DNA of 64,000 bases from positions 1-64,000 of the forward strand of contig CAIVGN010000234.1 in assembly GCA_903905455.1 (NCBI GenBank), in the 5' to 3' direction. The notes beneath the pieces are model-generated. The model worked only from the letters and a program-made list of their open reading frames with translations, was not told the DNA's origin and ran no database searches. Made by a program: the position numbers and the translations under genes. Source of the stretch: an uncultured Archangium sp. Its GTDB lineage: Bacteria > Myxococcota > Myxococcia > Myxococcales > Myxococcaceae. This document shows, one piece after another, positions 1 through 64,000 of this stretch. How positions within the stretch are numbered: the first letter of the stretch is position 1; every line of letters begins with the position of its first letter.

Positions 1-80
1 CGCGCGAGCCAGACGGCGCCCATGCCGCCCTCGCCGAGTTGTTCCAGCAACTCGTAGCGACCCAGGTGCTTCACCGTCAT
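1..80 (-). CDS. Ser/Thr protein kinase, N-terminal fragment cut by window edge
   Basis: Only the first 26 codons lie in the window. They read MTVKHLGRYELLEQL followed by GEGGMGAVWLA, the glycine-rich ATP-binding loop of a bacterial Hanks-type Ser/Thr kinase. The ATG (80-78) overlaps the TGA of the amino-acid permease upstream in an ATGA junction, so the two are probably translationally coupled. The remaining domains (catalytic loop, any sensor or TPR part) are outside the window. Identification as a kinase rests on the loop alone, but this loop is very characteristic. Confidence 0.8.
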   Translation of the reverse strand, partial: MTVKHLGRYELLEQLGEGGMGAVWLA

Positions 81-1579
81 GCAGCCACCTGCTGCGCGCG
101 CCGGGTCAACGCCCAGGCCACCAGCCCGATGACCGCCACGCCGGCCACCCAGGCCAGCAACGAGAGGCTCTGGCGGAAACCGACGAACAACATCCACGCC
201 GAGGACACCACGTAGAGCGCCGCGCCGATGAGCCCGGGCAGCGAGGGCCCGACGCCACCGTTCGCGCGGTACCGCAGGACCGCCGCGGCCAGCGCGCCCA
301 CCAGCAACACCCCGAGGCGCAGGGGCAAGGACACCGCGTCACTGGCGAAGGCCGCCGCGCCCGCGAGCACCACCAGCAAGGCGATGATCACCTTCTTGAG
401 CGGGGGCAACGTCACCTTGTCGCCCTGGAAGTCGGCCATGAACAGCCCGAGCACCGAGAGCGCCGCGAAGAGCACGAGGATGGCGCCGACGTTGGAGAGC
501 ACCGAGCGCACGTCGTGGGTGAAGAGCAGGGCCAGGGCGATGCACCCCTGCAGCACCACCGCGCCCGTGGGCGGCTGGCCTTCCTTGCCCGCGAGGAACA
601 CCGGGAGGAACCCGTCTCTCGCCATCGCCGAGTACACGCGCGGGCCGACCAGCAACATCGCGCTCATGGCCGAGATGAAGAGCAGCAGCATCACCGCGCT
701 CATCACCTTCGCCGCCATGGGCCCCAGGAGCGTGGCCATCACCGCCTGGCCCAGGGTGACCTGGTCGAACTCGCCCTTGAGCGAGGTGAAGTCGTCGTAC
801 TTGAAGACCACCGTGCCCTGGGCGGGCGTGAGGTTGGCCACGAAGATGAAGTTCACCACCAGGTACAGCGCGCCCACCGCGAGGCAGCCGATGAGCATCG
901 CGCGGGGCACGTTGCGCTCGGGCTGCTGAAACTCGTCGGCGGCGTAGATGGCCGCGTTCCAGCCCGAGAAGGCGAAGGCGATGAAGAAGAGGCTGCCCAC
1001 CAGCTCGTTGACCGGCGAGGCCGCGGGGGACGGCGGCAGCCACGTGGGCCACGAGAGCGATCCCTGGAAGACGCCGATGGCCACGAAGGCGGCGAGCAGC
1101 AGCACCTTGAGCGCCACGAGGCTGTTCTGCACCCGGGCCGACATGTGGAGCCCCAGCGCGTGCACCGCCGTGAGCCCGATGATCAACACCGCGCCCACGA
1201 TCCGGGGATCCAGCGAAGGCTCCACCGCGCGCGCGAAGGCCCCGGCCGCCAGCGCATCGAGGGCCGTGGGCGCCGAAAAGCCGACCAGCAGCGAGGCCCA
1301 GCCCGCGAGGTACCCGAGGGCCGGGTGCAGCAGCGACGAGAGGTAGCGGTACTCACCCCCGCCCCGGGGCACGAGCCGCGCGACCTCCGCGTAGGCCACC
1401 GCGCCGCACATCGCGAGCGCCGCGCCGATCAACCACGCGAGCAGGATCTGCCCGGGGGTGAGGCTCTGGGCCATGAAGCCGGTGGAAAGGAAGACGCCCG
1501 CGCCGACCATGTTGGCGACGACGAGGCCGATGCCTGACTTGAGTCCGAGGGTGCGCGACACGAGGCGCCGACATACCAC
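77..1579 (-). CDS. APC-superfamily amino acid permease
   Basis: A 500-residue, very hydrophobic protein with about twelve predicted membrane spans, the usual size of amino acid/polyamine/organocation transporters. The N-terminal span GIGLVVANMVGAGVFLSTG carries the GAGVF-type glycine-rich first helix typical of APC permeases that bind the backbone of an amino acid. It should act in the inner membrane as a proton-coupled importer or an exchanger; the substrate cannot be read. It lies 48 bp downstream of the P450 gene and its stop overlaps the start of a Ser/Thr kinase. The start is uncertain: the first ATG gives a short basic leader and an in-frame start a few codons later is possible. Confidence 0.85.
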   Translation of the reverse strand: MVCRRLVSRTLGLKSGIGLVVANMVGAGVFLSTGFMAQSLTPGQILLAWLIGAALAMCGAVAYAEVARLVPRGGGEYRYLSSLLHPALGYLAGWASLLVGFSAPTALDALAAGAFARAVEPSLDPRIVGAVLIIGLTAVHALGLHMSARVQNSLVALKVLLLAAFVAIGVFQGSLSWPTWLPPSPAASPVNELVGSLFFIAFAFSGWNAAIYAADEFQQPERNVPRAMLIGCLAVGALYLVVNFIFVANLTPAQGTVVFKYDDFTSLKGEFDQVTLGQAVMATLLGPMAAKVMSAVMLLLFISAMSAMLLVGPRVYSAMARDGFLPVFLAGKEGQPPTGAVVLQGCIALALLFTHDVRSVLSNVGAILVLFAALSVLGLFMADFQGDKVTLPPLKKVIIALLVVLAGAAAFASDAVSLPLRLGVLLVGALAAAVLRYRANGGVGPSLPGLIGAALYVVSSAWMLFVGFRQSLSLLAWVAGVAVIGLVAWALTRRAQQVAA

Positions 1580-1627
1580 CGATCATTTCGCCCGCCCCGA
1601 AACGGGTCAGGGGGCGGAGGTCGACCG

Positions 1628-3013
1628 TCAGCGCACCCGAGGCCGCAGCGTGACCATGACCGGGCGATCGGGCCGCACGGTGACGATGGCCAGCGGCTTG
1701 ACCTCGCCGGCGCCCGGCTGCACCTCGACGTCGAAGCGGCGCAGCAACTGGGCGAGCAACACCACGGTCTCCACCAGCGAGAAGGTGTTCCCGATGCACT
1801 GCCGCTGGCCCGCGGAGAACGGCACGTAGCTCCACGGGTTGCGGCCGGCGCTGCGCTCAGCCGAGAACCGGTCCGGGTCGAACTCGTTGGGCTTGTCCCA
1901 GAAGTCGGGGTGCCGATGCGCGCCGTAGAAGTACGGCATCACGATGTCACCGGCCTTGATGCGCAGGCCGAGGATCTCGTCGTCCGCCACCGCGGTGCGC
2001 GCGTTCATCGCCACCGGCCCACGCAGGCGCAGCGTCTCGTCGATGACCTGCCGCAGGTACGGGAGCTTCGGGTAGTCCTCGAAGCCCGGGTCGCGATCGC
2101 CGAGCACCGTGTCCACCTCGGCGCGCATCTTGGCGATGACCTCGGGCCGCCCGTCGAGCAGCGTGAAGAGCCACGTGAGCGTCAGCGCGGTCGTCTCGTG
2201 ACCGGCGACGAACATGGTGAACACCTCGTCGCGCACGTCGCGATCGCTCAGCAACTGCCCGGTCTCGGCGTCTTTGCTGTTGAGCAACATGGAGAGCAGC
2301 GTGCCGTCGTCGGTCGTCTTGCGGCGCCCGGCCTCGATGACGCGGTACACGGCGCCCTCCACCTCTTCCATGGTGCGGTGGAACCGGCGGTTGCCCGGCG
2401 TGGGCACCCACTTCGGCAGCACCAGCCCGTTGCTGCGCTCCCCGACCAGCTCCATGGCGGTCCCCAGGGCCTCGTACGAGACCTCCGCCGCGCCGCCGAG
2501 ATCGCGACCGAAGAGCGCGGCCACCACCACGTCGAGGGTGAGCGTCACCATGTCGCGGTGCGCGTCGAGGGTGAAGGCCGCAGTGCCGTGCTTCTCCTTG
2601 AGCGCATCGAAGTGCTGCCGGCCGCTCTCCACCATGGCCTCGGTCAGCTTGCCCAGGGCGGCGCGGTGAAACGCGGGCTGCACCAGGGCCCGGCGCGTCT
2701 TCCACGCCTCGCCTTCCAGCGCGAGCAGGCCGTTGCCGATGACCCGCCGCACGCCGTCGTAGGTCTTGCCCTTGATGTAGTTCTTCGCGTTGCCCGCCAG
2801 CACCCGCTTGATGCCGTCGGGGTGCGCGATGACCACCGCGTGGAACCCGACGTCCATGGCGAAGACGTCGCCGTACTCGGCCCAACTGCGGTCCATGAAC
2901 CCGAGCATGCCGTGCTTGCGCAGCGCGGGAATGTGGCCCACCAGCGGCCAACCGCGGGGGCCGGGCGGCAGGGGTCGCAGCGCGGTGGGGGTGTCGAGGG
3001 CGGTGGCGGTCAT
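1628..3013 (-). CDS. Cytochrome P450
   Basis: A 461-residue haem-thiolate monooxygenase with all hallmark elements: I-helix oxygen-activation motif AGHETT (270-275), K-helix ExxR as E326-T-L-R329, and haem loop FSAGQRQCIG with the axial cysteine at C406. The proline-rich stretch PLPPGPRGWPLVG after a short leader resembles the hinge of CYP102/CYP110-like fatty-acid or terpenoid hydroxylases. Without a visible membrane anchor it is probably soluble. No ferredoxin or reductase lies nearby, so redox partners must come from elsewhere. It is preceded by a TetR gene and an inverted-repeat operator candidate and followed by the permease, so TetR control of P450 and transporter is likely (inference). 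Confidence 0.92.
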   Translation of the reverse strand: MTATALDTPTALRPLPPGPRGWPLVGHIPALRKHGMLGFMDRSWAEYGDVFAMDVGFHAVVIAHPDGIKRVLAGNAKNYIKGKTYDGVRRVIGNGLLALEGEAWKTRRALVQPAFHRAALGKLTEAMVESGRQHFDALKEKHGTAAFTLDAHRDMVTLTLDVVVAALFGRDLGGAAEVSYEALGTAMELVGERSNGLVLPKWVPTPGNRRFHRTMEEVEGAVYRVIEAGRRKTTDDGTLLSMLLNSKDAETGQLLSDRDVRDEVFTMFVAGHETTALTLTWLFTLLDGRPEVIAKMRAEVDTVLGDRDPGFEDYPKLPYLRQVIDETLRLRGPVAMNARTAVADDEILGLRIKAGDIVMPYFYGAHRHPDFWDKPNEFDPDRFSAERSAGRNPWSYVPFSAGQRQCIGNTFSLVETVVLLAQLLRRFDVEVQPGAGEVKPLAIVTVRPDRPVMVTLRPRVR

Positions 3014-3035
3014 GAATGCTCCGAGGTGGCGAAGA

Positions 3036-3073
3036 CTTGCCAGACGGTAAGTACTCAGCGTCTCATTGGCAAG
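3036..3073. promoter_or_regulatory. Inverted-repeat operator candidate upstream of the P450 gene
   Basis: In the 75-bp gap between the TetR gene and the P450 gene, CTTGCCA (3036-3042) and TGGCAAG (3067-3073) form perfect inverted arms. Nested in the left half is TTGCC-N4-GGTAA, nearly the TTACC-N4-GGTAA dyad common in TetR-family operators. Position and symmetry suggest a binding site for the adjacent TetR protein controlling the P450 promoter. No clear -35/-10 pair was recognised. Confidence 0.45.
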
Positions 3074-3088
3074 TGTCAGCGCCCTGCC

Positions 3089-3679
3089 TCAAGGGACAGA
3101 GAGGTGACTGCCGAGCAGCATGACCTCGAGGGTGGACGCCTCGACGCGCTTGCGCCAACGATTGTCGCTGCGGGGCACCAGGGCGCTCTGCGCGAGCATC
3201 AGGGTGGCGAGCACGGTGAGGTGGGCCTCGGTGTCGAAGGCGCGCGGGTGCTTCGACTGCTCCACCACGCCCTTCACCAGGCCCAGCCAGGGGGCGGCTT
3301 CGTCGCGCAGCCACGAGATGACGGCCTCGGGCCGCTCGAGCAGCTCGAAGATGAGGAAGCGGGCCAGCTCCGGGTTGGCCGAGAAGCCGGCGTTCACCAC
3401 CTCCAGCAGGCCCCGGTAGCGGTCGTGCGAGCGGCTCACCAACTCGGTGGCGGCGGCGGGCAGCTGCTCGCGCAGGCGCAGCGCCAGCAGCTCGTACACC
3501 CCGGCCCGGAGGAGGTCCTTGGTGCGGAAGTGGTGCATCAGCGCCTGCTTGCTGACCCCGGCTTCGTCGGCGACGTCCTGAATGCTGCTCGCGCCCACCC
3601 CGCGGGCCGCGAAGGTGGTCAACGCCGCGACGAGGATGCGCTCTCGGGGGGTGGGCGAGAGGCGCTTGCGGGCGGCCAT
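3089..3679 (-). CDS. TetR/AcrR-family transcriptional regulator
   Basis: A 196-residue one-component regulator. Residues 10-60 contain the TetR helix-turn-helix: RERILVAALTTFAARG, then SIQDVADEAGVSKQALMHHF and the conserved K-D-L-L. The C-terminal helical domain, which binds ligand and dimerises, has no recognisable ligand signature. It is followed 75 bp later by the P450 and permease genes, with an inverted repeat between, so it probably represses them. It starts one base after the stop of the small secreted-protein gene upstream, suggesting co-transcription with that gene. Confidence 0.9.
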   Translation of the reverse strand: MAARKRLSPTPRERILVAALTTFAARGVGASSIQDVADEAGVSKQALMHHFRTKDLLRAGVYELLALRLREQLPAAATELVSRSHDRYRGLLEVVNAGFSANPELARFLIFELLERPEAVISWLRDEAAPWLGLVKGVVEQSKHPRAFDTEAHLTVLATLMLAQSALVPRSDNRWRKRVEASTLEVMLLGSHLSVP

Positions 3680-3680
3680 G

Positions 3681-4289
3681 TCAGCCGACCGTGGTGTTCA
3701 GGCCTGCGCACTGCACCGCGCGCTGGATGGCGCCTTCCTGCTTCGACACCTCGCGCTTCGGGGTCATGGTGCGAAGGCACTGCATCGCGAAGTTCATCGC
3801 GCGCACGCGGCCGTGGGAGGAATCACGGTGTTCGCCAGGACACGGCCCGGGGGGCAACGCCAACGAGTCGAGGTAGCCCGCGAAGAGGTCCGAGGACTGC
3901 TGCGCCTTGCCCTCGAGACCCAGGGTGTACGCGCGCAGCGTCACCGGCAGCGCGTCGCCGTATTCCTTGAGCAGCGCGCTGGCGGCCTTGAGCTCGGGCG
4001 CAGTGAGTGGCCCACAGGAGCGCTGGCTGATCTGCGACTCGGAGAACGCCAGCGCGTTGTGCCCGGAGGGCGAGAAGCCGTACACGTTGACGCTCTTGCC
4101 TCCGAAGACCTCGCCGTAGAAACGCGCGGCGGCCAAGGAGCCCTTGAGCGCGGGGTCCAAGCGCAGCGAGGCGATGACCGCGCTCAAGTCTCTGGACTCC
4201 GGCGCCATGGGAGGCCCGGCAGACACGCTGCGGGACAGCAGCGCGATGGAGAGGCCCAGGACCACGAACGCGGCGAAGAAGGAGCGCAT
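3681..4289 (-). CDS. Predicted secreted protein of unknown function
   Basis: A 202-residue protein not recognised as any family. It begins with a clear signal peptide (MRSFFAAFVVLGLSIALL, cleavage expected near SVSAG), so the roughly 178-residue mature part should be periplasmic or extracellular. Mature cysteines occur in the middle and C-terminal half (QRSCGP, GPCPG, MQCLR, VQCAG) and could form disulfides. It is the first gene of the leftward unit, one base from the TetR gene, and diverges from the gene at 4384 across a 94-bp gap that must hold promoters for both directions. Confidence 0.7.
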   Translation of the reverse strand: MRSFFAAFVVLGLSIALLSRSVSAGPPMAPESRDLSAVIASLRLDPALKGSLAAARFYGEVFGGKSVNVYGFSPSGHNALAFSESQISQRSCGPLTAPELKAASALLKEYGDALPVTLRAYTLGLEGKAQQSSDLFAGYLDSLALPPGPCPGEHRDSSHGRVRAMNFAMQCLRTMTPKREVSKQEGAIQRAVQCAGLNTTVG

Positions 4290-4383
4290 GGGTGGCGACC
4301 GTAGACCACGGGCCCGAAGCGCGTCACTTCGGGGTCATCTGACTCGAACCCAGCAAACGCTTCGGTGATATTGGGCGCGAACC

Positions 4384-5544
4384 ATGCTGACCCTCTCGCT
4401 CCTCGCCCTCCTCGCGCAGACCCCTGCCGCCGCAGCCGGCCCCGACCTCGACTTCACGGAAGAGGCGAAGCTCCTCTACCGGGTGGTGGCGTGTGGCAAC
4501 GACGCGGCGCTGCCCGCGGGCATCGATCAGAAGATCGTCGACGAGCACTGCAAGGAGCTCAACCGCCGCGTCGCCAAGTACCGCGAGACGTGGGTGAAGG
4601 AAGCGTCGCCGTTCATTCAAGGCCTCAAGCCGGCCGGCCTGCCCACCACCGTGGTCTACCCCTTCGGCGGCGGCGACCTCATCAGCGCCATCACCACGTA
4701 CCCGGAGGCCAAGGAGATCACCACGATGTCCCTGGAGCACGCCGGCGACCCGCGCCGCATCAAGGGCATCACCGCCAAGCAGCTCAAGGCGTCGCTGGCG
4801 CTCATCCGCTCCACGTCGTCGGGCCTGCTCACCGCGAACGACTCGAAGACCGAGAACCTGATGAAGGGCCAGCGCGGCGAGATCCCCGGCCAGCTCAGCT
4901 TCTTCCTCATCGCGCTCGCGGTGCACGGCTACGAGCCGATCAGCCTCAAGTACGTGAAGACCAACCCCGACGGCTCCATCCGCTACCTGAACCAGACCGA
5001 GCTCGAGGCGCTGGAGAAGAAGGAAGCGAAGCTCCTCAACAAGGTCTGGGTGGCGCCTGATTTCTCGGAGGCCTTCGACAACCTCGAGCTCATCGCGGTG
5101 AAGAAGGGCGGCGACCCCGTGAAGGACCGCATCGTGCACCGCCACTTCGCGCAGAACCTCGACGACGATCACTTCGGCAAGGACGAGGGCATGAAGGGCT
5201 ACCTCAAGGCCCGCACGCCCATCTGCGCCATGACCAAGGCCGCGAGCTACCTGCTGTGGCGCGACAACTTCTCCACCATCCGCACCTACCTGCTCGACAA
5301 CATGCAGTTCATGGTCAGCGACTCCACGGGCATCCCCCCGAAGTTCGCCACCAAGGCCGGCTTCACGCAGGAGACCTACGGCAAGTTCGCCGAGTCGTTC
5401 CTCAGCGCGAACCCCGAGCACAACAAGGACTTCATCAAGCTGTGGAAGGACGCCAAGCCGCTCGCCTTCCGTTACGGCTACCTCGACAAGAACCTCTCCA
5501 AGCACATGCTGATCACGAAGAAGGCCCCGGCGGCGACGAAGTAA
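4384..5544 (+). CDS. Conserved-looking secreted protein, function unknown
   Basis: A 386-residue protein starting with a short signal peptide (MLTLSLLALLAQTPAAAAG). The mature part is mixed alpha/beta and lysine-rich with no membrane spans. A segment VVYPFGGGDLISAITTYPEAKEI resembles domains of uncharacterised secreted proteins, but no catalytic motif was identified. Codon use is typical of the window. It is the first of three tightly spaced rightward genes (10-bp gap to the alpha/beta hydrolase, then 6 bp to the Gcr-type membrane protein), implying one operon. Confidence 0.75.
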   Translation: MLTLSLLALLAQTPAAAAGPDLDFTEEAKLLYRVVACGNDAALPAGIDQKIVDEHCKELNRRVAKYRETWVKEASPFIQGLKPAGLPTTVVYPFGGGDLISAITTYPEAKEITTMSLEHAGDPRRIKGITAKQLKASLALIRSTSSGLLTANDSKTENLMKGQRGEIPGQLSFFLIALAVHGYEPISLKYVKTNPDGSIRYLNQTELEALEKKEAKLLNKVWVAPDFSEAFDNLELIAVKKGGDPVKDRIVHRHFAQNLDDDHFGKDEGMKGYLKARTPICAMTKAASYLLWRDNFSTIRTYLLDNMQFMVSDSTGIPPKFATKAGFTQETYGKFAESFLSANPEHNKDFIKLWKDAKPLAFRYGYLDKNLSKHMLITKKAPAATK

Positions 5545-5554
5545 GGTCACGCGA

Positions 5555-6358
5555 GTGCTGCTCGCGCTCCTCTTCGTCCTTCACCAGGCGCCCGCCCCGG
5601 CTGTCGTCCCCGAGCCCACCACCCCCGCGCGCGAGCTCATCGCCCGCACCACCGAGGGCGAGTATCTCGAGGAGCTGCTCGACGACGGGCGCTACGTGCG
5701 CTTCGGGACGAAGGACAGCGGCCCGGTGCACGTGTGGCGACCGCGCAGCTACAAGCGCGAGCAGGCCGTCACCGTGGTCTACGTGCACGGCTTCTTCACC
5801 AGCATCGACACCGCGATGCGCGAGCACCAGCTCACCGCCCAGTTCCGCGACTCGGGCCGCAACGCGCTCTTCATCGCCCCCGAGGCGCGCAGCTGGCGCA
5901 CGGACCCGGTGTACTGGCCCGACCTCGAGAAGCTGATCGCCGCGGTCGAGAAGCGCCTGAAGTTGAAGCGCCCGCCCGGGCCCATCGTGCTGCTTGGCCA
6001 TTCCGGCGCGTACAAGACCATCGCCACCTGGCTGCCCCACGAGCAGGTGCGCCAGGTACTCCTGGTGGACGGGCTCTACGGCAACGAGACCGACTTCAAG
6101 GACTGGCTCGACGCGCCCTCGCCTGCCCTGCCCCGTCAACTGGTGTTGGTGGGCTTCGACACCCAGCAACGCGCGGAGTGGATGGTGAAGAAGCACGCCG
6201 CCTCGGTGCAGCTCGACGCGCTGCCGTGGCTCTACGACGAGCTCCCCGGCGCCACGAAGAAATCGCCGCTGGTATGCGTGCAGTCCGAGCGCCTCGACCA
6301 TATGCAGCTGGTCACCGATGGGCGGCTGCTGCCGTGGCTGCTCCACGCGTTTCCCTGA
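5555..6358 (+). CDS. Secreted alpha/beta-hydrolase-fold protein
   Basis: A 267-residue protein with a GTG start and an N-terminal signal-like stretch (MLLALLFVLHQAPAPA). The alpha/beta-hydrolase core is visible: strand and oxyanion-type loop VVYVHGFFTS (HGF at 78-80), nucleophile elbow LLGHSGAYKT with the predicted serine at S150, and a late SERLDHMQ segment that could supply the catalytic histidine. Substrate is unknown; esterase or amidase activity is possible. It sits in the middle of a three-gene operon between an unknown secreted protein and a multi-span membrane protein. Confidence 0.72.
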   Translation: MLLALLFVLHQAPAPAVVPEPTTPARELIARTTEGEYLEELLDDGRYVRFGTKDSGPVHVWRPRSYKREQAVTVVYVHGFFTSIDTAMREHQLTAQFRDSGRNALFIAPEARSWRTDPVYWPDLEKLIAAVEKRLKLKRPPGPIVLLGHSGAYKTIATWLPHEQVRQVLLVDGLYGNETDFKDWLDAPSPALPRQLVLVGFDTQQRAEWMVKKHAASVQLDALPWLYDELPGATKKSPLVCVQSERLDHMQLVTDGRLLPWLLHAFP

Positions 6359-6364
6359 GGAAGA

Positions 6365-8398
6365 GTGTCCGACCACCTGCTGCTCGACCGGAACCTGTTC
6401 CTCACGCGCTTCGGTTCGAGCGATCCGGACAACCGGGTGCTGGGCCGGCTCCACGCGCTGGTGGCGATCGACGACGCGCAGCTGCAGGACGGCGCCATCG
6501 AGTGGCTCGAGGACCTCGTGGCCTGGCTGTTCGAGCGCGGCGAGGCCCCCGGGCGGCGCGAGGGGGAGTCCGAGGTCCAGACCCGCACCCGCCTGCTGGT
6601 GACCGCGGCCGAGGAGATCCCCCCCTTCGCCCAGCGGCTGCGCGCCACCGTGCTCCGCGTGTTGGCGGGGAGCTCGACCACGCACCTCTTCACCGACACC
6701 GGAATCCCCACGCACTTCGGCTTCTGGAACGAGCTGACGGACCGGGTCTCGAAGAACGTGCTGCCTGCGCCGCCGGTGGGCCGCGAGGTGTCGCGGTTGC
6801 TGGGGCGGCTCATCGACTCGCCTGCGCGCGCGGCCTGGGTGCTCTCGCTCAGCGAGGAGTCGCGGCGCCAGCTCGACCGGCTGCTGGGCCTCGACACCGA
6901 GCCGGTCAAGCGCGCGCTGGCGCCGGGGCTGCGGGACGGCGCGCTGCTGCTCGCCTCGCGCATCGCCATGCAGGGCGTGAGCGATGACCTGCGCAAGCGC
7001 CTGCCCGAGGTCACCGTCGAAGGTTCTCCCTTCTTCGCCCTGCCCGCGCAGGTGACCGCGCTGCTCGAGGGGCAGCTGCCGCTGGCCCGGGTGCAGGCCA
7101 CCATCGAGGCGTGCCGCGTCTGCCTGCACGACGTGTCGAAGACGCTCGACGCGTCGGGCATCAGCGTCGATCTCGTGTTCCGCCTCGAGCTGCTGCACGC
7201 GCTGCTCACCCGGCTCTCGCAGGTGTTGCAGGTGATGTTCGGCCTCGAGGAGGCCCGGCAGCTGGCGGTGGTGCAGCTGGAGCGCGCCCTGGTGCGCGGC
7301 ACGGTGGACGACTCGAGCCTCACCGCCCTGTTGCAGTCGAGCACGCGGCTGCTGGCGCGGCGCGTGGTGGAGCGGGCCGGCTCGTCGGGCGAGCACTACG
7401 TCACCCGCACCCGCACCGGGCAGCGGGCCATGCTCGACGCCGCCGCCGGTGGTGGCGCCGTCACCGCGCTGATGGTGTTCACCAAGTTCTACATTTCCTT
7501 CGCGCACCCGCCGCCGTTCTTCGACGCGCTGCTGGTGGGGCTCAACTACGCGTGGGGCTTCGTGCTGATGCAGTTGCTGCACTTCGCGCTGGCCACCAAG
7601 CAGCCCTCGATGACCGCCGCCACCATCGCCGGGGCCATCGAGGCGCAGAAAGACGAGGAGCACCCCGAGCTGGCGCCGCTGGTCGATCTCGTCGCCCGCG
7701 CCAGCCGCACGCAGTTCACCGCGCTGGTCGGCAACGTCTTCGTGGTCATGCCCTTCGCGATCTTCATCGGGCTGGGCTTCGACGCGCTCTTCGGCCACCA
7801 CGTGCTCGACGCGGCCTACGCCGAGAAGGTGGTGCGGGTGCACCATCCCATCTACAGCGTGACCATCTTCTCGGCGGCGATGACCGGCGTGTGGCTGTGG
7901 GCCGCGAGCCTGTTGGCGGGCGCTGCGGAGAACGCCTTCGTGCTGCACGAGCTGCCCGGGGCCATCGCCTCGAACCGCGTGCTGCGGCGGTGGTTGGGCG
8001 TCAGGCGCACCACGCGGCTCTCGCGGTTCCTCACCGAGCAGGCCAGCGGCTTCGGAGGCAACATCGGCTTCGGCATGCTGCTGGGCTTCATGCCCATGCT
8101 CTTCGTGTTGGTGGGACTTCCGCTCGAGGTGCGGCACGTGACCTTCGTGGCCGGCCAGCTCGTCTATGCGGGGCTGCAGCTGGGGCCGGCGGCGCTCACG
8201 CGGCCGGACTACCTGCTGGCGCTGCTCTCCATCCCCATGGTGGGGTTCATCAACTTCACCGTGAGCTTCGCGTTCGCCATCGTGGTGGCGCTGCGAGCGC
8301 GGGGCCTGGGTGTGCGAGGTCAGCTCGCCCTGGCCCGCGCGGTGTTGAAGCGGCTGTTCTCCAGTCCCTCGGCGTTCTTCGTCGCGCCGAAGGACTGA
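6365..8398 (+). CDS. Gcr-type membrane protein ('site-specific recombinase' family, PF10136-like)
   Basis: A 677-residue protein from a GTG start. The first 370 residues are soluble and helical; the C-terminal half has about six hydrophobic spans. The segment GFGGNIGFGMLLGFMP followed by GLPLEVRHVTFVAGQL matches the conserved core of proteins annotated as 'site-specific recombinase Gcr', first linked to Neisseria pilin recombination. The architecture has no recognisable recombinase active site (no serine or tyrosine recombinase motifs), so the database name is probably misleading and an inner-membrane role is more likely. It ends the 4384-8398 operon. Confidence 0.7.
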   Translation: MSDHLLLDRNLFLTRFGSSDPDNRVLGRLHALVAIDDAQLQDGAIEWLEDLVAWLFERGEAPGRREGESEVQTRTRLLVTAAEEIPPFAQRLRATVLRVLAGSSTTHLFTDTGIPTHFGFWNELTDRVSKNVLPAPPVGREVSRLLGRLIDSPARAAWVLSLSEESRRQLDRLLGLDTEPVKRALAPGLRDGALLLASRIAMQGVSDDLRKRLPEVTVEGSPFFALPAQVTALLEGQLPLARVQATIEACRVCLHDVSKTLDASGISVDLVFRLELLHALLTRLSQVLQVMFGLEEARQLAVVQLERALVRGTVDDSSLTALLQSSTRLLARRVVERAGSSGEHYVTRTRTGQRAMLDAAAGGGAVTALMVFTKFYISFAHPPPFFDALLVGLNYAWGFVLMQLLHFALATKQPSMTAATIAGAIEAQKDEEHPELAPLVDLVARASRTQFTALVGNVFVVMPFAIFIGLGFDALFGHHVLDAAYAEKVVRVHHPIYSVTIFSAAMTGVWLWAASLLAGAAENAFVLHELPGAIASNRVLRRWLGVRRTTRLSRFLTEQASGFGGNIGFGMLLGFMPMLFVLVGLPLEVRHVTFVAGQLVYAGLQLGPAALTRPDYLLALLSIPMVGFINFTVSFAFAIVVALRARGLGVRGQLALARAVLKRLFSSPSAFFVAPKD

Positions 8399-8407
8399 AG
8401 CGGGTCT

Positions 8408-9514
8408 TCAGTTGGCTTCGGAGAAGCCGTCCTGGAGCTGCTCGTTGATCAACGCCAGGGCCTCGATCTCGGCCTTCTCGTTCGAGGTGCAGCGCCGCTC
8501 GCGGGTGATCAGGGTACCGTCGGCGAGCTCGATCTGGATCTCCACCACCACGCCGCTGGTGCGCACCTTCCACTTGCGGCCGTCTTCGGCGTTGCGCAGC
8601 TGGCGGAAGGGGGGCTCGAAGAGCTCGGGCATGGACTCGAGGAGCGAGGCGAAGCGCTCGAAGAGGTCGGGGGCGTGGGCGCAGTAGGCGCGGTCGATCT
8701 GCGTCCAGGTGCGGGGCGTGGGGAAGGCGGCGATGGGCGGGTCGGTGAAGAGGCCGGGCCCGAGCTTCTCGCGCTGCGAGGCGCGCCCGAAGGCGAGCGA
8801 CTCTTCGATGAGCGTGGCGAGGTCTTCGGCCTTCATGGCGCGCAGGCCCTCGATGGCCAGGGGCACTTCGATGCCGCCGCCGGTGTTGTAGACGGTCTGC
8901 AGGCCGCCGTTGCGGATCGAGGTGTCGACCCAGCTGGTGGCGTACATCCACCGGTAGCCGGGGGGCAGCTCGCTGATGGCGGCGAGGCGTTCGCGGTTGG
9001 TGGTGCGGCCGGCGAGGCGCGCGTCGATGCGGGCGCGGGCGGCGGCAACGAGGCCGGCGCGCTTCGAGCGCTCGAGGTCGTAGCCGGCGAAGAGCTTGAG
9101 CAGCTTGGGCTCGTCCGCCTGCTGGGGCACCCAGTCGGGGTTCGCCTTCATGGCGTCGGCGACCTTGGCCCAGATGGCCTCGGCGGCGGAGCGCTGGTCG
9201 GGGTCGAAGCTGGCGCTCCACATCGAGAAGACCGACGAGAGGTTCGAGTCGGCGTCTTCGCCGGTCTGCGTGCCCAGGCCGCGGGGGAACTCGCTGTTGA
9301 GCAGGCGCACGAGCACGCCGCGCACCAGGAGGGGGAATTCGCCGCGTTCGCGGGCTTCGCGCAGCAGCTCTTTCTGCAGGGCCAGCGGGGCGATGCCGCC
9401 AGGCAGGCGACGCGCCATTTCGACGAATGACGCCGTGGGGGACTGGGCAGCCCAGTCGATGGCGCTCGTTTGATTCAGACTACGCAGGGCTTCGTCCAGC
9501 TCAGGGGCTCGCAT
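8408..9514 (-). CDS. DUF4375/DMP19-like protein
   Basis: A 368-residue cytosolic-looking protein. The middle region (TSWVDTSIRNGGLQTVYNTGG, then EGLRAMKAEDLATLIEESL) resembles the DUF4375 (DMP19-like) module: a helical domain with a conserved N-G-G-x-x-Q core, found in uncharacterised bacterial proteins. The C-terminal 80 residues form a separate beta-rich section. The ATG at 9514 is preferred over upstream in-frame starts because AAAGGGG lies about ten bases before it and the upstream residues are low-complexity and basic. It converges on the Gcr-type gene (9-bp gap) and diverges from the gene at 9611. Confidence 0.65.
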   Translation of the reverse strand: MRAPELDEALRSLNQTSAIDWAAQSPTASFVEMARRLPGGIAPLALQKELLREARERGEFPLLVRGVLVRLLNSEFPRGLGTQTGEDADSNLSSVFSMWSASFDPDQRSAAEAIWAKVADAMKANPDWVPQQADEPKLLKLFAGYDLERSKRAGLVAAARARIDARLAGRTTNRERLAAISELPPGYRWMYATSWVDTSIRNGGLQTVYNTGGGIEVPLAIEGLRAMKAEDLATLIEESLAFGRASQREKLGPGLFTDPPIAAFPTPRTWTQIDRAYCAHAPDLFERFASLLESMPELFEPPFRQLRNAEDGRKWKVRTSGVVVEIQIELADGTLITRERRCTSNEKAEIEALALINEQLQDGFSEAN

Positions 9515-9610
9515 CTCGAAGACCCCTTTAACGCCTTGGCACCTTCGACGTTGAGCGAACTGTCTGGTCGGAGATTGACGGGACCCCCTTGCGATCTCAT
9601 CTTTCGCCTC

Positions 9611-10126
9611 ATGTCGCTCGCGTTCATCGTTGCGTTGACCCTCGCCGCGGAGCCCGCGCCGGTCGAAACAGTGCCGCAAGAGCCTGTCGCGGAACGGGTT
9701 TCCCTGTCGGACAACCAGGCCCGGTGGGTGGGCTTCGGCATCGGGACCACGTTGCTGGGCACCGGGGCGGCGTTGGGGGCCTGGCTCGACCGGGGCGGCA
9801 CGTTCGGGCAGGTCAGCGCGATCACCGCGGGGGCGCTGGGTACGGCGGTGCTCGCCGCGGGGGTGTCGGCGCTCATCGGGTCGTTCATTTGGCCCGCGTC
9901 ACGGCCTGGGGACAGCACCGGGGAGGCCATCGTCAACGACACGTTCCGGTTCATCGCCATCGGGGTGCTGTCCATGGTGGCGGGGGTTGCCGGGCTGGCG
10001 GTGGGCGCGGTGGCGTCGGGGTTCCTGTCGGTACCGCCGGGGACGCAGCGCGGAGTGCTCGGAATGGTGGGCGGCGGGGTGATGGTCGCGACGTCGGTGA
10101 CGGTGTTGATCATCGCGCTGCAGTGA
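9611..10126 (+). CDS. Small multi-span membrane protein, function unknown
   Basis: A 171-residue protein with an N-terminal signal-like helix (MSLAFIVALTLAAEP), a proline/glutamate-rich linker, then four glycine/alanine-rich hydrophobic segments (about 45-65, 75-100, 115-140 and 150-171). No family was recognised. The ATG at 9611 fits a signal peptide; longer in-frame starts overlap the divergent gene and look non-coding. It ends just before a large inverted repeat that separates it from the convergent metalloprotease-like gene. Confidence 0.65.
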   Translation: MSLAFIVALTLAAEPAPVETVPQEPVAERVSLSDNQARWVGFGIGTTLLGTGAALGAWLDRGGTFGQVSAITAGALGTAVLAAGVSALIGSFIWPASRPGDSTGEAIVNDTFRFIAIGVLSMVAGVAGLAVGAVASGFLSVPPGTQRGVLGMVGGGVMVATSVTVLIIALQ

Positions 10127-10190
10127 GCGCGGGAGACTTCGACGGGAGGTTTTCGTCTCCTGCGATCGGCACAGGCCGTGTGTTGGTTGG

Positions 10191-10245
10191 GGTGCCGGGG
10201 TTCGCCCCAATCCCTTCCTTTCCCCCCGGGGAAAGGGGAGCGCTC
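10191..10245 (+). repeat. Left core arm of the inverted repeat
   Basis: Fifty-five bases pairing with 10565-10619 with a single mismatch (T at 10201 against A in the partner read in the same sense). It contains a 9-bp palindromic stem at 10219-10238. Confidence 0.9.
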
Positions 10246-10564
10246 GCCGCGCGGGCCAGACGGGATCCAGAGGGAGACGGGACGTGGCCTCGATCTGCAG
10301 TAACGCTCGCAGCGCAGGACGCAGACGCTTCTTCTCGATGGTCTTGGAATGCGCCGGACCCACCGCCCAGGCAGCGACATCTGACGTCCCGCAGTGGCTG
10401 CCGAAGGGCAGCAGCAGCCGTTAGATGCTGCTGCTTCAGCGCCGCGCGTCGCCGTCCACGAAAACCGTCGAGGGCCGACGGTGGATCAACCCCCACCGAC
10501 CGTTCCTGAACATTGAGGCCTTGCCCCATTCGACTCTGAATCCCGTCTAGCCCGCGCGGCAGAT

Positions 10565-10619
10565 GAGCGCTCCCCTTTCCCCGGGGGGAAAGGAAGGGAT
10601 TGGGGCGATCCCCGGCACC
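10565..10619 (-). repeat. Right core arm of the inverted repeat
   Basis: Reverse-complement copy of 10191-10245. Similarity continues inward after a 4-base indel (10541-10560 against 10246-10265, one mismatch) and outward to about 10672. Confidence 0.9.
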
Positions 10620-10676
10620 CAAACCCAGAGACGACCGCTGCCGATCGCAGGAGACGCCCCCCCTCCCATCAACGCC

Positions 10677-11543
10677 TCACCGCGGCCCGTACAACGTGCC
10701 CTCGAGCCGGCGCCCCGGCTCACCCTCCGTGTCGCGCACGAACGTCACGAACTCCCGCTCCACCTCGCCCAACGATCGCCCAAACGACGTCGCAAACGCC
10801 CGGGTGAAGCTCGTGCCGCGCCCCGCCGCCTCCACCGCGTCCGCCAACCGCACCACCGCGTCCCCCCGCACGTGCGTCGCGAGGTACTCCACGAACAACG
10901 CCCCCATCACCTCCCCGGCATAAACGAACTGCGGCGGGCGCTGCTCGTCGCTCGAGCGCCGAAAGTTGCGCAACAGGTACGCCACCTCGTCCCCGGTGAA
11001 CGACGCCATGGTCCGCGCCGCGTCAGCGAGGTGCCTCGACTCGCGCCCATACGCATCGCCGATGACCGTCGCCTTCCCCTCCTCGAGGTACGTGGGGATC
11101 GACTCCATCGCGTCGCCGGCCTCCCGGAAGTCCTGCACGTGGGAAAGCTCGTGCGCGAGCGTGTTCTCGTCGTCGCGCGTGGTGCCATGCAGCACCCGCT
11201 CCGGCATCACGAAGGTGTCCTTCCCCGTGGTCACGCCCGCAATCGACCCCGTAGCGTCACCCGTGAACTGGGCGAAGGCCGGCGCCGAGAGCACCGCAAT
11301 GGTCAACGTGCGCCGAAGCGGCCCCTCGTCGTCCCACCGCTGCGTCTTCACGTCGCTCTTCCACGCCCGCTCCACCCGCGCGACCAACGCCTTCGCGTCC
11401 GCCGCCGACACCGGCCGGTCCGACACCACCCGAACCTGCGCATCGTGAAAGTCCTCCACCAACCCCGCCCACCCCACCCGCCCCATCGCCGTCACGTGTC
11501 CCGCCTCCTGCTGGCCCGCGAAAGTGCGGGCCCCACCACCCAC
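10677..11543 (-). CDS. Peptidase MA-like putative zinc metalloprotease
   Basis: A 288-residue protein whose centre contains THE zincin motif HELSHVQDF (HExxH) followed about 20 residues later by YLEEGKAT, where the glutamates could supply the third zinc ligand, as in gluzincins of the peptidase MA clan. The N-terminal part is mixed alpha/beta. No signal peptide is evident, unusual for this group, so either the start is wrong or the protein is cytosolic. GTG at 11543 has GAGG five bases upstream; an in-frame ATG at 11486 is the alternative. Its stop abuts the large inverted repeat. Confidence 0.62.
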   Translation of the reverse strand: MGGGARTFAGQQEAGHVTAMGRVGWAGLVEDFHDAQVRVVSDRPVSAADAKALVARVERAWKSDVKTQRWDDEGPLRRTLTIAVLSAPAFAQFTGDATGSIAGVTTGKDTFVMPERVLHGTTRDDENTLAHELSHVQDFREAGDAMESIPTYLEEGKATVIGDAYGRESRHLADAARTMASFTGDEVAYLLRNFRRSSDEQRPPQFVYAGEVMGALFVEYLATHVRGDAVVRLADAVEAAGRGTSFTRAFATSFGRSLGEVEREFVTFVRDTEGEPGRRLEGTLYGPR

Positions 11544-11728
11544 TGCAACCTCGCGGCCGACCCGCTCCGCCCGCAGCGACGTCTCGCGACCGACCGCCTC
11601 GGCAGATGCGGCGCGAACACTCCTTCGCCCCGCTCACCGCGCGAGAGCGCCCGAAACCTCCGTGCGTGGATGGATGTTCGCCGCCGCCCCATTGCAGACC
11701 GTCGGCAAGGACAGGTACCAGCCCACCC

Positions 11729-13741
11729 ATGCGCACCCCGTTCGTCCTCCTCTTGCTCCTCGCCGGCTGTCTGACCCCCGGCTCGCTCCCCGACGCCGCG
11801 GTCGAGGACCCGGGCGTAGTCGACGCCGGACCGCACCGCCCCCTATCGAACACCCAGAAGGCCGTGCTCCTCGACCAGGGCCAGCCCGCCCGCTGCGACG
11901 CCCCGGGCGACGCCGGCACCCGCTTCGTCGACAGCACGGAAGCCTTCGGCCTGGGCAAGCTCGGCGTCGACCTCACCGGCAACCGGCTCACCGTCGCCGA
12001 CCTCGACGCCGACGGCTACCCCGACCTCGTGGTGCACGCCGTCACCAGCAACCTCGCCCAGCAGAAGCAATTGCCCGATGGCGGGCGGCGGCTCGTGTGG
12101 CAGCTGATGAACCGACCCAGCACCGACGGCACCCACCGCGTCTTCGTCGACGAGACGGCCAACGGGCTCTTCGAGGTGCGCGGCGGCTCCGACACCCGTT
12201 ACCGCTCGGCCCAGCTCGCCGTCTTCGGCGACGTCGACAACGACGGCGACCTCGACGCGTACTCCGGCACCTACGTCGACCCCACCAAGCCCATGACCGA
12301 CCCCGGCGATCGCAGCGAGGTGTTGCTCAACGACGGCACCGGCCACTTCACCCTCGCGCCCGAGACCGCCACCACCCCGCGCCGCGACGAGCTGATGCCC
12401 ACCACCAGCGCCACCTTCACCGACGTCGACCGCGACGGCCGCCTCGATGTCTTCGTGGGCCATTGGTACGAGGCCTACGGCCAGAGCTCCCTGGGCGTGC
12501 AGGCCCGCCTCTTCCAGGGCCTCGGCACCGGGGAGTTCAGCGACGTCACCGCGTACGCCAACCTCCTCACCGATGACTCGGGCTTCGACGCCTTCACCAA
12601 CCACCGCCCCGCCTACGGCGTCACCGCCTGCGACCTGAACGACGACGGCGCCCCCGAGCTCATGGTCAGCGCCTACGGCCGCCAGCCCAACCTGCTCTAC
12701 CGCAACGACGGCCACGGCAAGTTCGTCGACCAGTCCGTGGCCTCGGGCTTCGCCGGCGACGAGAACCACGACTTCCGCGACAACGAGAACTTCCGCTGCT
12801 GGTGCACCGCGAACACCGCCAACCCCGCCTGCGCCGGCGTCACCGGCCCGGCCATCCAGTGCCCCACCCCCGCCACCTCGTCCTGGGGCGTGGGCTTCGA
12901 CGATCAACCCTGGCGCAACAACGGCAACACCTTCACCACCTGGTGCGGCGACGTCGACGGCGACGGCAAGAACGACCTCTACAACGCCGAGATCCACCAC
13001 TGGTGGGCCGGCGGCTCGAGCGACTCCTCGGAGCTGCAGCACAACCTGTCCACCGCCAACGGCGACGTGCGCCTGGGCCGCCCGGGCAACGCCACCACCG
13101 GCCTCCAGCCCCCGCACCTCGGCGTGTCGTGGAACGAGGGCGGGATCGTGGCCGCAGGCGGTGACCTCGACAACGACGGCCGCCTCGACCTCGTGGTGGG
13201 CTTCAGCGACTACCCCGACCAGTTCGGCATGCTCTTCGCCCAGCAGCCCGACGGCACCTTCAGCGACCGGAGCCGCGCCTGGAACCTGCGCCACGAGTGC
13301 ATGGCCGGCCTCGCCGTGGCCGACTTCGATCGCGACGGCGACCTGGACGTGCTGGCCGGCGCGAGCACCGCCCGCGACTGCGCCCTCACCTGGAAGAAGA
13401 ACGAGGTGCACCTCTACGAGAACCAGGCGGTCTCCACCAAGTGGATGCTGCTCCACCTCGAGGGCAACGGCACCACCACCAACCGCGCGGCCATCGGCGC
13501 GAAGGTCACCGTGAAGGCCAACGGCAAGAGCCAGACGCGCGAGGTGTCAGGCGGCTACGGCCACTTCGGCCTGCAGAACGATCTCACCGTGCACCTGGGC
13601 CTCGGGGGCTGCGAGGGCGCCGACGAGATCACCGTGCGCTGGCCCGACGCGCAGGGCACCACGCAGACCTTCGCGCACGTGCCTGGCAACCTCTTCCTGC
13701 GACTCAAGCAGGGCGAGGCGAGCCCGTTCCTCGTGAAATGA
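11729..13741 (+). CDS. FG-GAP/VCBS-repeat lipoprotein with ASPIC/UnbV C-terminal domain
   Basis: A 670-residue predicted lipoprotein (MRTPFVLLLLLAGCLTPG, lipobox LAGC). The body carries at least seven calcium-loop motifs of the form DxDxDGxxD (for example DLDADGYPD, DVDNDGDLD, DVDRDGRLD, DLNDDGAPE, DVDGDGKND, DLDNDGRLD, DFDRDGDLD), the signature of FG-GAP/VCBS beta-propeller blades. The last 80 residues (IGAKVTVKANGKSQTREVSGG, later HLGLGG and VRWPDG-like VRWPDAQG) match the ASPIC/UnbV domain found with such propellers in CRTAC1-like proteins. Likely a surface adhesin or binding protein. ATG 11729 is chosen because it starts the lipoprotein signal. The 3' end overlaps the convergent coiled-coil gene by 38 bases. 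Confidence 0.85.
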   Translation: MRTPFVLLLLLAGCLTPGSLPDAAVEDPGVVDAGPHRPLSNTQKAVLLDQGQPARCDAPGDAGTRFVDSTEAFGLGKLGVDLTGNRLTVADLDADGYPDLVVHAVTSNLAQQKQLPDGGRRLVWQLMNRPSTDGTHRVFVDETANGLFEVRGGSDTRYRSAQLAVFGDVDNDGDLDAYSGTYVDPTKPMTDPGDRSEVLLNDGTGHFTLAPETATTPRRDELMPTTSATFTDVDRDGRLDVFVGHWYEAYGQSSLGVQARLFQGLGTGEFSDVTAYANLLTDDSGFDAFTNHRPAYGVTACDLNDDGAPELMVSAYGRQPNLLYRNDGHGKFVDQSVASGFAGDENHDFRDNENFRCWCTANTANPACAGVTGPAIQCPTPATSSWGVGFDDQPWRNNGNTFTTWCGDVDGDGKNDLYNAEIHHWWAGGSSDSSELQHNLSTANGDVRLGRPGNATTGLQPPHLGVSWNEGGIVAAGGDLDNDGRLDLVVGFSDYPDQFGMLFAQQPDGTFSDRSRAWNLRHECMAGLAVADFDRDGDLDVLAGASTARDCALTWKKNEVHLYENQAVSTKWMLLHLEGNGTTTNRAAIGAKVTVKANGKSQTREVSGGYGHFGLQNDLTVHLGLGGCEGADEITVRWPDAQGTTQTFAHVPGNLFLRLKQGEASPFLVK

Positions 13742-14660
13742 GGCCGGCGAGGTCGGCCCGGGTCTGGGCCAGCGTCTCGCTCTGAATGCGGGACTCGAGG
13801 CTCTTGCGGCTCTCGTCGAGGCGCTGCGCCGCGCCCTGCACCAGTTGCTCGTTCTGGGTCTTCGCGGGGTCGAAGAGCCGCCCCATGAGGTCGAGGAACC
13901 CGTCGAGGTGGAGGAAGCGGGTCACCTTCTCCAGCAGCGTGTCCCCGCTCCCCGGCTTCGGCGCCGACGGGTCGATGACCTGCTCGGTGACCGCGAGGCG
14001 ATCGGCCTTGAGGCCCTGCTGATCGACCACCGTGGTGGCGGCCTTCACCACCTTCGACTGCTCGGCCCGCGCCGCCCGCAGCTCCTTCGCCAGTTGCGTG
14101 CGCAGCGCGGCCTGGGCCTTCTTCGCCTCCGGCGTCTTCGGCAGCCGGTCGATCTTCGCGCGCAGCGTGTTGATGCTCCGCTGCGAAGCCTCGGCGCGGT
14201 GCAGCAGCCCGTCGAGCTCCTGCTTGGTCGCGGGGTCGAGGTGCTTGGTCTGCTCCTGGTAGTCGCGCAGGGCCTCGGTGCGCGTCACCAACCGCGAGTT
14301 GTTCCACTTGATGTCGAGCTTCGCCAGCCGCGCCTGGATCTGCGCGCTCAACTGCTGCCGCTCTTCCCGCAGCGTCGTCAGCTGCGCCTGCTGCTCCGCG
14401 GGCGACAGCTTCTGGAAGGCATCCACGTCGAGCTCGTTGGTCGCAGGCGCCTCGCCCCACAGCGCCGACGGGCTCGCCGAGGTGGTGACCTGCTTGCCCC
14501 GCGGCACCAGCTCCTTCGGGGGCGCGGCCTGGCCGGCGTAGTCGGTGACGGCGCCCTTCGGCGCGGCCGCGGTCGACCCGGTGGCCGGCGTCGCGGTGCG
14601 GGTGACGGCCTGGGCCTTGGGGGTGCTGGTCAGGGAGGACGTGCGTTCGATCTTCGGCAT
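13704..14660 (-). CDS. Coiled-coil protein of unknown function
   Basis: A 318-residue protein with no signal peptide. The first 85 residues are low-complexity (Ser/Thr/Ala/Pro-rich). Residues about 100-270 are highly charged, Q/E/R/K/L-rich and should form long helices or coiled coil (segments such as LSPAEQQAQLTTLREERQQL and KKAQAALRTQLAKELRAARA). The C-terminal third has a short predicted amphipathic helix (TRFLHLDGFLDLMGRLF). No family recognised. ATG 14660 is chosen as it immediately precedes the hydrophilic leader. It diverges from kdsB across only 25 bp, so the promoters must overlap the coding ends. Confidence 0.7.
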   Translation of the reverse strand: MPKIERTSSLTSTPKAQAVTRTATPATGSTAAAPKGAVTDYAGQAAPPKELVPRGKQVTTSASPSALWGEAPATNELDVDAFQKLSPAEQQAQLTTLREERQQLSAQIQARLAKLDIKWNNSRLVTRTEALRDYQEQTKHLDPATKQELDGLLHRAEASQRSINTLRAKIDRLPKTPEAKKAQAALRTQLAKELRAARAEQSKVVKAATTVVDQQGLKADRLAVTEQVIDPSAPKPGSGDTLLEKVTRFLHLDGFLDLMGRLFDPAKTQNEQLVQGAAQRLDESRKSLESRIQSETLAQTRADLAGLISRGTGSPRPA

Positions 14661-14685
14661 GGGCGCACATGGTATCAGCACCGGC

Positions 14686-15432
14686 ATGTCAGCACCCGTC
14701 GCGGTCATCCCGGCCCGGTTCGCCGCCTCGCGCTTCCCCGGCAAGCCCCTCACCCCCATCGCCGGCAAGCCCATGGTGCAGCACGTCTACGAGCGCTGCG
14801 TCGAGGCGGGCTGCTTCTCGCAGGTGATCATCGCCACCGACGACGCGCGCATCGAGGCCGCGGCCCGCAGCTTCGGCGCCACCTGCGTGATGACCTCCCC
14901 TTCCTGCGCCTCGGGCACCGACCGCGTGGCCGAGGTGGCCACCGCCCTGGGCCTCTTGGGCGACGCGGTGCTGATCAACGTGCAGGGCGACGAGCCCGCG
15001 GTGCACCCCGGCTCCCTGGCCACGCTGGCGAAGACCTTCGACGACCCCGCGGTGGACATGGCCACCCTGGTGCGGCCCCTGCGTGAAGACGAGCGCCCCA
15101 ACCCCAACGTGGTGAAGGTGGTGCTCGACGAGGCGCGCAACGCGCTCTACTTCTCCCGCGCCGATCTCCCCTTTCAACGCGACCCCGGCGCCCCCGTGCC
15201 CCGCTTCGCCCACCTGGGCCTCTACGGGTACCGCGCCCGCGTCCTCCTGCGCCTGGCCACGCTGCCTCCTACTGCGCTCGAAAAGACAGAGTCATTGGAG
15301 CAATTGCGCGCGCTGGGCCACGGCATCCGCATCGCCTGCCGCGTGACCGAGCACAGCACCCAGGCGGTGGATCGCCCGGAAGACGTGCCCCTCGCGGAGG
15401 CTGCGTTGACCCGCCTGTTCGAGGGCCGCTGA
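14686..15432 (+). CDS. kdsB: 3-deoxy-manno-octulosonate cytidylyltransferase (CMP-KDO synthetase)
   Basis: A 248-residue enzyme that activates KDO with CTP to give CMP-KDO and pyrophosphate for lipopolysaccharide inner-core assembly in the cytosol. The nucleotidyltransferase motif VIPARFAASRFPGKPL near the N-terminus, the IATDDARI segment, the NVQGDEPAV metal/CTP motif and the late TESLEQLRAL motif are all diagnostic. Length matches the family. The inorganic pyrophosphatase gene follows 29 bp later and could pull the reaction forward; kdsA and kdsC are 20 kb away next to pyrG. Confidence 0.95.
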   Translation: MSAPVAVIPARFAASRFPGKPLTPIAGKPMVQHVYERCVEAGCFSQVIIATDDARIEAAARSFGATCVMTSPSCASGTDRVAEVATALGLLGDAVLINVQGDEPAVHPGSLATLAKTFDDPAVDMATLVRPLREDERPNPNVVKVVLDEARNALYFSRADLPFQRDPGAPVPRFAHLGLYGYRARVLLRLATLPPTALEKTESLEQLRALGHGIRIACRVTEHSTQAVDRPEDVPLAEAALTRLFEGR

Positions 15433-15461
15433 TCACGACGCAGTGTGTTATTGCAGCCGCC

Positions 15462-16127
15462 ATGACTCCTTCGCTCACGCAGGCGCTCGGTCTCTTCTTT
15501 CAGGCGCACCCGTGGCATGGCGTGTCGCCCGGCGAGAAGTCGCCCGACATCGTCACCAGCTACATCGAGATGGTCCCCACCGACGCCGTGAAATACGAGG
15601 TCGACAAGGCGACGGGCATCCTCAAGCTGGACCGGCCGCAGCGGTACTCGAACCAGCCGCCGTGCCTCTACGGCTTCATTCCCCGCACGCTGTGTGACAC
15701 CCGCGTCGGCGAGCACTGCGGCCAGCGCCTCGGGCGCACCGGCATCAGCGGCGACGGCGACCCCATCGACATCTGCGTGCTCACCGAGAAGCCCATCCAG
15801 CACGGCGCGGTGCTCGTCGAGGCCCTGCCCATCGGCGGCTTCCGGATGATCGACGGCAACCAGGCCGACGACAAGATCATCGCGGTGCTCAAGGGTGACT
15901 CGGTCTACGGCGGCTGGCGCGACATCAAGGACGTGCCCCAGCCCCTCATCGATCGCCTGCGTCACTACTTCCTCACCTACAAGGCGATGCCCGACGCGCC
16001 GACGCCCCCGGTGGAGATCGCCGAGACCTACGACGCCGCCGAGGCGAAGGTCACCATCACCAAGTCCATCGAGGACTACCGCGCCAAGTACGGGCAGCTG
16101 ACCGACCTCTTCGCGCCCAGCCGCTGA
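15462..16127 (+). CDS. ppa: Inorganic pyrophosphatase (family I-like)
   Basis: A 221-residue enzyme hydrolysing pyrophosphate to two phosphates in the cytosol. The diagnostic acidic motif GDGDPIDICVL (family I signature D-x-D-P-x-D) is present, with YGFIPRTL and VLKGDSVYGGW as further core segments and a lysine-containing EVDKATG strand. It is somewhat longer than typical bacterial family I enzymes (about 175 residues), having an extended N-terminus and an extra loop around GEHCGQRLGRTGIS. It follows kdsB, whose reaction releases pyrophosphate. Confidence 0.9.
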   Translation: MTPSLTQALGLFFQAHPWHGVSPGEKSPDIVTSYIEMVPTDAVKYEVDKATGILKLDRPQRYSNQPPCLYGFIPRTLCDTRVGEHCGQRLGRTGISGDGDPIDICVLTEKPIQHGAVLVEALPIGGFRMIDGNQADDKIIAVLKGDSVYGGWRDIKDVPQPLIDRLRHYFLTYKAMPDAPTPPVEIAETYDAAEAKVTITKSIEDYRAKYGQLTDLFAPSR

Positions 16128-16192
16128 GCGCCGAAGCCGCCCGGTCGATGGCCGCGGTTGTGCCCCCTCTCGCACCCTGAAAAGGTCCGCCC

Positions 16193-19033
16193 ATGATCAA
16201 GCCGGGCGGGTGGGGCGTGTTGTCCGGGGTGGTGGTGCTCTTCAGCGCGTGCGGCACGAAGCCGCCCGCGGACCCTTGCACCCCCAACCCCTGCCTCGCC
16301 CCGCATCGCACCACCTGCGAGGTCTCGGCGGGCGCGGCGCTGTGTCGGTGTGACCCGGCCTACGCACCCGAGGGCGATGGCTGCACTGCCGCCCCGGTGT
16401 GGAACTGCGACGCCCAGCACGCCAGCGGCGACGGCGCCGAGCCCGACGAGTGCCCGGCGCTCGCGAAGGCGCTGGCCGTGGACACCGATGCCCCCCGCTC
16501 GCTGGGCCCCGAGGGCGATCACGACTGGCTCTCGCTGGCCGTCACCCCGGGCCGGCTCTTCTCCTTCACCGCGACCTCCGCCACCGTCGGTTTGCTGGTG
16601 GAGATCTTCGACGTCGGCGGCACGGTGCTGCTCGCGTCGGACAACCGCGGCGCTTCGCACGCCGAGGTCACCTTCGCGGCGTCCTCGACGGTGGTGATGG
16701 TGCGCGTGCGCGGCGTGCGCGCCAACGACGTCGGTGACTACGTCGCGCGCTACGCCGACGTGGGGCTCGACGACTACGTCAACGAGCCCTCTGGCGCCGT
16801 GACCCTCGTGCCCGCGGCGGGCGCGTTCTCGGGGCAGGTGCAGTACGCGGGCGACCTGGACGTGGTCTGGCTCGAGGTGCCCGCCCACACCGCGGTGCGC
16901 TTCGACGGCCCCGACGGCGGCCCGTCAGACCTCGTGCTGGTGATCTCCCGCCCCGACGGCGGAGCGCGCACCCGGGGCCTGGGGGCGGGTGAATTCACCA
17001 GCGTGACCACGCCCACCGTCGAGTCGCTGGTGCTGACCGCCCGAGGCCGCAACCCGCGGGACCTGGGCGCGTTCCACTTCGAGCTCACCAGCCTCGGGCC
17101 TGACGATCACGCCGACGATCCCGCCTTCGGCACCCCGCTGCCGCCCGGCTCCATGCGCAGCGGCGTGCTCGAGCGTCCCGAGGACGTCGACAGCTTCCGC
17201 GTCACGCAGACCGTCGACCACCTCTACCTCGCGCGGTGGCAGGGCGGGGCCGAGCTCTCCATCTCCGCCCTCGACGCCACGGGAAACCTGCTCGCCAGCG
17301 CGGGCTCCGACTCCAACGGCGGCCTCGTGTGGCAGGCCACCGACTCGGAACCCGGCGCCCTGCGCGTGGAGGAAAACGCCAACTTCGGGGTCCATGGCTC
17401 GACCTACTCCCTCTCGGCGGAGGACCTCGGCGTCGACGACCACGGCGACACCCTCGACCACCCGACCCCGCTCACCCTGGCGACGCTCACGGCCGGGCGC
17501 CTCGAGCTGCCCGGTGACCTCGACACCTTCTCCTTCGACGCCACTGCCGGGCACGTCTTCCAGGTGACGCTGGGCGCGGCCGCCGGCAACAACGCGCTGA
17601 CCATCCAGGTCTTCGACCCCGCCGGCCGGCTCCTCGGCACCGGGACCCCCCTGGTCTCGGTGCTGTGCGCCACGGCCGGCACGTACGCGGTGCAGGTGGG
17701 GCGTGGCTATTCGTCCGGCGTGCAGCCGTATTCCCTGACCGTGGTGGATCGCGGGGTCGATGATCACGGCAACACTGCGCTGGCCGCGACAGCCTTGACG
17801 CTCGCGACGGCGACGGCGGGCGACCTGCAGTACGGGGCCGACGTCGATGCCTTCCGCTTCACCGCGCAGGCCGGGCACGTGTACCAGGCGACCTGCACCG
17901 CGAGCCCGAGCGCGTTCGCCTGCGGGCTCACGGTGCGCGACCCTTCCGGGGCGAAGAGCGCGGGCTCGGGCTCCGAGGACTCGCTGCGCTTCCTCGCGCC
18001 GAGCGGCGGCGCCTGGGTGGTCGAGGTCACCGCCAGCTTCGGCCCGTCGCCGCTGGGGCCCTACACGCTGACCGTGATCGACCAGGGCGTGGACGATCAT
18101 TCCAACACCGAGGTCGGCGCGACGCCGCTGCCGCTCGACACGCCCCTCAACGGCTCGATTCAGTACACCCTCGACCTGGACCTCTTCGTGATGCCCGTGG
18201 TCGGTGGCCATCACCACCAGGTCGGCTGCGGCGCTTCCTGCTCCGTCTCGGTGAAGCTGCCCGACGGGACGACGCTGCCGCGGTACGACTTGGGGCCGAA
18301 CCTGGCCTTCAAGGCGCCGGTCACGGCGACCCGGGTCTTCGTGACGATCACTGGAGGCCCGGGGACGACGTACGCGGTACGCGGGGTCGACCTCGGCGCC
18401 GACGACCACGGAGACGACCGTGCCGACGCCACCTCTCTGACCGACGGCGTCACCACCACCGGCGTGCTGGAGACGAGCAGTGACGTCGACGCTTTCCTCT
18501 TCACCGCGGCCTCGGGCGACGTGCGGTCGCTGGCCTGCACCACCACCAGCGGCACCGCGTGCGCCCTCGAGGTGAGCGCGCCTTCAGGAAACCTGTTGCT
18601 GCAGACCACCCAGGCGGCAACGCAGACCACCGGTTTCATCGCCACCTCCGCCGGTCGCTGGTTGGTGACGGTCAAGGGCAACGGCAGCACGTACGGCACC
18701 GGCGGCAGCTACGAGCTCACCGTGGCGCGCGGGAGCGATGACGCCACCACCACGCGCCCGCTGGCCCTGGGTACGTCGGCCAACGGCGCCATCGACTACA
18801 TGGGCGACACCGACACCTTCAGCGTGCAGCTCACGGCCAACACCCCGGTCCAGCTCCGCTCCAGCCCCCGCACCCTGGTGACGGTGACCGACCCGGGTAA
18901 CATGTCTGACTCTTTCTACGGCAGCGCCGCGAGCGCGACCTTCACCCCCACCACGTCGGGGCTGTACCGCTTCGTGGTGGAGGCCAGCTCGCAATCGTAC
19001 GGCACTTTCCCGTACACGCTCCTCGTCGAGTGA
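16193..19033 (+). CDS. Large surface lipoprotein with EGF-like module and seven PPC-like tandem repeats
   Basis: A 946-residue predicted lipoprotein (lipobox LFSAC) preceded by AAAGG. Residues 25-65 are cysteine-rich (DPCTPNPC, TTCEVS, LCRCDP, DGCTA), an EGF-like module. The rest is beta-rich in tandem units of about 110 residues, each marked by an aspartate pair in a G-x-DDH/Y/A-type motif: the pair starts at residues 193, 304, 415, 523, 634, 737 and 849 (spacings 111, 111, 108, 111, 103, 112). Each unit also has a D-x-D-x-F segment (DLDTFSFD, DVDAFRFT, DLDLFVMP, DVDAFLFT), as in bacterial pre-peptidase C-terminal (PPC) domains. No peptidase domain is attached. Probably an outer-surface stalk or adhesin. 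Confidence 0.82.
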   Translation: MIKPGGWGVLSGVVVLFSACGTKPPADPCTPNPCLAPHRTTCEVSAGAALCRCDPAYAPEGDGCTAAPVWNCDAQHASGDGAEPDECPALAKALAVDTDAPRSLGPEGDHDWLSLAVTPGRLFSFTATSATVGLLVEIFDVGGTVLLASDNRGASHAEVTFAASSTVVMVRVRGVRANDVGDYVARYADVGLDDYVNEPSGAVTLVPAAGAFSGQVQYAGDLDVVWLEVPAHTAVRFDGPDGGPSDLVLVISRPDGGARTRGLGAGEFTSVTTPTVESLVLTARGRNPRDLGAFHFELTSLGPDDHADDPAFGTPLPPGSMRSGVLERPEDVDSFRVTQTVDHLYLARWQGGAELSISALDATGNLLASAGSDSNGGLVWQATDSEPGALRVEENANFGVHGSTYSLSAEDLGVDDHGDTLDHPTPLTLATLTAGRLELPGDLDTFSFDATAGHVFQVTLGAAAGNNALTIQVFDPAGRLLGTGTPLVSVLCATAGTYAVQVGRGYSSGVQPYSLTVVDRGVDDHGNTALAATALTLATATAGDLQYGADVDAFRFTAQAGHVYQATCTASPSAFACGLTVRDPSGAKSAGSGSEDSLRFLAPSGGAWVVEVTASFGPSPLGPYTLTVIDQGVDDHSNTEVGATPLPLDTPLNGSIQYTLDLDLFVMPVVGGHHHQVGCGASCSVSVKLPDGTTLPRYDLGPNLAFKAPVTATRVFVTITGGPGTTYAVRGVDLGADDHGDDRADATSLTDGVTTTGVLETSSDVDAFLFTAASGDVRSLACTTTSGTACALEVSAPSGNLLLQTTQAATQTTGFIATSAGRWLVTVKGNGSTYGTGGSYELTVARGSDDATTTRPLALGTSANGAIDYMGDTDTFSVQLTANTPVQLRSSPRTLVTVTDPGNMSDSFYGSAASATFTPTTSGLYRFVVEASSQSYGTFPYTLLVE

Positions 19034-19036
19034 CCG

Positions 19037-19756
19037 TCACCGAGACGAGAAGAACCCGGCGATGAACGCGGGCGTGCCGGCCTCGTCCACGCGCGCCACG
19101 TCGAAGCCGTGGAGCTCGCTCGAGCTCGAGGTCAGCACCCAGTCGAACGTCACCCAACCGCCCGTCACCCGCTGCACGCCAGGCGCCGCGTCAAGGCGCG
19201 AGCCGGGAAACTGGGCCCGCAGCGCGTCGATGACCTTCGAGAGTCCCTCCGGGCCAATCCCCTCGGCCGTCGGGTCGAGGTAGCGCGAAGCGGCGGTCCA
19301 GCCGCTCTTCAGCAACGGCGCGCGGCCGGAAGCGTCGACGTTCCATGCGTCCTGGTAGGCCACGAGGGAGCTCGGGGTCTCGGCGTTCGTGCCCGCAGGA
19401 AAGCGCACCACCTCGGTCACGTGGCCCGCGTCGTCCGAGCGCACGAAGAGCGTGGACCCATCGCCCAGGGTGAGCCGCGCGACGCCGTGGTGCTTGTCGA
19501 TGATCGCCGCGGGAGGAACGCCGAGCTTCGACACGGCATCCTGCACGCCGGCCACGCCGTGCACCTCCACGTCGGACGCGAAGAACGCCACGTCCTGCGC
19601 GCACAGCGTGAAGGCCACGCCGCCATCCCCTCCGCGCAGCGCCTCGAGAAACTGCCCGGGCACCGGGTCGAGCGGTTGCTTCGTCGGCCCCGGGGCCGGT
19701 GCGCCACACGCCGCGAAGGACAGCAGCACCACCGCACCACGCCAGGCCGCGCTCAA
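19037..19756 (-). CDS. Predicted lipoprotein with SnoaL/NTF2-like halves, unknown function
   Basis: About 239 residues. The start is probably TTG at 19756, which overlaps the TGA of the gene upstream (TTGA). It gives MSAAWRGAVVLLSFAACGAP, a signal peptide with a weak lipobox FAAC. The mature protein looks like two related alpha+beta halves (GQFLEALRGGDGGVAFTLC; later DASGRAPLLKSGWTAASRYL), reminiscent of nuclear-transport-factor-2/DUF4440-like folds, but this is tentative. Last gene of the leftward four-gene operon of exported proteins; its stop lies 3 bp from the convergent repeat lipoprotein. Upstream in-frame codons to 19963 are antisense-like and were excluded. Confidence 0.68.
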   Translation of the reverse strand: MSAAWRGAVVLLSFAACGAPAPGPTKQPLDPVPGQFLEALRGGDGGVAFTLCAQDVAFFASDVEVHGVAGVQDAVSKLGVPPAAIIDKHHGVARLTLGDGSTLFVRSDDAGHVTEVVRFPAGTNAETPSSLVAYQDAWNVDASGRAPLLKSGWTAASRYLDPTAEGIGPEGLSKVIDALRAQFPGSRLDAAPGVQRVTGGWVTFDWVLTSSSSELHGFDVARVDEAGTPAFIAGFFSSR

Positions 19757-20274
19757 AAGAACGGACCCACGGCGCTGGCCACGTGCGACGCGGCGGCCTC
19801 GAAGCTCGCCCCGGTTTCGGAGTCGGCCCAATGGGTGACCACGCTCCCGCCACGGCTCGTGAGGCTGACCTGGGCGACCGCGTCCGCGTGCGCCTGCACC
19901 CCCACGAACCGGTACATCGACGCTTCGTCCTTCCACACCGAGATGGTGCGCGCCGTGAGGCACTCATCGGACGTCGCCAACTGGTAGCCCGCGAGCCCGG
20001 GCTGCGCGTCCATCACCGCGGTGATGGCCTTGATGGAGGCCTGGAACGCCGCCTGCCCCTTCGTCGACGTGGTGAGCTTCAAGTAGGTGCTGCTCAAGAC
20101 GTAGGCGCCGGGCTTGAGCTTTCCGGTCGTCGCGTCGACCTCGGGGCCGGTCAACGGGCCGGCATGCACCAGGTCGGCCTCGAGCGTGCCGCGGACACAC
20201 TTCGTGTCATCGGGACCAGGGGCGCCACAGGAGAAGGCAACGACGGCGAACACTGCGAACGAGAGGGTCTTCAT
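19753..20274 (-). CDS. Small lipoprotein with possible ABM-like fold
   Basis: A 173-residue protein with a lipoprotein-type signal (MKTLSFAVFAVVAFSCGAP). The mature region contains ISVWKDEASMYRFVGVQAHADAV, which resembles the substrate-binding helix of antibiotic-biosynthesis-monooxygenase-like ferredoxin folds (W-x-D-x-x-x-M-x-x-F). This is suggestive only. It is coupled to the downstream gene by a TTGA overlap and follows the DUF2141-like gene by 19 bp. Confidence 0.68.
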   Translation of the reverse strand: MKTLSFAVFAVVAFSCGAPGPDDTKCVRGTLEADLVHAGPLTGPEVDATTGKLKPGAYVLSSTYLKLTTSTKGQAAFQASIKAITAVMDAQPGLAGYQLATSDECLTARTISVWKDEASMYRFVGVQAHADAVAQVSLTSRGGSVVTHWADSETGASFEAAASHVASAVGPFF

Positions 20275-20293
20275 GGGGTCCTGGGGGCGTGGT

Positions 20294-20758
20294 TCAGCGA
20301 AGGGTGATGTCGACGGTGAGCTGCTCGCCGGCCGCGAGCGTCACCTTGTTGTCGGCGAAGGTCGGCGCCGCGGCGGCGGGCAACTGGTTCTTGCTCGCGC
20401 CGTAGCCTTCGGTCGGCGCGCCGAAGGCGTTGGTGTCGAGCACGCCGTTCGAGTTCTCGTCCTGGAAGACGCTGATGGCGAAGTCGCCTGCGGGCAGCTT
20501 GTCGAAGGTGCAGGTGATGCTCGTCGCCGCGGGGTCAGCGCCCAGCGAGCCCCCGATGATGGGCGAGGCCCCGGGGAACGCGTCCTGCGAGATGTGCAGC
20601 GCGCAGAACACCCTCCCCTTGCCCAGCTTCACCGGGGTCACCGTGGCCACGAGGCTCGCGGTGCCCTGCTCGAGGGTGATGGTGGGCTCGGGCATGACCG
20701 GCGTGGAGGGACCGCAGGCAGCGAGGGCAAGGAACAGGGTGGTGACGAGGCGGTTCAT
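20294..20758 (-). CDS. DUF2141-family lipoprotein
   Basis: A 154-residue lipoprotein (MNRLVTTLFLALAACGPS, lipobox LAAC). The mature part matches DUF2141: GKGRVFCALHISQDAFPG, then KLPAGDFAISVFQDENSNG, VLDTNAFGAPTEGYGAS. The D-E-N-x-N-G-x-L-D loop followed by F-G-x-P-x-E-G is the family hallmark; function of the family is unknown, presumably in the periplasm or envelope. Its ATG overlaps the TGA of the gene upstream (ATGA), showing translational coupling. Confidence 0.82.
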   Translation of the reverse strand: MNRLVTTLFLALAACGPSTPVMPEPTITLEQGTASLVATVTPVKLGKGRVFCALHISQDAFPGASPIIGGSLGADPAATSITCTFDKLPAGDFAISVFQDENSNGVLDTNAFGAPTEGYGASKNQLPAAAAPTFADNKVTLAAGEQLTVDITLR

Positions 20759-21111
20759 TTCGACTCCGGGGTGGTGGGGGTGACGCTGCCGAACGACAGG
20801 GAAGAGAAGGTGCGGCCGGTGCGCTTCGACTCGAAGCCTTCGGCGCGGGCCCAGGCGTGCACCGCGACGCGACCCGACGTGGCCGACGAGCCGAGCGTGG
20901 CGACCCAGCGCTCGAGGCCCGCGTCGTCACGCACGCGCAGGTAGCGGTAGCTGCCCGCATCGAGCCGCTCGATGATCACGCCCGCGAACTGCTCGTCGAT
21001 GGCCTTCGCCAGCGACAGCGGGTTGACGTGCGAGGGGCTGGTGGTGGCCAGCGCCGAAGTGGCGACGACCGCGAGGGCGAGCACGAGGAGGATGGAGCGA
21101 AGGCGCGTCAT
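20755..21111 (-). CDS. Small exported protein, function unknown
   Basis: A 118-residue protein with a signal peptide (MTRLRSILLVLALAVVATSALA) and a beta-rich mature section (GVIIERLDAGSYRYLRVRDD, RWVATLGSSATSGRVAVHAW) that resembles an OB-like or NrfJ-type small domain; not assigned. The ATG at 21111 is preferred to 21141 because it begins the signal peptide. First gene of the 21111-19037 operon; its stop overlaps the next start. Confidence 0.65.
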   Translation of the reverse strand: MTRLRSILLVLALAVVATSALATTSPSHVNPLSLAKAIDEQFAGVIIERLDAGSYRYLRVRDDAGLERWVATLGSSATSGRVAVHAWARAEGFESKRTGRTFSSLSFGSVTPTTPESK

Positions 21112-21257
21112 GGCCCCACAGGAATACCGGGCCCCGCTCACGCCGAAGTCGCGCGCCGACGAACGGTAGACCTGGACCCGACCAACGGTGCACCGAGGCC
21201 GACGAACGGTCAGCCGGCGCGTTTGCAGAGCGCGCCATGCGCCGCCATCATCGGCCC

Positions 21258-21509
21258 ATGCGCGTCTCGGTCAGGAGCCTGAAAGTGCGTCTCCGCGAGT
21301 ACCTTCGCCGGGTGCAGCATGGCGAGTGCGTCACCGTGACCGTTCACGGCAGACCGATCGCCACGCTCGTGCCCGTCGACACTCGGCGCGCCCAACTCGA
21401 GGCCTCGGGCGAGGTCAGCGCCCCCTCGACCACCACCTTCGGCAAGGTCCGTCGGAGCAAGATCAAGGGGCGCAGCGCCTCGAGCAGCCTCTTGAGCGAC
21501 CGAGGATGA
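21258..21509 (+). CDS. Phd/YefM-like antitoxin (orphan)
   Basis: An 83-residue protein. The first 45 residues (MRVSVRSLKVRLREYLRRVQ, HGECVTVTVHGRPIATLVPV) match the Phd/YefM DNA-binding fold of type II antitoxins; the disordered tail would normally wrap around a toxin. Its TGA overlaps an ATG (ATGA) that starts a PIN-toxin-like sequence, the usual arrangement of a vapBC pair, but that toxin breaks off after 12 codons at the end of the LytTR gene. The antitoxin frame itself is intact. Confidence 0.82.
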   Translation: MRVSVRSLKVRLREYLRRVQHGECVTVTVHGRPIATLVPVDTRRAQLEASGEVSAPSTTTFGKVRRSKIKGRSASSSLLSDRG

Positions 21510-21541
21510 TCCACTTCGTGGACTCGAGCGCCCTCAGCCGC
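21506..21541 (+). pseudogene. 5' stub of a PIN-domain (VapC-like) toxin gene
   Basis: Twelve codons, MIHFVDSSALSR, identical in form to the first beta strand of PIN-domain toxins with the first catalytic aspartate (D6 position). GAGG lies directly upstream and the ATG overlaps the antitoxin stop. After this the frame runs into antisense of the LytTR regulator gene and ends at 21616 with proline/alanine-rich non-PIN sequence. All other catalytic acids are missing, so no active toxin can be made. Confidence 0.75.
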
Positions 21542-22271
21542 CCTGCGACAGTCCCAGCGCCCGGCGCACCGCCGCAAGCTCGCGCCGGCTCACCCGCGCC
21601 ACCTGGCCGTCGCTGAGCGTCACCTCGTGAATGCCCTCTTCGGTGCGCAGCGCGCGCACCGCGTCCAGGCGCACCAACTCCGAGCGATGCACCTGCACGA
21701 AGCCCGCGGGCCCGAGGCGCTGCGCGAGCTGCGAGAGCGACTCTTCCGTCAGGTGCTCCTCGCCGCCGGCGCGGAAGAGCGTGTACTTCTCGCTCGCCCA
21801 GAACCGGGTCACCTCGCGGGCGTCGAAGAAGCGCACCTCGCCGCGGCCACCGGTGATGATGCGCGTGGGGTTCGCGGGCGCGACGGCCTCGAGCACCTTG
21901 CCCGGGTCGCCCTTCTTCGACGAGAGCCGACCCAGGGCCTGCGCCAGGCGCTCGAGGCGCACCGGCTTGAGCAGGTAGTCGACGGCGTTGACCTCGAAGG
22001 CCTGCACCGCGAACTCGTTCCACGCGGTGCAGAAGATGATCGGAGGCAGCGTGGTGAAGCGCTGAGCGAGCGTGAGCCCGTCGAGGCCCGGCATGCGAAT
22101 GTCGAGGAACACCACGTCGGGCGCGTGGGCGCGGATGGCCGCGAGCGCGGCTTCCCCGTCACCCGCCTCGGCCACCACCTCCACGTCACCCAGCTCGAGC
22201 AGCTGGCGGATCAACCGACGCCGCGCCGGCGCCTCGTCGTCCACCACCAGCGCGCGCACCTTCACGGGCAC
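21534..22271 (-). CDS. LytTR-family response regulator
   Basis: A 245-residue regulator with a GTG start. Residues 5-115 are a receiver domain (acidic VVDDEAPARR, phosphoacceptor D57 in FLDIRMPG, K in LLKPV). Residues about 140-240 are a LytTR DNA-binding domain (EVTRFWASEKYTLFRAGG, FVQVHRSELVRLDAVRAL). Its start overlaps the end of the sensor kinase gene by 10 bases, so the pair is coupled. Targets unknown. Its 3' end marks the point where the neighbouring PIN toxin is cut. Confidence 0.92.
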   Translation of the reverse strand: MPVKVRALVVDDEAPARRRLIRQLLELGDVEVVAEAGDGEAALAAIRAHAPDVVFLDIRMPGLDGLTLAQRFTTLPPIIFCTAWNEFAVQAFEVNAVDYLLKPVRLERLAQALGRLSSKKGDPGKVLEAVAPANPTRIITGGRGEVRFFDAREVTRFWASEKYTLFRAGGEEHLTEESLSQLAQRLGPAGFVQVHRSELVRLDAVRALRTEEGIHEVTLSDGQVARVSRRELAAVRRALGLSQGG

Positions 22272-23329
22272 GGCAACGCGAGGCGCGCGATGCAGCCGCC
22301 GCCTTGCGCCTCCTCGAGGGTGAAGCGCGCGGCGTCTCCGAAGCTCAGCCGCAGCCGCTCGAGGATGTCGCGCACGCTGGTCTGCGTGCCCCGGTGCGCC
22401 GAAGCCCCCGGACCCGGCCCGTCGTCGCGCACGTCGATGACGATCTGCGTGCCCACGCGCCGCGCGGTGAGCTCCACCACCCCGCCCTGGCGCTGCGAGA
22501 GGCCGTGCAGGATCGCGTTCTCCACCAGCGGCTGGAGTAACAACGGAGGCACCTGGAGGTCGGCCGCTTCCGGGTCGAGCTCCACCTTCACCTGCAGCCG
22601 GTCACCGAAGCGCGCCGCCTCGATGGCGAGGTACTCGCGCACCATCTCGAACTCCCGCGACAGCGGCACCGAGCGCGTGGTGGAGCTGTCGAGGGCGTAG
22701 CGAAAGAGGTCGGCCAGGCGCTCCAGCGTGCGCTCGGCGAGCACCGGGTTCTCCGGAATGAGCGAGGCCACGGTGTTGATGGAGTTGAAGAAGAAGTGAG
22801 GGTTGGTGCGCGCCTGGAGCGCATCCAGCTGGGCCCTCAACGCGGCCTGGCGCTGGGCCATGGCGAGCTGCTCCACCACCTGCGCGCGCACCCGGCCTCC
22901 CTGGATCCACAGCGAGGGGAAGACCATGGCGTACGAGATGAGCACGCACATCACGCCGAACTGCATCACCGACAACTGCACGCCGCACAGCTTGAGGTGC
23001 AGCGGGCGCACCACCACGCTCACCACGAAGGCGATGGCCGTCACCACCACCACGTGCAGCAGGCCCCGCGCGACCCGCGAGCCGATGCGCGAGAGCACCT
23101 TCGGCAATGCCCACAGGTACGCCGGCAGCAACGCCACCGAGATGCCAAGGAAGGGGATGTAGGTCGACGCGATCTTCTGCAGCGCCAGGCCCAACGGCAG
23201 CGCCATCAGGTCGGGCACCAGCAGGAACGAGGCCGGCACCGGGGCCAGGAGGCAGAACCAGAACAGCTCCCGGGGCAGCAGGGGCGCCGCGCCGGGCGAA
23301 GGCACCGAGATGTGGGTCGAACCACCCAT
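22262..23329 (-). CDS. LytS-type sensor histidine kinase
   Basis: A 355-residue membrane kinase. About four spans lie at residues 22-45, 55-78, 88-108 and 118-140, followed by a short coiled linker and the His_kinase core: phosphoacceptor H178 in QARTNPHFFFNSINT, then N-box LLLQPLVENAILHG and G-box VRDDGPGP. This is the standard architecture of kinases that pair with LytTR regulators; the partner follows with a 10-base overlap. ATG 23329 is chosen because upstream residues are low-complexity. The signal sensed is not apparent. Confidence 0.9.
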   Translation of the reverse strand: MGGSTHISVPSPGAAPLLPRELFWFCLLAPVPASFLLVPDLMALPLGLALQKIASTYIPFLGISVALLPAYLWALPKVLSRIGSRVARGLLHVVVVTAIAFVVSVVVRPLHLKLCGVQLSVMQFGVMCVLISYAMVFPSLWIQGGRVRAQVVEQLAMAQRQAALRAQLDALQARTNPHFFFNSINTVASLIPENPVLAERTLERLADLFRYALDSSTTRSVPLSREFEMVREYLAIEAARFGDRLQVKVELDPEAADLQVPPLLLQPLVENAILHGLSQRQGGVVELTARRVGTQIVIDVRDDGPGPGASAHRGTQTSVRDILERLRLSFGDAARFTLEEAQGGGCIARLALPCP

Positions 23330-23405
23330 GCCCGGCACCGTAGCCCGACCGGGCCCGCTGTCCCGCCTCCCCGCCGACCAACGGTGGCCGGGAGCCGACG
23401 GACGG

Positions 23406-24275
23406 TCACCGACTCGCGGCGTAGTCCTCGACGCGCACGGTGGGCGCCCCGAGCGTGTCCCACGTCTTCTGCGCACGGAACGTCTCGGGGTACTCGTTGA
23501 GCGCCCCCAGCATCTTGGAGATGCTGCCCATCGAGCGGCTGAACAACCCGATGAACTTGAGCACCGCCAGCGGCGCCTTCTGCAGGGTGAGCTGCTCCTT
23601 CTTGTACGCGGCGATGAAGCGCGTCGCGCCCACCTCGGGCATCAGCGCCTCGGGCCCCTGGGCCACGTAGCTCTCGTTGCCCGTCTGCGGCAGCGACAGC
23701 GCCTTGACCACCCAGCGGCCGAGATCGTCACCGGCGAGGTACCAGCTGGGGTGCTTCGCCTTCCCCGCGAGGTTGAGCTTCGTGCCCTGGCGCATGCCGC
23801 CGGTGAAGTTCTCCATGAACGACGAGGCGCGGAACACGGTGGCCGTGAGCCCCGACTCCAACACCGCGCGCTCGGCCGCCTGCTTCATGCGGAACACCCA
23901 CCAGTCGAAGCCACCCTGCCCCTGCAGCTCCATCACCAGCGGGCTGAGCATCAGCACCCGCTTCACCCCCGCCGCCTTCGCGGCCGCGAGCATCAACTGC
24001 ACCCCCTCGCGCTCCATGAGCCGGTCGGTCTCGCGCTCGGTCGGCTGGGTCGCCAAGTTCAGGTACAGCGCCTCCTGGCCGGCCATCGCCTTCGCCAGCG
24101 TCGCCGGGTCGAAGAGATCGCCCACCACCGCGCGCACGCCAGCCGGCAACTTCGCGCCTTCCCCGCGCACCAGCGCCGTGACCTCGTGGCCCGCGGCCGC
24201 CAGCGCCTTCGTCACCGGGGTGCCCAGCATGCCGGCGCCGCCGATGATCAACACCTTCGCCTTGCCCGCGCTCAC
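23406..24275 (-). CDS. NmrA-like NAD(P)-binding protein
   Basis: A 289-residue atypical short-chain dehydrogenase. Rossmann motif KVLIIGGAGMLGTPV near the N-terminus (GGxGxxG) binds NAD(P); later segments GVKRVLMLSPL and SGLTATVFRASSFMENF fit NmrA/NAD(P)H-quinone-reductase-like proteins that bind dinucleotide with little or no reductase activity. GTG at 24275 overlaps the TGA of the SnoaL-like gene upstream (GTGA). Substrate unknown. Confidence 0.8.
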   Translation of the reverse strand: MSAGKAKVLIIGGAGMLGTPVTKALAAAGHEVTALVRGEGAKLPAGVRAVVGDLFDPATLAKAMAGQEALYLNLATQPTERETDRLMEREGVQLMLAAAKAAGVKRVLMLSPLVMELQGQGGFDWWVFRMKQAAERAVLESGLTATVFRASSFMENFTGGMRQGTKLNLAGKAKHPSWYLAGDDLGRWVVKALSLPQTGNESYVAQGPEALMPEVGATRFIAAYKKEQLTLQKAPLAVLKFIGLFSRSMGSISKMLGALNEYPETFRAQKTWDTLGAPTVRVEDYAASR

Positions 24276-24676
24276 GACGCCGCCCCGAGCTGCGCCATGA
24301 GGCCCGCCATGTTGGTGGTCTGCCACTCGCCGGTGACCTTGCCGTCCTTCACCTGCCGCATGAAGTGGCCGGTGCCCATCACGCGCTTGCCGGTGGGCGG
24401 GTGGCCGAAGAACGCGCCCGCGTGGGTCATGGCGTTGGTGTATTCGACGGCGACGAGGTCACCCTCGGCGACCACCCGGGTGAAGACCATGTCCATGTCG
24501 TGCATCGCGGCGCACAGCACGTTGCGCATGAAGCCCACGTACTGGGCCTTGTTCATCGCCGGCCGCGCGTCGCCCACATAGGTGAACGAGTCGTCGAGCA
24601 GCGCGTCCACCTGCGCCCAGTCGCCCTTCATGATGGCCCGCGAGAGTTCCAGCGCGACCTGCTTGTTCTGCTCCAT
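24272..24676 (-). CDS. SnoaL-like (NTF2-fold) protein
   Basis: A 134-residue protein with the compact cone fold of SnoaL/polyketide-cyclase-like proteins: helix NKQVALELSRAIMKGDWAQVDALL, then DDSFTYVGDA, then strands MVFTRVVAEGDLVAVEYTN and GTGHFMRQVKDGKVTGEW. The histidine of the late G-T-G-H-F segment is often in the pocket. Family members isomerise or cyclise small molecules or act as binding proteins; specific function unknown. Coupled to the NmrA-like gene by a GTGA overlap; the LysR gene lies 92 bp upstream on the same strand. Confidence 0.82.
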   Translation of the reverse strand: MEQNKQVALELSRAIMKGDWAQVDALLDDSFTYVGDARPAMNKAQYVGFMRNVLCAAMHDMDMVFTRVVAEGDLVAVEYTNAMTHAGAFFGHPPTGKRVMGTGHFMRQVKDGKVTGEWQTTNMAGLMAQLGAAS

Positions 24677-24768
24677 GTGCGTCTCCTGGTGAGGCCCTGG
24701 GGTCGGGCAGGCCGCAGAAGTACGCGGGTCCGCCCGTCACCGGCAGGGGTCGCGGCTGGGAAGCACCT

Positions 24769-25671
24769 TCACACCGCCTGTGACAATGATCGGAAGGTCG
24801 CCTCGATTGTCTCGGCCACCAGGCGCACCGAGGGCACCCGCATGCGCCCCCGCGGAGCCACCAGCGCCACGGGGATGGGCTTGAAGCCCCACTCGGGCAG
24901 CACGTGCACCCACTCGCCCCGTGCGGCCGCCGCCTGCACCTCGGCGACCGGGCGGATGCCGATGCCCAGGCCCTGCAACATCGCCTCGAAGAGGAGCCGC
25001 GGGTGGTCGCTCTCCAGGTTCCCGGTGACGGGCACGGTGACCTCCCGGGCGCCGCTGACGAGGTGCCAGGCGCGCTCGGGGTCGGGGTTGCGCGCCAGCA
25101 GGCAGCGGTGGCCCACGAGTTCCTCGGGGGTGCGGGGCACGCCGTGGCGCGCCACGTAGCCCGGCGAGGCGCACAGCGACCAGGCGAGCGACCCCAGGCT
25201 GCGCGCCGTGAGGTCGGGCGGAATGCGCGACGGCGGGCCGCCCCACACCACGAGGTCCAGCCCCTCGCGTCGCGGGTCCACCGGCGCCGCGCGGCCGAGC
25301 AGTTCGAGGCGCAACGAGGGCGACGCCGCGAGCACCCGCTCGATGGCGGCCATCAGGGTGGGACCGGCGAGGTCGGGCGGCAGGCCCACGCGGACCGTGC
25401 CGGCGAGGTTGCCGGTGATGACCTCGCGCTCTGCCAACTCCAGCTCCTCCAGCACCCGCCGCGCGCGGAGCAACAGCCGGTCACCGGCCTCGGTGGTGCG
25501 CACCAGCCGCGTGGTGCGCTCGAAGAGCCGGGCTCCGAGGCGCCCTTCGAGGCGGGCGATGCGGGCCGAGATGGCGTTGGTCGACAGCCGCATGGCGCGC
25601 CCCGCCGCCGAGAAGGTGCCGAGATCGGCCACCGCCACCAGCGCGCGCAGTCCTTCGACGTCGTCGAGCAT
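24769..25671 (-). CDS. LysR-family transcriptional regulator
   Basis: A 300-residue regulator. Residues 1-62 form the winged helix-turn-helix (MLDDVEGLRALVAVADLG, TFSAAGRAMRLSTNAISARI, ARLEGRLGARLFERTTR) and the rest the periplasmic-binding-protein-like effector domain. It points toward the SnoaL/NmrA pair 92 bp downstream and diverges from a lipoprotein gene across 126 bp; control of either is plausible. ATG 25671 is chosen because the HTH begins there. Confidence 0.92.
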   Translation of the reverse strand: MLDDVEGLRALVAVADLGTFSAAGRAMRLSTNAISARIARLEGRLGARLFERTTRLVRTTEAGDRLLLRARRVLEELELAEREVITGNLAGTVRVGLPPDLAGPTLMAAIERVLAASPSLRLELLGRAAPVDPRREGLDLVVWGGPPSRIPPDLTARSLGSLAWSLCASPGYVARHGVPRTPEELVGHRCLLARNPDPERAWHLVSGAREVTVPVTGNLESDHPRLLFEAMLQGLGIGIRPVAEVQAAAARGEWVHVLPEWGFKPIPVALVAPRGRMRVPSVRLVAETIEATFRSLSQAV

Positions 25672-25797
25672 TGTCACACCCCAGGTGAAGACCGCCGGTG
25701 GTGTAGCGCGGAATTCGCCCGCGCGTCTGCGACCTGCAGCCGCAGGGCCGAGGACCCCCTTCTGCAACCGGCGGTTTGGGCGCACGATGTCGGCGCC

Positions 25798-26352
25798 TTG
25801 AGCCCACACCGTGTCGTCGCCACCGCGCTCCTGCTGCTCGCCTGCTGCGCGCCCCCGGAGTTCACCCAGCCGCTGACGCCCGCCCGCGACGCGAAGCCCG
25901 TCCCCGCGCTGCTCGGTAGCTGGGTCGAGGCGAAGCCGTCGTCGACGAAGAAGCCCGTGATGACGCTCGAGATCGCCCAGGTCTCCGGGGCCGTGATGTC
26001 GTTCCTGCTCCCAGGCCGGGGCGGCGAGGAAGCGATGCGCTTCGAGGGTCACGTCTCGGTGCTCGGACAGACACGCATCCTCAACCTGCAGGGGGTCGCA
26101 GGGGAACTCGCCGGGCCGTCGTACCTCTTCGTCCGCTACGAGCTGGCTGCCGACGGCACGCTGCAGCTCTGGGTGATGCGCGATCCCGCCTTCCGCCAGG
26201 CCGTGAAGTCCGGGGCGCTGGCCGGCCGAACCTCGGGAGGCTCACCCTCGAGCGTCATCGTCACCGACTCGCCCGAGAACGTGCGCCGCTTCGTCGCCCA
26301 GCAGAAACCCGACGAACTCTGGGAACCACTGGCGACGTTCACGAAGCGCTGA
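25798..26352 (+). CDS. Predicted lipoprotein, function unknown
   Basis: About 184 residues. No ATG or GTG is available in frame near the signal peptide; TTG at 25798 gives MSPHRVVATALLLLACCAPP, a lipoprotein signal with lipobox LACC-like. The mature part (SWVEAKPSSTKKPVMTLEIAQ, MRFEGHVSVLGQTRILNLQG, YLFVRYELAADGTLQLWVM) is an all-beta lipocalin-like pattern; not assigned to a family. The start is therefore uncertain though the gene itself looks real. It diverges from the LysR gene and precedes the toxin-antitoxin pair by 43 bp. Confidence 0.62.
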   Translation: MSPHRVVATALLLLACCAPPEFTQPLTPARDAKPVPALLGSWVEAKPSSTKKPVMTLEIAQVSGAVMSFLLPGRGGEEAMRFEGHVSVLGQTRILNLQGVAGELAGPSYLFVRYELAADGTLQLWVMRDPAFRQAVKSGALAGRTSGGSPSSVIVTDSPENVRRFVAQQKPDELWEPLATFTKR

Positions 26353-26395
26353 GGTCGCCTTGAGTGTCGGGTCCTCACGTCATACATTCTTCTCG

Positions 26396-26650
26396 ATGCG
26401 TCATACAAAGAGTGGAACGCAGCTCGTCTCGATTCGCCTTCCCGCGGAGTCGGCAGCCAGGGTCGTGCGGCTGGCGCGACAGAAGAAGAAGACCATCTCG
26501 GCCGTGATTCGGGAGGCCATCGACGCGCTCGTCACGGCCCCGGGCCCAAGCATCTGGGACCAGGCGAAGCCGATGATCTCGAAGCGGGGCTCCCGCATCG
26601 GCGACCTCTCGACAGGCAAGCACCATCTGGCTGACTTCGGTCGTCCGTGA
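26396..26650 (+). CDS. Ribbon-helix-helix antitoxin
   Basis: An 84-residue protein. After a short leader the RHH DNA-binding core is visible: strand QLVSIRLPAESA, helix ARVVRLARQKKKT, then ISAVIREAIDALV. The C-terminal tail (SIWDQAKPMISKRGSRIGDL, HHLADFG) would bind the toxin. Its TGA overlaps the GTG of the PIN-toxin gene. It should bind and neutralise that toxin and autorepress the pair. Confidence 0.85.
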   Translation: MRHTKSGTQLVSIRLPAESAARVVRLARQKKKTISAVIREAIDALVTAPGPSIWDQAKPMISKRGSRIGDLSTGKHHLADFGRP

Positions 26651-27063
26651 TCCCCATCGTCGACACGGGTCCCCTCGTGGCGATGCTCGATCGATCTGAC
26701 CGGCATCATGCGTGGGCGGTGGGGGTGTTCTCCGAGCTACGGGGCGGACTGGTGACCTGCGAGGCGGTGATCGCAGAGACGCTCTTCCTGTGCGCGCGCA
26801 ACCGGGTCGATGCGCGGGCGATTCACCTGCTGCTCGAGAACCAGTCGCTCCGGGTGCTGCCGTGCCTGGCCGAGGCACCGGTGAAGGTGTTGCAGTTGCT
26901 GCGCCGCTACGCGACCGTGCCCATGTCGCTGGCTGACGCGGGCCTGGTGTACCTGCACGACACGCTCGCGCCCTCGGTCGTCATCACCTGTGACAGCGAC
27001 TTTCGGATCTACCGCCGGAACCGCGGCCGGTTCATCGACGCCCTCGTCCCTGACGGCATTTGA
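26647..27063 (+). CDS. vapC: PIN-domain (VapC-like) toxin ribonuclease
   Basis: A 138-residue PIN-domain nuclease from a GTG start that overlaps the antitoxin stop (GTGA). The acidic cluster expected for magnesium-dependent RNA cleavage is complete: D6 in IPIVDTGPL, E44 in VIAETLFL, D97 in SLADAGLVY and D116/D118 in ITCDSDFRIYRR. Family toxins cut tRNA or rRNA when released from the antitoxin. Together with the upstream RHH gene it forms an apparently intact type II module. Confidence 0.9.
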   Translation: MIPIVDTGPLVAMLDRSDRHHAWAVGVFSELRGGLVTCEAVIAETLFLCARNRVDARAIHLLLENQSLRVLPCLAEAPVKVLQLLRRYATVPMSLADAGLVYLHDTLAPSVVITCDSDFRIYRRNRGRFIDALVPDGI

Positions 27064-27093
27064 CCGCCGTGGGCGGAGCGGGGAAGCACTCCT

Positions 27094-28827
27094 TCAGTCT
27101 GCGACGTGCAGCCGCAGCACCGACGGCCCCCCCAGCTCCAGGGTCTGCTCGGCGAGCAGGGGCTCGGTGGCGCGGAACCACTGCGCCTCCGTGTTGAGGT
27201 GCGCGGACAGCGCCGGGTAATTGGACGAGCTGACCCACAACCCGAGCCGATGCCCCGGCTGCAGCACCCACTCGGTGGGGAAGAAGTCGATCTCCAGCTG
27301 CCGCACCGAGTGCGGCGCATAGGGCACCCACTCCGTGTCGCGCCCCGTGGGGAGCCGGAGCGTCGCCGCGCCGTCGGTGAGGTGCACCGCGCGCCCCTCG
27401 GCGTCGATGTCCACCAGCTTCGCGTAGAAGGCCGTGTCCTTCGCCGACGAGCGCGCGCTCAGCTCGAGGCGCATGCGCCCGGCGATGCGCCGGGGGGCGA
27501 GCTGAGGCTCGGCGACGAAGCGCACCACGTCGCCACGCGCACAGTCCCACGTCTGGCGCACCGGGCCCGGCGTCAGCGACCCCGCGACGAGCCCCTTCAT
27601 GCCCAGGCCGCGCGCCCCGCCTTCACTGGGCCACGGGCGCAGCGGATTGTAACGGTAGGAGAGCAGCGAGGGCGTGCTCGCCTCGCCCCCCAACGCGCGC
27701 TGCACGCAGGGCTCCGCGCGCGCCTGCGTCGGCTGGAGCACCAACACCTCGTCGTGCGTCGGCGGCGGCCAGGTCTCGCGGTGCTGCGACCGCTGCTCGC
27801 CGCGCGCCCAGCTCGTCACCCCCGTCTCGGGGTACGGCAACGGCGCCCCCTTGAGGTAGTGCAGGAGCCACGGCACCGGCAGCTTCCACAGGTACTGCCC
27901 GTCGGCGCTGGGCATCTCCACGGCCCCGGGCTGCGCGCCGATGTGGCTGGTGGGCAGCAGCGCGAGGTGGCTGCGCTCGCGGCTGCCGAGGCGCGCGAAG
28001 GTGTCGAGGCCCGCGACGAGGAACGGGTCGTCGAAGCCCTCGATGTAGAGCACCGGCACCTGGATGCGCGGCGGCACCGCCGCCAACTTCTGGTTCGCCG
28101 GCAGCGCCCACAGCGCCGCCGAGGGCAACGCACCGTCGAGCCACTCGCGGTACCACTCGCGCTTGCCGCCGAAGGCCACCTCGTCGCTCGTCAGGTGCGG
28201 GCGGTGCTCCAGCGCACGCTCGTAGGAGGCCTGCGCGCTGGCCGGCCGCTCGCGCGAGGGCATGTACGCCGCCCACACGGTGAGCAGCTCGTGGTGGAAG
28301 AGCCCCCGCTCCGAGAGCACGGGGCGCAGGTCGGTGCCGAAGACCGCGAGCACCAGGGTCTTCACCTTGGGCGGCAGGTTCGTGGAGGCCGCGAGCGCGG
28401 TGCCCGCGAGGTACGACTGGCCGAAGAGCGCGATCGACTCGGCGAAGGGCTGCGCGTCGAGCCAGGCCAGCGTGTCTTCGCTGTCGTCGACCTCGTTCAC
28501 CAGCGGGTACCACGCACCCTCGCTCTCGCGCTGGCCACGGGCGTCCTGCACCACGCAGCCCAGCCCGTAGCGCACGAAGACCGAGCACTCGAAGGTGAAC
28601 AGCAGGTCGCGCGGGTACGGGTTGCGCATCAGCACCACCGGCGCTCGCTCCACGCCCCGGGGCAGGAGCACGTGCGTCTTCAACTTGATGCCGTCGCGCA
28701 TCGTCACGTCGAGGTCGCGCCAGCTGCCCTCTTCGTGGGTGAAGTCAGGCAGCGCCGCGCTGGAGCGGACGATGTTCTGGGGCAACGAGCAGGCAGAGCA
28801 CAACACGAACGCGAGCAGGTACTTCAT
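27094..28827 (-). CDS. CocE/NonD-family exported hydrolase
   Basis: A 577-residue protein with an export signal (MKYLLAFVLCSACSLPQ, possibly a lipoprotein). It has the X-Pro dipeptidyl-peptidase/cocaine-esterase layout: alpha/beta-hydrolase core with RDGIKLKTHVLLPRG and VVQDARGQRESEG, nucleophile elbow ALFGQSYLAG with the predicted serine in GQSYLAG, a helical cap, and a C-terminal jelly-roll domain (RIAGRMRLELSARSSAKDT, LGLWVSSSNYP). Members hydrolyse esters or amides of acyl compounds. It diverges from the haloalkane dehalogenase gene. Confidence 0.85.
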   Translation of the reverse strand: MKYLLAFVLCSACSLPQNIVRSSAALPDFTHEEGSWRDLDVTMRDGIKLKTHVLLPRGVERAPVVLMRNPYPRDLLFTFECSVFVRYGLGCVVQDARGQRESEGAWYPLVNEVDDSEDTLAWLDAQPFAESIALFGQSYLAGTALAASTNLPPKVKTLVLAVFGTDLRPVLSERGLFHHELLTVWAAYMPSRERPASAQASYERALEHRPHLTSDEVAFGGKREWYREWLDGALPSAALWALPANQKLAAVPPRIQVPVLYIEGFDDPFLVAGLDTFARLGSRERSHLALLPTSHIGAQPGAVEMPSADGQYLWKLPVPWLLHYLKGAPLPYPETGVTSWARGEQRSQHRETWPPPTHDEVLVLQPTQARAEPCVQRALGGEASTPSLLSYRYNPLRPWPSEGGARGLGMKGLVAGSLTPGPVRQTWDCARGDVVRFVAEPQLAPRRIAGRMRLELSARSSAKDTAFYAKLVDIDAEGRAVHLTDGAATLRLPTGRDTEWVPYAPHSVRQLEIDFFPTEWVLQPGHRLGLWVSSSNYPALSAHLNTEAQWFRATEPLLAEQTLELGGPSVLRLHVAD

Positions 28828-28887
28828 GGGCGCTCCCAGCGAGGGGCAATCGAGGCGGCGGCAGGTTGCAGGTGGACCGCGCCGATG

Positions 28888-28930
28888 TCACGCATCAGAA
28901 CCGCTCCATACCGGCTCCACACCTGCGTGA
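28888..28930. promoter_or_regulatory. Inverted repeat in the CocE/dehalogenase divergent gap
   Basis: TCACGCA (28888-28894) and TGCGTGA (28924-28930) are perfect inverted 7-base arms 29 bases apart in the 115-bp divergent gap. This may be an operator for a shared regulator or chance; no matching regulator is encoded beside it other than the response regulator at 30120. Confidence 0.3.
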
Positions 28931-28942
28931 TGAGGTGGGGCC

Positions 28943-30079
28943 ATGAACTCCCCGGGCAGGTGGCTGTGGGTGGTGGTGCTCGCGGCGTGCGCTACCCCGC
29001 GCAACGGCGCGCGCGCCATCGGTGACGTCGAGCCGGCGCCGCCGTTGCCCGCCTGCGTGACCCTCGAGCCCGGCGTCGAGGTGCACCGCACCGCCGAGGG
29101 CATGCCCTTCGTGCGCACCCCCGACGCGCGCTTCGAGGCTTCGCGCGCGGCCTATCCGTATGCGCCGAAGTACGTCGAGGTCGAAGGGCTCCGGCTGGGC
29201 TACGTCGACGAGGGTCCGAACAGCTCGGGCGAGACCATCCTGCTGCTGCATGGCCAGCCCGACTGGTCGTACCTGTACCGCAAGATGATCCCCCCGCTGG
29301 TGGCCGCCGGGCACCGGGTCATCGCGCTCGACCTGGTGGGCTTCGGGCGCTCCGACAAGCCGACCGAGCAGAAGCAGCACACCTTCGAGAACCACGTGCG
29401 CTGGGTGAAGGCCTTCATCGCCCAGCTCGGGCTCGAGCACGTCACCCTGTTCTGCCAGGACTGGGGCGGGCTCATCGGCCTGCGCGTCGTCGGCGAGCGG
29501 CCCGAGTGGTTCAAGCGCGTGGTGACCGCGAACACCACGCTGCCAGTGTTCAGCCCCGCGGCGCCCAACCCGTACTTCCTGCCCGCCGACGTCTCCATCG
29601 ACTGCGCCGCCACCAGCCTCGCCCGCGGCGTCGGCCCTTCGATGCTCTGGGGCAACGTGGCGATGTTCAACGCGTGGATCCGCTACACCCTGACCTCGCC
29701 CACCTTCACCGCCAGCGAAGTGATGACGCAGCAGATCCCCGGGCTGCCGAAGGCCGACGCCGAGGCCTACGACGCGCCCTTCCCCTCGTTCATCTACCGG
29801 GCCGGGCCGCGCACCCTGCCCTCGATGATCGTCGCGGTGACCAACCACGACGATGCCGCGTGGGAGGCGCTGGGCCACTTCACCAGGCCCTTCCTCTCGC
29901 TCGCCGGCGAACGCGACAAGCTGCTGGGCCGCCAGGAGGTCCAGGACCGGCTGATCAGCCACGTCCCCGGCGCCAAGGGGCAGGCCCACGCGCGCTTCCC
30001 CTCGGGCCACTTCATCCAGGACGAGCTGGGCGAGGTGATGGCCGCGAAGGTCAACGCGTTCATCCGCGACACCCCGTGA
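28943..30079 (+). CDS. Haloalkane dehalogenase-like protein with lipoprotein signal
   Basis: A 378-residue alpha/beta hydrolase close in pattern to DhlA/HLD-I enzymes: HGQPDWSYLYRKMIP (oxyanion and first helix), ALDLVGFGRSDKP, nucleophile D173 next to halide-binding W174 in FCQDWGGLIGL, probable acid D325 in AGERDKLL and base H356 in PSGHFIQ. These replace halogen on haloalkanes by hydroxyl without cofactors. Unusually, residues 1-16 form a lipoprotein signal (lipobox LAAC at 13-16), so the enzyme should be membrane-attached outside the cytosol. The cap between D220 and D305 is family-like. Actual dehalogenase activity is not proven; epoxide-hydrolase-like activity is an alternative. Confidence 0.85.
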   Translation: MNSPGRWLWVVVLAACATPRNGARAIGDVEPAPPLPACVTLEPGVEVHRTAEGMPFVRTPDARFEASRAAYPYAPKYVEVEGLRLGYVDEGPNSSGETILLLHGQPDWSYLYRKMIPPLVAAGHRVIALDLVGFGRSDKPTEQKQHTFENHVRWVKAFIAQLGLEHVTLFCQDWGGLIGLRVVGERPEWFKRVVTANTTLPVFSPAAPNPYFLPADVSIDCAATSLARGVGPSMLWGNVAMFNAWIRYTLTSPTFTASEVMTQQIPGLPKADAEAYDAPFPSFIYRAGPRTLPSMIVAVTNHDDAAWEALGHFTRPFLSLAGERDKLLGRQEVQDRLISHVPGAKGQAHARFPSGHFIQDELGEVMAAKVNAFIRDTP

Positions 30080-30119
30080 GGGTGGACTCGGGAGAACAGG
30101 AAGGGCAGGAGGCCACCGC

Positions 30120-30803
30120 GTGACGAGCCTCAAGCTCCTGGTGGCGGAAGACGACGCGGCGGTCGCGGCGAACCTGGTGCGGGGCCTCAAGGGCCGCGGC
30201 TTCGAGGTCGAGCTCGTGACCACCGGGCTCCAGGCGCGTGCGGCCCTCGTCACCTTCGACCCCGACCTGCTGGTGCTCGACCTGATGCTCCCCGAGCTCT
30301 CGGGCCTCGAGTTGCTCGAGTCGCTCTTCGGCAAGCCGCACCCGCCGATCATCGTGCTCACCGCGCGCACCGACCTCGACGAGCGGCTGCGCTGCTTCGC
30401 GCTCGGCGCCGCGGACTACCTGCCCAAGCCGTTCTTCCTCGATGAGCTGGTGGCCCGGGTCCACGCGCGCCTCGCCCGCGCCCCCTCGGCGCCGCGGCGC
30501 ACCATCACCTTCGGCGCGGTGGTCCTCGATCTCGACGAGCGCACCGTCACCGCGGGCGCCGAGGCGGTGAGCCTGACCCGCCACGAGTTCGACGTGCTCG
30601 CCTACCTCGCGCAGCGGCCCCACCGCGCCGTCACCCGAGAGGCCCTCTCGGAGAGCGCGCTCTCGGGCCTCGATGCACCCGAGCCACGCACCATCGACTC
30701 GCACGTCGCCCGCGTGCGAAAGAAGCTCGGCGCGGCTGGCGGCTGCATCGTCACCGTGTGGGGCATCGGGTACCGCTTCGACCCCGCGGGGCTCGCGCCG
30801 TGA
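30120..30803 (+). CDS. OmpR-family response regulator
   Basis: A 227-residue regulator from a GTG with AGGAGG seven bases upstream. Receiver domain at 1-115 (acidic E10/D11, phosphoacceptor D54 in LVLDLMLPE, TAR and lysine in LPKPF), then a winged-helix DNA-binding domain (LTRHEFDVLAYLAQRPHRAV, SHVARVRKKLG, VWGIGYRF). Its stop overlaps the GTG of the sensor kinase (GTGA). It lies 40 bp after the dehalogenase gene on the same strand, so the operon may include all three. Confidence 0.92.
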   Translation: MTSLKLLVAEDDAAVAANLVRGLKGRGFEVELVTTGLQARAALVTFDPDLLVLDLMLPELSGLELLESLFGKPHPPIIVLTARTDLDERLRCFALGAADYLPKPFFLDELVARVHARLARAPSAPRRTITFGAVVLDLDERTVTAGAEAVSLTRHEFDVLAYLAQRPHRAVTREALSESALSGLDAPEPRTIDSHVARVRKKLGAAGGCIVTVWGIGYRFDPAGLAP

Positions 30804-32155
30804 GGCTCATCGGCCGGCTCTCGCGGCGCGTGTTGCTGACCAGCGTGCTGACCGGTGTCGTCGCGGCGCTGCTGGCGCTGGGCCAGGCGCGCGATGGCAT
30901 CGGGACGGTCGTCGGCGAATCGATCCGCGCCAGCTTCGACGAGGGCGAGCGCCACCGGTGCGAGGCCGACCCTTCCGGCTGGCAGGCGAGGGGGCCGCAG
31001 GACGCGCGGGTCTTCGCCTATGACCCGGTGAGCCTCGCCCCGCTGCACCCCGATGCGCCTCCGCTCGACGCGGCCTTCGCGCGCGACGTGCTCTCGGGCG
31101 AGCGCGAGCTGCACAGCGTCCGCGTGGGGCTCGGGGGCCAGGTCGTCTTTCGCGGCGCGGGCACGGGGCCCTGCCGCCTGCTCGCCGCGACCTGGCGATT
31201 CCCCAACGGCCTGGCCAACGTCCAGCGGGTGCTGCTCACCACCGCCGTGCTCTCCGGCCTCGCCGGCGCGCTGATGGGCCTGCTGTTGGTGGTGTGGCCG
31301 CTCGCGAGGCGTACCCAGCGGCTGCGCGCGGCCGTCGAGGGGCTGGGCGCGACCCAGTGGCTGCAGGACAAGGGGGGACCCGACGACGATGAGCTCGACA
31401 CCGCGGTGCACCAGCTCGCGCTGGCCGACGCGCGCATTCGCCGCGACGCGCAGACGCTCCTCGAGCAGTCGAGCGCCCTGCAGCGGCACCTCGGCGAGGT
31501 CAGCCACGACGTGCGCACCCCGCTGGCCTCGCTGCAGCTCACGCTGGAGCACCTCGCGGACACCACCACCGAGGCCGCCACCCTCGAGGCCCTCGCCCAG
31601 GCCCTCTCGGAGTGCGTGGCCGTCTCGGCCATCACCGAGAACCTCCGCCTCAAGAGCCTGGTGGAGGACGGCCTTCGCCCCGCGCAGCGGCCCTTCGACG
31701 TGACCGCGGTGGTGGAGCGCACCGTGGGCCGCGCGCAGAGCCTCGGGCGGCGCAAGGGCGTCGACGTGGAGCTCGCCGTGCCCGACGCGCCGCTGGTGGT
31801 GGTGGGCGACGAGGTCTTCCTCGAGCGCTGCGTCAGCAACCTCCTCGACAACGCCGTGCGCTACGCCGAGCGCGAGGGCCACGTGGCGGTGCTCGTCGCC
31901 ACGCGCGACGACACCTTCAGCATCACCGTGCGCGACGACGGCCCGGGCGTCACCCCCGAGGCACTGGCGCGGCTCGGAGAGCGCACCTTCCGCACCGACG
32001 AGGCGCGGCAGCGCGATCCCCGGGGCAGCGGCCTGGGCCTCTCCATCACCCGCGCCCTGGGTCAGCGCTGCGGCTGGTCGCTCTCCTTCTCCGCCCTCGA
32101 GCCGCGGGGGCTGGAGGCGATCCTCGCCGGCTCCACAGTTCCTCCGCGAAGCTGA
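30800..32155 (+). CDS. Sensor histidine kinase
   Basis: A 451-residue kinase starting at a GTG overlapping the regulator's TGA. It has an N-terminal span (about 8-30), a periplasmic loop, a second span (about 145-175), HisKA with phosphoacceptor H236 in GEVSHDVRTPLASL, and HATPase with NLLDNAVRYAER, VRDDGPGVTPEAL and GSGLGLSITRALGQ. This is a classical two-component sensor for the adjacent OmpR-type regulator. The periplasmic sensor region has no known fold that I recognise. Confidence 0.93.
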   Translation: MRLIGRLSRRVLLTSVLTGVVAALLALGQARDGIGTVVGESIRASFDEGERHRCEADPSGWQARGPQDARVFAYDPVSLAPLHPDAPPLDAAFARDVLSGERELHSVRVGLGGQVVFRGAGTGPCRLLAATWRFPNGLANVQRVLLTTAVLSGLAGALMGLLLVVWPLARRTQRLRAAVEGLGATQWLQDKGGPDDDELDTAVHQLALADARIRRDAQTLLEQSSALQRHLGEVSHDVRTPLASLQLTLEHLADTTTEAATLEALAQALSECVAVSAITENLRLKSLVEDGLRPAQRPFDVTAVVERTVGRAQSLGRRKGVDVELAVPDAPLVVVGDEVFLERCVSNLLDNAVRYAEREGHVAVLVATRDDTFSITVRDDGPGVTPEALARLGERTFRTDEARQRDPRGSGLGLSITRALGQRCGWSLSFSALEPRGLEAILAGSTVPPRS

Positions 32156-32170
32156 GCGAAGGTGCGGCCC

Positions 32171-34595
<2,425 letters not shown>

Positions 34596-34651
34596 GCGCG
34601 AGCCTGCAGCGGGAGAGGACGGCGCCCACGCGTCTGCGCTAGAGCGGGTGC

Positions 34652-35482
34652 ATGACCACGCCGTCCATCACCCTCGCTGGCGCCACCGTCGGCCCCGGCC
34701 ACCCGCTCTTCGTCATCGCCGGCCCCGACGTCATCGAGGCCGAAGACTTCGCCTTGCGCCACGCGAAGCGGCTCAAGGAAATCACCACGAAGCTGGGGCT
34801 GCCGTACGCCTTCAAGTGCAGCTTCGACAAGGCCAACCGCACCTCCATCAACTCGTACCGCGGCCCGGGCCTGAAGGAAGGCCTGCGGGTGCTCAAGCGC
34901 GTGAAAGAGGAGATCGGCGTCGCCATCCTCACCGACGTGCACGACATCACCCAGGTCGCCGCGGTGGCCGAGGTCGCGGACATCATCCAGATCCCCGCGT
35001 TCATGTCGCGCCAGACCGACCTCATCGCCGCGGTGGCGAAGACCGGCAAGGGCGTGAACATCAAGAAGGGCCAGTTCATCGCGCCCAGGGACATCGGACA
35101 CCAGGCGAAGAAGGCCGTCGACTCGGGCAACGAGAACGTGCTGGTCACCGAGCGCGGCGCGACCTTCGGCTACAACAACCTCGTGGTGGACATGCGCGGC
35201 TTCGCGCAGATGCGCGAACAGGGCCTCGTGACCTGCTTCGACGCCACCCACTCGGTGCAGCTGCCCTCGGCCGGTGACGGCGAGACCAAGGGCGAGCGCA
35301 AGTTCGTGGGCCTGCTGGCGCGCAGCGCCGCCGCCGCGGGCATCGACGCCCTCTTCACCGAGGTGCACGAGAACCCCGACAAGGCCCTGTGCGATGGCCC
35401 CTGCTCGCTGACCTTCGAGCTCTTCGAAGAGACGCTGCGCGACGTGCTCGCCATCCGCCGCGCCCTGGGCCACCAGCAGTGA
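34652..35482 (+). CDS. kdsA: 3-deoxy-8-phosphooctulonate synthase (KDO-8-P synthase)
   Basis: A 276-residue enzyme condensing arabinose 5-phosphate with phosphoenolpyruvate to KDO-8-phosphate. Conserved motifs: FKCSFDKANRTS, SYRGPGLKEG, TDVHD, PAFMSRQTDL, NIKKGQF, GYNNLVVDMRGF, FDATHSVQLP and ENPDKALCDGP. The residue that is cysteine in metal-dependent and asparagine in metal-independent enzymes is aspartate here (D26, in IAGPDVIEA), while the other ligand positions (His in ATHS, Glu in TEVHE, Asp in CDGP) are kept. Its TGA overlaps the kdsC GTG. Confidence 0.95.
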   Translation: MTTPSITLAGATVGPGHPLFVIAGPDVIEAEDFALRHAKRLKEITTKLGLPYAFKCSFDKANRTSINSYRGPGLKEGLRVLKRVKEEIGVAILTDVHDITQVAAVAEVADIIQIPAFMSRQTDLIAAVAKTGKGVNIKKGQFIAPRDIGHQAKKAVDSGNENVLVTERGATFGYNNLVVDMRGFAQMREQGLVTCFDATHSVQLPSAGDGETKGERKFVGLLARSAAAAGIDALFTEVHENPDKALCDGPCSLTFELFEETLRDVLAIRRALGHQQ

Positions 35483-36000
35483 CCCCTGCCGACCGCGCCG
35501 CGCACATCAAGGCCATCGTCTTCGACGTCGACGGCGTGCTCACCGACGGCGGCCTCTGGTACGGCCCCACCGGCGAGGCCCTGAAGCGCTTCGACGTCAA
35601 GGACGGCCACGCCATGGTACTGGCCCGGTTGACCGGCCTGCCCGTCGCCCTGCTCACCGCGCGCACCTCCACCATCGTCGAGGTCCGCGCCCAGGAGCTC
35701 AAGCTGGCGAGGGTCTTCCAGGGCCGCCGCGAGAAGGGCCCGGCCTTCGAAGAGCTGGCCTCGGAGCTGGGCTTCGCCCCCCAGGAGCTGGCCTACATGG
35801 GCGACGACGTGAATGATCTCCCACCCTTGGGACGCGCGGGCCTCAGCGGCTGCCCGGCTGACGCGGTGCCCCAGGTGAAGGAAGCGGTGCACTTCGTAGC
35901 CAGCAAGCCGGGCGGCCACGGGGCGGCCCGGGAGTTCATCGAGCTCATCCTCCACGCCACCGGGCGCTGGGAACAGGCGCTCGAGCACGCGCGGAAGTAA
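35479..36000 (+). CDS. kdsC: KDO-8-phosphate phosphatase (HAD family)
   Basis: A 173-residue haloacid-dehalogenase-type phosphatase, the usual short tetrameric KdsC size without a cap domain. The motif FDVDGVLTDG places catalytic aspartates at D16 and D18; LLTART is motif II, the lysine of EKGPAF and the acidic YMGDDVNDL complete the active site. It removes phosphate from KDO-8-P made by the preceding enzyme. GTG 35479 overlaps the kdsA stop (GTGA), so the two are translationally coupled. Confidence 0.93.
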   Translation: MTPADRAAHIKAIVFDVDGVLTDGGLWYGPTGEALKRFDVKDGHAMVLARLTGLPVALLTARTSTIVEVRAQELKLARVFQGRREKGPAFEELASELGFAPQELAYMGDDVNDLPPLGRAGLSGCPADAVPQVKEAVHFVASKPGGHGAAREFIELILHATGRWEQALEHARK

Positions 36001-36012
36001 GGTCCTTGGCGC

Positions 36013-36783
36013 ATGGCGCTCCGTCCCAATGTCGCAAGGCTCAAAGACCTGCTCCTCAAGTCGGGGATCATCGACGAATTCCAGATGCGCGCGGCCATGG
36101 GTCGCCTCGAGCAGTGGGGCGGTCGCCTCACCGGGGTGATCGTCGAGATGGGCTTCTGCGACGACGAGACCATGGTGCAGACGCTCAGCAAGATGCTGCG
36201 CCTCGAGGTGGTGCACCTGGGCATGGTGCAGCGAGACGGCGCGCTGCTCTCGAAGATCGACGGCGAGTTCTGCCAGGAGCACGGCGTCTTCCCCATCAGC
36301 CTGCAGAACCGCACGGCCCTGGTGGCGGTCAGCGACCCCACCGAGCTCGACACCATCGACTTCCTGTCCTCGAAGCTCGGCGCCCGCATCCAGATGGTCA
36401 TCGCCGCGGAGTCGGAGATCCAGGCGGCCATCGGGAAACACTTCCGCGGCCAGGCCGTGCCCGCCACCAAGCGCACCAACAACAAGGCCCGCGACGCGCA
36501 CATCGAGGCCACCTCGGGCACCGTCTTCGAGCTCGACATGAGCGCGCCGCCCAAGCCCGGCGAGGCGCCCCGCGAGCAGAGCCCCTCCCTGTCGTGGATG
36601 AACAAGCCACCCTCGGCCAACACCATGCTCGACGAGTTCCTCGACGAGGGTGACGAGAAGACCGAGGGCTTCACCGCCGAAGAGCTGAAGCGCCTCGAGT
36701 CGGTCTACGAGAACCAGCACAAGACGACCTCCATCTTGCGCGCCCTCCAGGTCCTGCTCACCGAGAAGGGCTACCTGCGCTGA
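36013..36783 (+). CDS. MshEN (GspE N-terminal)-domain protein
   Basis: A 256-residue protein. Residues 1-140 match the MshEN/T2SS-E N-terminal fold: helices RLKDLLLKSGIIDEFQMRAAM and GRLTGVIVEMGFCDDETMVQTLSKML, then KIDGEFCQEHGVFPISLQNRTALVAVSDP and DTIDFLSSKLGARIQMVIAAESEI. In ATPases of type IV pilus and type II secretion this module can bind cyclic di-GMP. There is no ATPase domain; a disordered linker and a helical tail follow. Probably a stand-alone signalling or assembly factor. It starts 12 bp after kdsC. Confidence 0.8.
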   Translation: MALRPNVARLKDLLLKSGIIDEFQMRAAMGRLEQWGGRLTGVIVEMGFCDDETMVQTLSKMLRLEVVHLGMVQRDGALLSKIDGEFCQEHGVFPISLQNRTALVAVSDPTELDTIDFLSSKLGARIQMVIAAESEIQAAIGKHFRGQAVPATKRTNNKARDAHIEATSGTVFELDMSAPPKPGEAPREQSPSLSWMNKPPSANTMLDEFLDEGDEKTEGFTAEELKRLESVYENQHKTTSILRALQVLLTEKGYLR

Positions 36784-36837
36784 GCGCCTGAACCTTCCGC
36801 GCCGGCAGCTCGCTCCCAAGGCGCAGGAGGCTTCACC

Positions 36838-37178
36838 ATGTTTCGTTCTGCCCTGCTCGCCGCTGCAATCCTTGCGTCACCCGTCCTCGCCGAAGAGCCC
36901 TGCGGCTGCGGCAAGAAGGCCGACGGATCCTGTGAGCAGGCGGCGTGCACCTCAAGGTGAAGGCCGGCGAAGAGACCCTGGTGGTGCACCTCGGGCCCGC
37001 GGACTTCGTCGACCCGAAGGGGACGTTCGCCAGGGGTGACGAGGTCGAGGTCACCGGCTCGCGCATCGCCCTCAACGGCGTGCCCACCGTGCTCTCGACG
37101 AAGGTGAAGCGCGGAGCCCTGGTCGTCGAGCCCCGCGCCGCGGACGGCACCCCGAACTTCAAGATGCCTCGCGGGTGA
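36838..37178 (+). pseudogene. Frameshifted small secreted OB-like protein gene
   Basis: From ATG 36838 (AGGAGG seven to eight bases upstream) the frame encodes a good signal peptide (MFRSALLAAAILASPVLA) and a Cys-rich start (EEPCGCGKKADGSCEQ) but stops at 36960. The sequence from about 36936 continues in another frame as VHLKVKAGEETLVVHLGPADFVD, then GDEVEVTGSRIALNG and so on to 37178, a beta-barrel domain seen in exported proteins with the V-H-L-G-P motif. The switch lies in the short repetitive tract GCAGGCGGCG, and the expected linking strand seems missing. Either a broken gene or an assembly error. Confidence 0.65.
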
Positions 37179-37207
37179 GGGGTTTGCAGCAGGGCCCCTC
37201 ACCCTGG

Positions 37208-37234
37208 CCCTCTCCCCGCTTCGCAGGGAGAGGG
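37208..37234. terminator. Perfect hairpin between convergent genes, REP-like
   Basis: CCCTCTCCC (37208-37216) and GGGAGAGGG (37226-37234) form a 9-bp perfect stem with a 9-base loop, ten bases after the gyrA stop on the minus strand and 30 after the small secreted gene on the plus strand. No T-run follows. The surrounding CCTCACCCTGG context resembles dispersed REP-like hairpins; a similar one in inverse orientation is at 54711-54757. Confidence 0.6.
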
Positions 37235-37244
37235 AAGACGCTGG

Positions 37245-39953
<2,709 letters not shown>

Positions 39954-40063
39954 GCTGAGCGGCTGACTAGCCCCAACAGGCCCGCAAAACAACGAGGGAA
40001 ACAGCCCTGTAGCGAGCCATTTCCCCGGTCATTCCATGAACTTAGACGGCTGATTCCAGCGGG

Positions 40064-40630
40064 TCAGTCGAAGGCGCGCTCGAGGTTCGAAAGCACGCGA
40101 CCCTCGGCGTCGGAGACCTTGAACGCCAGGCCCATGAAACCGCCCGAGGCCTCGGCCACCACGCGCGCCCGGCCCAGCACCGTGGCCTTGAGCATCGCCT
40201 TGTCGTCGGGCTTCATCTTGGTCACCAGGGCCTTGACGTACTCGGCCCACAGCGAGTGCCAGGTCAGCTCCGGCTTCTCGTCGAGCCACATCGACAGGTA
40301 GCTGTAGGCGGGGCTGTCGACCTGCAACCCGATGGTCTTGGCGAGATCGAGGATGATCACCCGCTCCTTGGCGTCGACCACGCCGTCGGCCCAGGCCACT
40401 TCGATGATCGGGTAGAGCGACATCACCAGCGTGGCGGCGCCCCCGAGCTTCAGGTTGGCGAGCGCGTCGAGCACCTGGTCGTTGGAGATGCCCGTCAGCC
40501 GCTGCAGCTCTTCCCGCGAGTGCTGTCGCTGGGCGTCGTCCTTCAGCTTCTGGACCAGCTCCTTCTCATGCTTCTGAAAGAACTGTTCCTCGAGGGCCCT
40601 GCGGCGGTCGTCGAATGCGTCCTGAGACAT
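40064..40630 (-). CDS. TerB-like helical domain protein
   Basis: A 188-residue cytosolic protein. The first 50 residues are charged helix (RRRALEEQFFQKHEKELVQK, LKDDAQRQHSREELQRLTG). The following helical bundle EVAWADGVVDAKERVIILDLAK, IGLQVDSPAYSYLSMWLDEKP matches TerB-like folds with acidic A-D-G-x-x-D-x-K-E motifs typical of tellurite-resistance-type proteins. Function unknown; such domains often bind metals or act at membranes in stress signalling. Third gene of a leftward run with the cyclase and AAA-like genes, upstream of gyrA. Confidence 0.68.
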   Translation of the reverse strand: MSQDAFDDRRRALEEQFFQKHEKELVQKLKDDAQRQHSREELQRLTGISNDQVLDALANLKLGGAATLVMSLYPIIEVAWADGVVDAKERVIILDLAKTIGLQVDSPAYSYLSMWLDEKPELTWHSLWAEYVKALVTKMKPDDKAMLKATVLGRARVVAEASGGFMGLAFKVSDAEGRVLSNLERAFD

Positions 40631-40671
40631 GTTTTCCCGTTTGCCAGTGCTGACCTTGGACTTCAACCCAT

Positions 40672-41061
40672 TCAGTGACGCGACGCGCGGGCCTTGAGGT
40701 CCACGGTGGCGCTCGCCAGCCAGTACCGGAGGTCGTCGGTCAGGCCCCCCTTCTGCGCGGCCTGGTCCGGCGTGCCCGGCAGGCCGAGCAGGAGCTTGGG
40801 CCGCTCTTCGCGCTCGCGCAACGCGCGCACCACCGCCCGCTGGGTCGCCGCGGGCACCCGGGTCACGTCGGGCACGTAGACCACCGCCCGGCCGTTGCCG
40901 AGCGCCCGCTCGAGGGCGACCGGGTCGCTGGTCTCGATGAGGGTCGCCCCCTCGAGGGCCTGGCTGGCGGCGACGGCGAGGGCGCGGCGCTCGGGCTCGG
41001 TGCCCCCGTACAGCAGGGCCGAGACCCGGTTCTTCTTCAGCGCATCGAGAGACCAGGTCAC
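40672..41061 (-). CDS. Degenerate NtrC-type AAA+ core protein
   Basis: A 129-residue protein from a GTG with AGGAG upstream. Its layout follows the sigma-54 activator AAA+ core in miniature: a strand in the Walker A place but without the GxxxxGK loop (ALLYGGTEPERRALAVAASQ), a Walker B-like strand (AVVYVPDVTRVPAATQRAVV), then a late G-L-T-D-D-L-R-Y-W-L segment like the G-F-R-x-D-L-Y-Y-R-L of activators. The lost P-loop argues against ATPase activity; a regulatory or adaptor role is more likely (inference). Gaps of 14 bp to the cyclase gene and 41 bp to the TerB-like gene. Confidence 0.6.
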   Translation of the reverse strand: MTWSLDALKKNRVSALLYGGTEPERRALAVAASQALEGATLIETSDPVALERALGNGRAVVYVPDVTRVPAATQRAVVRALREREERPKLLLGLPGTPDQAAQKGGLTDDLRYWLASATVDLKARASRH

Positions 41062-41075
41062 GGGGGGCTCCTTGT

Positions 41076-42566
41076 TCAGGGACGGCGGGCGGCGGCGAGC
41101 GCCTGGTTCGACTGGGGGGTGACGCGAAAGAGGGGCACCGGCAGGGCCTTGCCCTCGAGGCGCACCGGCGCCAGCGCCTCGAAGCGGCCCAGGTGCCCGA
41201 CGGCGAGGCTGGTGCCCTCGCCCACCAGGGTCTCTCCGGGGGCCGCGTGGGCACACAGGCGGCTGGCGACGTTCACCGTGTCGCCGATGCAGGTGTACTC
41301 GGTGCGCCGCGTGCTCCCCAGGCTGCCGGCGAGCACCGGGCCGGTGTTGAGGCCGATGCCCAGCTCGAAGCGGGCGCCTTCGGGTCGCAGCGCGTTGAGG
41401 GCGTCGAGGGCCTCGTGCATGCGCAGGGCGGCGCTGACCGCCAGGGCGGCGTCGTCGGCGTGCGTCACCGGCGCGCCCCACACCGCCATCAACCCGTCGC
41501 CCAGGAACTTGTCGAGCGTGCCCCCGCACTCGAGCACCGCGTCGGCCAGCTGCCCCAGCACCTCGTTGAGCAGGCGCAAGACCTCCTCCGGGGGCCGCGA
41601 CTCGGCGAAGGCGGTGAAGTTACGCAGGTCGGCGAAGAGCACCGTCACCACCCGCTGCTCGCCGGTGAGCACCACGTCGCCGCTGCGGAGGATCTCCTCG
41701 ACCACCGCGTCGGAGGTGTAGCGGGCGAACAGCCGGCGCAGGCGCTCGGTCTCGCGGGTGCGCCGCAGCACGCTCTCCACCCGGGCCCCCAGCTCCTCCA
41801 TCGACGCGCCCTTGTTCACGTAGTCGTCGGCGCCTTCGCGCAGGCCCTTGACCCGGCGCTCGTCTGCGTCGTTGGCGGTGAGCAGGATCACCGGAACCGG
41901 CGCGCGCGGCCCGTGCTTGAGCCGGCGGCACACCTCGCTGCCGTCGAGGCCCGGCATGTCGAGATCGGTGAGCACCAGGTCGGGCCGGAGCACGTCGAGC
42001 TGCTCCAGCGCGAGGAAGGGGTCGTTGAAGCAGGTGACCTCGTAGCCCTGGGCGCCGAGGCCCTCGTGCACCAGCGCGCAGGCCAGCTCGCTGTCGTCGA
42101 TGACCACCAGGCGCAGGCCATTGACCGGCGCCGGCGGCCGCGCGGAGGTGACCCCGGGCGACGGCTCGGGCGGCAGCGTGGGCGACATGCGCTGCTGCAA
42201 CCCCAGCGCCTCGTACAGCTGCCGGTGATCGATGGCGCCGTGCTCCACCAGCAGCTCGCCCAGGCGCTGGCCCGAGCGCCCCTGGGCCTCGAGCCCCTGC
42301 GCGACCTGGCCCTCGTCGACGTAGCGCAGCCCCAGGAGGATCTCGCCCAGCGGCGGCCGGTCGAGCACCAGCGCGTCGCCCTTCTGCACCGCGAGGCTCA
42401 GCGCCCGCTGGAGCTGCCCCCGTGTCAGGTAGCCTAAGGACAACAGCGCCTCGCCCACGCGGCTGCCCGTCAGCGGCTGGAGCGCCAGGGCTTCCCGCAC
42501 CTGTCCCTCGGTGACCAGGCCCAGGGAGATGAGGAAGTCGCCGAAGCGACGGAGCGGGTCGGTCAT
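41076..42566 (-). CDS. MshEN-like repeat / receiver / class III adenylate cyclase hybrid
   Basis: A 496-residue signalling protein. Residues 1-125 hold four related helix pairs ([77 protein letters not shown]), like the GspE/MshEN N-terminal repeats. Residues 152-270 are a receiver with phosphoacceptor D201 in [11 protein letters not shown]. Residues 305-480 are a class III cyclase with metal aspartates D312 and D357, K353 and, for adenine and transition-state, D429, N432 and R436. It should make cAMP under phosphorylation control. Leads a three-gene run ahead of gyrA. Confidence 0.85.
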
Positions 42567-42641
42567 GCGGCGGGGGCGCAAAGCCTACCCCAGCACGTCG
42601 CTACCGCGACTTCTGCGCCGCCGTACTACAGTGCCGCCACC

Positions 42642-42983
42642 ATGGCTTTCGAGCGTGAACAAGCAGCGGCGATGCGGCTCCTCCTGGGGCTCGAGGAAGG
42701 CACCATGCCCACCGAGGCCGCCGTCGCGCTGGCCGAGGACGCGGACCCCGCCCTCCTCTATTTCATCTTCACGTGGATCCGCAGGCGCTACGCCGACCAC
42801 CCCAACGGGAACGCCATCGTGGCCCGGCTGGTGGCGGTCCTGGAGCGCTCGCCGGACATCGAGGAGCTGGTCAAGGAAGGCGAAGAGGACCCCGTCGTCG
42901 AGTGGTTCGAGGACGAGTACTCGTACCGCGACCTCAACGCGAAAGAGTTCATCGAGCTCATCGTCGAGAAGCTCGAAGGCTAG
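42642..42983 (+). CDS. Small acidic protein, function unknown
   Basis: A 113-residue, strongly acidic, all-helical protein with no signal peptide or membrane segment. The centre reads ALLYFIFTWIRRRYADHPNG and the C-terminal half is rich in Glu/Asp (ELVKEGEEDPVVEWFEDEYS). No known family recognised. It diverges from the cyclase gene (75 bp) and overlaps the convergent NAD(P)-binding gene by four bases. Confidence 0.7.
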   Translation: MAFEREQAAAMRLLLGLEEGTMPTEAAVALAEDADPALLYFIFTWIRRRYADHPNGNAIVARLVAVLERSPDIEELVKEGEEDPVVEWFEDEYSYRDLNAKEFIELIVEKLEG

Positions 42984-43597
42984 GCCTTCCCTGCGCGGAC
43001 GAGGACCTCGCGGCAGCTCCACCCGGGCGCCGTCAGCGTCATCAGGATGAAGTGCGCGAGATCGTGGCGCCCCACCGGCGTGGGGGGCAGGCCGCCCGAG
43101 CCCACGTCCGAGAAGCTCACCCCGTGACCGGCCCGCGCGTCGGTCAGCCCCACGGTGTGAATCACCACGTAGTCGAGCCCCGAGACGCGCACCAACTCCA
43201 GCGCGTCGCCCAGGTCGTGCTCCACTTCGCGGGCCCGGGGCTTGACCAGGGCCGTGAGCAGGCCCTTGACGCCATGCGCCTGGGGCCCCCCGAGCCGCGA
43301 GACGAAGACCACGCGATCCACGCGCTTGAGCCCCACGGCCTTGATCACGTGACTGACCGCGTCGGCCGGGTTGGGGGAGGCCGCCACGGAGACCACGAAG
43401 CGGCAGCCGGCGATCAACTGCTCGAGGCCGCGGCCCGAGTCGACGTCACCCTCGAAGACGTTGAGGTGCTCGTTGGCCATGGTGAGGCGCCGCGGGTTGC
43501 GGGTCAGCGCGTTCACGTTCATGCCGGCGTCGAGGGCCTCGTGCACCAACAGGGAACCCAGGCCCCCGCTCGCCCCGAGAATTGCGATTCGGCTCAT
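42980..43597 (-). CDS. NAD(P)-binding atypical SDR protein
   Basis: A 205-residue protein with the Rossmann start SRIAILGASGGLGSLLVHEAL (GxxGGxG) and the NmrA/BVR-B-type segments NALTRNPRRL, VFEGDVDSG, GLKRVDRVVFVSRLG and VSGLDYVVIHTVGLTD. Members bind NADPH and act as reductases or redox sensors. The predicted size is short for epimerases. Convergent with the small acidic gene. Confidence 0.8.
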   Translation of the reverse strand: MSRIAILGASGGLGSLLVHEALDAGMNVNALTRNPRRLTMANEHLNVFEGDVDSGRGLEQLIAGCRFVVSVAASPNPADAVSHVIKAVGLKRVDRVVFVSRLGGPQAHGVKGLLTALVKPRAREVEHDLGDALELVRVSGLDYVVIHTVGLTDARAGHGVSFSDVGSGGLPPTPVGRHDLAHFILMTLTAPGWSCREVLVRAGKA

Positions 43598-43616
43598 GGT
43601 GACGCCGAACTTAGCC

Positions 43617-44720
43617 TCAGTGGTCCGCGCGGAAGAGCGCCATGACGATCTCGAAGAGAATGAGGAAGACCACCATGGCCTCGAGCGTCAGCGCCCGGCC
43701 CTGGTCGGTCTCGCCCTTGAGCAGCCCGTAGGTCTGCATCAACAGCCGGTGCTTGCGCGTGACCTGCTCGGTCCACCGCGCGATGCGCAGCTGCTGCAGG
43801 CCCGCCTCGTAGACGCGCGCCAGGTACACGTCACCGACGATCTTCAGGGCGTTCTCCACGCGCTCGAGGAACTCCGAGAGCTCGATGAGGGTCTGCATCT
43901 GGCTGCGCAGGGCGCGCTTCCAGGGGCTGGCGAGCAGCGAGCCCTGCTTCTGGCCGACCACGTCGTAGATGCGCTGCAGCTCGTGGTCGAGCACGTGATC
44001 GTAGTAGCGAAGCTCGAGCAGCTGGGCGTTGGCGATCTCCAGCAGGTCGACGATGTCCTCGCTGCCCGACGGCTCGTAGACGAAGGCCGCGTTCCACTCG
44101 ACGATGGTCAGGTCGTTGGGGGTGTAGCTGTAGTGGTGCCCCAGCACCTCGTGCTCCTCGCCCGCCGAGAGCGCCTTCTCCTTCACCTCGCCCAGCAGCA
44201 GCCGCGCCAGCCCCGGGGTCGCGAGCACCTCCTCGGCGTTGGGCCGGCCCTCGAGCTCGCGCACGAGGATCACCGTGTAGCCCTCGTTCTGTTCCCACAG
44301 GTGCGGCGTCTCGAAGGTCGGCTCGAGCAGCTTGCGCAGCTTGCCCACCTCCTCGAGCGCCAGGGCCTCGAGCGCCTTGCTGTCGTAGAGCTCGTCGGCG
44401 ACGGGGATCAGCTCCTCGAGGCTCGAGCCCCGGGTCACCGGCACCCGCAACGAGATGGAGATGGCGCCGTGGTGGAAGAGCGACGCGCTGAGCTTGACCT
44501 CGAGCGCGGCGCCTCCGACGGCCAGGGGGCGCGTGCCGAGCTCGACCCGCAGCGGGGGGTCGGAGAGCTGGATGTACTCGCTGCCCTCGCGCCGCAGGGA
44601 CAGGCGGCGGATGTCGGCGCCCCCCTTGGCGATGAGCGCGCGGCAGGTCTCGAGCGCGATGGTGTCGGCGACGTCGAAGATGCGGGTGCACAAGATGTCT
44701 GCGTCGAGCAACCGGGCCAT
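43617..44720 (-). CDS. RMND1/DUF155-like membrane-anchored protein
   Basis: A 367-residue cytoplasmic protein with a single C-terminal membrane anchor (LEAMVVFLILFEIVMALF). The centre YSYTPNDLTIVEWNAAFVYEP, ANAQLLELRYYDHVLDHELQ, and the helical run DVYLARVYEAGLQQLRIARW up to the anchor resemble the C-terminal part of RMND1/Rmd1 (DUF155) proteins, which in mitochondria support translation; the bacterial role is unknown. The long open frame continues upstream as antisense, so ATG 44720 is taken as start. Diverges from the 1212-residue fusion gene. Confidence 0.6.
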   Translation of the reverse strand: MARLLDADILCTRIFDVADTIALETCRALIAKGGADIRRLSLRREGSEYIQLSDPPLRVELGTRPLAVGGAALEVKLSASLFHHGAISISLRVPVTRGSSLEELIPVADELYDSKALEALALEEVGKLRKLLEPTFETPHLWEQNEGYTVILVRELEGRPNAEEVLATPGLARLLLGEVKEKALSAGEEHEVLGHHYSYTPNDLTIVEWNAAFVYEPSGSEDIVDLLEIANAQLLELRYYDHVLDHELQRIYDVVGQKQGSLLASPWKRALRSQMQTLIELSEFLERVENALKIVGDVYLARVYEAGLQQLRIARWTEQVTRKHRLLMQTYGLLKGETDQGRALTLEAMVVFLILFEIVMALFRADH

Positions 44721-44783
44721 GGGTCTGGGTATAGCCGACGAAGGACGACGTGAGGGCGGGGGAGCTGAAGTAGGGTTTCCACG

Positions 44784-47700
44784 GTGAACCTCCGGACCGC
44801 GGAAGCCCGCGCGCAGCACGAGCAGGCGGCCCGGTGGCTCGGCTGGCTCCTCGCGGGCTGCGCCGCCATCAAGGCCACGGGCATCGACCCCCAGCCCCTC
44901 GAGGCCTTGCTCCCCCCGCTCTCCGTGGGCCTCTTCGGGGCCTTCCTGGTGCACGGCATCATCGGGTGGCGACGCGAGCCAGGCTTCTTCGCCGAGCTCG
45001 GCGCCGTGGGGGCGCTCGCCGCGCTGGCCGCCGTCGCCTGGAGCCTGGGCTTCCCCGGCGCGTGGAAAGAGGCGTCGCTGGCCGAGTGGGGCGGCGCGTG
45101 CCTGGGCCTGGGCAGCCTCACGGTGTTGGCGGTGCGTGCGCTGCGACCCGGTCCCGCGCAGGCCCCCGCCCGCGACGCCTGGCCGCTGGCCGTGGCGCTC
45201 ACCCTGGCCTCGGTGGTCATCGCCTTTTTCACCACTCTCACCGTCGCCGTCTTCCCCCGCACCCTCGACGCCTGGGTCTTCGTGGCCGACGGCTCGTTCG
45301 GGGGCCACGTGGACTACGCGCTGGGCCGGCTGCTCCAGGCCTCGCCCTGGCTGGGGACGCTGGCCGGCCTGAGCTACGACTCGTGCCTCGCCGCGCTGGT
45401 GGTGGTCTTCGCGCTGCAGCGCCACGGCAAGGCGCGCCCCCCGGTCGACGTGCTCACCGCGGGCCTCGCCCTCACCACCCTGGGCATCGTCCTGTACTTC
45501 GTCTTCCCGGTGGTGGGCGCGGTGTACCTCTGGCCGCAGAACTTCCCCCTCGCCCCGCCGCTCTCGGTGCCGCTGGCGCCCCTGGCCGTGCCCGCGTTTC
45601 TCCCCGCTGCGGCCGACTCGGTGCTCGGCTCGCTGGCCCGCAACTGCATGCCCTCGCTGCACTTCGCCTGGGCCCTGCTCGTGTGGTGGCACACCCGGGG
45701 CATGCTCCGCGCGGTGCGCGGCCTCGCGGGGCTGTGGCTGCTCTTCACCGGCGTGGCCACGCTGGGCTTCGGCTACCACTACCTGGTGGACCTCCTGGTG
45801 GCCGTGGCCTTCGCCGCCGCGCTGCAGGCGCTGTGTCTGCCCACGCGCAGCGCGGCGAAGTGGCGCGCCGTCGGCTTCGGCTTCGGGGCGGTGGTGCTGT
45901 GGCTGGTGCTCATCCGCTTCGGGACCGCGCTGCTCACCGGGGTGCCCGGGCTCAGCTGGCTGCTGGCCCTGGTGACGGTGGTCGGGGCCTTCGTGCTCGA
46001 GGGGCGTGCCTTTCGCGAGGCCCTCGACGCCGCGCCCGTGCCGGTGGTCGAGGTGACCGACGCCCCGGTGCGCGGCCTGGGCTCGCTCATCGCCATCTTC
46101 TTCGTCTCGGGCGCAGCGGCCCTCGTCTACGAGGTGGTCTTCGCGCGCAAGCTGGGCCTCGTCTTCGGCAACACCGCCACGGCGAACACCACGGTGCTGG
46201 CCACGTACATGGGCGGCATGGCGCTCGGCTCGTGGCTGGGCGGCGTGGTGGCCGTGCGCAGCAAGCGCCCCTTGATGCTCTACGCGGGCGCCGAGCTGCT
46301 GGTGGGCGCGTACTGCGTCGTTTCCGCGCCGCTCTTCGACGGGGTGCGGGGCCTGTTCCTCGCCATCGCCGCGGGCAGCGACCCGGGCGCGACGTGGCTG
46401 GTGGCGCTGCAGGTCGGCCTGGGGTCGCTGGTGCTGCTGCCGCCCACGGTGCTCATGGGCGCCACCCTGCCCCTGCTCGCGCACGAGCGGCGCGGGGAAG
46501 ACCGCAACGGGCGCGTCGCCGGCCAGCTCTACGCGGCCAACACCTTCGGCGCGGCGCTCGGCGCGTTGACCACCGGCTACCTGCTGCTGCCCTCGCTGGG
46601 GGTGAGCGCCTCGACGTCGATCGCCGTGGCCGCCAACCTCTTCGCGGGGCTCCTCGCCTTCCGCCTCGCGAAGAACGCCCCGCAGCGCGTGGCCCCCCCC
46701 GAGGAAGCGCCGGCCGCCGTGGGCAGCGCCTCGGCGATGCACCGCCGGGTGGGCCTGCTGGTGCTGGGCATCGGGGGCATCGGCACCCTGGCCCTGGAAT
46801 CCATCGCCATTCACCTGCTGGCCACGGTAGTGGGCTCGAGCGCCTACGCCTTCACCCTGATGCTCTTCGCCTTCCTGGTCGGCCTGGGCTCGGGCTCGTC
46901 GGTGGGCAACCGGCTGCTGCGGCTGCGGGCCGACGTGCTGGTGTTGCTGGGGCTGCTGCAGGCCGGCACGGTGCTGAGCATCTTGCTGGGCGTCTTCTTC
47001 TGGGAATCGGTGCCCGGCTACTTCGCGAGCTTCAGCGGCTACCCCCTGGCCAACACCTTCGGCGCGCGCGAGTTCATCCGCCTGGGGGTGTGCCTGGTGG
47101 CGCTGCTGCCCCCGACCTTCTTCATCGGCGCGACCTGGCCGGTGGCGATGCACTGCGCGACGGCCGCCGAGCCGCAGCAACGGGGCCGGGCCGTGGGCCG
47201 CGCCATGGCCTTCAACACCCTGGGCAACATCGTCGGCGCGCTGCTCGGCGGCTTCGTCGCCATCCCGCTCCTGGGGTCGCTGCGCAGCCTGCACGTCGTC
47301 GCGGCGGCCTCGGCGTGCCTCGCGCTGATGGCCCTGTGGCAGGCCGGCCGCCCGGGGCGCGCGCCGCTGGGCGTGGTCTTCGCGGCCATCGCCGCGCTGT
47401 TCCTCGCGCAGCCCAGGGACTTCGACTGGACGCGCCTCGCCACCGGGGCCAACGTGTACTTCGAGCCCACCGACTGGGGCACGGTCATCGACCACGCGGA
47501 GAGCATCGCCGGCGGCATCACCACGGTGACGCGGCAGCCCAACGGCACGCGGTACCTGCTGACCAACGGCAAGTTCCAGGGCACCTACCCCGGCGAAGAG
47601 ATGAAGGCCCAGCTGGGCTTCAGCCTCGTGCCCCTGCTCCACACCGCGGCCCGCGAGCGCGCGGTGGTGGTGGGCTACGGCACGGGCGCCTCGGCCCTGG

Positions 47701-48422
47701 CCGCCCAGCGCGCGGGCTTCGCCCACGTCGACGTCATCGACCTCACGCGCGACATCGTCGACCTCGCCGACCGCTACCTCCCCGAGTGCAGCGGCGGCGT
47801 GTCGAGCCTGCCCCACGTGCAGATGCACTACACCGACGGGCGCAACTTCCTCGCGCTGAGCCGCGAGAAGTACGACCTCGTCGGCCTGGAGATCTCGTCG
47901 ATCTGGTTCGCCGGCGCGGCCACGCTCTACAACCGCGAGTTCTACGCCCTGGCCCGGGAGCGCCTCGCCCCCGGCGGCGTGCTGCAGCAGTGGTTCCAGC
48001 TGCACCACCTCTCGCGCCTCGAGGTGCTGTCCATCTTCGAGACCCTGCGGGCGGAGTTCGAGCACGTCTGGGTCTACGTCACCGGCGGCCAGGGCCTGCT
48101 GGTGGCCTGCAACGGCGAGTGTGAGCCCACCGCGGCCAAGGCCCAGAAACTGACGGACACCCCCGACCTCGCCTCGAGCCTCGCGCTGTGGGGCGACGTG
48201 CACGAGATCGAGAAGACGGTGATGCTCACGCCGCCCGAGTTCGAGGCGCTGCGCGCCGACGCCGAGCAGGGGGGCATCGTGCTCGAGGAGCTGCAGTCGA
48301 ACGACGACAACCTGCGCCTCGAGTACACGACCCCGCGGGCCAACGTGCGCGACGGGCGGACCACGGGCATCGCCAACATCGACATGCTGCTGCGCTTCTC
48401 GAAGCAGAACGCCGCGCCCTGA
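44784..48422 (+). CDS. PAP2-like / MFS-type / spermidine-synthase-like triple fusion
   Basis: A 1212-residue protein from a GTG. Residues about 1-400: many spans containing a PAP2-like acid phosphatase motif, PSLH (290-293) in NCMPSLHFAWALL and H332/D336 in GYHYLVDLL. Residues about 430-880: paired spans of the type SGAAALVYEVVFARKLGLV...GMALGSWLGG, like the membrane part of fused MFS/spermidine-synthase proteins. Residues about 900-1200: a spermidine-synthase-like SAM fold (VVVGYGTGASALAA near 960, DVIDLTRDIVDLADRY), but with LEISSIWFAG in place of the usual acidic/PSNPW motif. Inner-membrane enzyme of unknown substrate; lipid or polyamine chemistry is guesswork. Confidence 0.82.
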   Translation: MNLRTAEARAQHEQAARWLGWLLAGCAAIKATGIDPQPLEALLPPLSVGLFGAFLVHGIIGWRREPGFFAELGAVGALAALAAVAWSLGFPGAWKEASLAEWGGACLGLGSLTVLAVRALRPGPAQAPARDAWPLAVALTLASVVIAFFTTLTVAVFPRTLDAWVFVADGSFGGHVDYALGRLLQASPWLGTLAGLSYDSCLAALVVVFALQRHGKARPPVDVLTAGLALTTLGIVLYFVFPVVGAVYLWPQNFPLAPPLSVPLAPLAVPAFLPAAADSVLGSLARNCMPSLHFAWALLVWWHTRGMLRAVRGLAGLWLLFTGVATLGFGYHYLVDLLVAVAFAAALQALCLPTRSAAKWRAVGFGFGAVVLWLVLIRFGTALLTGVPGLSWLLALVTVVGAFVLEGRAFREALDAAPVPVVEVTDAPVRGLGSLIAIFFVSGAAALVYEVVFARKLGLVFGNTATANTTVLATYMGGMALGSWLGGVVAVRSKRPLMLYAGAELLVGAYCVVSAPLFDGVRGLFLAIAAGSDPGATWLVALQVGLGSLVLLPPTVLMGATLPLLAHERRGEDRNGRVAGQLYAANTFGAALGALTTGYLLLPSLGVSASTSIAVAANLFAGLLAFRLAKNAPQRVAPPEEAPAAVGSASAMHRRVGLLVLGIGGIGTLALESIAIHLLATVVGSSAYAFTLMLFAFLVGLGSGSSVGNRLLRLRADVLVLLGLLQAGTVLSILLGVFFWESVPGYFASFSGYPLANTFGAREFIRLGVCLVALLPPTFFIGATWPVAMHCATAAEPQQRGRAVGRAMAFNTLGNIVGALLGGFVAIPLLGSLRSLHVVAAASACLALMALWQAGRPGRAPLGVVFAAIAALFLAQPRDFDWTRLATGANVYFEPTDWGTVIDHAESIAGGITTVTRQPNGTRYLLTNGKFQGTYPGEEMKAQLGFSLVPLLHTAARERAVVVGYGTGASALAAQRAGFAHVDVIDLTRDIVDLADRYLPECSGGVSSLPHVQMHYTDGRNFLALSREKYDLVGLEISSIWFAGAATLYNREFYALARERLAPGGVLQQWFQLHHLSRLEVLSIFETLRAEFEHVWVYVTGGQGLLVACNGECEPTAAKAQKLTDTPDLASSLALWGDVHEIEKTVMLTPPEFEALRADAEQGGIVLEELQSNDDNLRLEYTTPRANVRDGRTTGIANIDMLLRFSKQNAAP

Positions 48423-48430
48423 GCGGGGGG

Positions 48431-49036
48431 CTACTCGCTGAAGTCGGCGACCTTGCGGTCCCACACCCCGCGGGCGCGGAAGACGCGCTCCACGTAGGCG
48501 GCGTGCAGCGCGTGCAGCGGCGCCGCCACCTCGTCCCCCTCGAGCAGCGCGATGGCCTCGGCGATGGCCTCGAGGGTCGAACGGCCGTCCTCGAACTTCG
48601 AGTCGCGCAGCCGCAGCACCTTCGTCTGCTTCTGGGGCAGGGAGAACTTGGGCACCGGGTGCAGCGCCGGCAGCTTCACGTACATGCGCCGCGTCTGGCG
48701 CCAGGTGCCGTCGAGCAAGATGAGCCGCTTGACCTCGCCAAAGGGCGTCACCTCGTCGGTGGGGAACAGCAGGTGCGCCCCGCCGGCCACCTCCCCGGGC
48801 AGCGTGCCCCGGGCCGGCTCGGCGTCTTCCCCGAAGTCGAGGATGCGCAGGTTGGGCATGGCCAGGGCCGCGATGCGCGCGGTGCCGGTCGACTTCCAGC
48901 TCTCGCGCTCGTGGCGCACCACCAGCACCTCGGTGCGCGTCTTCACCGTGGGCACGTCCCCGCAAATGCAGTGGGCCTGCAATATCCAGCAGCGGGGGCA
49001 GCGGCCGGGCTGGCCCGGGTTGGTGAAGGAGCGCAT
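48431..49036 (-). CDS. DTW-domain tRNA-uridine aminocarboxypropyltransferase
   Basis: A 201-residue protein with the DTW signature: zinc-type cysteines at 13, 16, 23 and 25 (CPRCWILQAHCIC), ILLDGTWRQTRRM (D109-G-T-W112) and the LRLRDSKFEDGRSTLEAIAEA tail. TapT/YfiP-type members transfer the aminocarboxypropyl group of SAM to uridine 47 of tRNA to form acp3U. Length matches the family. Diverges from the AraC regulator across 56 bp. Confidence 0.87.
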   Translation of the reverse strand: MRSFTNPGQPGRCPRCWILQAHCICGDVPTVKTRTEVLVVRHERESWKSTGTARIAALAMPNLRILDFGEDAEPARGTLPGEVAGGAHLLFPTDEVTPFGEVKRLILLDGTWRQTRRMYVKLPALHPVPKFSLPQKQTKVLRLRDSKFEDGRSTLEAIAEAIALLEGDEVAAPLHALHAAYVERVFRARGVWDRKVADFSE

Positions 49037-49092
49037 GGAGCGGGGGGCCTCTTACAACCAAAGCCGAATGATCCGCTAAGGTCCGCACTCCC

Positions 49093-50121
49093 ATGTCGCG
49101 CAGCGACTTCGACTTCGAGTCCCGGCTGGTGCCCCTGCTCCTCGCGTACGCGGGTCAGAAGGGCGTGGCCATCGACCCGCTCCTCGCGAAGTACAAGCTG
49201 CCCACCGACGTGCTCGCCCAGCAGCCGGGCAAGGTGCAGCTGACGACGCCGGTCTCGACGCTGCCGGCGGTGGCCGACGAGCTGGCGGCGATGCTGGGCG
49301 ACACGCACCTGGGCCTCTCGCTTTCCGAGTGGATGCCGCGCGGCGCCTACGGGGTGGCGGAGTTCCTGATGCGCGCGGGTCCGACCCTGCGGCACTCGTT
49401 CGAGAACCTGACTCGCTTCAACGCGATCATCGCGCCCTCGCAGAGCTTCCGCTTCGAAGAGCTGCCCACCGAGGCCCGCTTTCACCACGTCGCCACCCAG
49501 CGCCCCGGCGCCATCGGCCGGCACTTCCAGGAATACTCGAGCGCGATCATCGCGAAGACCTACGTGCTGCTGAGCGGCGGCGCGAAGCCGACGCGGGCGT
49601 GGTTCACCCACGGGCGCCCCGCGACCCTCGACCTGGAGCGGCTCTCGGCGGCGCTGCAGACCTCCGAGTTCTCCTTCGACGAGGCGACCAACGGCTTCGC
49701 CTTCTCGAGCGCGGTGCTCGACGGCCCGGTGACGGGCGGCGACGCGGCGCTCTACTCGTTCCTCGAAGAACACGCGCTCACCGCGCTCAGCTCCCGCCCG
49801 CGCAGCGACGACCTCATCGACAAGCTGCGCCACCACGTGCGCGAGGCCCTGAAGCAGGGCGAACCCAACGTCGAGCGCCTCGCCACCCGGCTCAACATGA
49901 GCGGCCGCACCCTGCAGCGCCGGCTGTCCGACCTGCAGACCTCGTTTCAAGAGGTGCTCGACCTGGTGCGCTTCGATCTCGCGCGCGCGTACCTGAAGGA
50001 CGCGCGCCTCGACGTGAGCCAGGTGGCGTACCTGCTGGGCTACTCGGAGCTGCGCGCCTTCGACCGCGCCTTCCGCCGCTGGGCCGACAAGTCGCCGACC
50101 GAGTGGCGCACCCAGGCCTGA
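49093..50121 (+). CDS. AraC-family regulator (OruR/ArgR-like architecture)
   Basis: A 342-residue regulator. Residues 15-190 resemble the arabinose-binding-like N-terminal domain of AraC regulators such as OruR (LPAVADELAAMLGDTHLGLSL, RAGPTLRHSFENLTRF). The last 95 residues carry two helix-turn-helices (NVERLATRLNMSGRTLQRRL; DVSQVAYLLGYSELRAFDRA, FRRWADKSPTEW). Target genes are unknown; the DTW gene is divergent. Confidence 0.92.
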   Translation: MSRSDFDFESRLVPLLLAYAGQKGVAIDPLLAKYKLPTDVLAQQPGKVQLTTPVSTLPAVADELAAMLGDTHLGLSLSEWMPRGAYGVAEFLMRAGPTLRHSFENLTRFNAIIAPSQSFRFEELPTEARFHHVATQRPGAIGRHFQEYSSAIIAKTYVLLSGGAKPTRAWFTHGRPATLDLERLSAALQTSEFSFDEATNGFAFSSAVLDGPVTGGDAALYSFLEEHALTALSSRPRSDDLIDKLRHHVREALKQGEPNVERLATRLNMSGRTLQRRLSDLQTSFQEVLDLVRFDLARAYLKDARLDVSQVAYLLGYSELRAFDRAFRRWADKSPTEWRTQA

Positions 50122-50619
50122 CTACTTCAGGGTATCGACGTACTCGCGCAGCAGGTCGATCGACTTCTTCACCTCGCGCCCGCTCTCGCGGGTGGTGAAC
50201 TCCTGGCGCAGCTTCGACTCCTTCATCACCAGCGCGAAGGCGGCGACCCGGGCGTCCTTCGGCGAACCGTCGAACTTGAGCGAGCCCGCGTCGGACTCCT
50301 TCACCTTGAGCTTCGAGGTGCCGCCGCTGCCGTGGTGCGTGGCGACCAACTCCGGGCCCTCGAACGAGTAGACGGTCATGGAGGCGACCTGGGTGCGGTC
50401 GGCCGCGGTGGTGGTCTCGAGCACCGCGGTGCCGCCGGCCACGAGGCGAATCATCACGTACTGCACCGGCCCGTCCTTGGCGTCGGTCTTCCACGAGCCC
50501 TCGAGCTTCTTGAGCCGCTCGAAGGCAGCGTTGCCGTCGACGGAAGACGGCGGCGGAGGAGCGGACGCCGCGGGCGGTGCCGAGACCAGGAGCGCGACGA
50601 CGAGAGCGAGCGAGTGCAT
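50122..50619 (-). CDS. Exported DUF1579-like lipocalin-type protein
   Basis: A 165-residue protein with a signal peptide (MHSLALVVALLVSAPPAASA). The mature segment AFERLKKLEGSWKTDAKDG, VAGGTAVLETTTAA, MTVYSFEGPELVATHHGSG follows a common eight-stranded barrel pattern of uncharacterised bacterial exported proteins. No catalytic residue is evident. Its stop directly abuts the AraC stop in convergent orientation. Start at ATG 50619 chosen for the signal peptide. Confidence 0.72.
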   Translation of the reverse strand: MHSLALVVALLVSAPPAASAPPPPSSVDGNAAFERLKKLEGSWKTDAKDGPVQYVMIRLVAGGTAVLETTTAADRTQVASMTVYSFEGPELVATHHGSGGTSKLKVKESDAGSLKFDGSPKDARVAAFALVMKESKLRQEFTTRESGREVKKSIDLLREYVDTLK

Positions 50620-50706
50620 GGGAGCCTCCGAAGACGAGGGGAGTGTACGGGGCCTCACGCCATGGCCCTCACCTAATTCTCCGTGGGGGGTACGCTCCCG
50701 CCCGCC

Positions 50707-51465
50707 ATGAACCGTCTCCTCCTCGCCCTGTCCGTCGCGGTGACCCTCGCTGCCTGCACCAGGGAGCCCGAGCCCTTCGAGGCTGCGCGCATCAAGGCCG
50801 GGGAGTTCTTCAAGAAGAACGAGTTCGCCGCCGCGGCCACCGACTACGAAAAGTCGCTGAGTCTCAAGCCCGACCAGGAGCTGGTGGTGTGGGACCGGGC
50901 GGCCTTCTCCAACATGAAGGCCAACCAGTTCGATCGCGCCGCCGAGCTGCTCGAGAAGTCCATCGCCCACCGGCCCGAGCAGGCCGCCAAGAGCGACACC
51001 CTGCGCAACATCGCCGGCATGTACCTGCAGCAGGCCCACGACTCGGACAAGGCCGAGCGCTACTTCCAGAAGGCCGCCGAGCTGGACCCGAAGGACGAGC
51101 AGGCCCTGAGCTGGCTGGCGGAGATCTCGAGCCAGCGCGGCGGGGCCCGGGTGCAGACCGCCGAGGCCCAGCCCGAGCACCTGAAGATCGCCCTCGAGCG
51201 CTACGGCCGGGTCATCGCGCTCAACCCCAACAAGCCCGACGCCTTCATCAACAAGCGCATCGTGCTGGTGAAGTACCTCGACTACCTGGCCCGGCAGAAG
51301 CTCAGCATCCTCGCGGACGCCGAGGCCCAGAAGAAGGACAAGGCCGCGTACGCCTCGGCCCAGGAGCAGGCCGCCGATACGCAGAAGCGCATCGACGAGC
51401 TCAAGGCCGACCTCGACGAGACGGCGAAGCGGCTCGGCGAGGCGCTCAAGGCCGCCAAGAAATAG
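50707..51465 (+). CDS. TPR-repeat lipoprotein
   Basis: A 252-residue lipoprotein (MNRLLLALSVAVTLAACTRE, lipobox LAAC). At least three tetratricopeptide repeats follow: FKKNEFAAAATDYEKSLSLKP, NQFDRAAELLEKSIAHRP and DKAERYFQKAAELDPKDEQAL. The C-terminal 80 residues are lysine/alanine-rich coiled coil. Probably a scaffold on the periplasmic face of a membrane. Convergent with carB (12-bp gap). Confidence 0.85.
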   Translation: MNRLLLALSVAVTLAACTREPEPFEAARIKAGEFFKKNEFAAAATDYEKSLSLKPDQELVVWDRAAFSNMKANQFDRAAELLEKSIAHRPEQAAKSDTLRNIAGMYLQQAHDSDKAERYFQKAAELDPKDEQALSWLAEISSQRGGARVQTAEAQPEHLKIALERYGRVIALNPNKPDAFINKRIVLVKYLDYLARQKLSILADAEAQKKDKAAYASAQEQAADTQKRIDELKADLDETAKRLGEALKAAKK

Positions 51466-51477
51466 CGGCCCCTCGAA

Positions 51478-54696
<3,219 letters not shown>

Positions 54697-54710
54697 GAAG
54701 CGGCGCCCTA

Positions 54711-54757
54711 CCTCTCTCCCTCGCCCTGCGCCAGCGGCGAGAGGGCTCTGGGGAGGG
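54711..54757. repeat. REP-like imperfect hairpin between the kinase gene and carB
   Basis: CCTCTCTCCCTCGCC and GGCGAGAGGG face each other around a short loop, followed by CTCTGGGGAGGG. Read on the minus strand it resembles the hairpin at 37195-37240 (GGGCCCCTCACCCTGG... against GGGCCCTCCCCAGAG...). It may terminate transcription from the kinase gene before carB. Confidence 0.5.
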
Positions 54758-54768
54758 CCCGCACCACC

Positions 54769-57336
54769 TCAGAGTCCACGCGCGCTCGCCAACGCCCGCA
54801 ACTCGGCGTCACAAGCGCCCGATTGCATCAGCCGGGTGACGAGGCCGCGCGCCTCGTCCAGGCGTCCCAGCTCGATCAACACCTGGGCCAAACGCCCCCG
54901 CTGCTTCGCCGGCGAGTCCTCCGCGTTCCCGAGCTCCGAAAAAATCCCGAGCGCGATGTTCCACTCGGGCGCCGGGTCCTTCCCTTCCAGCTTGAGCAAC
55001 CGCCCCAGCTCGAGCCGCGAGACGCCCACGTCGGCCTGGAAGCTCGAGTCGCCCTGCACCAGCACTTCGCGCAACGCCAGGGCCCGCGAGTGCGCCGCGC
55101 GCGCCTTCGGCACCTGTCCCACCTTCCGCTCCACGCGCCCCACGTTGGTGAGCCCGTCCGCCAGCGCCGCCTGGGCAAACGCGTTCTCGGGTTCCTTCGC
55201 GAGCAGCTTCTCCGACAGCTTCACGTCTTCGCCGAACGCGGTGAGCGCGCCGTCGAGCTTGCCCTGGTCTTCGCGGGCCCGGCCGAGGAACGAGTAGCTC
55301 GCCGACAGCCCATCGAGGCGAATGGCGTTCTCCGGGTCGCGGGCCAGCGAGAGCTGGGCGAGGGAGAGCGCTTCGAGGGCCAGCTGCTCGGCCTCCTCCG
55401 GGTGCCCACCCAGCCGGGTGATGCGCCCCAGGTCGTTGAGCGAGACCGCGAGGAAGTCTTCGAGCTCGAGATCCTCCGGCCACGACTTCCGCAGCGCGCG
55501 GGCCTCGGTGAGGTTCTCGCGAAACGCGACCTCGGCCTCCTTCGCGGCGCCCAGGCCTTCCTGCGCGCGGCCCAGGTAGAGCCACGACTTCGCGAACCCC
55601 AGCCGCGGCTCACGCCCCTGCAGGTCGAGCCCCTTCAGGCGGTCGAGCGCGAGCTGGTGGGCCGTGACCGCTTCTGCCGGTCGCCCGAGGAAATACAGCA
55701 CCCGGCCGCGATCGTTGGCCACCTCGCCGGCCTTCGAGAGCACCAGCGGGTCCTGGCTCGCGGTCAGCGGCTCGAACAACGCCGCGCAGCGCTCGAACTG
55801 GGCCAGCGCCGGCTCGAGCTCCCCCCGCTCTTCGAGCACCCGGCCCTGCAGGTTGGCAGCGGCCGCGAGCAACATCGTGGTCTCCGGGCCCGGCGTCGCG
55901 GTCTCGAGGATGGTGCGTGACTCCTTCACCAGCGCCGCGGCGTCGTCCCCCTTCGCCTGCGCGAGGCGCACGTTGGCCAACTGCTGCAGCACGCGGGCGC
56001 GGCGCTCGGGTGACGACTCCTCGGCGGGAAGGGAGGCGAAGTACGTCTGCACCGCCCGGGACACGTCTTCGAGCACGTCGAGGCGGCTGGTGGGCTCGAG
56101 CTTGTGGCGGAGATCTCCGAGCATGAAGTCGACGAGTTCTTCTGCGCGGGCCCGCGATGCCTCGGCGCGCAGCCGCGCCGCCCTCGCCTGGCGCGCCTGC
56201 ACCAGCGTCGAGACCACGCCACCCACCAGCGAGAGCCCGATGAGCGACGACGCGACGAGGGCCCACCGGTTGCGGTTGACGAACTTCGACAGGCGGTAGC
56301 CGAAGGTCGCCGGGCGCGCGTGCACCGGCAGGCCCCGGAGGTGCCGGGAGAGATCCGCCGCGAACTGCTCCACCGAGCCGTAGCGACGGTCGGGCTCCTT
56401 GCGCAGCGCGGTGAGGAGGATGTTGTCGAGATCGCCCCCCAGGCCCGGCACGACGGGGTCCTGCTCGAGGATGGCGCGGGCCAGCGCCTCCCCCTGCCCC
56501 TCGAAGGGCCGCCGCCCGGTGAGCAACTCGGAGAGCACCACGCCCAGCGCCCACACGTCGCTGGCGGTGGTGACCCGCTCGGCGCGCACCTGCTCGGGGC
56601 TGGCGTAGGCGGGGGTGAGCAGCAGCTGGCCGGTCCGGGTCTGAGCGGCGTCGCCCGGCGCGTCGAGCACCTTGGCGATGCCGAAGTCGAGGAGCTTCAG
56701 CTCGCCCGTGGCCGTGACGAGGATGTTCCCCGGCTTCAGGTCGCGGTGAACGATGAGGTTGCGGTGGGCGTACTGCACGGCGTCGGTGAGCTTCTCGAAG
56801 AGCGCCAGCCGGGCGTTCACGTCGAGGGCGTTGCGCGTGCACCAGCCGAGCAGCTCTTCGCCGTCGATGAACTCCATGACGAGGTACGGGCGGCCGTCGT
56901 CGGTCGCGCCCCCATCGAGGAGCCGCGCGATGTTCGGGTGCTGCAGGGACGCGAGGATCTGCCGCTCGGCGCGGAAGCGGGCGAGCAGGTCGTCGGTATC
57001 GAGGCCACGGCGCAGCACCTTGAGCGCCGCGCGCATGGTGAACGCGCCGTCGGAGCGCTCGGCCAGGTACACGGTGCCCATGCCCCCGCGGCCGAGCTCC
57101 TTCACCACGCGCCACGGGCCCACCTGCACCGGCGCCGCGCCCTCGGTGATGGTGGCCGCCGGCGTGGCAAAGAAGGTGCGCGACTTCGCTTCGGCGTCGA
57201 GCAGCGAGCGAACTTCGCTCAGCAACGCGTCATCGCTCGCGCACGTCTCGACGAGGTACTTCGACCGCGCGTCGCCGCTCAAATCGAGCGCCGCGTTGAA
57301 GACCTCGTTCACCCGGGCCCATCGGCTCGCGTCCAT
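54769..57336 (-). CDS. Membrane Ser/Thr kinase with C-terminal TPR sensor
   Basis: An 855-residue protein. Kinase domain at about 75-340 with loop GRGGMGTVYL, K106 in ALKVLRR, catalytic HRDLKPGN (197-204, D199) and DFG (217-219). A single membrane span lies near 358-378 (ALVASSLIGLSLVGGVVSTL). The remaining 475 residues are TPR-like helix pairs (for example LVLSKAGEVANDRGRVLYFL, EPRLGFAKSWLYLGRAQEGL). This kinase-TM-TPR plan is frequent in myxobacteria. Its start codon complement CAT (57334-57336) overlaps a plus-strand ATG. Confidence 0.93.
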   Translation of the reverse strand: MDASRWARVNEVFNAALDLSGDARSKYLVETCASDDALLSEVRSLLDAEAKSRTFFATPAATITEGAAPVQVGPWRVVKELGRGGMGTVYLAERSDGAFTMRAALKVLRRGLDTDDLLARFRAERQILASLQHPNIARLLDGGATDDGRPYLVMEFIDGEELLGWCTRNALDVNARLALFEKLTDAVQYAHRNLIVHRDLKPGNILVTATGELKLLDFGIAKVLDAPGDAAQTRTGQLLLTPAYASPEQVRAERVTTASDVWALGVVLSELLTGRRPFEGQGEALARAILEQDPVVPGLGGDLDNILLTALRKEPDRRYGSVEQFAADLSRHLRGLPVHARPATFGYRLSKFVNRNRWALVASSLIGLSLVGGVVSTLVQARQARAARLRAEASRARAEELVDFMLGDLRHKLEPTSRLDVLEDVSRAVQTYFASLPAEESSPERRARVLQQLANVRLAQAKGDDAAALVKESRTILETATPGPETTMLLAAAANLQGRVLEERGELEPALAQFERCAALFEPLTASQDPLVLSKAGEVANDRGRVLYFLGRPAEAVTAHQLALDRLKGLDLQGREPRLGFAKSWLYLGRAQEGLGAAKEAEVAFRENLTEARALRKSWPEDLELEDFLAVSLNDLGRITRLGGHPEEAEQLALEALSLAQLSLARDPENAIRLDGLSASYSFLGRAREDQGKLDGALTAFGEDVKLSEKLLAKEPENAFAQAALADGLTNVGRVERKVGQVPKARAAHSRALALREVLVQGDSSFQADVGVSRLELGRLLKLEGKDPAPEWNIALGIFSELGNAEDSPAKQRGRLAQVLIELGRLDEARGLVTRLMQSGACDAELRALASARGL

Positions 57337-57385
57337 GCCCGGTGGCTACCACCAACCTGTGCCCGGAGGCGCTCAGGACGACCCG

Positions 57386-57604
57386 GTGAGCCGCGTCGTC
57401 CTCGAGACTCCAGCCACGCTGGCCGAGGACCTCGCGCAGCCAGTCACGGCGCGCCCGGACTGGGTGTGCGAGCGCATCTCCCCCCCGGAAGAGCAGACGC
57501 TGACGGTGTTTCGCTACGGCGCCGGCGGGCACGTGGCGGTGCTCACCGCGACCTCCGATGAAGTGGCCACGGCCAGGCCGTTCGACGAGCCTCGTGAAGA
57601 GTAG
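57386..57604 (+). CDS. Possible small protein, function unknown
   Basis: A 72-residue frame from GTG 57386 with AGGA about six bases upstream; an in-frame ATG at 57335 would extend it to 89 residues. Third codon positions are strongly GC, as in real genes here. It reads VSRVVLETPATLAEDLAQPV, TARPDWVCERISPPEEQTLT, then VFRYGAGGHVAVLTATSDEV. No family recognised and no membrane segment. It could be real or a by-product of composition; it precedes the frameshifted lipoprotein gene by 19 bp. Confidence 0.45.
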   Translation: MSRVVLETPATLAEDLAQPVTARPDWVCERISPPEEQTLTVFRYGAGGHVAVLTATSDEVATARPFDEPREE

Positions 57605-57623
57605 AGCGTCGCCGGGGTGATCC

Positions 57624-58993
57624 ATGTGGCGCTGGGCGGTCGTGGTGGGTGTGGTGGCAGGGTGCGACGCGCGGCATCCCGCGCGCGAGCTCGGACCGAG
57701 CGTTTTCCCCTTCGCAGATGCGGGCTTCGAGATCGATGACGGGCCGCCCGAGCCGCCGCCGCAGGTCACCGTCACCGGGTGCTGGTCCGCGCCCATCGTC
57801 GTCGCCCCTTCGTCCGGCTGGGCCGGAGGCTCGCTGGCGGTGCTCCCGTCGGGCGACGCGGTGGTGGCGTGGGTCGAGAACGCCGTGAACCCGCGCGTGC
57901 TCTCGCGCTTCGTCTTCCGTGACGGGGGCGTGAGCGCGACCGAAGAAGTCTACGCAGTGCCGCAAGGGCCGCCCTTCGACGAGGCGCCCGAGAGCCCCCG
58001 ACTTCACGCCAACGCGTCGGAGATGGTGACGCTCGCCTGGCTGCACCGTGGCGACGCCGGCACGAGCAACGAGGTCCTGCTCTCGACGCGCCCCCCGGCG
58101 TCGGGCTGGCAGCCTCCAGAGCGGGTCAACCCCGAACTCGGGCTTCCGATTGCCCGGGCTGACGTGGGACTCGACGCGCGAGGCGCTTCATCGCCTGGGA
58201 TCAGCCCGCCGTGAGCGGGAGCTCCCATGCGCTGCAATACCGTCGGAGCGTCGCGGACGCCGGTTGGTCAGCGCTCGCGGTGGTGACGCCGGACGATACC
58301 CTCCTGCGAGACCCGCGGCTCCGCGTGAGCCCAGAGGGCGCTGCGTTGCTCACCTGGCACGGCTACTCCCCTCCCACCTTCGAAGAGGGGCTCCACGCCA
58401 CCTGGCTGCACCCGGAGCGCTGGGTCGACGCGACGCTGGCCCTGTACGAGTACAACTACGCACGGTGCGCGGTGGCGCTCGCGGTCGACGGTGGCGCCAT
58501 CGCCGCGTGGGCCCTGCCGTCTCCGCAAGGCGTGCAGACCGCGAACTTCAGCGCAGGCGCCTGGAACCGAATGCCGTCGGTCGAGCAGGACGGAGGAGCC
58601 CGCGGCACCAGGCCGACGGTCGACCTCGACCTGGTGGGTATGGCGACGCTGCGGTGGCTCTCGTTTGAGCAACAGACCGACCGCGTCTGGACAGCGCGGA
58701 GCGCAGGGGCAGGCTGGGGAGCGCCGGCGCTCCTCGACGAGGCCGGCAATGCACCCACGTTCCTGGCCCAGGAATCGAACGGCCGCGGCGAGGCGCTGGT
58801 CGCGTGGCTCCACGGTCCATCGATGGTCGTGCTTCGAACGGACGGCAGCGCCGACGTCGTCGACACCATCGAGGGCCTCATCCTCAGGGACCGCGAACCA
58901 CCGACACTGGCCATGGGGCCGTCCGGGGCGAAGTGGATTCTCGCGAACGCCGACGAGCCGGGCTGGCGCGCGGTGGCGATGTTCTGTCGCTGA
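57624..58993 (+). pseudogene. Secreted BNR/propeller-like lipoprotein gene interrupted by a frameshift
   Basis: The first part (57624-58214) has a lipoprotein-like signal (MWRWAVVVGVVAGCDARH) and propeller-like segments (GGSLAVLPSGDAVVAWVENA, VTLAWLHRGDAGTSNEVLLS). Around 58182-58187 the sense continues in another frame: RFIAWDQPAVSG, then SSHALQYRRSVADAGWSALA and on to 58993. The first frame instead ends at 58214 with GASSPGISPP. Loss of one base explains it. By coincidence the stop overlaps a GTG (58211), so a coupled second protein is an alternative, but the AWDQ strand before that GTG argues for one broken gene. Confidence 0.7.
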
Positions 58994-58996
58994 ACG

Positions 58997-59094
58997 TCAG
59001 TAGAAAACGGTCGGTTTCACGAACCAATCCCCGGTGCCCCGCTTCTCCGCCGGGCTGCGCAGGAAGTCGCCCGCGCCGTCGAAGGTGAACGCCT
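58997..59094 (-). pseudogene. C-terminal remnant of a methyltransferase-like lipoprotein gene
   Basis: On the minus strand this reads AFTFDGAGDFLRSPAEKRGT, GDWFVKPTVFY and stop. It matches the end of the intact gene at 61040-61801 (FTFERAGDFLRNP, then AEKRGTGDRF and FVKPTVFY), with an internal deletion of about 20 residues. Nothing of the SAM-binding part remains upstream. A decayed paralogue or partial duplication 2 kb from the intact copy. The rest of the gap up to 59297 shows no recognisable gene. Confidence 0.75.
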
Positions 59095-59297
59095 GCCTTC
59101 GCCGAGCAAGCACCCACCACGTCGAGCGGGGCCGCGAGGACGCGGCAACTTCGGGCTCGTCGCCGATCTCGCCGGGTCGTCTCCAATCGCCCCGGCCACG
59201 GTCGGCCCGAACAGCAATCCACGGATGCGCGTGGTCGCTCACGTGCCTCTCCTTCGACCGCATCGGGCAAAGTCCGCCCAGGAGCCTTTCCCTGGCC

Positions 59298-59774
59298 TTG
59301 CTCTCGCTGCTCGGCGCCGCGCCGTTCAAAGACCTCACCGCAGGCGAGTTGCAGCTCGAGGTGAAGCGCGCGTGGACCGTCGTCGCCAACCCGCAACTCC
59401 TGCTCGAACTGCGCGCGGGCAAGGGCGGTGACCGCGGCGTTCTGCAGGTCTCGCGCATGAGCACCGCGAGTCTTCAGACGCTCACGGACAACGAGGATCT
59501 CGGCGCAGTCGCCGCGAAGTTCGGCGAGTCGATGACGGCGCGAGGGAAAAACTGGGGCAAGTCGGCGGGCTCGAAGAAGGAACCGTCCGCGCTGGGGCGA
59601 ATGGGAATGTCGAGCTTCGTCGGCGGGCAGTACCCGTCGATCGTCGCGTGGTTCACGGTGACCAGGCGCGCTGCGTACATGTGGACCTGGCTGGGGCCGG
59701 ATCCGCAAGGCAGCGAGGTGGACGACATGGTGAAGCTCGTCATGACCGCGAAGGAACTCCCCGCAAAGAAGTGA
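59298..59774 (+). CDS. Exported protein, function unknown; start uncertain
   Basis: About 158 residues from TTG 59298; CTG 59292, seven bases after AGGAG, is an alternative. There is no ATG or GTG that gives a sensible N-terminus, perhaps because the 5' end abuts the decayed methyltransferase. The protein starts with a short hydrophobic stretch (LLSLLGAAPFKDL) and continues in a DcrB/PsbP-like pattern (GELQLEVKRAWTVVANPQLL, RGVLQVSRMSTASLQTL, GGQYPSIVAWFTVTRRAAYM). Not assigned further. Confidence 0.55.
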   Translation: MLSLLGAAPFKDLTAGELQLEVKRAWTVVANPQLLLELRAGKGGDRGVLQVSRMSTASLQTLTDNEDLGAVAAKFGESMTARGKNWGKSAGSKKEPSALGRMGMSSFVGGQYPSIVAWFTVTRRAAYMWTWLGPDPQGSEVDDMVKLVMTAKELPAKK

Positions 59775-59868
59775 AGAGCACACGAGCCGGTCGGCCGTTG
59801 CGTATTCATCACAGAACAGCGACCAATGGCGACCATCTCAGTGAGACCCACAATCAACTTCGATTCTG

Positions 59869-59881
59869 TGCGTTGTACGCA
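59869..59881. promoter_or_regulatory. Short dyad upstream of the AbiEi-like gene
   Basis: TGCGT-TGT-ACGCA is a perfect 5-bp dyad 23 bases before the start codon at 59905, in a relatively AT-rich 130-bp gap. Family N-terminal HTH proteins often autorepress at such dyads; the assignment is speculative. Confidence 0.3.
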
Positions 59882-59904
59882 ACAACTCGTAGTCTCCCGA
59901 AGTC

Positions 59905-60846
59905 ATGTCGACACCGCGCACCAGGTCCTTCTCCGAGTTGGCAGGCCTCGCAGCGAAACAGCACGGCCTGATGACGCACGCGCAGGCGATGAGCGCCGGA
60001 CTGAGCCGAACTGCGCTCTCGCGGCTCGTTCGCGCGGGCGCCTGGGAGGTGGTTCTCCCGCGGGTCTTCCGGCGAAAGGCGGCTTCCCAAACCGAGGGCC
60101 AGGCGCTGATGGCGGCGTGCCTGTGTCTCGGCAGTGGCGCGGTGGTGAGCCATCACTCGGCCGCGAAGCTCCTGGGGCTGGACGTTGCAGCCACGGCGCT
60201 CGAGATCACCACGCCCCTGACGCTGGGCCGCGACCTGCCAGGCTTCACCATCCATCGCAGTCGGGCGATGATGGACGAAGACCGCCGAGAACTCCGCGGG
60301 CTCCCCGTCACCACGGCAGCGCGGACCATCATCGACCTCGCGAGTTGCCTCGAGGAAGACGACCTCGCGATCCTGGTCGAGGAGGCCTGGAGGAGGAGGC
60401 TCGCCGCGCCTGACTGGATCGCACGGCGGCTCAAGGTGCTCGGCAAGAAGGGACGCAAGACCGGGGCGCTCGCGGAGATCGTCACCGACTGCCGCGCCCG
60501 CGGAGCACCGCTCGAGAGCGCCCTCGAAGTGAGGTTGTGGCGCCTCCTGAAGAAGCAGCCGGGCCTGTCCATGCCGACCCCCAACTACGAGTTCCGCGAT
60601 GACTACGCCCAACCGGGCCGCATCGACTTCGCGTACCCCGCGCATCGGCTTGCGATCGAATGCGACGGCTACGAATTTCACGGGACCCGAGAGGCGTTCG
60701 AGCGCGACCGGTTGCGCACGGCGAGACTCGCGGCGCTGGGATGGCGGGTGATGCCGGTGACCAGGAGACACCTCGAGGAGGAGCGCGCCAACGTGGTCAC
60801 GCGCCTTCGCGAGGCGCTGCGGCATCGAACCACCCCGTTCGTGTGA
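59905..60846 (+). CDS. AbiEi-like HTH protein fused to a DUF559 endonuclease-like domain
   Basis: A 313-residue protein. Residues 1-60 are a winged-HTH of the AbiEi antitoxin type (ELAGLAAKQHGLMTHAQAMS, AGLSRTALSRLVRAG, VLPRVFRR) and residues 70-180 its companion domain (GAVVSHHSAAKLLGL, GLPVTTAARTIIDLAS). Residues 215-305 are a DUF559/Vsr-like nuclease fold: IDFAYPAHRLAIECDGYEFH, then RLRTARLAALGWRVMPVTRR, with D and E/D-G positions that could bind metal. No AbiEii-type toxin partner is adjacent. The stretch is lower in GC than neighbours, hinting at transfer. A defence or regulatory role is possible. Confidence 0.82.
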   Translation: MSTPRTRSFSELAGLAAKQHGLMTHAQAMSAGLSRTALSRLVRAGAWEVVLPRVFRRKAASQTEGQALMAACLCLGSGAVVSHHSAAKLLGLDVAATALEITTPLTLGRDLPGFTIHRSRAMMDEDRRELRGLPVTTAARTIIDLASCLEEDDLAILVEEAWRRRLAAPDWIARRLKVLGKKGRKTGALAEIVTDCRARGAPLESALEVRLWRLLKKQPGLSMPTPNYEFRDDYAQPGRIDFAYPAHRLAIECDGYEFHGTREAFERDRLRTARLAALGWRVMPVTRRHLEEERANVVTRLREALRHRTTPFV

Positions 60847-61039
60847 CGCCGTACGCACTGCCTCCGAGCGCGGAGGTCGGCGCTCAGTCAAGGAGTGACG
60901 GCCCTGCGGCCAACGCACCTGGGTGCAGCAGTGAGGTCGGCGTGTTCGTGCGCGCCTGAACCAACTCGGTGCCATCCAACAGCGCGGGCTCGTTCAGCGA
61001 GTCCGTCGACACGGCACCGGAGGGCCGGCCAGCTGCAGT

Positions 61040-61801
61040 TCAGTAGAAAACGGTGGGCTTCACGAAGCGGAAGCAGAACCGGTCCCCGGTCCCCCGCTTC
61101 TCCGCCGCCGCGCCGGGCGAAGCGCTCCAGTCGCGCGGGTCCGCCGGGTTGCGCAAGAAGTCGCCCGCGCGCTCGAAGGTGAACCCCGCCTTCGTCACCT
61201 CGTCGCGCACCACCTGCTCTTCGATGCGGTGCAGCGCCTGCACTTCGCTCACGCCCGCGCCCGCCTTCGCCGACGAGTCACACACCACGTAGGCCCCGCC
61301 CATCTTCAGCGCGCGCAGCACGGCCTGGTTCATCTTCAGCCGGTCGGCGTTGAGCCAGACGCTGTCGTGGTAGATGGCGTTGCTGACCACCACGTCGAGC
61401 GTGCCCGCGAGTTCGGCCGGGAACGGGTCATCGAGCTCACGATCGAGGCGCTTCGTGTTGGGCACGCGGGTCAGCCGCTCGCTCCACGGCTTCTCGGCGA
61501 ACTTCTCGAGCACCCACCTGGGGTTCTCTCCGTACACGGTGCCGGTGGGGCCGACCGCGCGCGACAACAGCTCGGTGGTGTAACCGCCGCCCGCCATCAG
61601 GTCGGCGACCTTCATGCCTTCACCCACGCCGATGAAGGCCAGGAACTCGACGGGCTTGCGCCCCGGGTCGAGGGCCTTGTCGGCCTCGGTGCGATCCGCC
61701 GCCCCGACGAGCGCCTGCACCGCGGAAGCCGTCAGCGGCTGCGGGGCATGGGCACAACCCACGGAGAACACGGCGAGCGACGCTGCAAGGAGTCGAGTCA
61801 T
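61040..61801 (-). CDS. Methyltransferase-like lipoprotein
   Basis: A 253-residue protein with a lipoprotein signal (MTRLLAASLAVFSVGCAHAP). The mature part contains a SAM-dependent methyltransferase fold: motif I KVADLMAGGGYTTELLSRAV, GTVYGENPRWVLEKFAEKP, LDVVVSNAIYHDSVWLN and MGGAYVVCDSSA. An exported SAM-dependent enzyme is odd because SAM is cytosolic, so it may have lost catalysis. ATG 61801 is chosen for the signal. It follows preA by 36 bp on the same strand and has a decayed copy of its 3' end at 58997-59094. Confidence 0.8.
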   Translation of the reverse strand: MTRLLAASLAVFSVGCAHAPQPLTASAVQALVGAADRTEADKALDPGRKPVEFLAFIGVGEGMKVADLMAGGGYTTELLSRAVGPTGTVYGENPRWVLEKFAEKPWSERLTRVPNTKRLDRELDDPFPAELAGTLDVVVSNAIYHDSVWLNADRLKMNQAVLRALKMGGAYVVCDSSAKAGAGVSEVQALHRIEEQVVRDEVTKAGFTFERAGDFLRNPADPRDWSASPGAAAEKRGTGDRFCFRFVKPTVFY

Positions 61802-61837
61802 GCCGACTCCATGCAGCGAAGCGCACCCTGGTTTCAA

Positions 61838-63229
61838 TCATTTCCCGACGAGCCCGCGCTTCTCGAGCGTGGACTGCATCGAGCCGGGGTTGATGTCCCG
61901 GCCCTGGGCGACGCGATCGTTCCAGGTCTCGGCGTGGCCGATGGTGCCGGGCACCTCGGTCATGGTGATGGTGCCGGGCACCGGGCAGACGAGGTGGCAC
62001 AGGTTGCAGCCCACGCACTCGTGATCGTCGACCACCGGGAGGTGGCGGCCGATGGCGCCCGCCGCCTTCACCGGCACCGCGGGGATGCTGTCGGGGATGT
62101 GCGTGTGGCCGGCCTTCTCGTACTCGGCCTTGGTGTGGCCGGGGATGAAGATGCACTGGTGCGCCCCATCCATGCACGCGGTCTGGCAGAGGTTGCAGCC
62201 GATGCACGTCTCGGGGTTGATGCGTGCCTTGAGGTTGTAGTTGAGATCGAGCTCGCCCCACTCGGCGTAGGCCCCGAGCGCCTGGCCGCGCAGCTCGTTG
62301 ACCGACTTCATGTTCTTGCTGTCGAGGAAGTCCGAGAGGCCCTCGATCATGTCTTCGACGATGCGGTAGCCGTAGTGCATCACGGCCGTGCATACCTGCA
62401 CCGAGGTCGCGCCCAGCGAGATGAACTCCGCCGCGTCACGCCAGTTCGAGATGCCACCGATGCCGGAGATGGCCATGTGCCGGGTGGCCGGGTTCTTCGC
62501 CAACTGGCTCATCATGTGGAGCGCGATGGGCTTGACCGCCGGGCCGCAGTAGCCGCCGTTGGTGGACTTGTTGCCGACGCGCGGGTTGGGGACCATGCGG
62601 TCCAGGTCGACGCCGAGCAGCGACTTGACGGTGTTGATCAACGAGAGCGCCGGGGCGCCGCCGCGGGCCGCCGCTTCGCCGGGCTCGTTGATGTCGCCGG
62701 TGTTGGGGGTGAGCTTGATGATCACCGGGGTGCGCGCGTACTCCATCGCCCAGCGGGTGATCTCCTCGAGCACCTTGGGCTCCTGGCCCACGGCGCTGCC
62801 CATGCCGCGCTCGCACATGCCGTGCGGGCAACCGAAGTTGAGCTCGAGACCGTCACAGCCGGTGTCCTCGGCGCGCTTGATGATCTCCTTCCAGTTGGCC
62901 TTCGACTCCACCATCAAAGAGGCGATGACCACGTTCTTCGGGTAGCGCTTCTTGACCTCGTACATCTCCTTGAGGTTCACCTCGAGCGGGCGGTCGGTGA
63001 TGAGCTCGATGTTGTTGAGGCCCATCATCCGCGTGTTGCCGTAGTCGTGGCTCCAGAAGCGCGAGGTGACGTTGGTGATGGGGTCGCCCAGCGTCTTCCA
63101 CACCGCGCCGCCCCAGCCCGCGTCGAAGGCTCGCATGATCTGCGGCCCCGAGTTGGTCGGCGGCGCCGAGGCGAGCCAGAAGGGGTTCGGCGACTTGATT
63201 CCGCAGAAGTCGATGCTCAGGTCAGCCAT
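61838..63229 (-). CDS. preA: NAD-dependent dihydropyrimidine dehydrogenase subunit PreA
   Basis: A 463-residue FMN/iron-sulfur subunit that reduces uracil and thymine to dihydropyrimidines (or the reverse) with PreT. The N-terminal barrel is of the dihydroorotate-dehydrogenase type (PFWLASAPPTNSG, VIASLMVESKANW, LELNFGCPHGMCERGMG with probable catalytic C134, IKLTPNTGDI). Two ferredoxin-like 4Fe-4S motifs lie near the C-terminus: C342-I-G-C-N-L-C-Q-T-A-C and C405-V-G-C-N-L-C-H-L-V-C. The 8-base overlap with preT upstream shows an operon. The methyltransferase-like gene follows. Confidence 0.94.
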   Translation of the reverse strand: MADLSIDFCGIKSPNPFWLASAPPTNSGPQIMRAFDAGWGGAVWKTLGDPITNVTSRFWSHDYGNTRMMGLNNIELITDRPLEVNLKEMYEVKKRYPKNVVIASLMVESKANWKEIIKRAEDTGCDGLELNFGCPHGMCERGMGSAVGQEPKVLEEITRWAMEYARTPVIIKLTPNTGDINEPGEAAARGGAPALSLINTVKSLLGVDLDRMVPNPRVGNKSTNGGYCGPAVKPIALHMMSQLAKNPATRHMAISGIGGISNWRDAAEFISLGATSVQVCTAVMHYGYRIVEDMIEGLSDFLDSKNMKSVNELRGQALGAYAEWGELDLNYNLKARINPETCIGCNLCQTACMDGAHQCIFIPGHTKAEYEKAGHTHIPDSIPAVPVKAAGAIGRHLPVVDDHECVGCNLCHLVCPVPGTITMTEVPGTIGHAETWNDRVAQGRDINPGSMQSTLEKRGLVGK

Positions 63230-64000
63230 GGGTCACTTCGCTCCGAAGTGCGCGCAGCATGTCGCGCACGGCAATCTTCGCTTCCTGCACAGCGTTCACG
63301 ACCTCTTTGCCGCCATTGACGCAGTCCCCGCCGCTCCACACCTTCGCGTTGCCGGTGCGGTGCGTGGTGGGGTCGACCACCACGTTGCCGTGCTTGTCGA
63401 GGGCCACGCCGGTGAAGGCCGTGGCGACCTGCGTGGCGGTGGCCTGGCCGATGGCGAGCGCGACCAGCTCGCAGCTCAGCGTCTCTTCACCACCTTCGAC
63501 GGGCTTGCCGTTCTCGGTGCGCGAGAACTTCGCGCCCACCACCTTGCCCGCGGCGTCGCGCTGGAACTCGGACACCGCGCGGTGCTCGATGAGCCGCACG
63601 CCGTGCTTCCGCGCCGACGCCAGCTCGTGCGCGTAGCCCGACATGGCCGAGGCGCCGCGGCGGTAGACCATGGCCACCTCGTCGATGCCCAGCAGCTTGA
63701 GCTCGTGGGCCACGTCGATGGCCGTGTTGCCGCCGCCGATGACCAGCGCGCGCTTCACGCCGGCGAGGGTGAGCGTCGGGTCGGCCTTGATGCGCTCGAT
63801 GAGTTCGACCGCGCCCCACACCCCGGCGCCCTGCTCACCGGTGACGCCCAGCTTCGAGTCGGCGCCCAGGCCGAGGCCGAGGAACACCGCGTCGAAGTCC
63901 TTGAGCAGCGACTCGGCGGACACCTTGCCGTCGCCGCCCTGCCCGGCCACCACCTCCACCCCGGTCATGAGCTGGATGTCGCCCAGGCCGAACACCGCCT
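63222..64000 (-). CDS. preT: PreT-like NAD(P)H-dependent oxidoreductase, 5' end outside window
   Basis: The C-terminal 259 residues of a flavin- and NAD(P)-binding subunit. KRALVIGGGNTAIDVAHELK is the NAD(P)-binding Rossmann motif, YRRGASAMSGYAHEL and WSGGDCVNGGKEVVNAVQEA the typical GltD/PreT-like FAD-site segments. It passes electrons from NAD(P)H to PreA. The N-terminal iron-sulfur and FAD part lies beyond position 64000. Stop overlaps the preA start by 8 bases. Confidence 0.9.
   Translation of the reverse strand, partial: AVFGLGDIQLMTGVEVVAGQGGDGKVSAESLLKDFDAVFLGLGLGADSKLGVTGEQGAGVWGAVELIERIKADPTLTLAGVKRALVIGGGNTAIDVAHELKLLGIDEVAMVYRRGASAMSGYAHELASARKHGVRLIEHRAVSEFQRDAAGKVVGAKFSRTENGKPVEGGEETLSCELVALAIGQATATQVATAFTGVALDKHGNVVVDPTTHRTGNAKVWSGGDCVNGGKEVVNAVQEAKIAVRDMLRALRSEVTHG

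Follow-up and report, generated by a model that had tools for sequence, protein, structure and literature searches.

The 64-kb stretch of DNA analysed here (the window) comes from a draft genome of the Myxococcaceae (8.6 Mb, 251 contigs, 70% G+C), and the closest named relatives of one protein that it encodes are from Archangium metagenome assemblies and other Myxococcaceae. Within the window two convergent genes are separated by a gap that is wholly occupied by a non-coding near-palindrome of 542 bp (positions 10135-10676); the plus-strand gene ends at 10126, 8 bp from the element, and the stop of the minus-strand gene lies at 10677. Both ends of the element were set by alignment of the repeat family to which it belongs, where conservation falls at the outer G of GGCTTCGA, and the family termini read GGCTTCGATGGGAGG...TCTCCTGCGATCGGCA. 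The original prediction, a near-palindrome of ~535 bp at 10138-10672 filling the complete intergenic region, was correct to within a few bases.

The left arm (type A; 10135-10286, plus strand) and the right arm (type B, with an extra ATCT and inverted relative to the left; 10520-10676, minus strand) form a terminal inverted repeat and score 174.3 and 179.8 bits, respectively, with R1, an arm covariance model built from 36 arms. Their outer segments (10154-10245 and 10565-10656; 92 nt) are 91% complementary, and the inverted similarity continues inward at 77% over 64 bp (10246-10309 and 10497-10560). Alignment of 10154-10656 with its own reverse complement gave 72% identity (E 1e-73) and confirmed the predicted core, ~55 bp inside the palindrome that differ by one base between the halves. 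A conserved terminal motif, CGTCTCCTGCGATCGGCA, is present in each arm (10154-10171, plus strand; 10639-10656, minus strand). Each arm also contains two hairpins, H1 (CCTTTCCCC CC GGGGAAAGG with an outer T-A pair) at 10215-10239 on the plus strand and 10571-10595 on the minus strand, and H2 (GCGC...GCGC) at 10240-10252 and 10554-10570 on the respective strands; in the right arm H1 was located by stem search and covariation and H2 by covariation. The 9-bp stem CCTTTCCCC..GGGGAAAGG, which had been predicted for each arm, was matched twice in the window against 0.04 matches expected. The central part (10287-10519) comprises more diverged inverted halves with a hairpin at the centre, and is non-coding, having 1-base indels among copies and no Pfam match.

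Searches of the same genome with the arm and with the whole element returned many copies at ~77-94% identity. The terminal 18-mer CGTCTCCTGCGATCGGCA occurred 57 times in 40 places (up to two mismatches), compared with seven matches to the reversed pattern at a laxer threshold of up to three mismatches. Fifteen copies are full-length with both ends (479-545 bp; pairwise identity 82-93%, mean 88%), four are truncated and interior to contigs (one of them detected by a longer terminal pattern only), and a further 18 are cut at contig ends and may represent the halves of 9-18 elements. The proposed search for further copies of the arm has thus identified a dispersed family at about 31-40 places, the exact figure being uncertain owing to the 18 contig-end pieces. 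In three miniature copies of 142, 128 and 112 bp (L124:1531-1672, L122:1489-1616 and L123:1483-1594) little is left except the ends of the two arms, joined back to back; these copies may have arisen by internal deletion or may be forms that move on their own.

A second dispersed repeat family of ~280 bp, with the hairpin GACTGACGGACTC...GAGTCCGTCAGT, was observed at L231:5011-5290 (contig C238, about 35010-35290) and in other places of G000, with ~14 long and numerous short matches. Some of its copies lie directly against truncated members of the first family (C238:34974, C238:46222 and C107:24218), an arrangement that would follow from insertion into or next to them.

The original prediction had itself raised the possibility that the arms are an assembly artefact, produced by read-through inversion. 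Such an origin might be thought of in a draft of 251 contigs where many copies lie at contig ends, and the repeat does break the assembly (18 contig-end copies). However, the arms differ by at least 9%, the copies differ by 7-18%, and the flanks are unique at more than 20 interior loci. Because the copies are diverged and their flanks unique, an artefact is excluded for practical purposes.

Across 36 arms, the ten H1 pairs and four H2 pairs were formed in 99.4% of cells. Double changes were found at four pairs (U-A to A-U, U-A to C-G, U-A to G-C and G-C to C-G), three of them within H1 and the G-C to C-G change within H2 (8 of 36 arms). There were 21 double-change cells, compared with 3.6 in shuffles, a test that is inflated by the kinship of the copies, and with none in six slid controls, which kinship does not affect. 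Similarity was 83.5% between the two arms of a copy and 82.8% between arms taken from different copies (11 copies), so that there is no sign of the long palindrome being maintained, and a full-length cruciform under selection was rejected. Thus it is the local hairpins, rather than the long palindrome, that look conserved in the alignments. The original prediction of a cruciform or structured RNA is therefore borne out for local structure, through hairpin covariation, and not for an extruding 535-bp cruciform under selection. Its further suggestion, that the near-identical core reflects recent copying or gene conversion between the arms, is unsupported by the same arm comparison, and the core is conserved family-wide. 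The copies combine, mosaic-like, blocks that exist in a small number of variants, some of them common to left and right arms, suggesting that exchange takes place among copies of the repeat.

Folding of the transcript, as had been proposed, gave a z-score of -20.5 relative to shuffles for the whole strand, as any inverted repeat folds in this way, and 0.14 for a single arm. The covariation would be equally expected from RNA hairpins, single-stranded DNA hairpins or symmetric protein sites. A terminator search of the plus strand yielded two weak matches with mixed pyrimidine tails and no strong U-tract (0.5 expected), including a terminator-like hairpin at 10185-10222 that faces transcription of the left gene. 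Searching Rfam 15 with the element gave sub-threshold matches only, none above the gathering score. No coding signal was detected in the element by alignment of the copies or by Pfam, and a coding origin of the arms, whose protein-like frames read 'SKTIEKKR' and 'TKTVEGRR', was ruled out by the 1-base indels among copies and the absence of a Pfam match.

The copies show a preference for gene 3′ ends and convergent gaps. Of their flanks, 57 were usable; 37 of these adjoin a gene's 3′ end (P 0.017), with a median distance to the stop codon of 17 bp, and for the remaining 20 the median distance to a start is 72 bp. For the 18 copies with both neighbours known, seven occupy convergent, seven unidirectional and four divergent gaps. 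In the 64-kb window, convergent gaps account for 6% of the intergenic sequence by length and for 20% of the gaps by number. Measured against this background, which was drawn from that one window with a simple gene caller, the excess of convergent gaps (7/18) has a P of 6e-5 by length and 0.05 by number. In six of the seven convergent cases the gap remaining without the element would be 6-36 bp. This bias can arise either from targeting or from the loss of harmful insertions.

These observations bear on a model in which the repeat is an immobile gene-end element, such as a bidirectional terminator, that ordinary recombination has duplicated and selection has retained. While the enrichment in convergent gaps and near stop codons, the conserved hairpins and the weak terminator-like match are all consistent with this model, four of the 18 copies lie in divergent gaps and seven in unidirectional ones. 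The model is also difficult to reconcile with comparisons between species. A copy on contig C29 lies between acyl-CoA dehydrogenase and enoyl-CoA hydratase genes, and in two sister genomes the same gene pair is separated by gaps of 58 bp (G004) and ~100 bp (G003), both without the element. Likewise, the G004 orthologue of the gene whose stop is at 10677 in the window has a different convergent neighbour, 11 bp from its end, and the element is missing there too. Since the sister genomes have these sites without the element, the copies at the compared loci were most likely acquired in the lineage of the present genome, and a gain of more than 30 copies in one lineage needs a mechanism of spreading. 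An immobile gene-end element is accordingly improbable. In a third genome, G005, the C29 gene pair encloses a VapB antitoxin-like and PIN-domain gene pair (L254:751-1448), so that this gap took different inserts in two species, the repeat here and a VapBC-like pair in G005.

The family appears to be confined to this lineage. BLAST of 59 related genomes, five of them of the same genus, returned no copy of the repeat, the exact terminal motif had no occurrence in the GTDB contig collection, and no plasmid relatives were found. The non-autonomous element envisaged in the original prediction is backed by the ~31-40 diverged copies with different flanks and by the empty site in sister species. Target-site duplications, for which it had proposed to look, were not found; at 18 copies and lengths of 2-10 bp there was no excess over shuffled pairs. 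Pfam assigned no transposase either to the two neighbours in the window or to the 28 genes lying nearest to 14 other copies. A search of the draft genome with the terminal patterns (up to three mismatches) for an autonomous partner returned the known copies, scattered weak matches and a 50-bp end remnant beside the second repeat family, and no larger element with the same ends, which could hide at contig breaks. Because target-site duplications, an intact same-ended element and a neighbouring transposase are all absent from these results, the argument for mobility is drawn entirely from the distribution of the copies, by which it is well supported. The mobiliser may have been lost, may be hidden at a contig break or may be of another type than those searched for.

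Under a classical MITE model, the repeat would have arisen from an insertion sequence by internal deletion, and a DDE transposase supplied in trans by an intact insertion sequence would recognise its terminal inverted repeats. The bacterial MITEs ERIC/IRU, Correia/NEMIS and RUP are likewise dispersed, mainly intergenic and non-autonomous, with terminal inverted repeats and strongly base-paired transcripts (PMC2229807). The present repeat shares the terminal inverted repeats, the non-coding sequence and the dispersal, its miniature copies (112-142 bp) retain the ends only, and it is lineage-restricted. In contrast, these MITEs are ~100-200 bp or less and A+T-rich, mostly with 5′-TA-3′ ends and target-site duplications (PMC2229807), whereas this repeat is 542 bp and G+C-rich and has neither TA ends nor a target-site duplication. 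The absence of duplications at 18 copies, the lack of a same-ended autonomous insertion sequence in the draft genome and an inverted similarity that spans most of the element rather than just its ends all argue against such an origin, which we regard as possible but doubtful.

Small palindromic repeats provide a second comparison. REP units are 20-40 bp long, and in them an unpaired tag (GTAG or CGTC) adjoins a stem of 5-13 bp (PMC3733652; PMC3116915). Most of them are located next to the 3′ end of a gene, in gaps of the convergent or unidirectional type (PMC3733652). REP dimers, BIMEs and REPINs of the GTAG and CGTC super-families (PMC3733652; PMC3116915) are likewise high-copy, intergenic hairpin units that are often oppositely paired, and likewise lie within ~20 bp of the 3′ ends of genes, where the gap is convergent or unidirectional; in its placement at 3′ ends the repeat resembles the published REP pattern (PMC3733652). 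A REPIN-like element, in which a Y1 (RAYT-type) transposase mobilises an inverted pair of REP-like hairpin units in single-stranded form, would fit this position, the inverted pairing, the covarying local stems and the absence of target-site duplications. However, the arms exceed 150 bp, several times the length of the tagged 20-40 bp REP unit, and no GTAG or CGTC tag adjoins a stem as it does in REPs; instead, CGTC lies ~60 bp outside H1 and ATCCCTT precedes H1. Moreover, the draft assembly of this genome gave no match to the Y1 transposase family (PF01797), for which six of 14 control genomes were positive. A REPIN/RAYT identity is therefore unlikely. The terminal inverted repeat families of TIRYT transposases (PMC3733652) are likewise long, partly self-complementary inverted repeats, dispersed singly or as dimers away from any transposase gene; they differ in their GGGGWSAS motif, which is not exactly matched in the repeat (GGGGAGCG), and no Y1 transposase was found in this genome. 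The best reading is that the element belongs to a new family of dispersed palindromic intergenic repeats, MITE-like in form and REP-dimer-like in placement, that fully fits neither definition.

A relative with a single arm was detected outside the genus. The arm covariance model found three matches in G018, a genome of another genus of the family (E 1e-7 to 8e-4), that span nearly the whole arm and include both hairpins. They belong to a repeat of ~314 bp whose homology is confined to one arm (71.5% over 123 columns, E 6.5e-12); its only palindromic part is its own 22-bp hairpin. There are three clear copies of this repeat, a contig-end piece and two short matches, and both complete copies (L284, L285) fill convergent gaps, a few bases from each stop codon. 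The one-arm relative supports an ancestral one-arm unit that was turned into an inverted dimer in the Archangium genome. The palindrome is therefore likely to derive from such a unit by inverted dimerisation, a direction of change that we infer, and two opposing copies of a genomic repeat, one of the origins first proposed, are supported as its likely source.

Taken together, the element is probably a copy of a dispersed, non-coding, non-autonomous palindromic repeat, an inverted dimer that has multiplied and been kept at 3′ ends, where it would contribute hairpins to transcript ends. An ancestral unit with two short hairpins would have become an inverted dimer, as the palindrome and the one-arm relative suggest, and this dimer would have multiplied to about 31-40 places in the lineage, consistent with the copies and the empty sister site. 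Copying may have been aided by an enzyme encoded elsewhere, and survival would have been mainly at gene 3′ ends and in short convergent gaps, where nothing gets broken. Judging from placement and covariation, the arm hairpins most likely enter the 3′ ends of both neighbouring transcripts, where they would end or protect the mRNA, making a role at transcript ends plausible. More tentatively, the repeat could represent a distinct class of large palindromic mobile repeats in the Myxococcaceae, having neither target-site duplication nor Y1 transposase, targeting or being retained at convergent ends, and acting as a bidirectional structured 3′-end element derived from a one-arm unit; we consider this broader proposal rather improbable.

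A limited literature search on myxobacterial or Archangium repeats found no description of the family, which adds an undescribed and unusually long member to the small palindromic repeats of bacteria. The repeat explains part of the fragmentation of this genome into many contigs. With a dimer here, a one-arm relative in another genus and empty sites in sister genomes, it offers a comparison for how repeats duplicate, move and affect gene ends.
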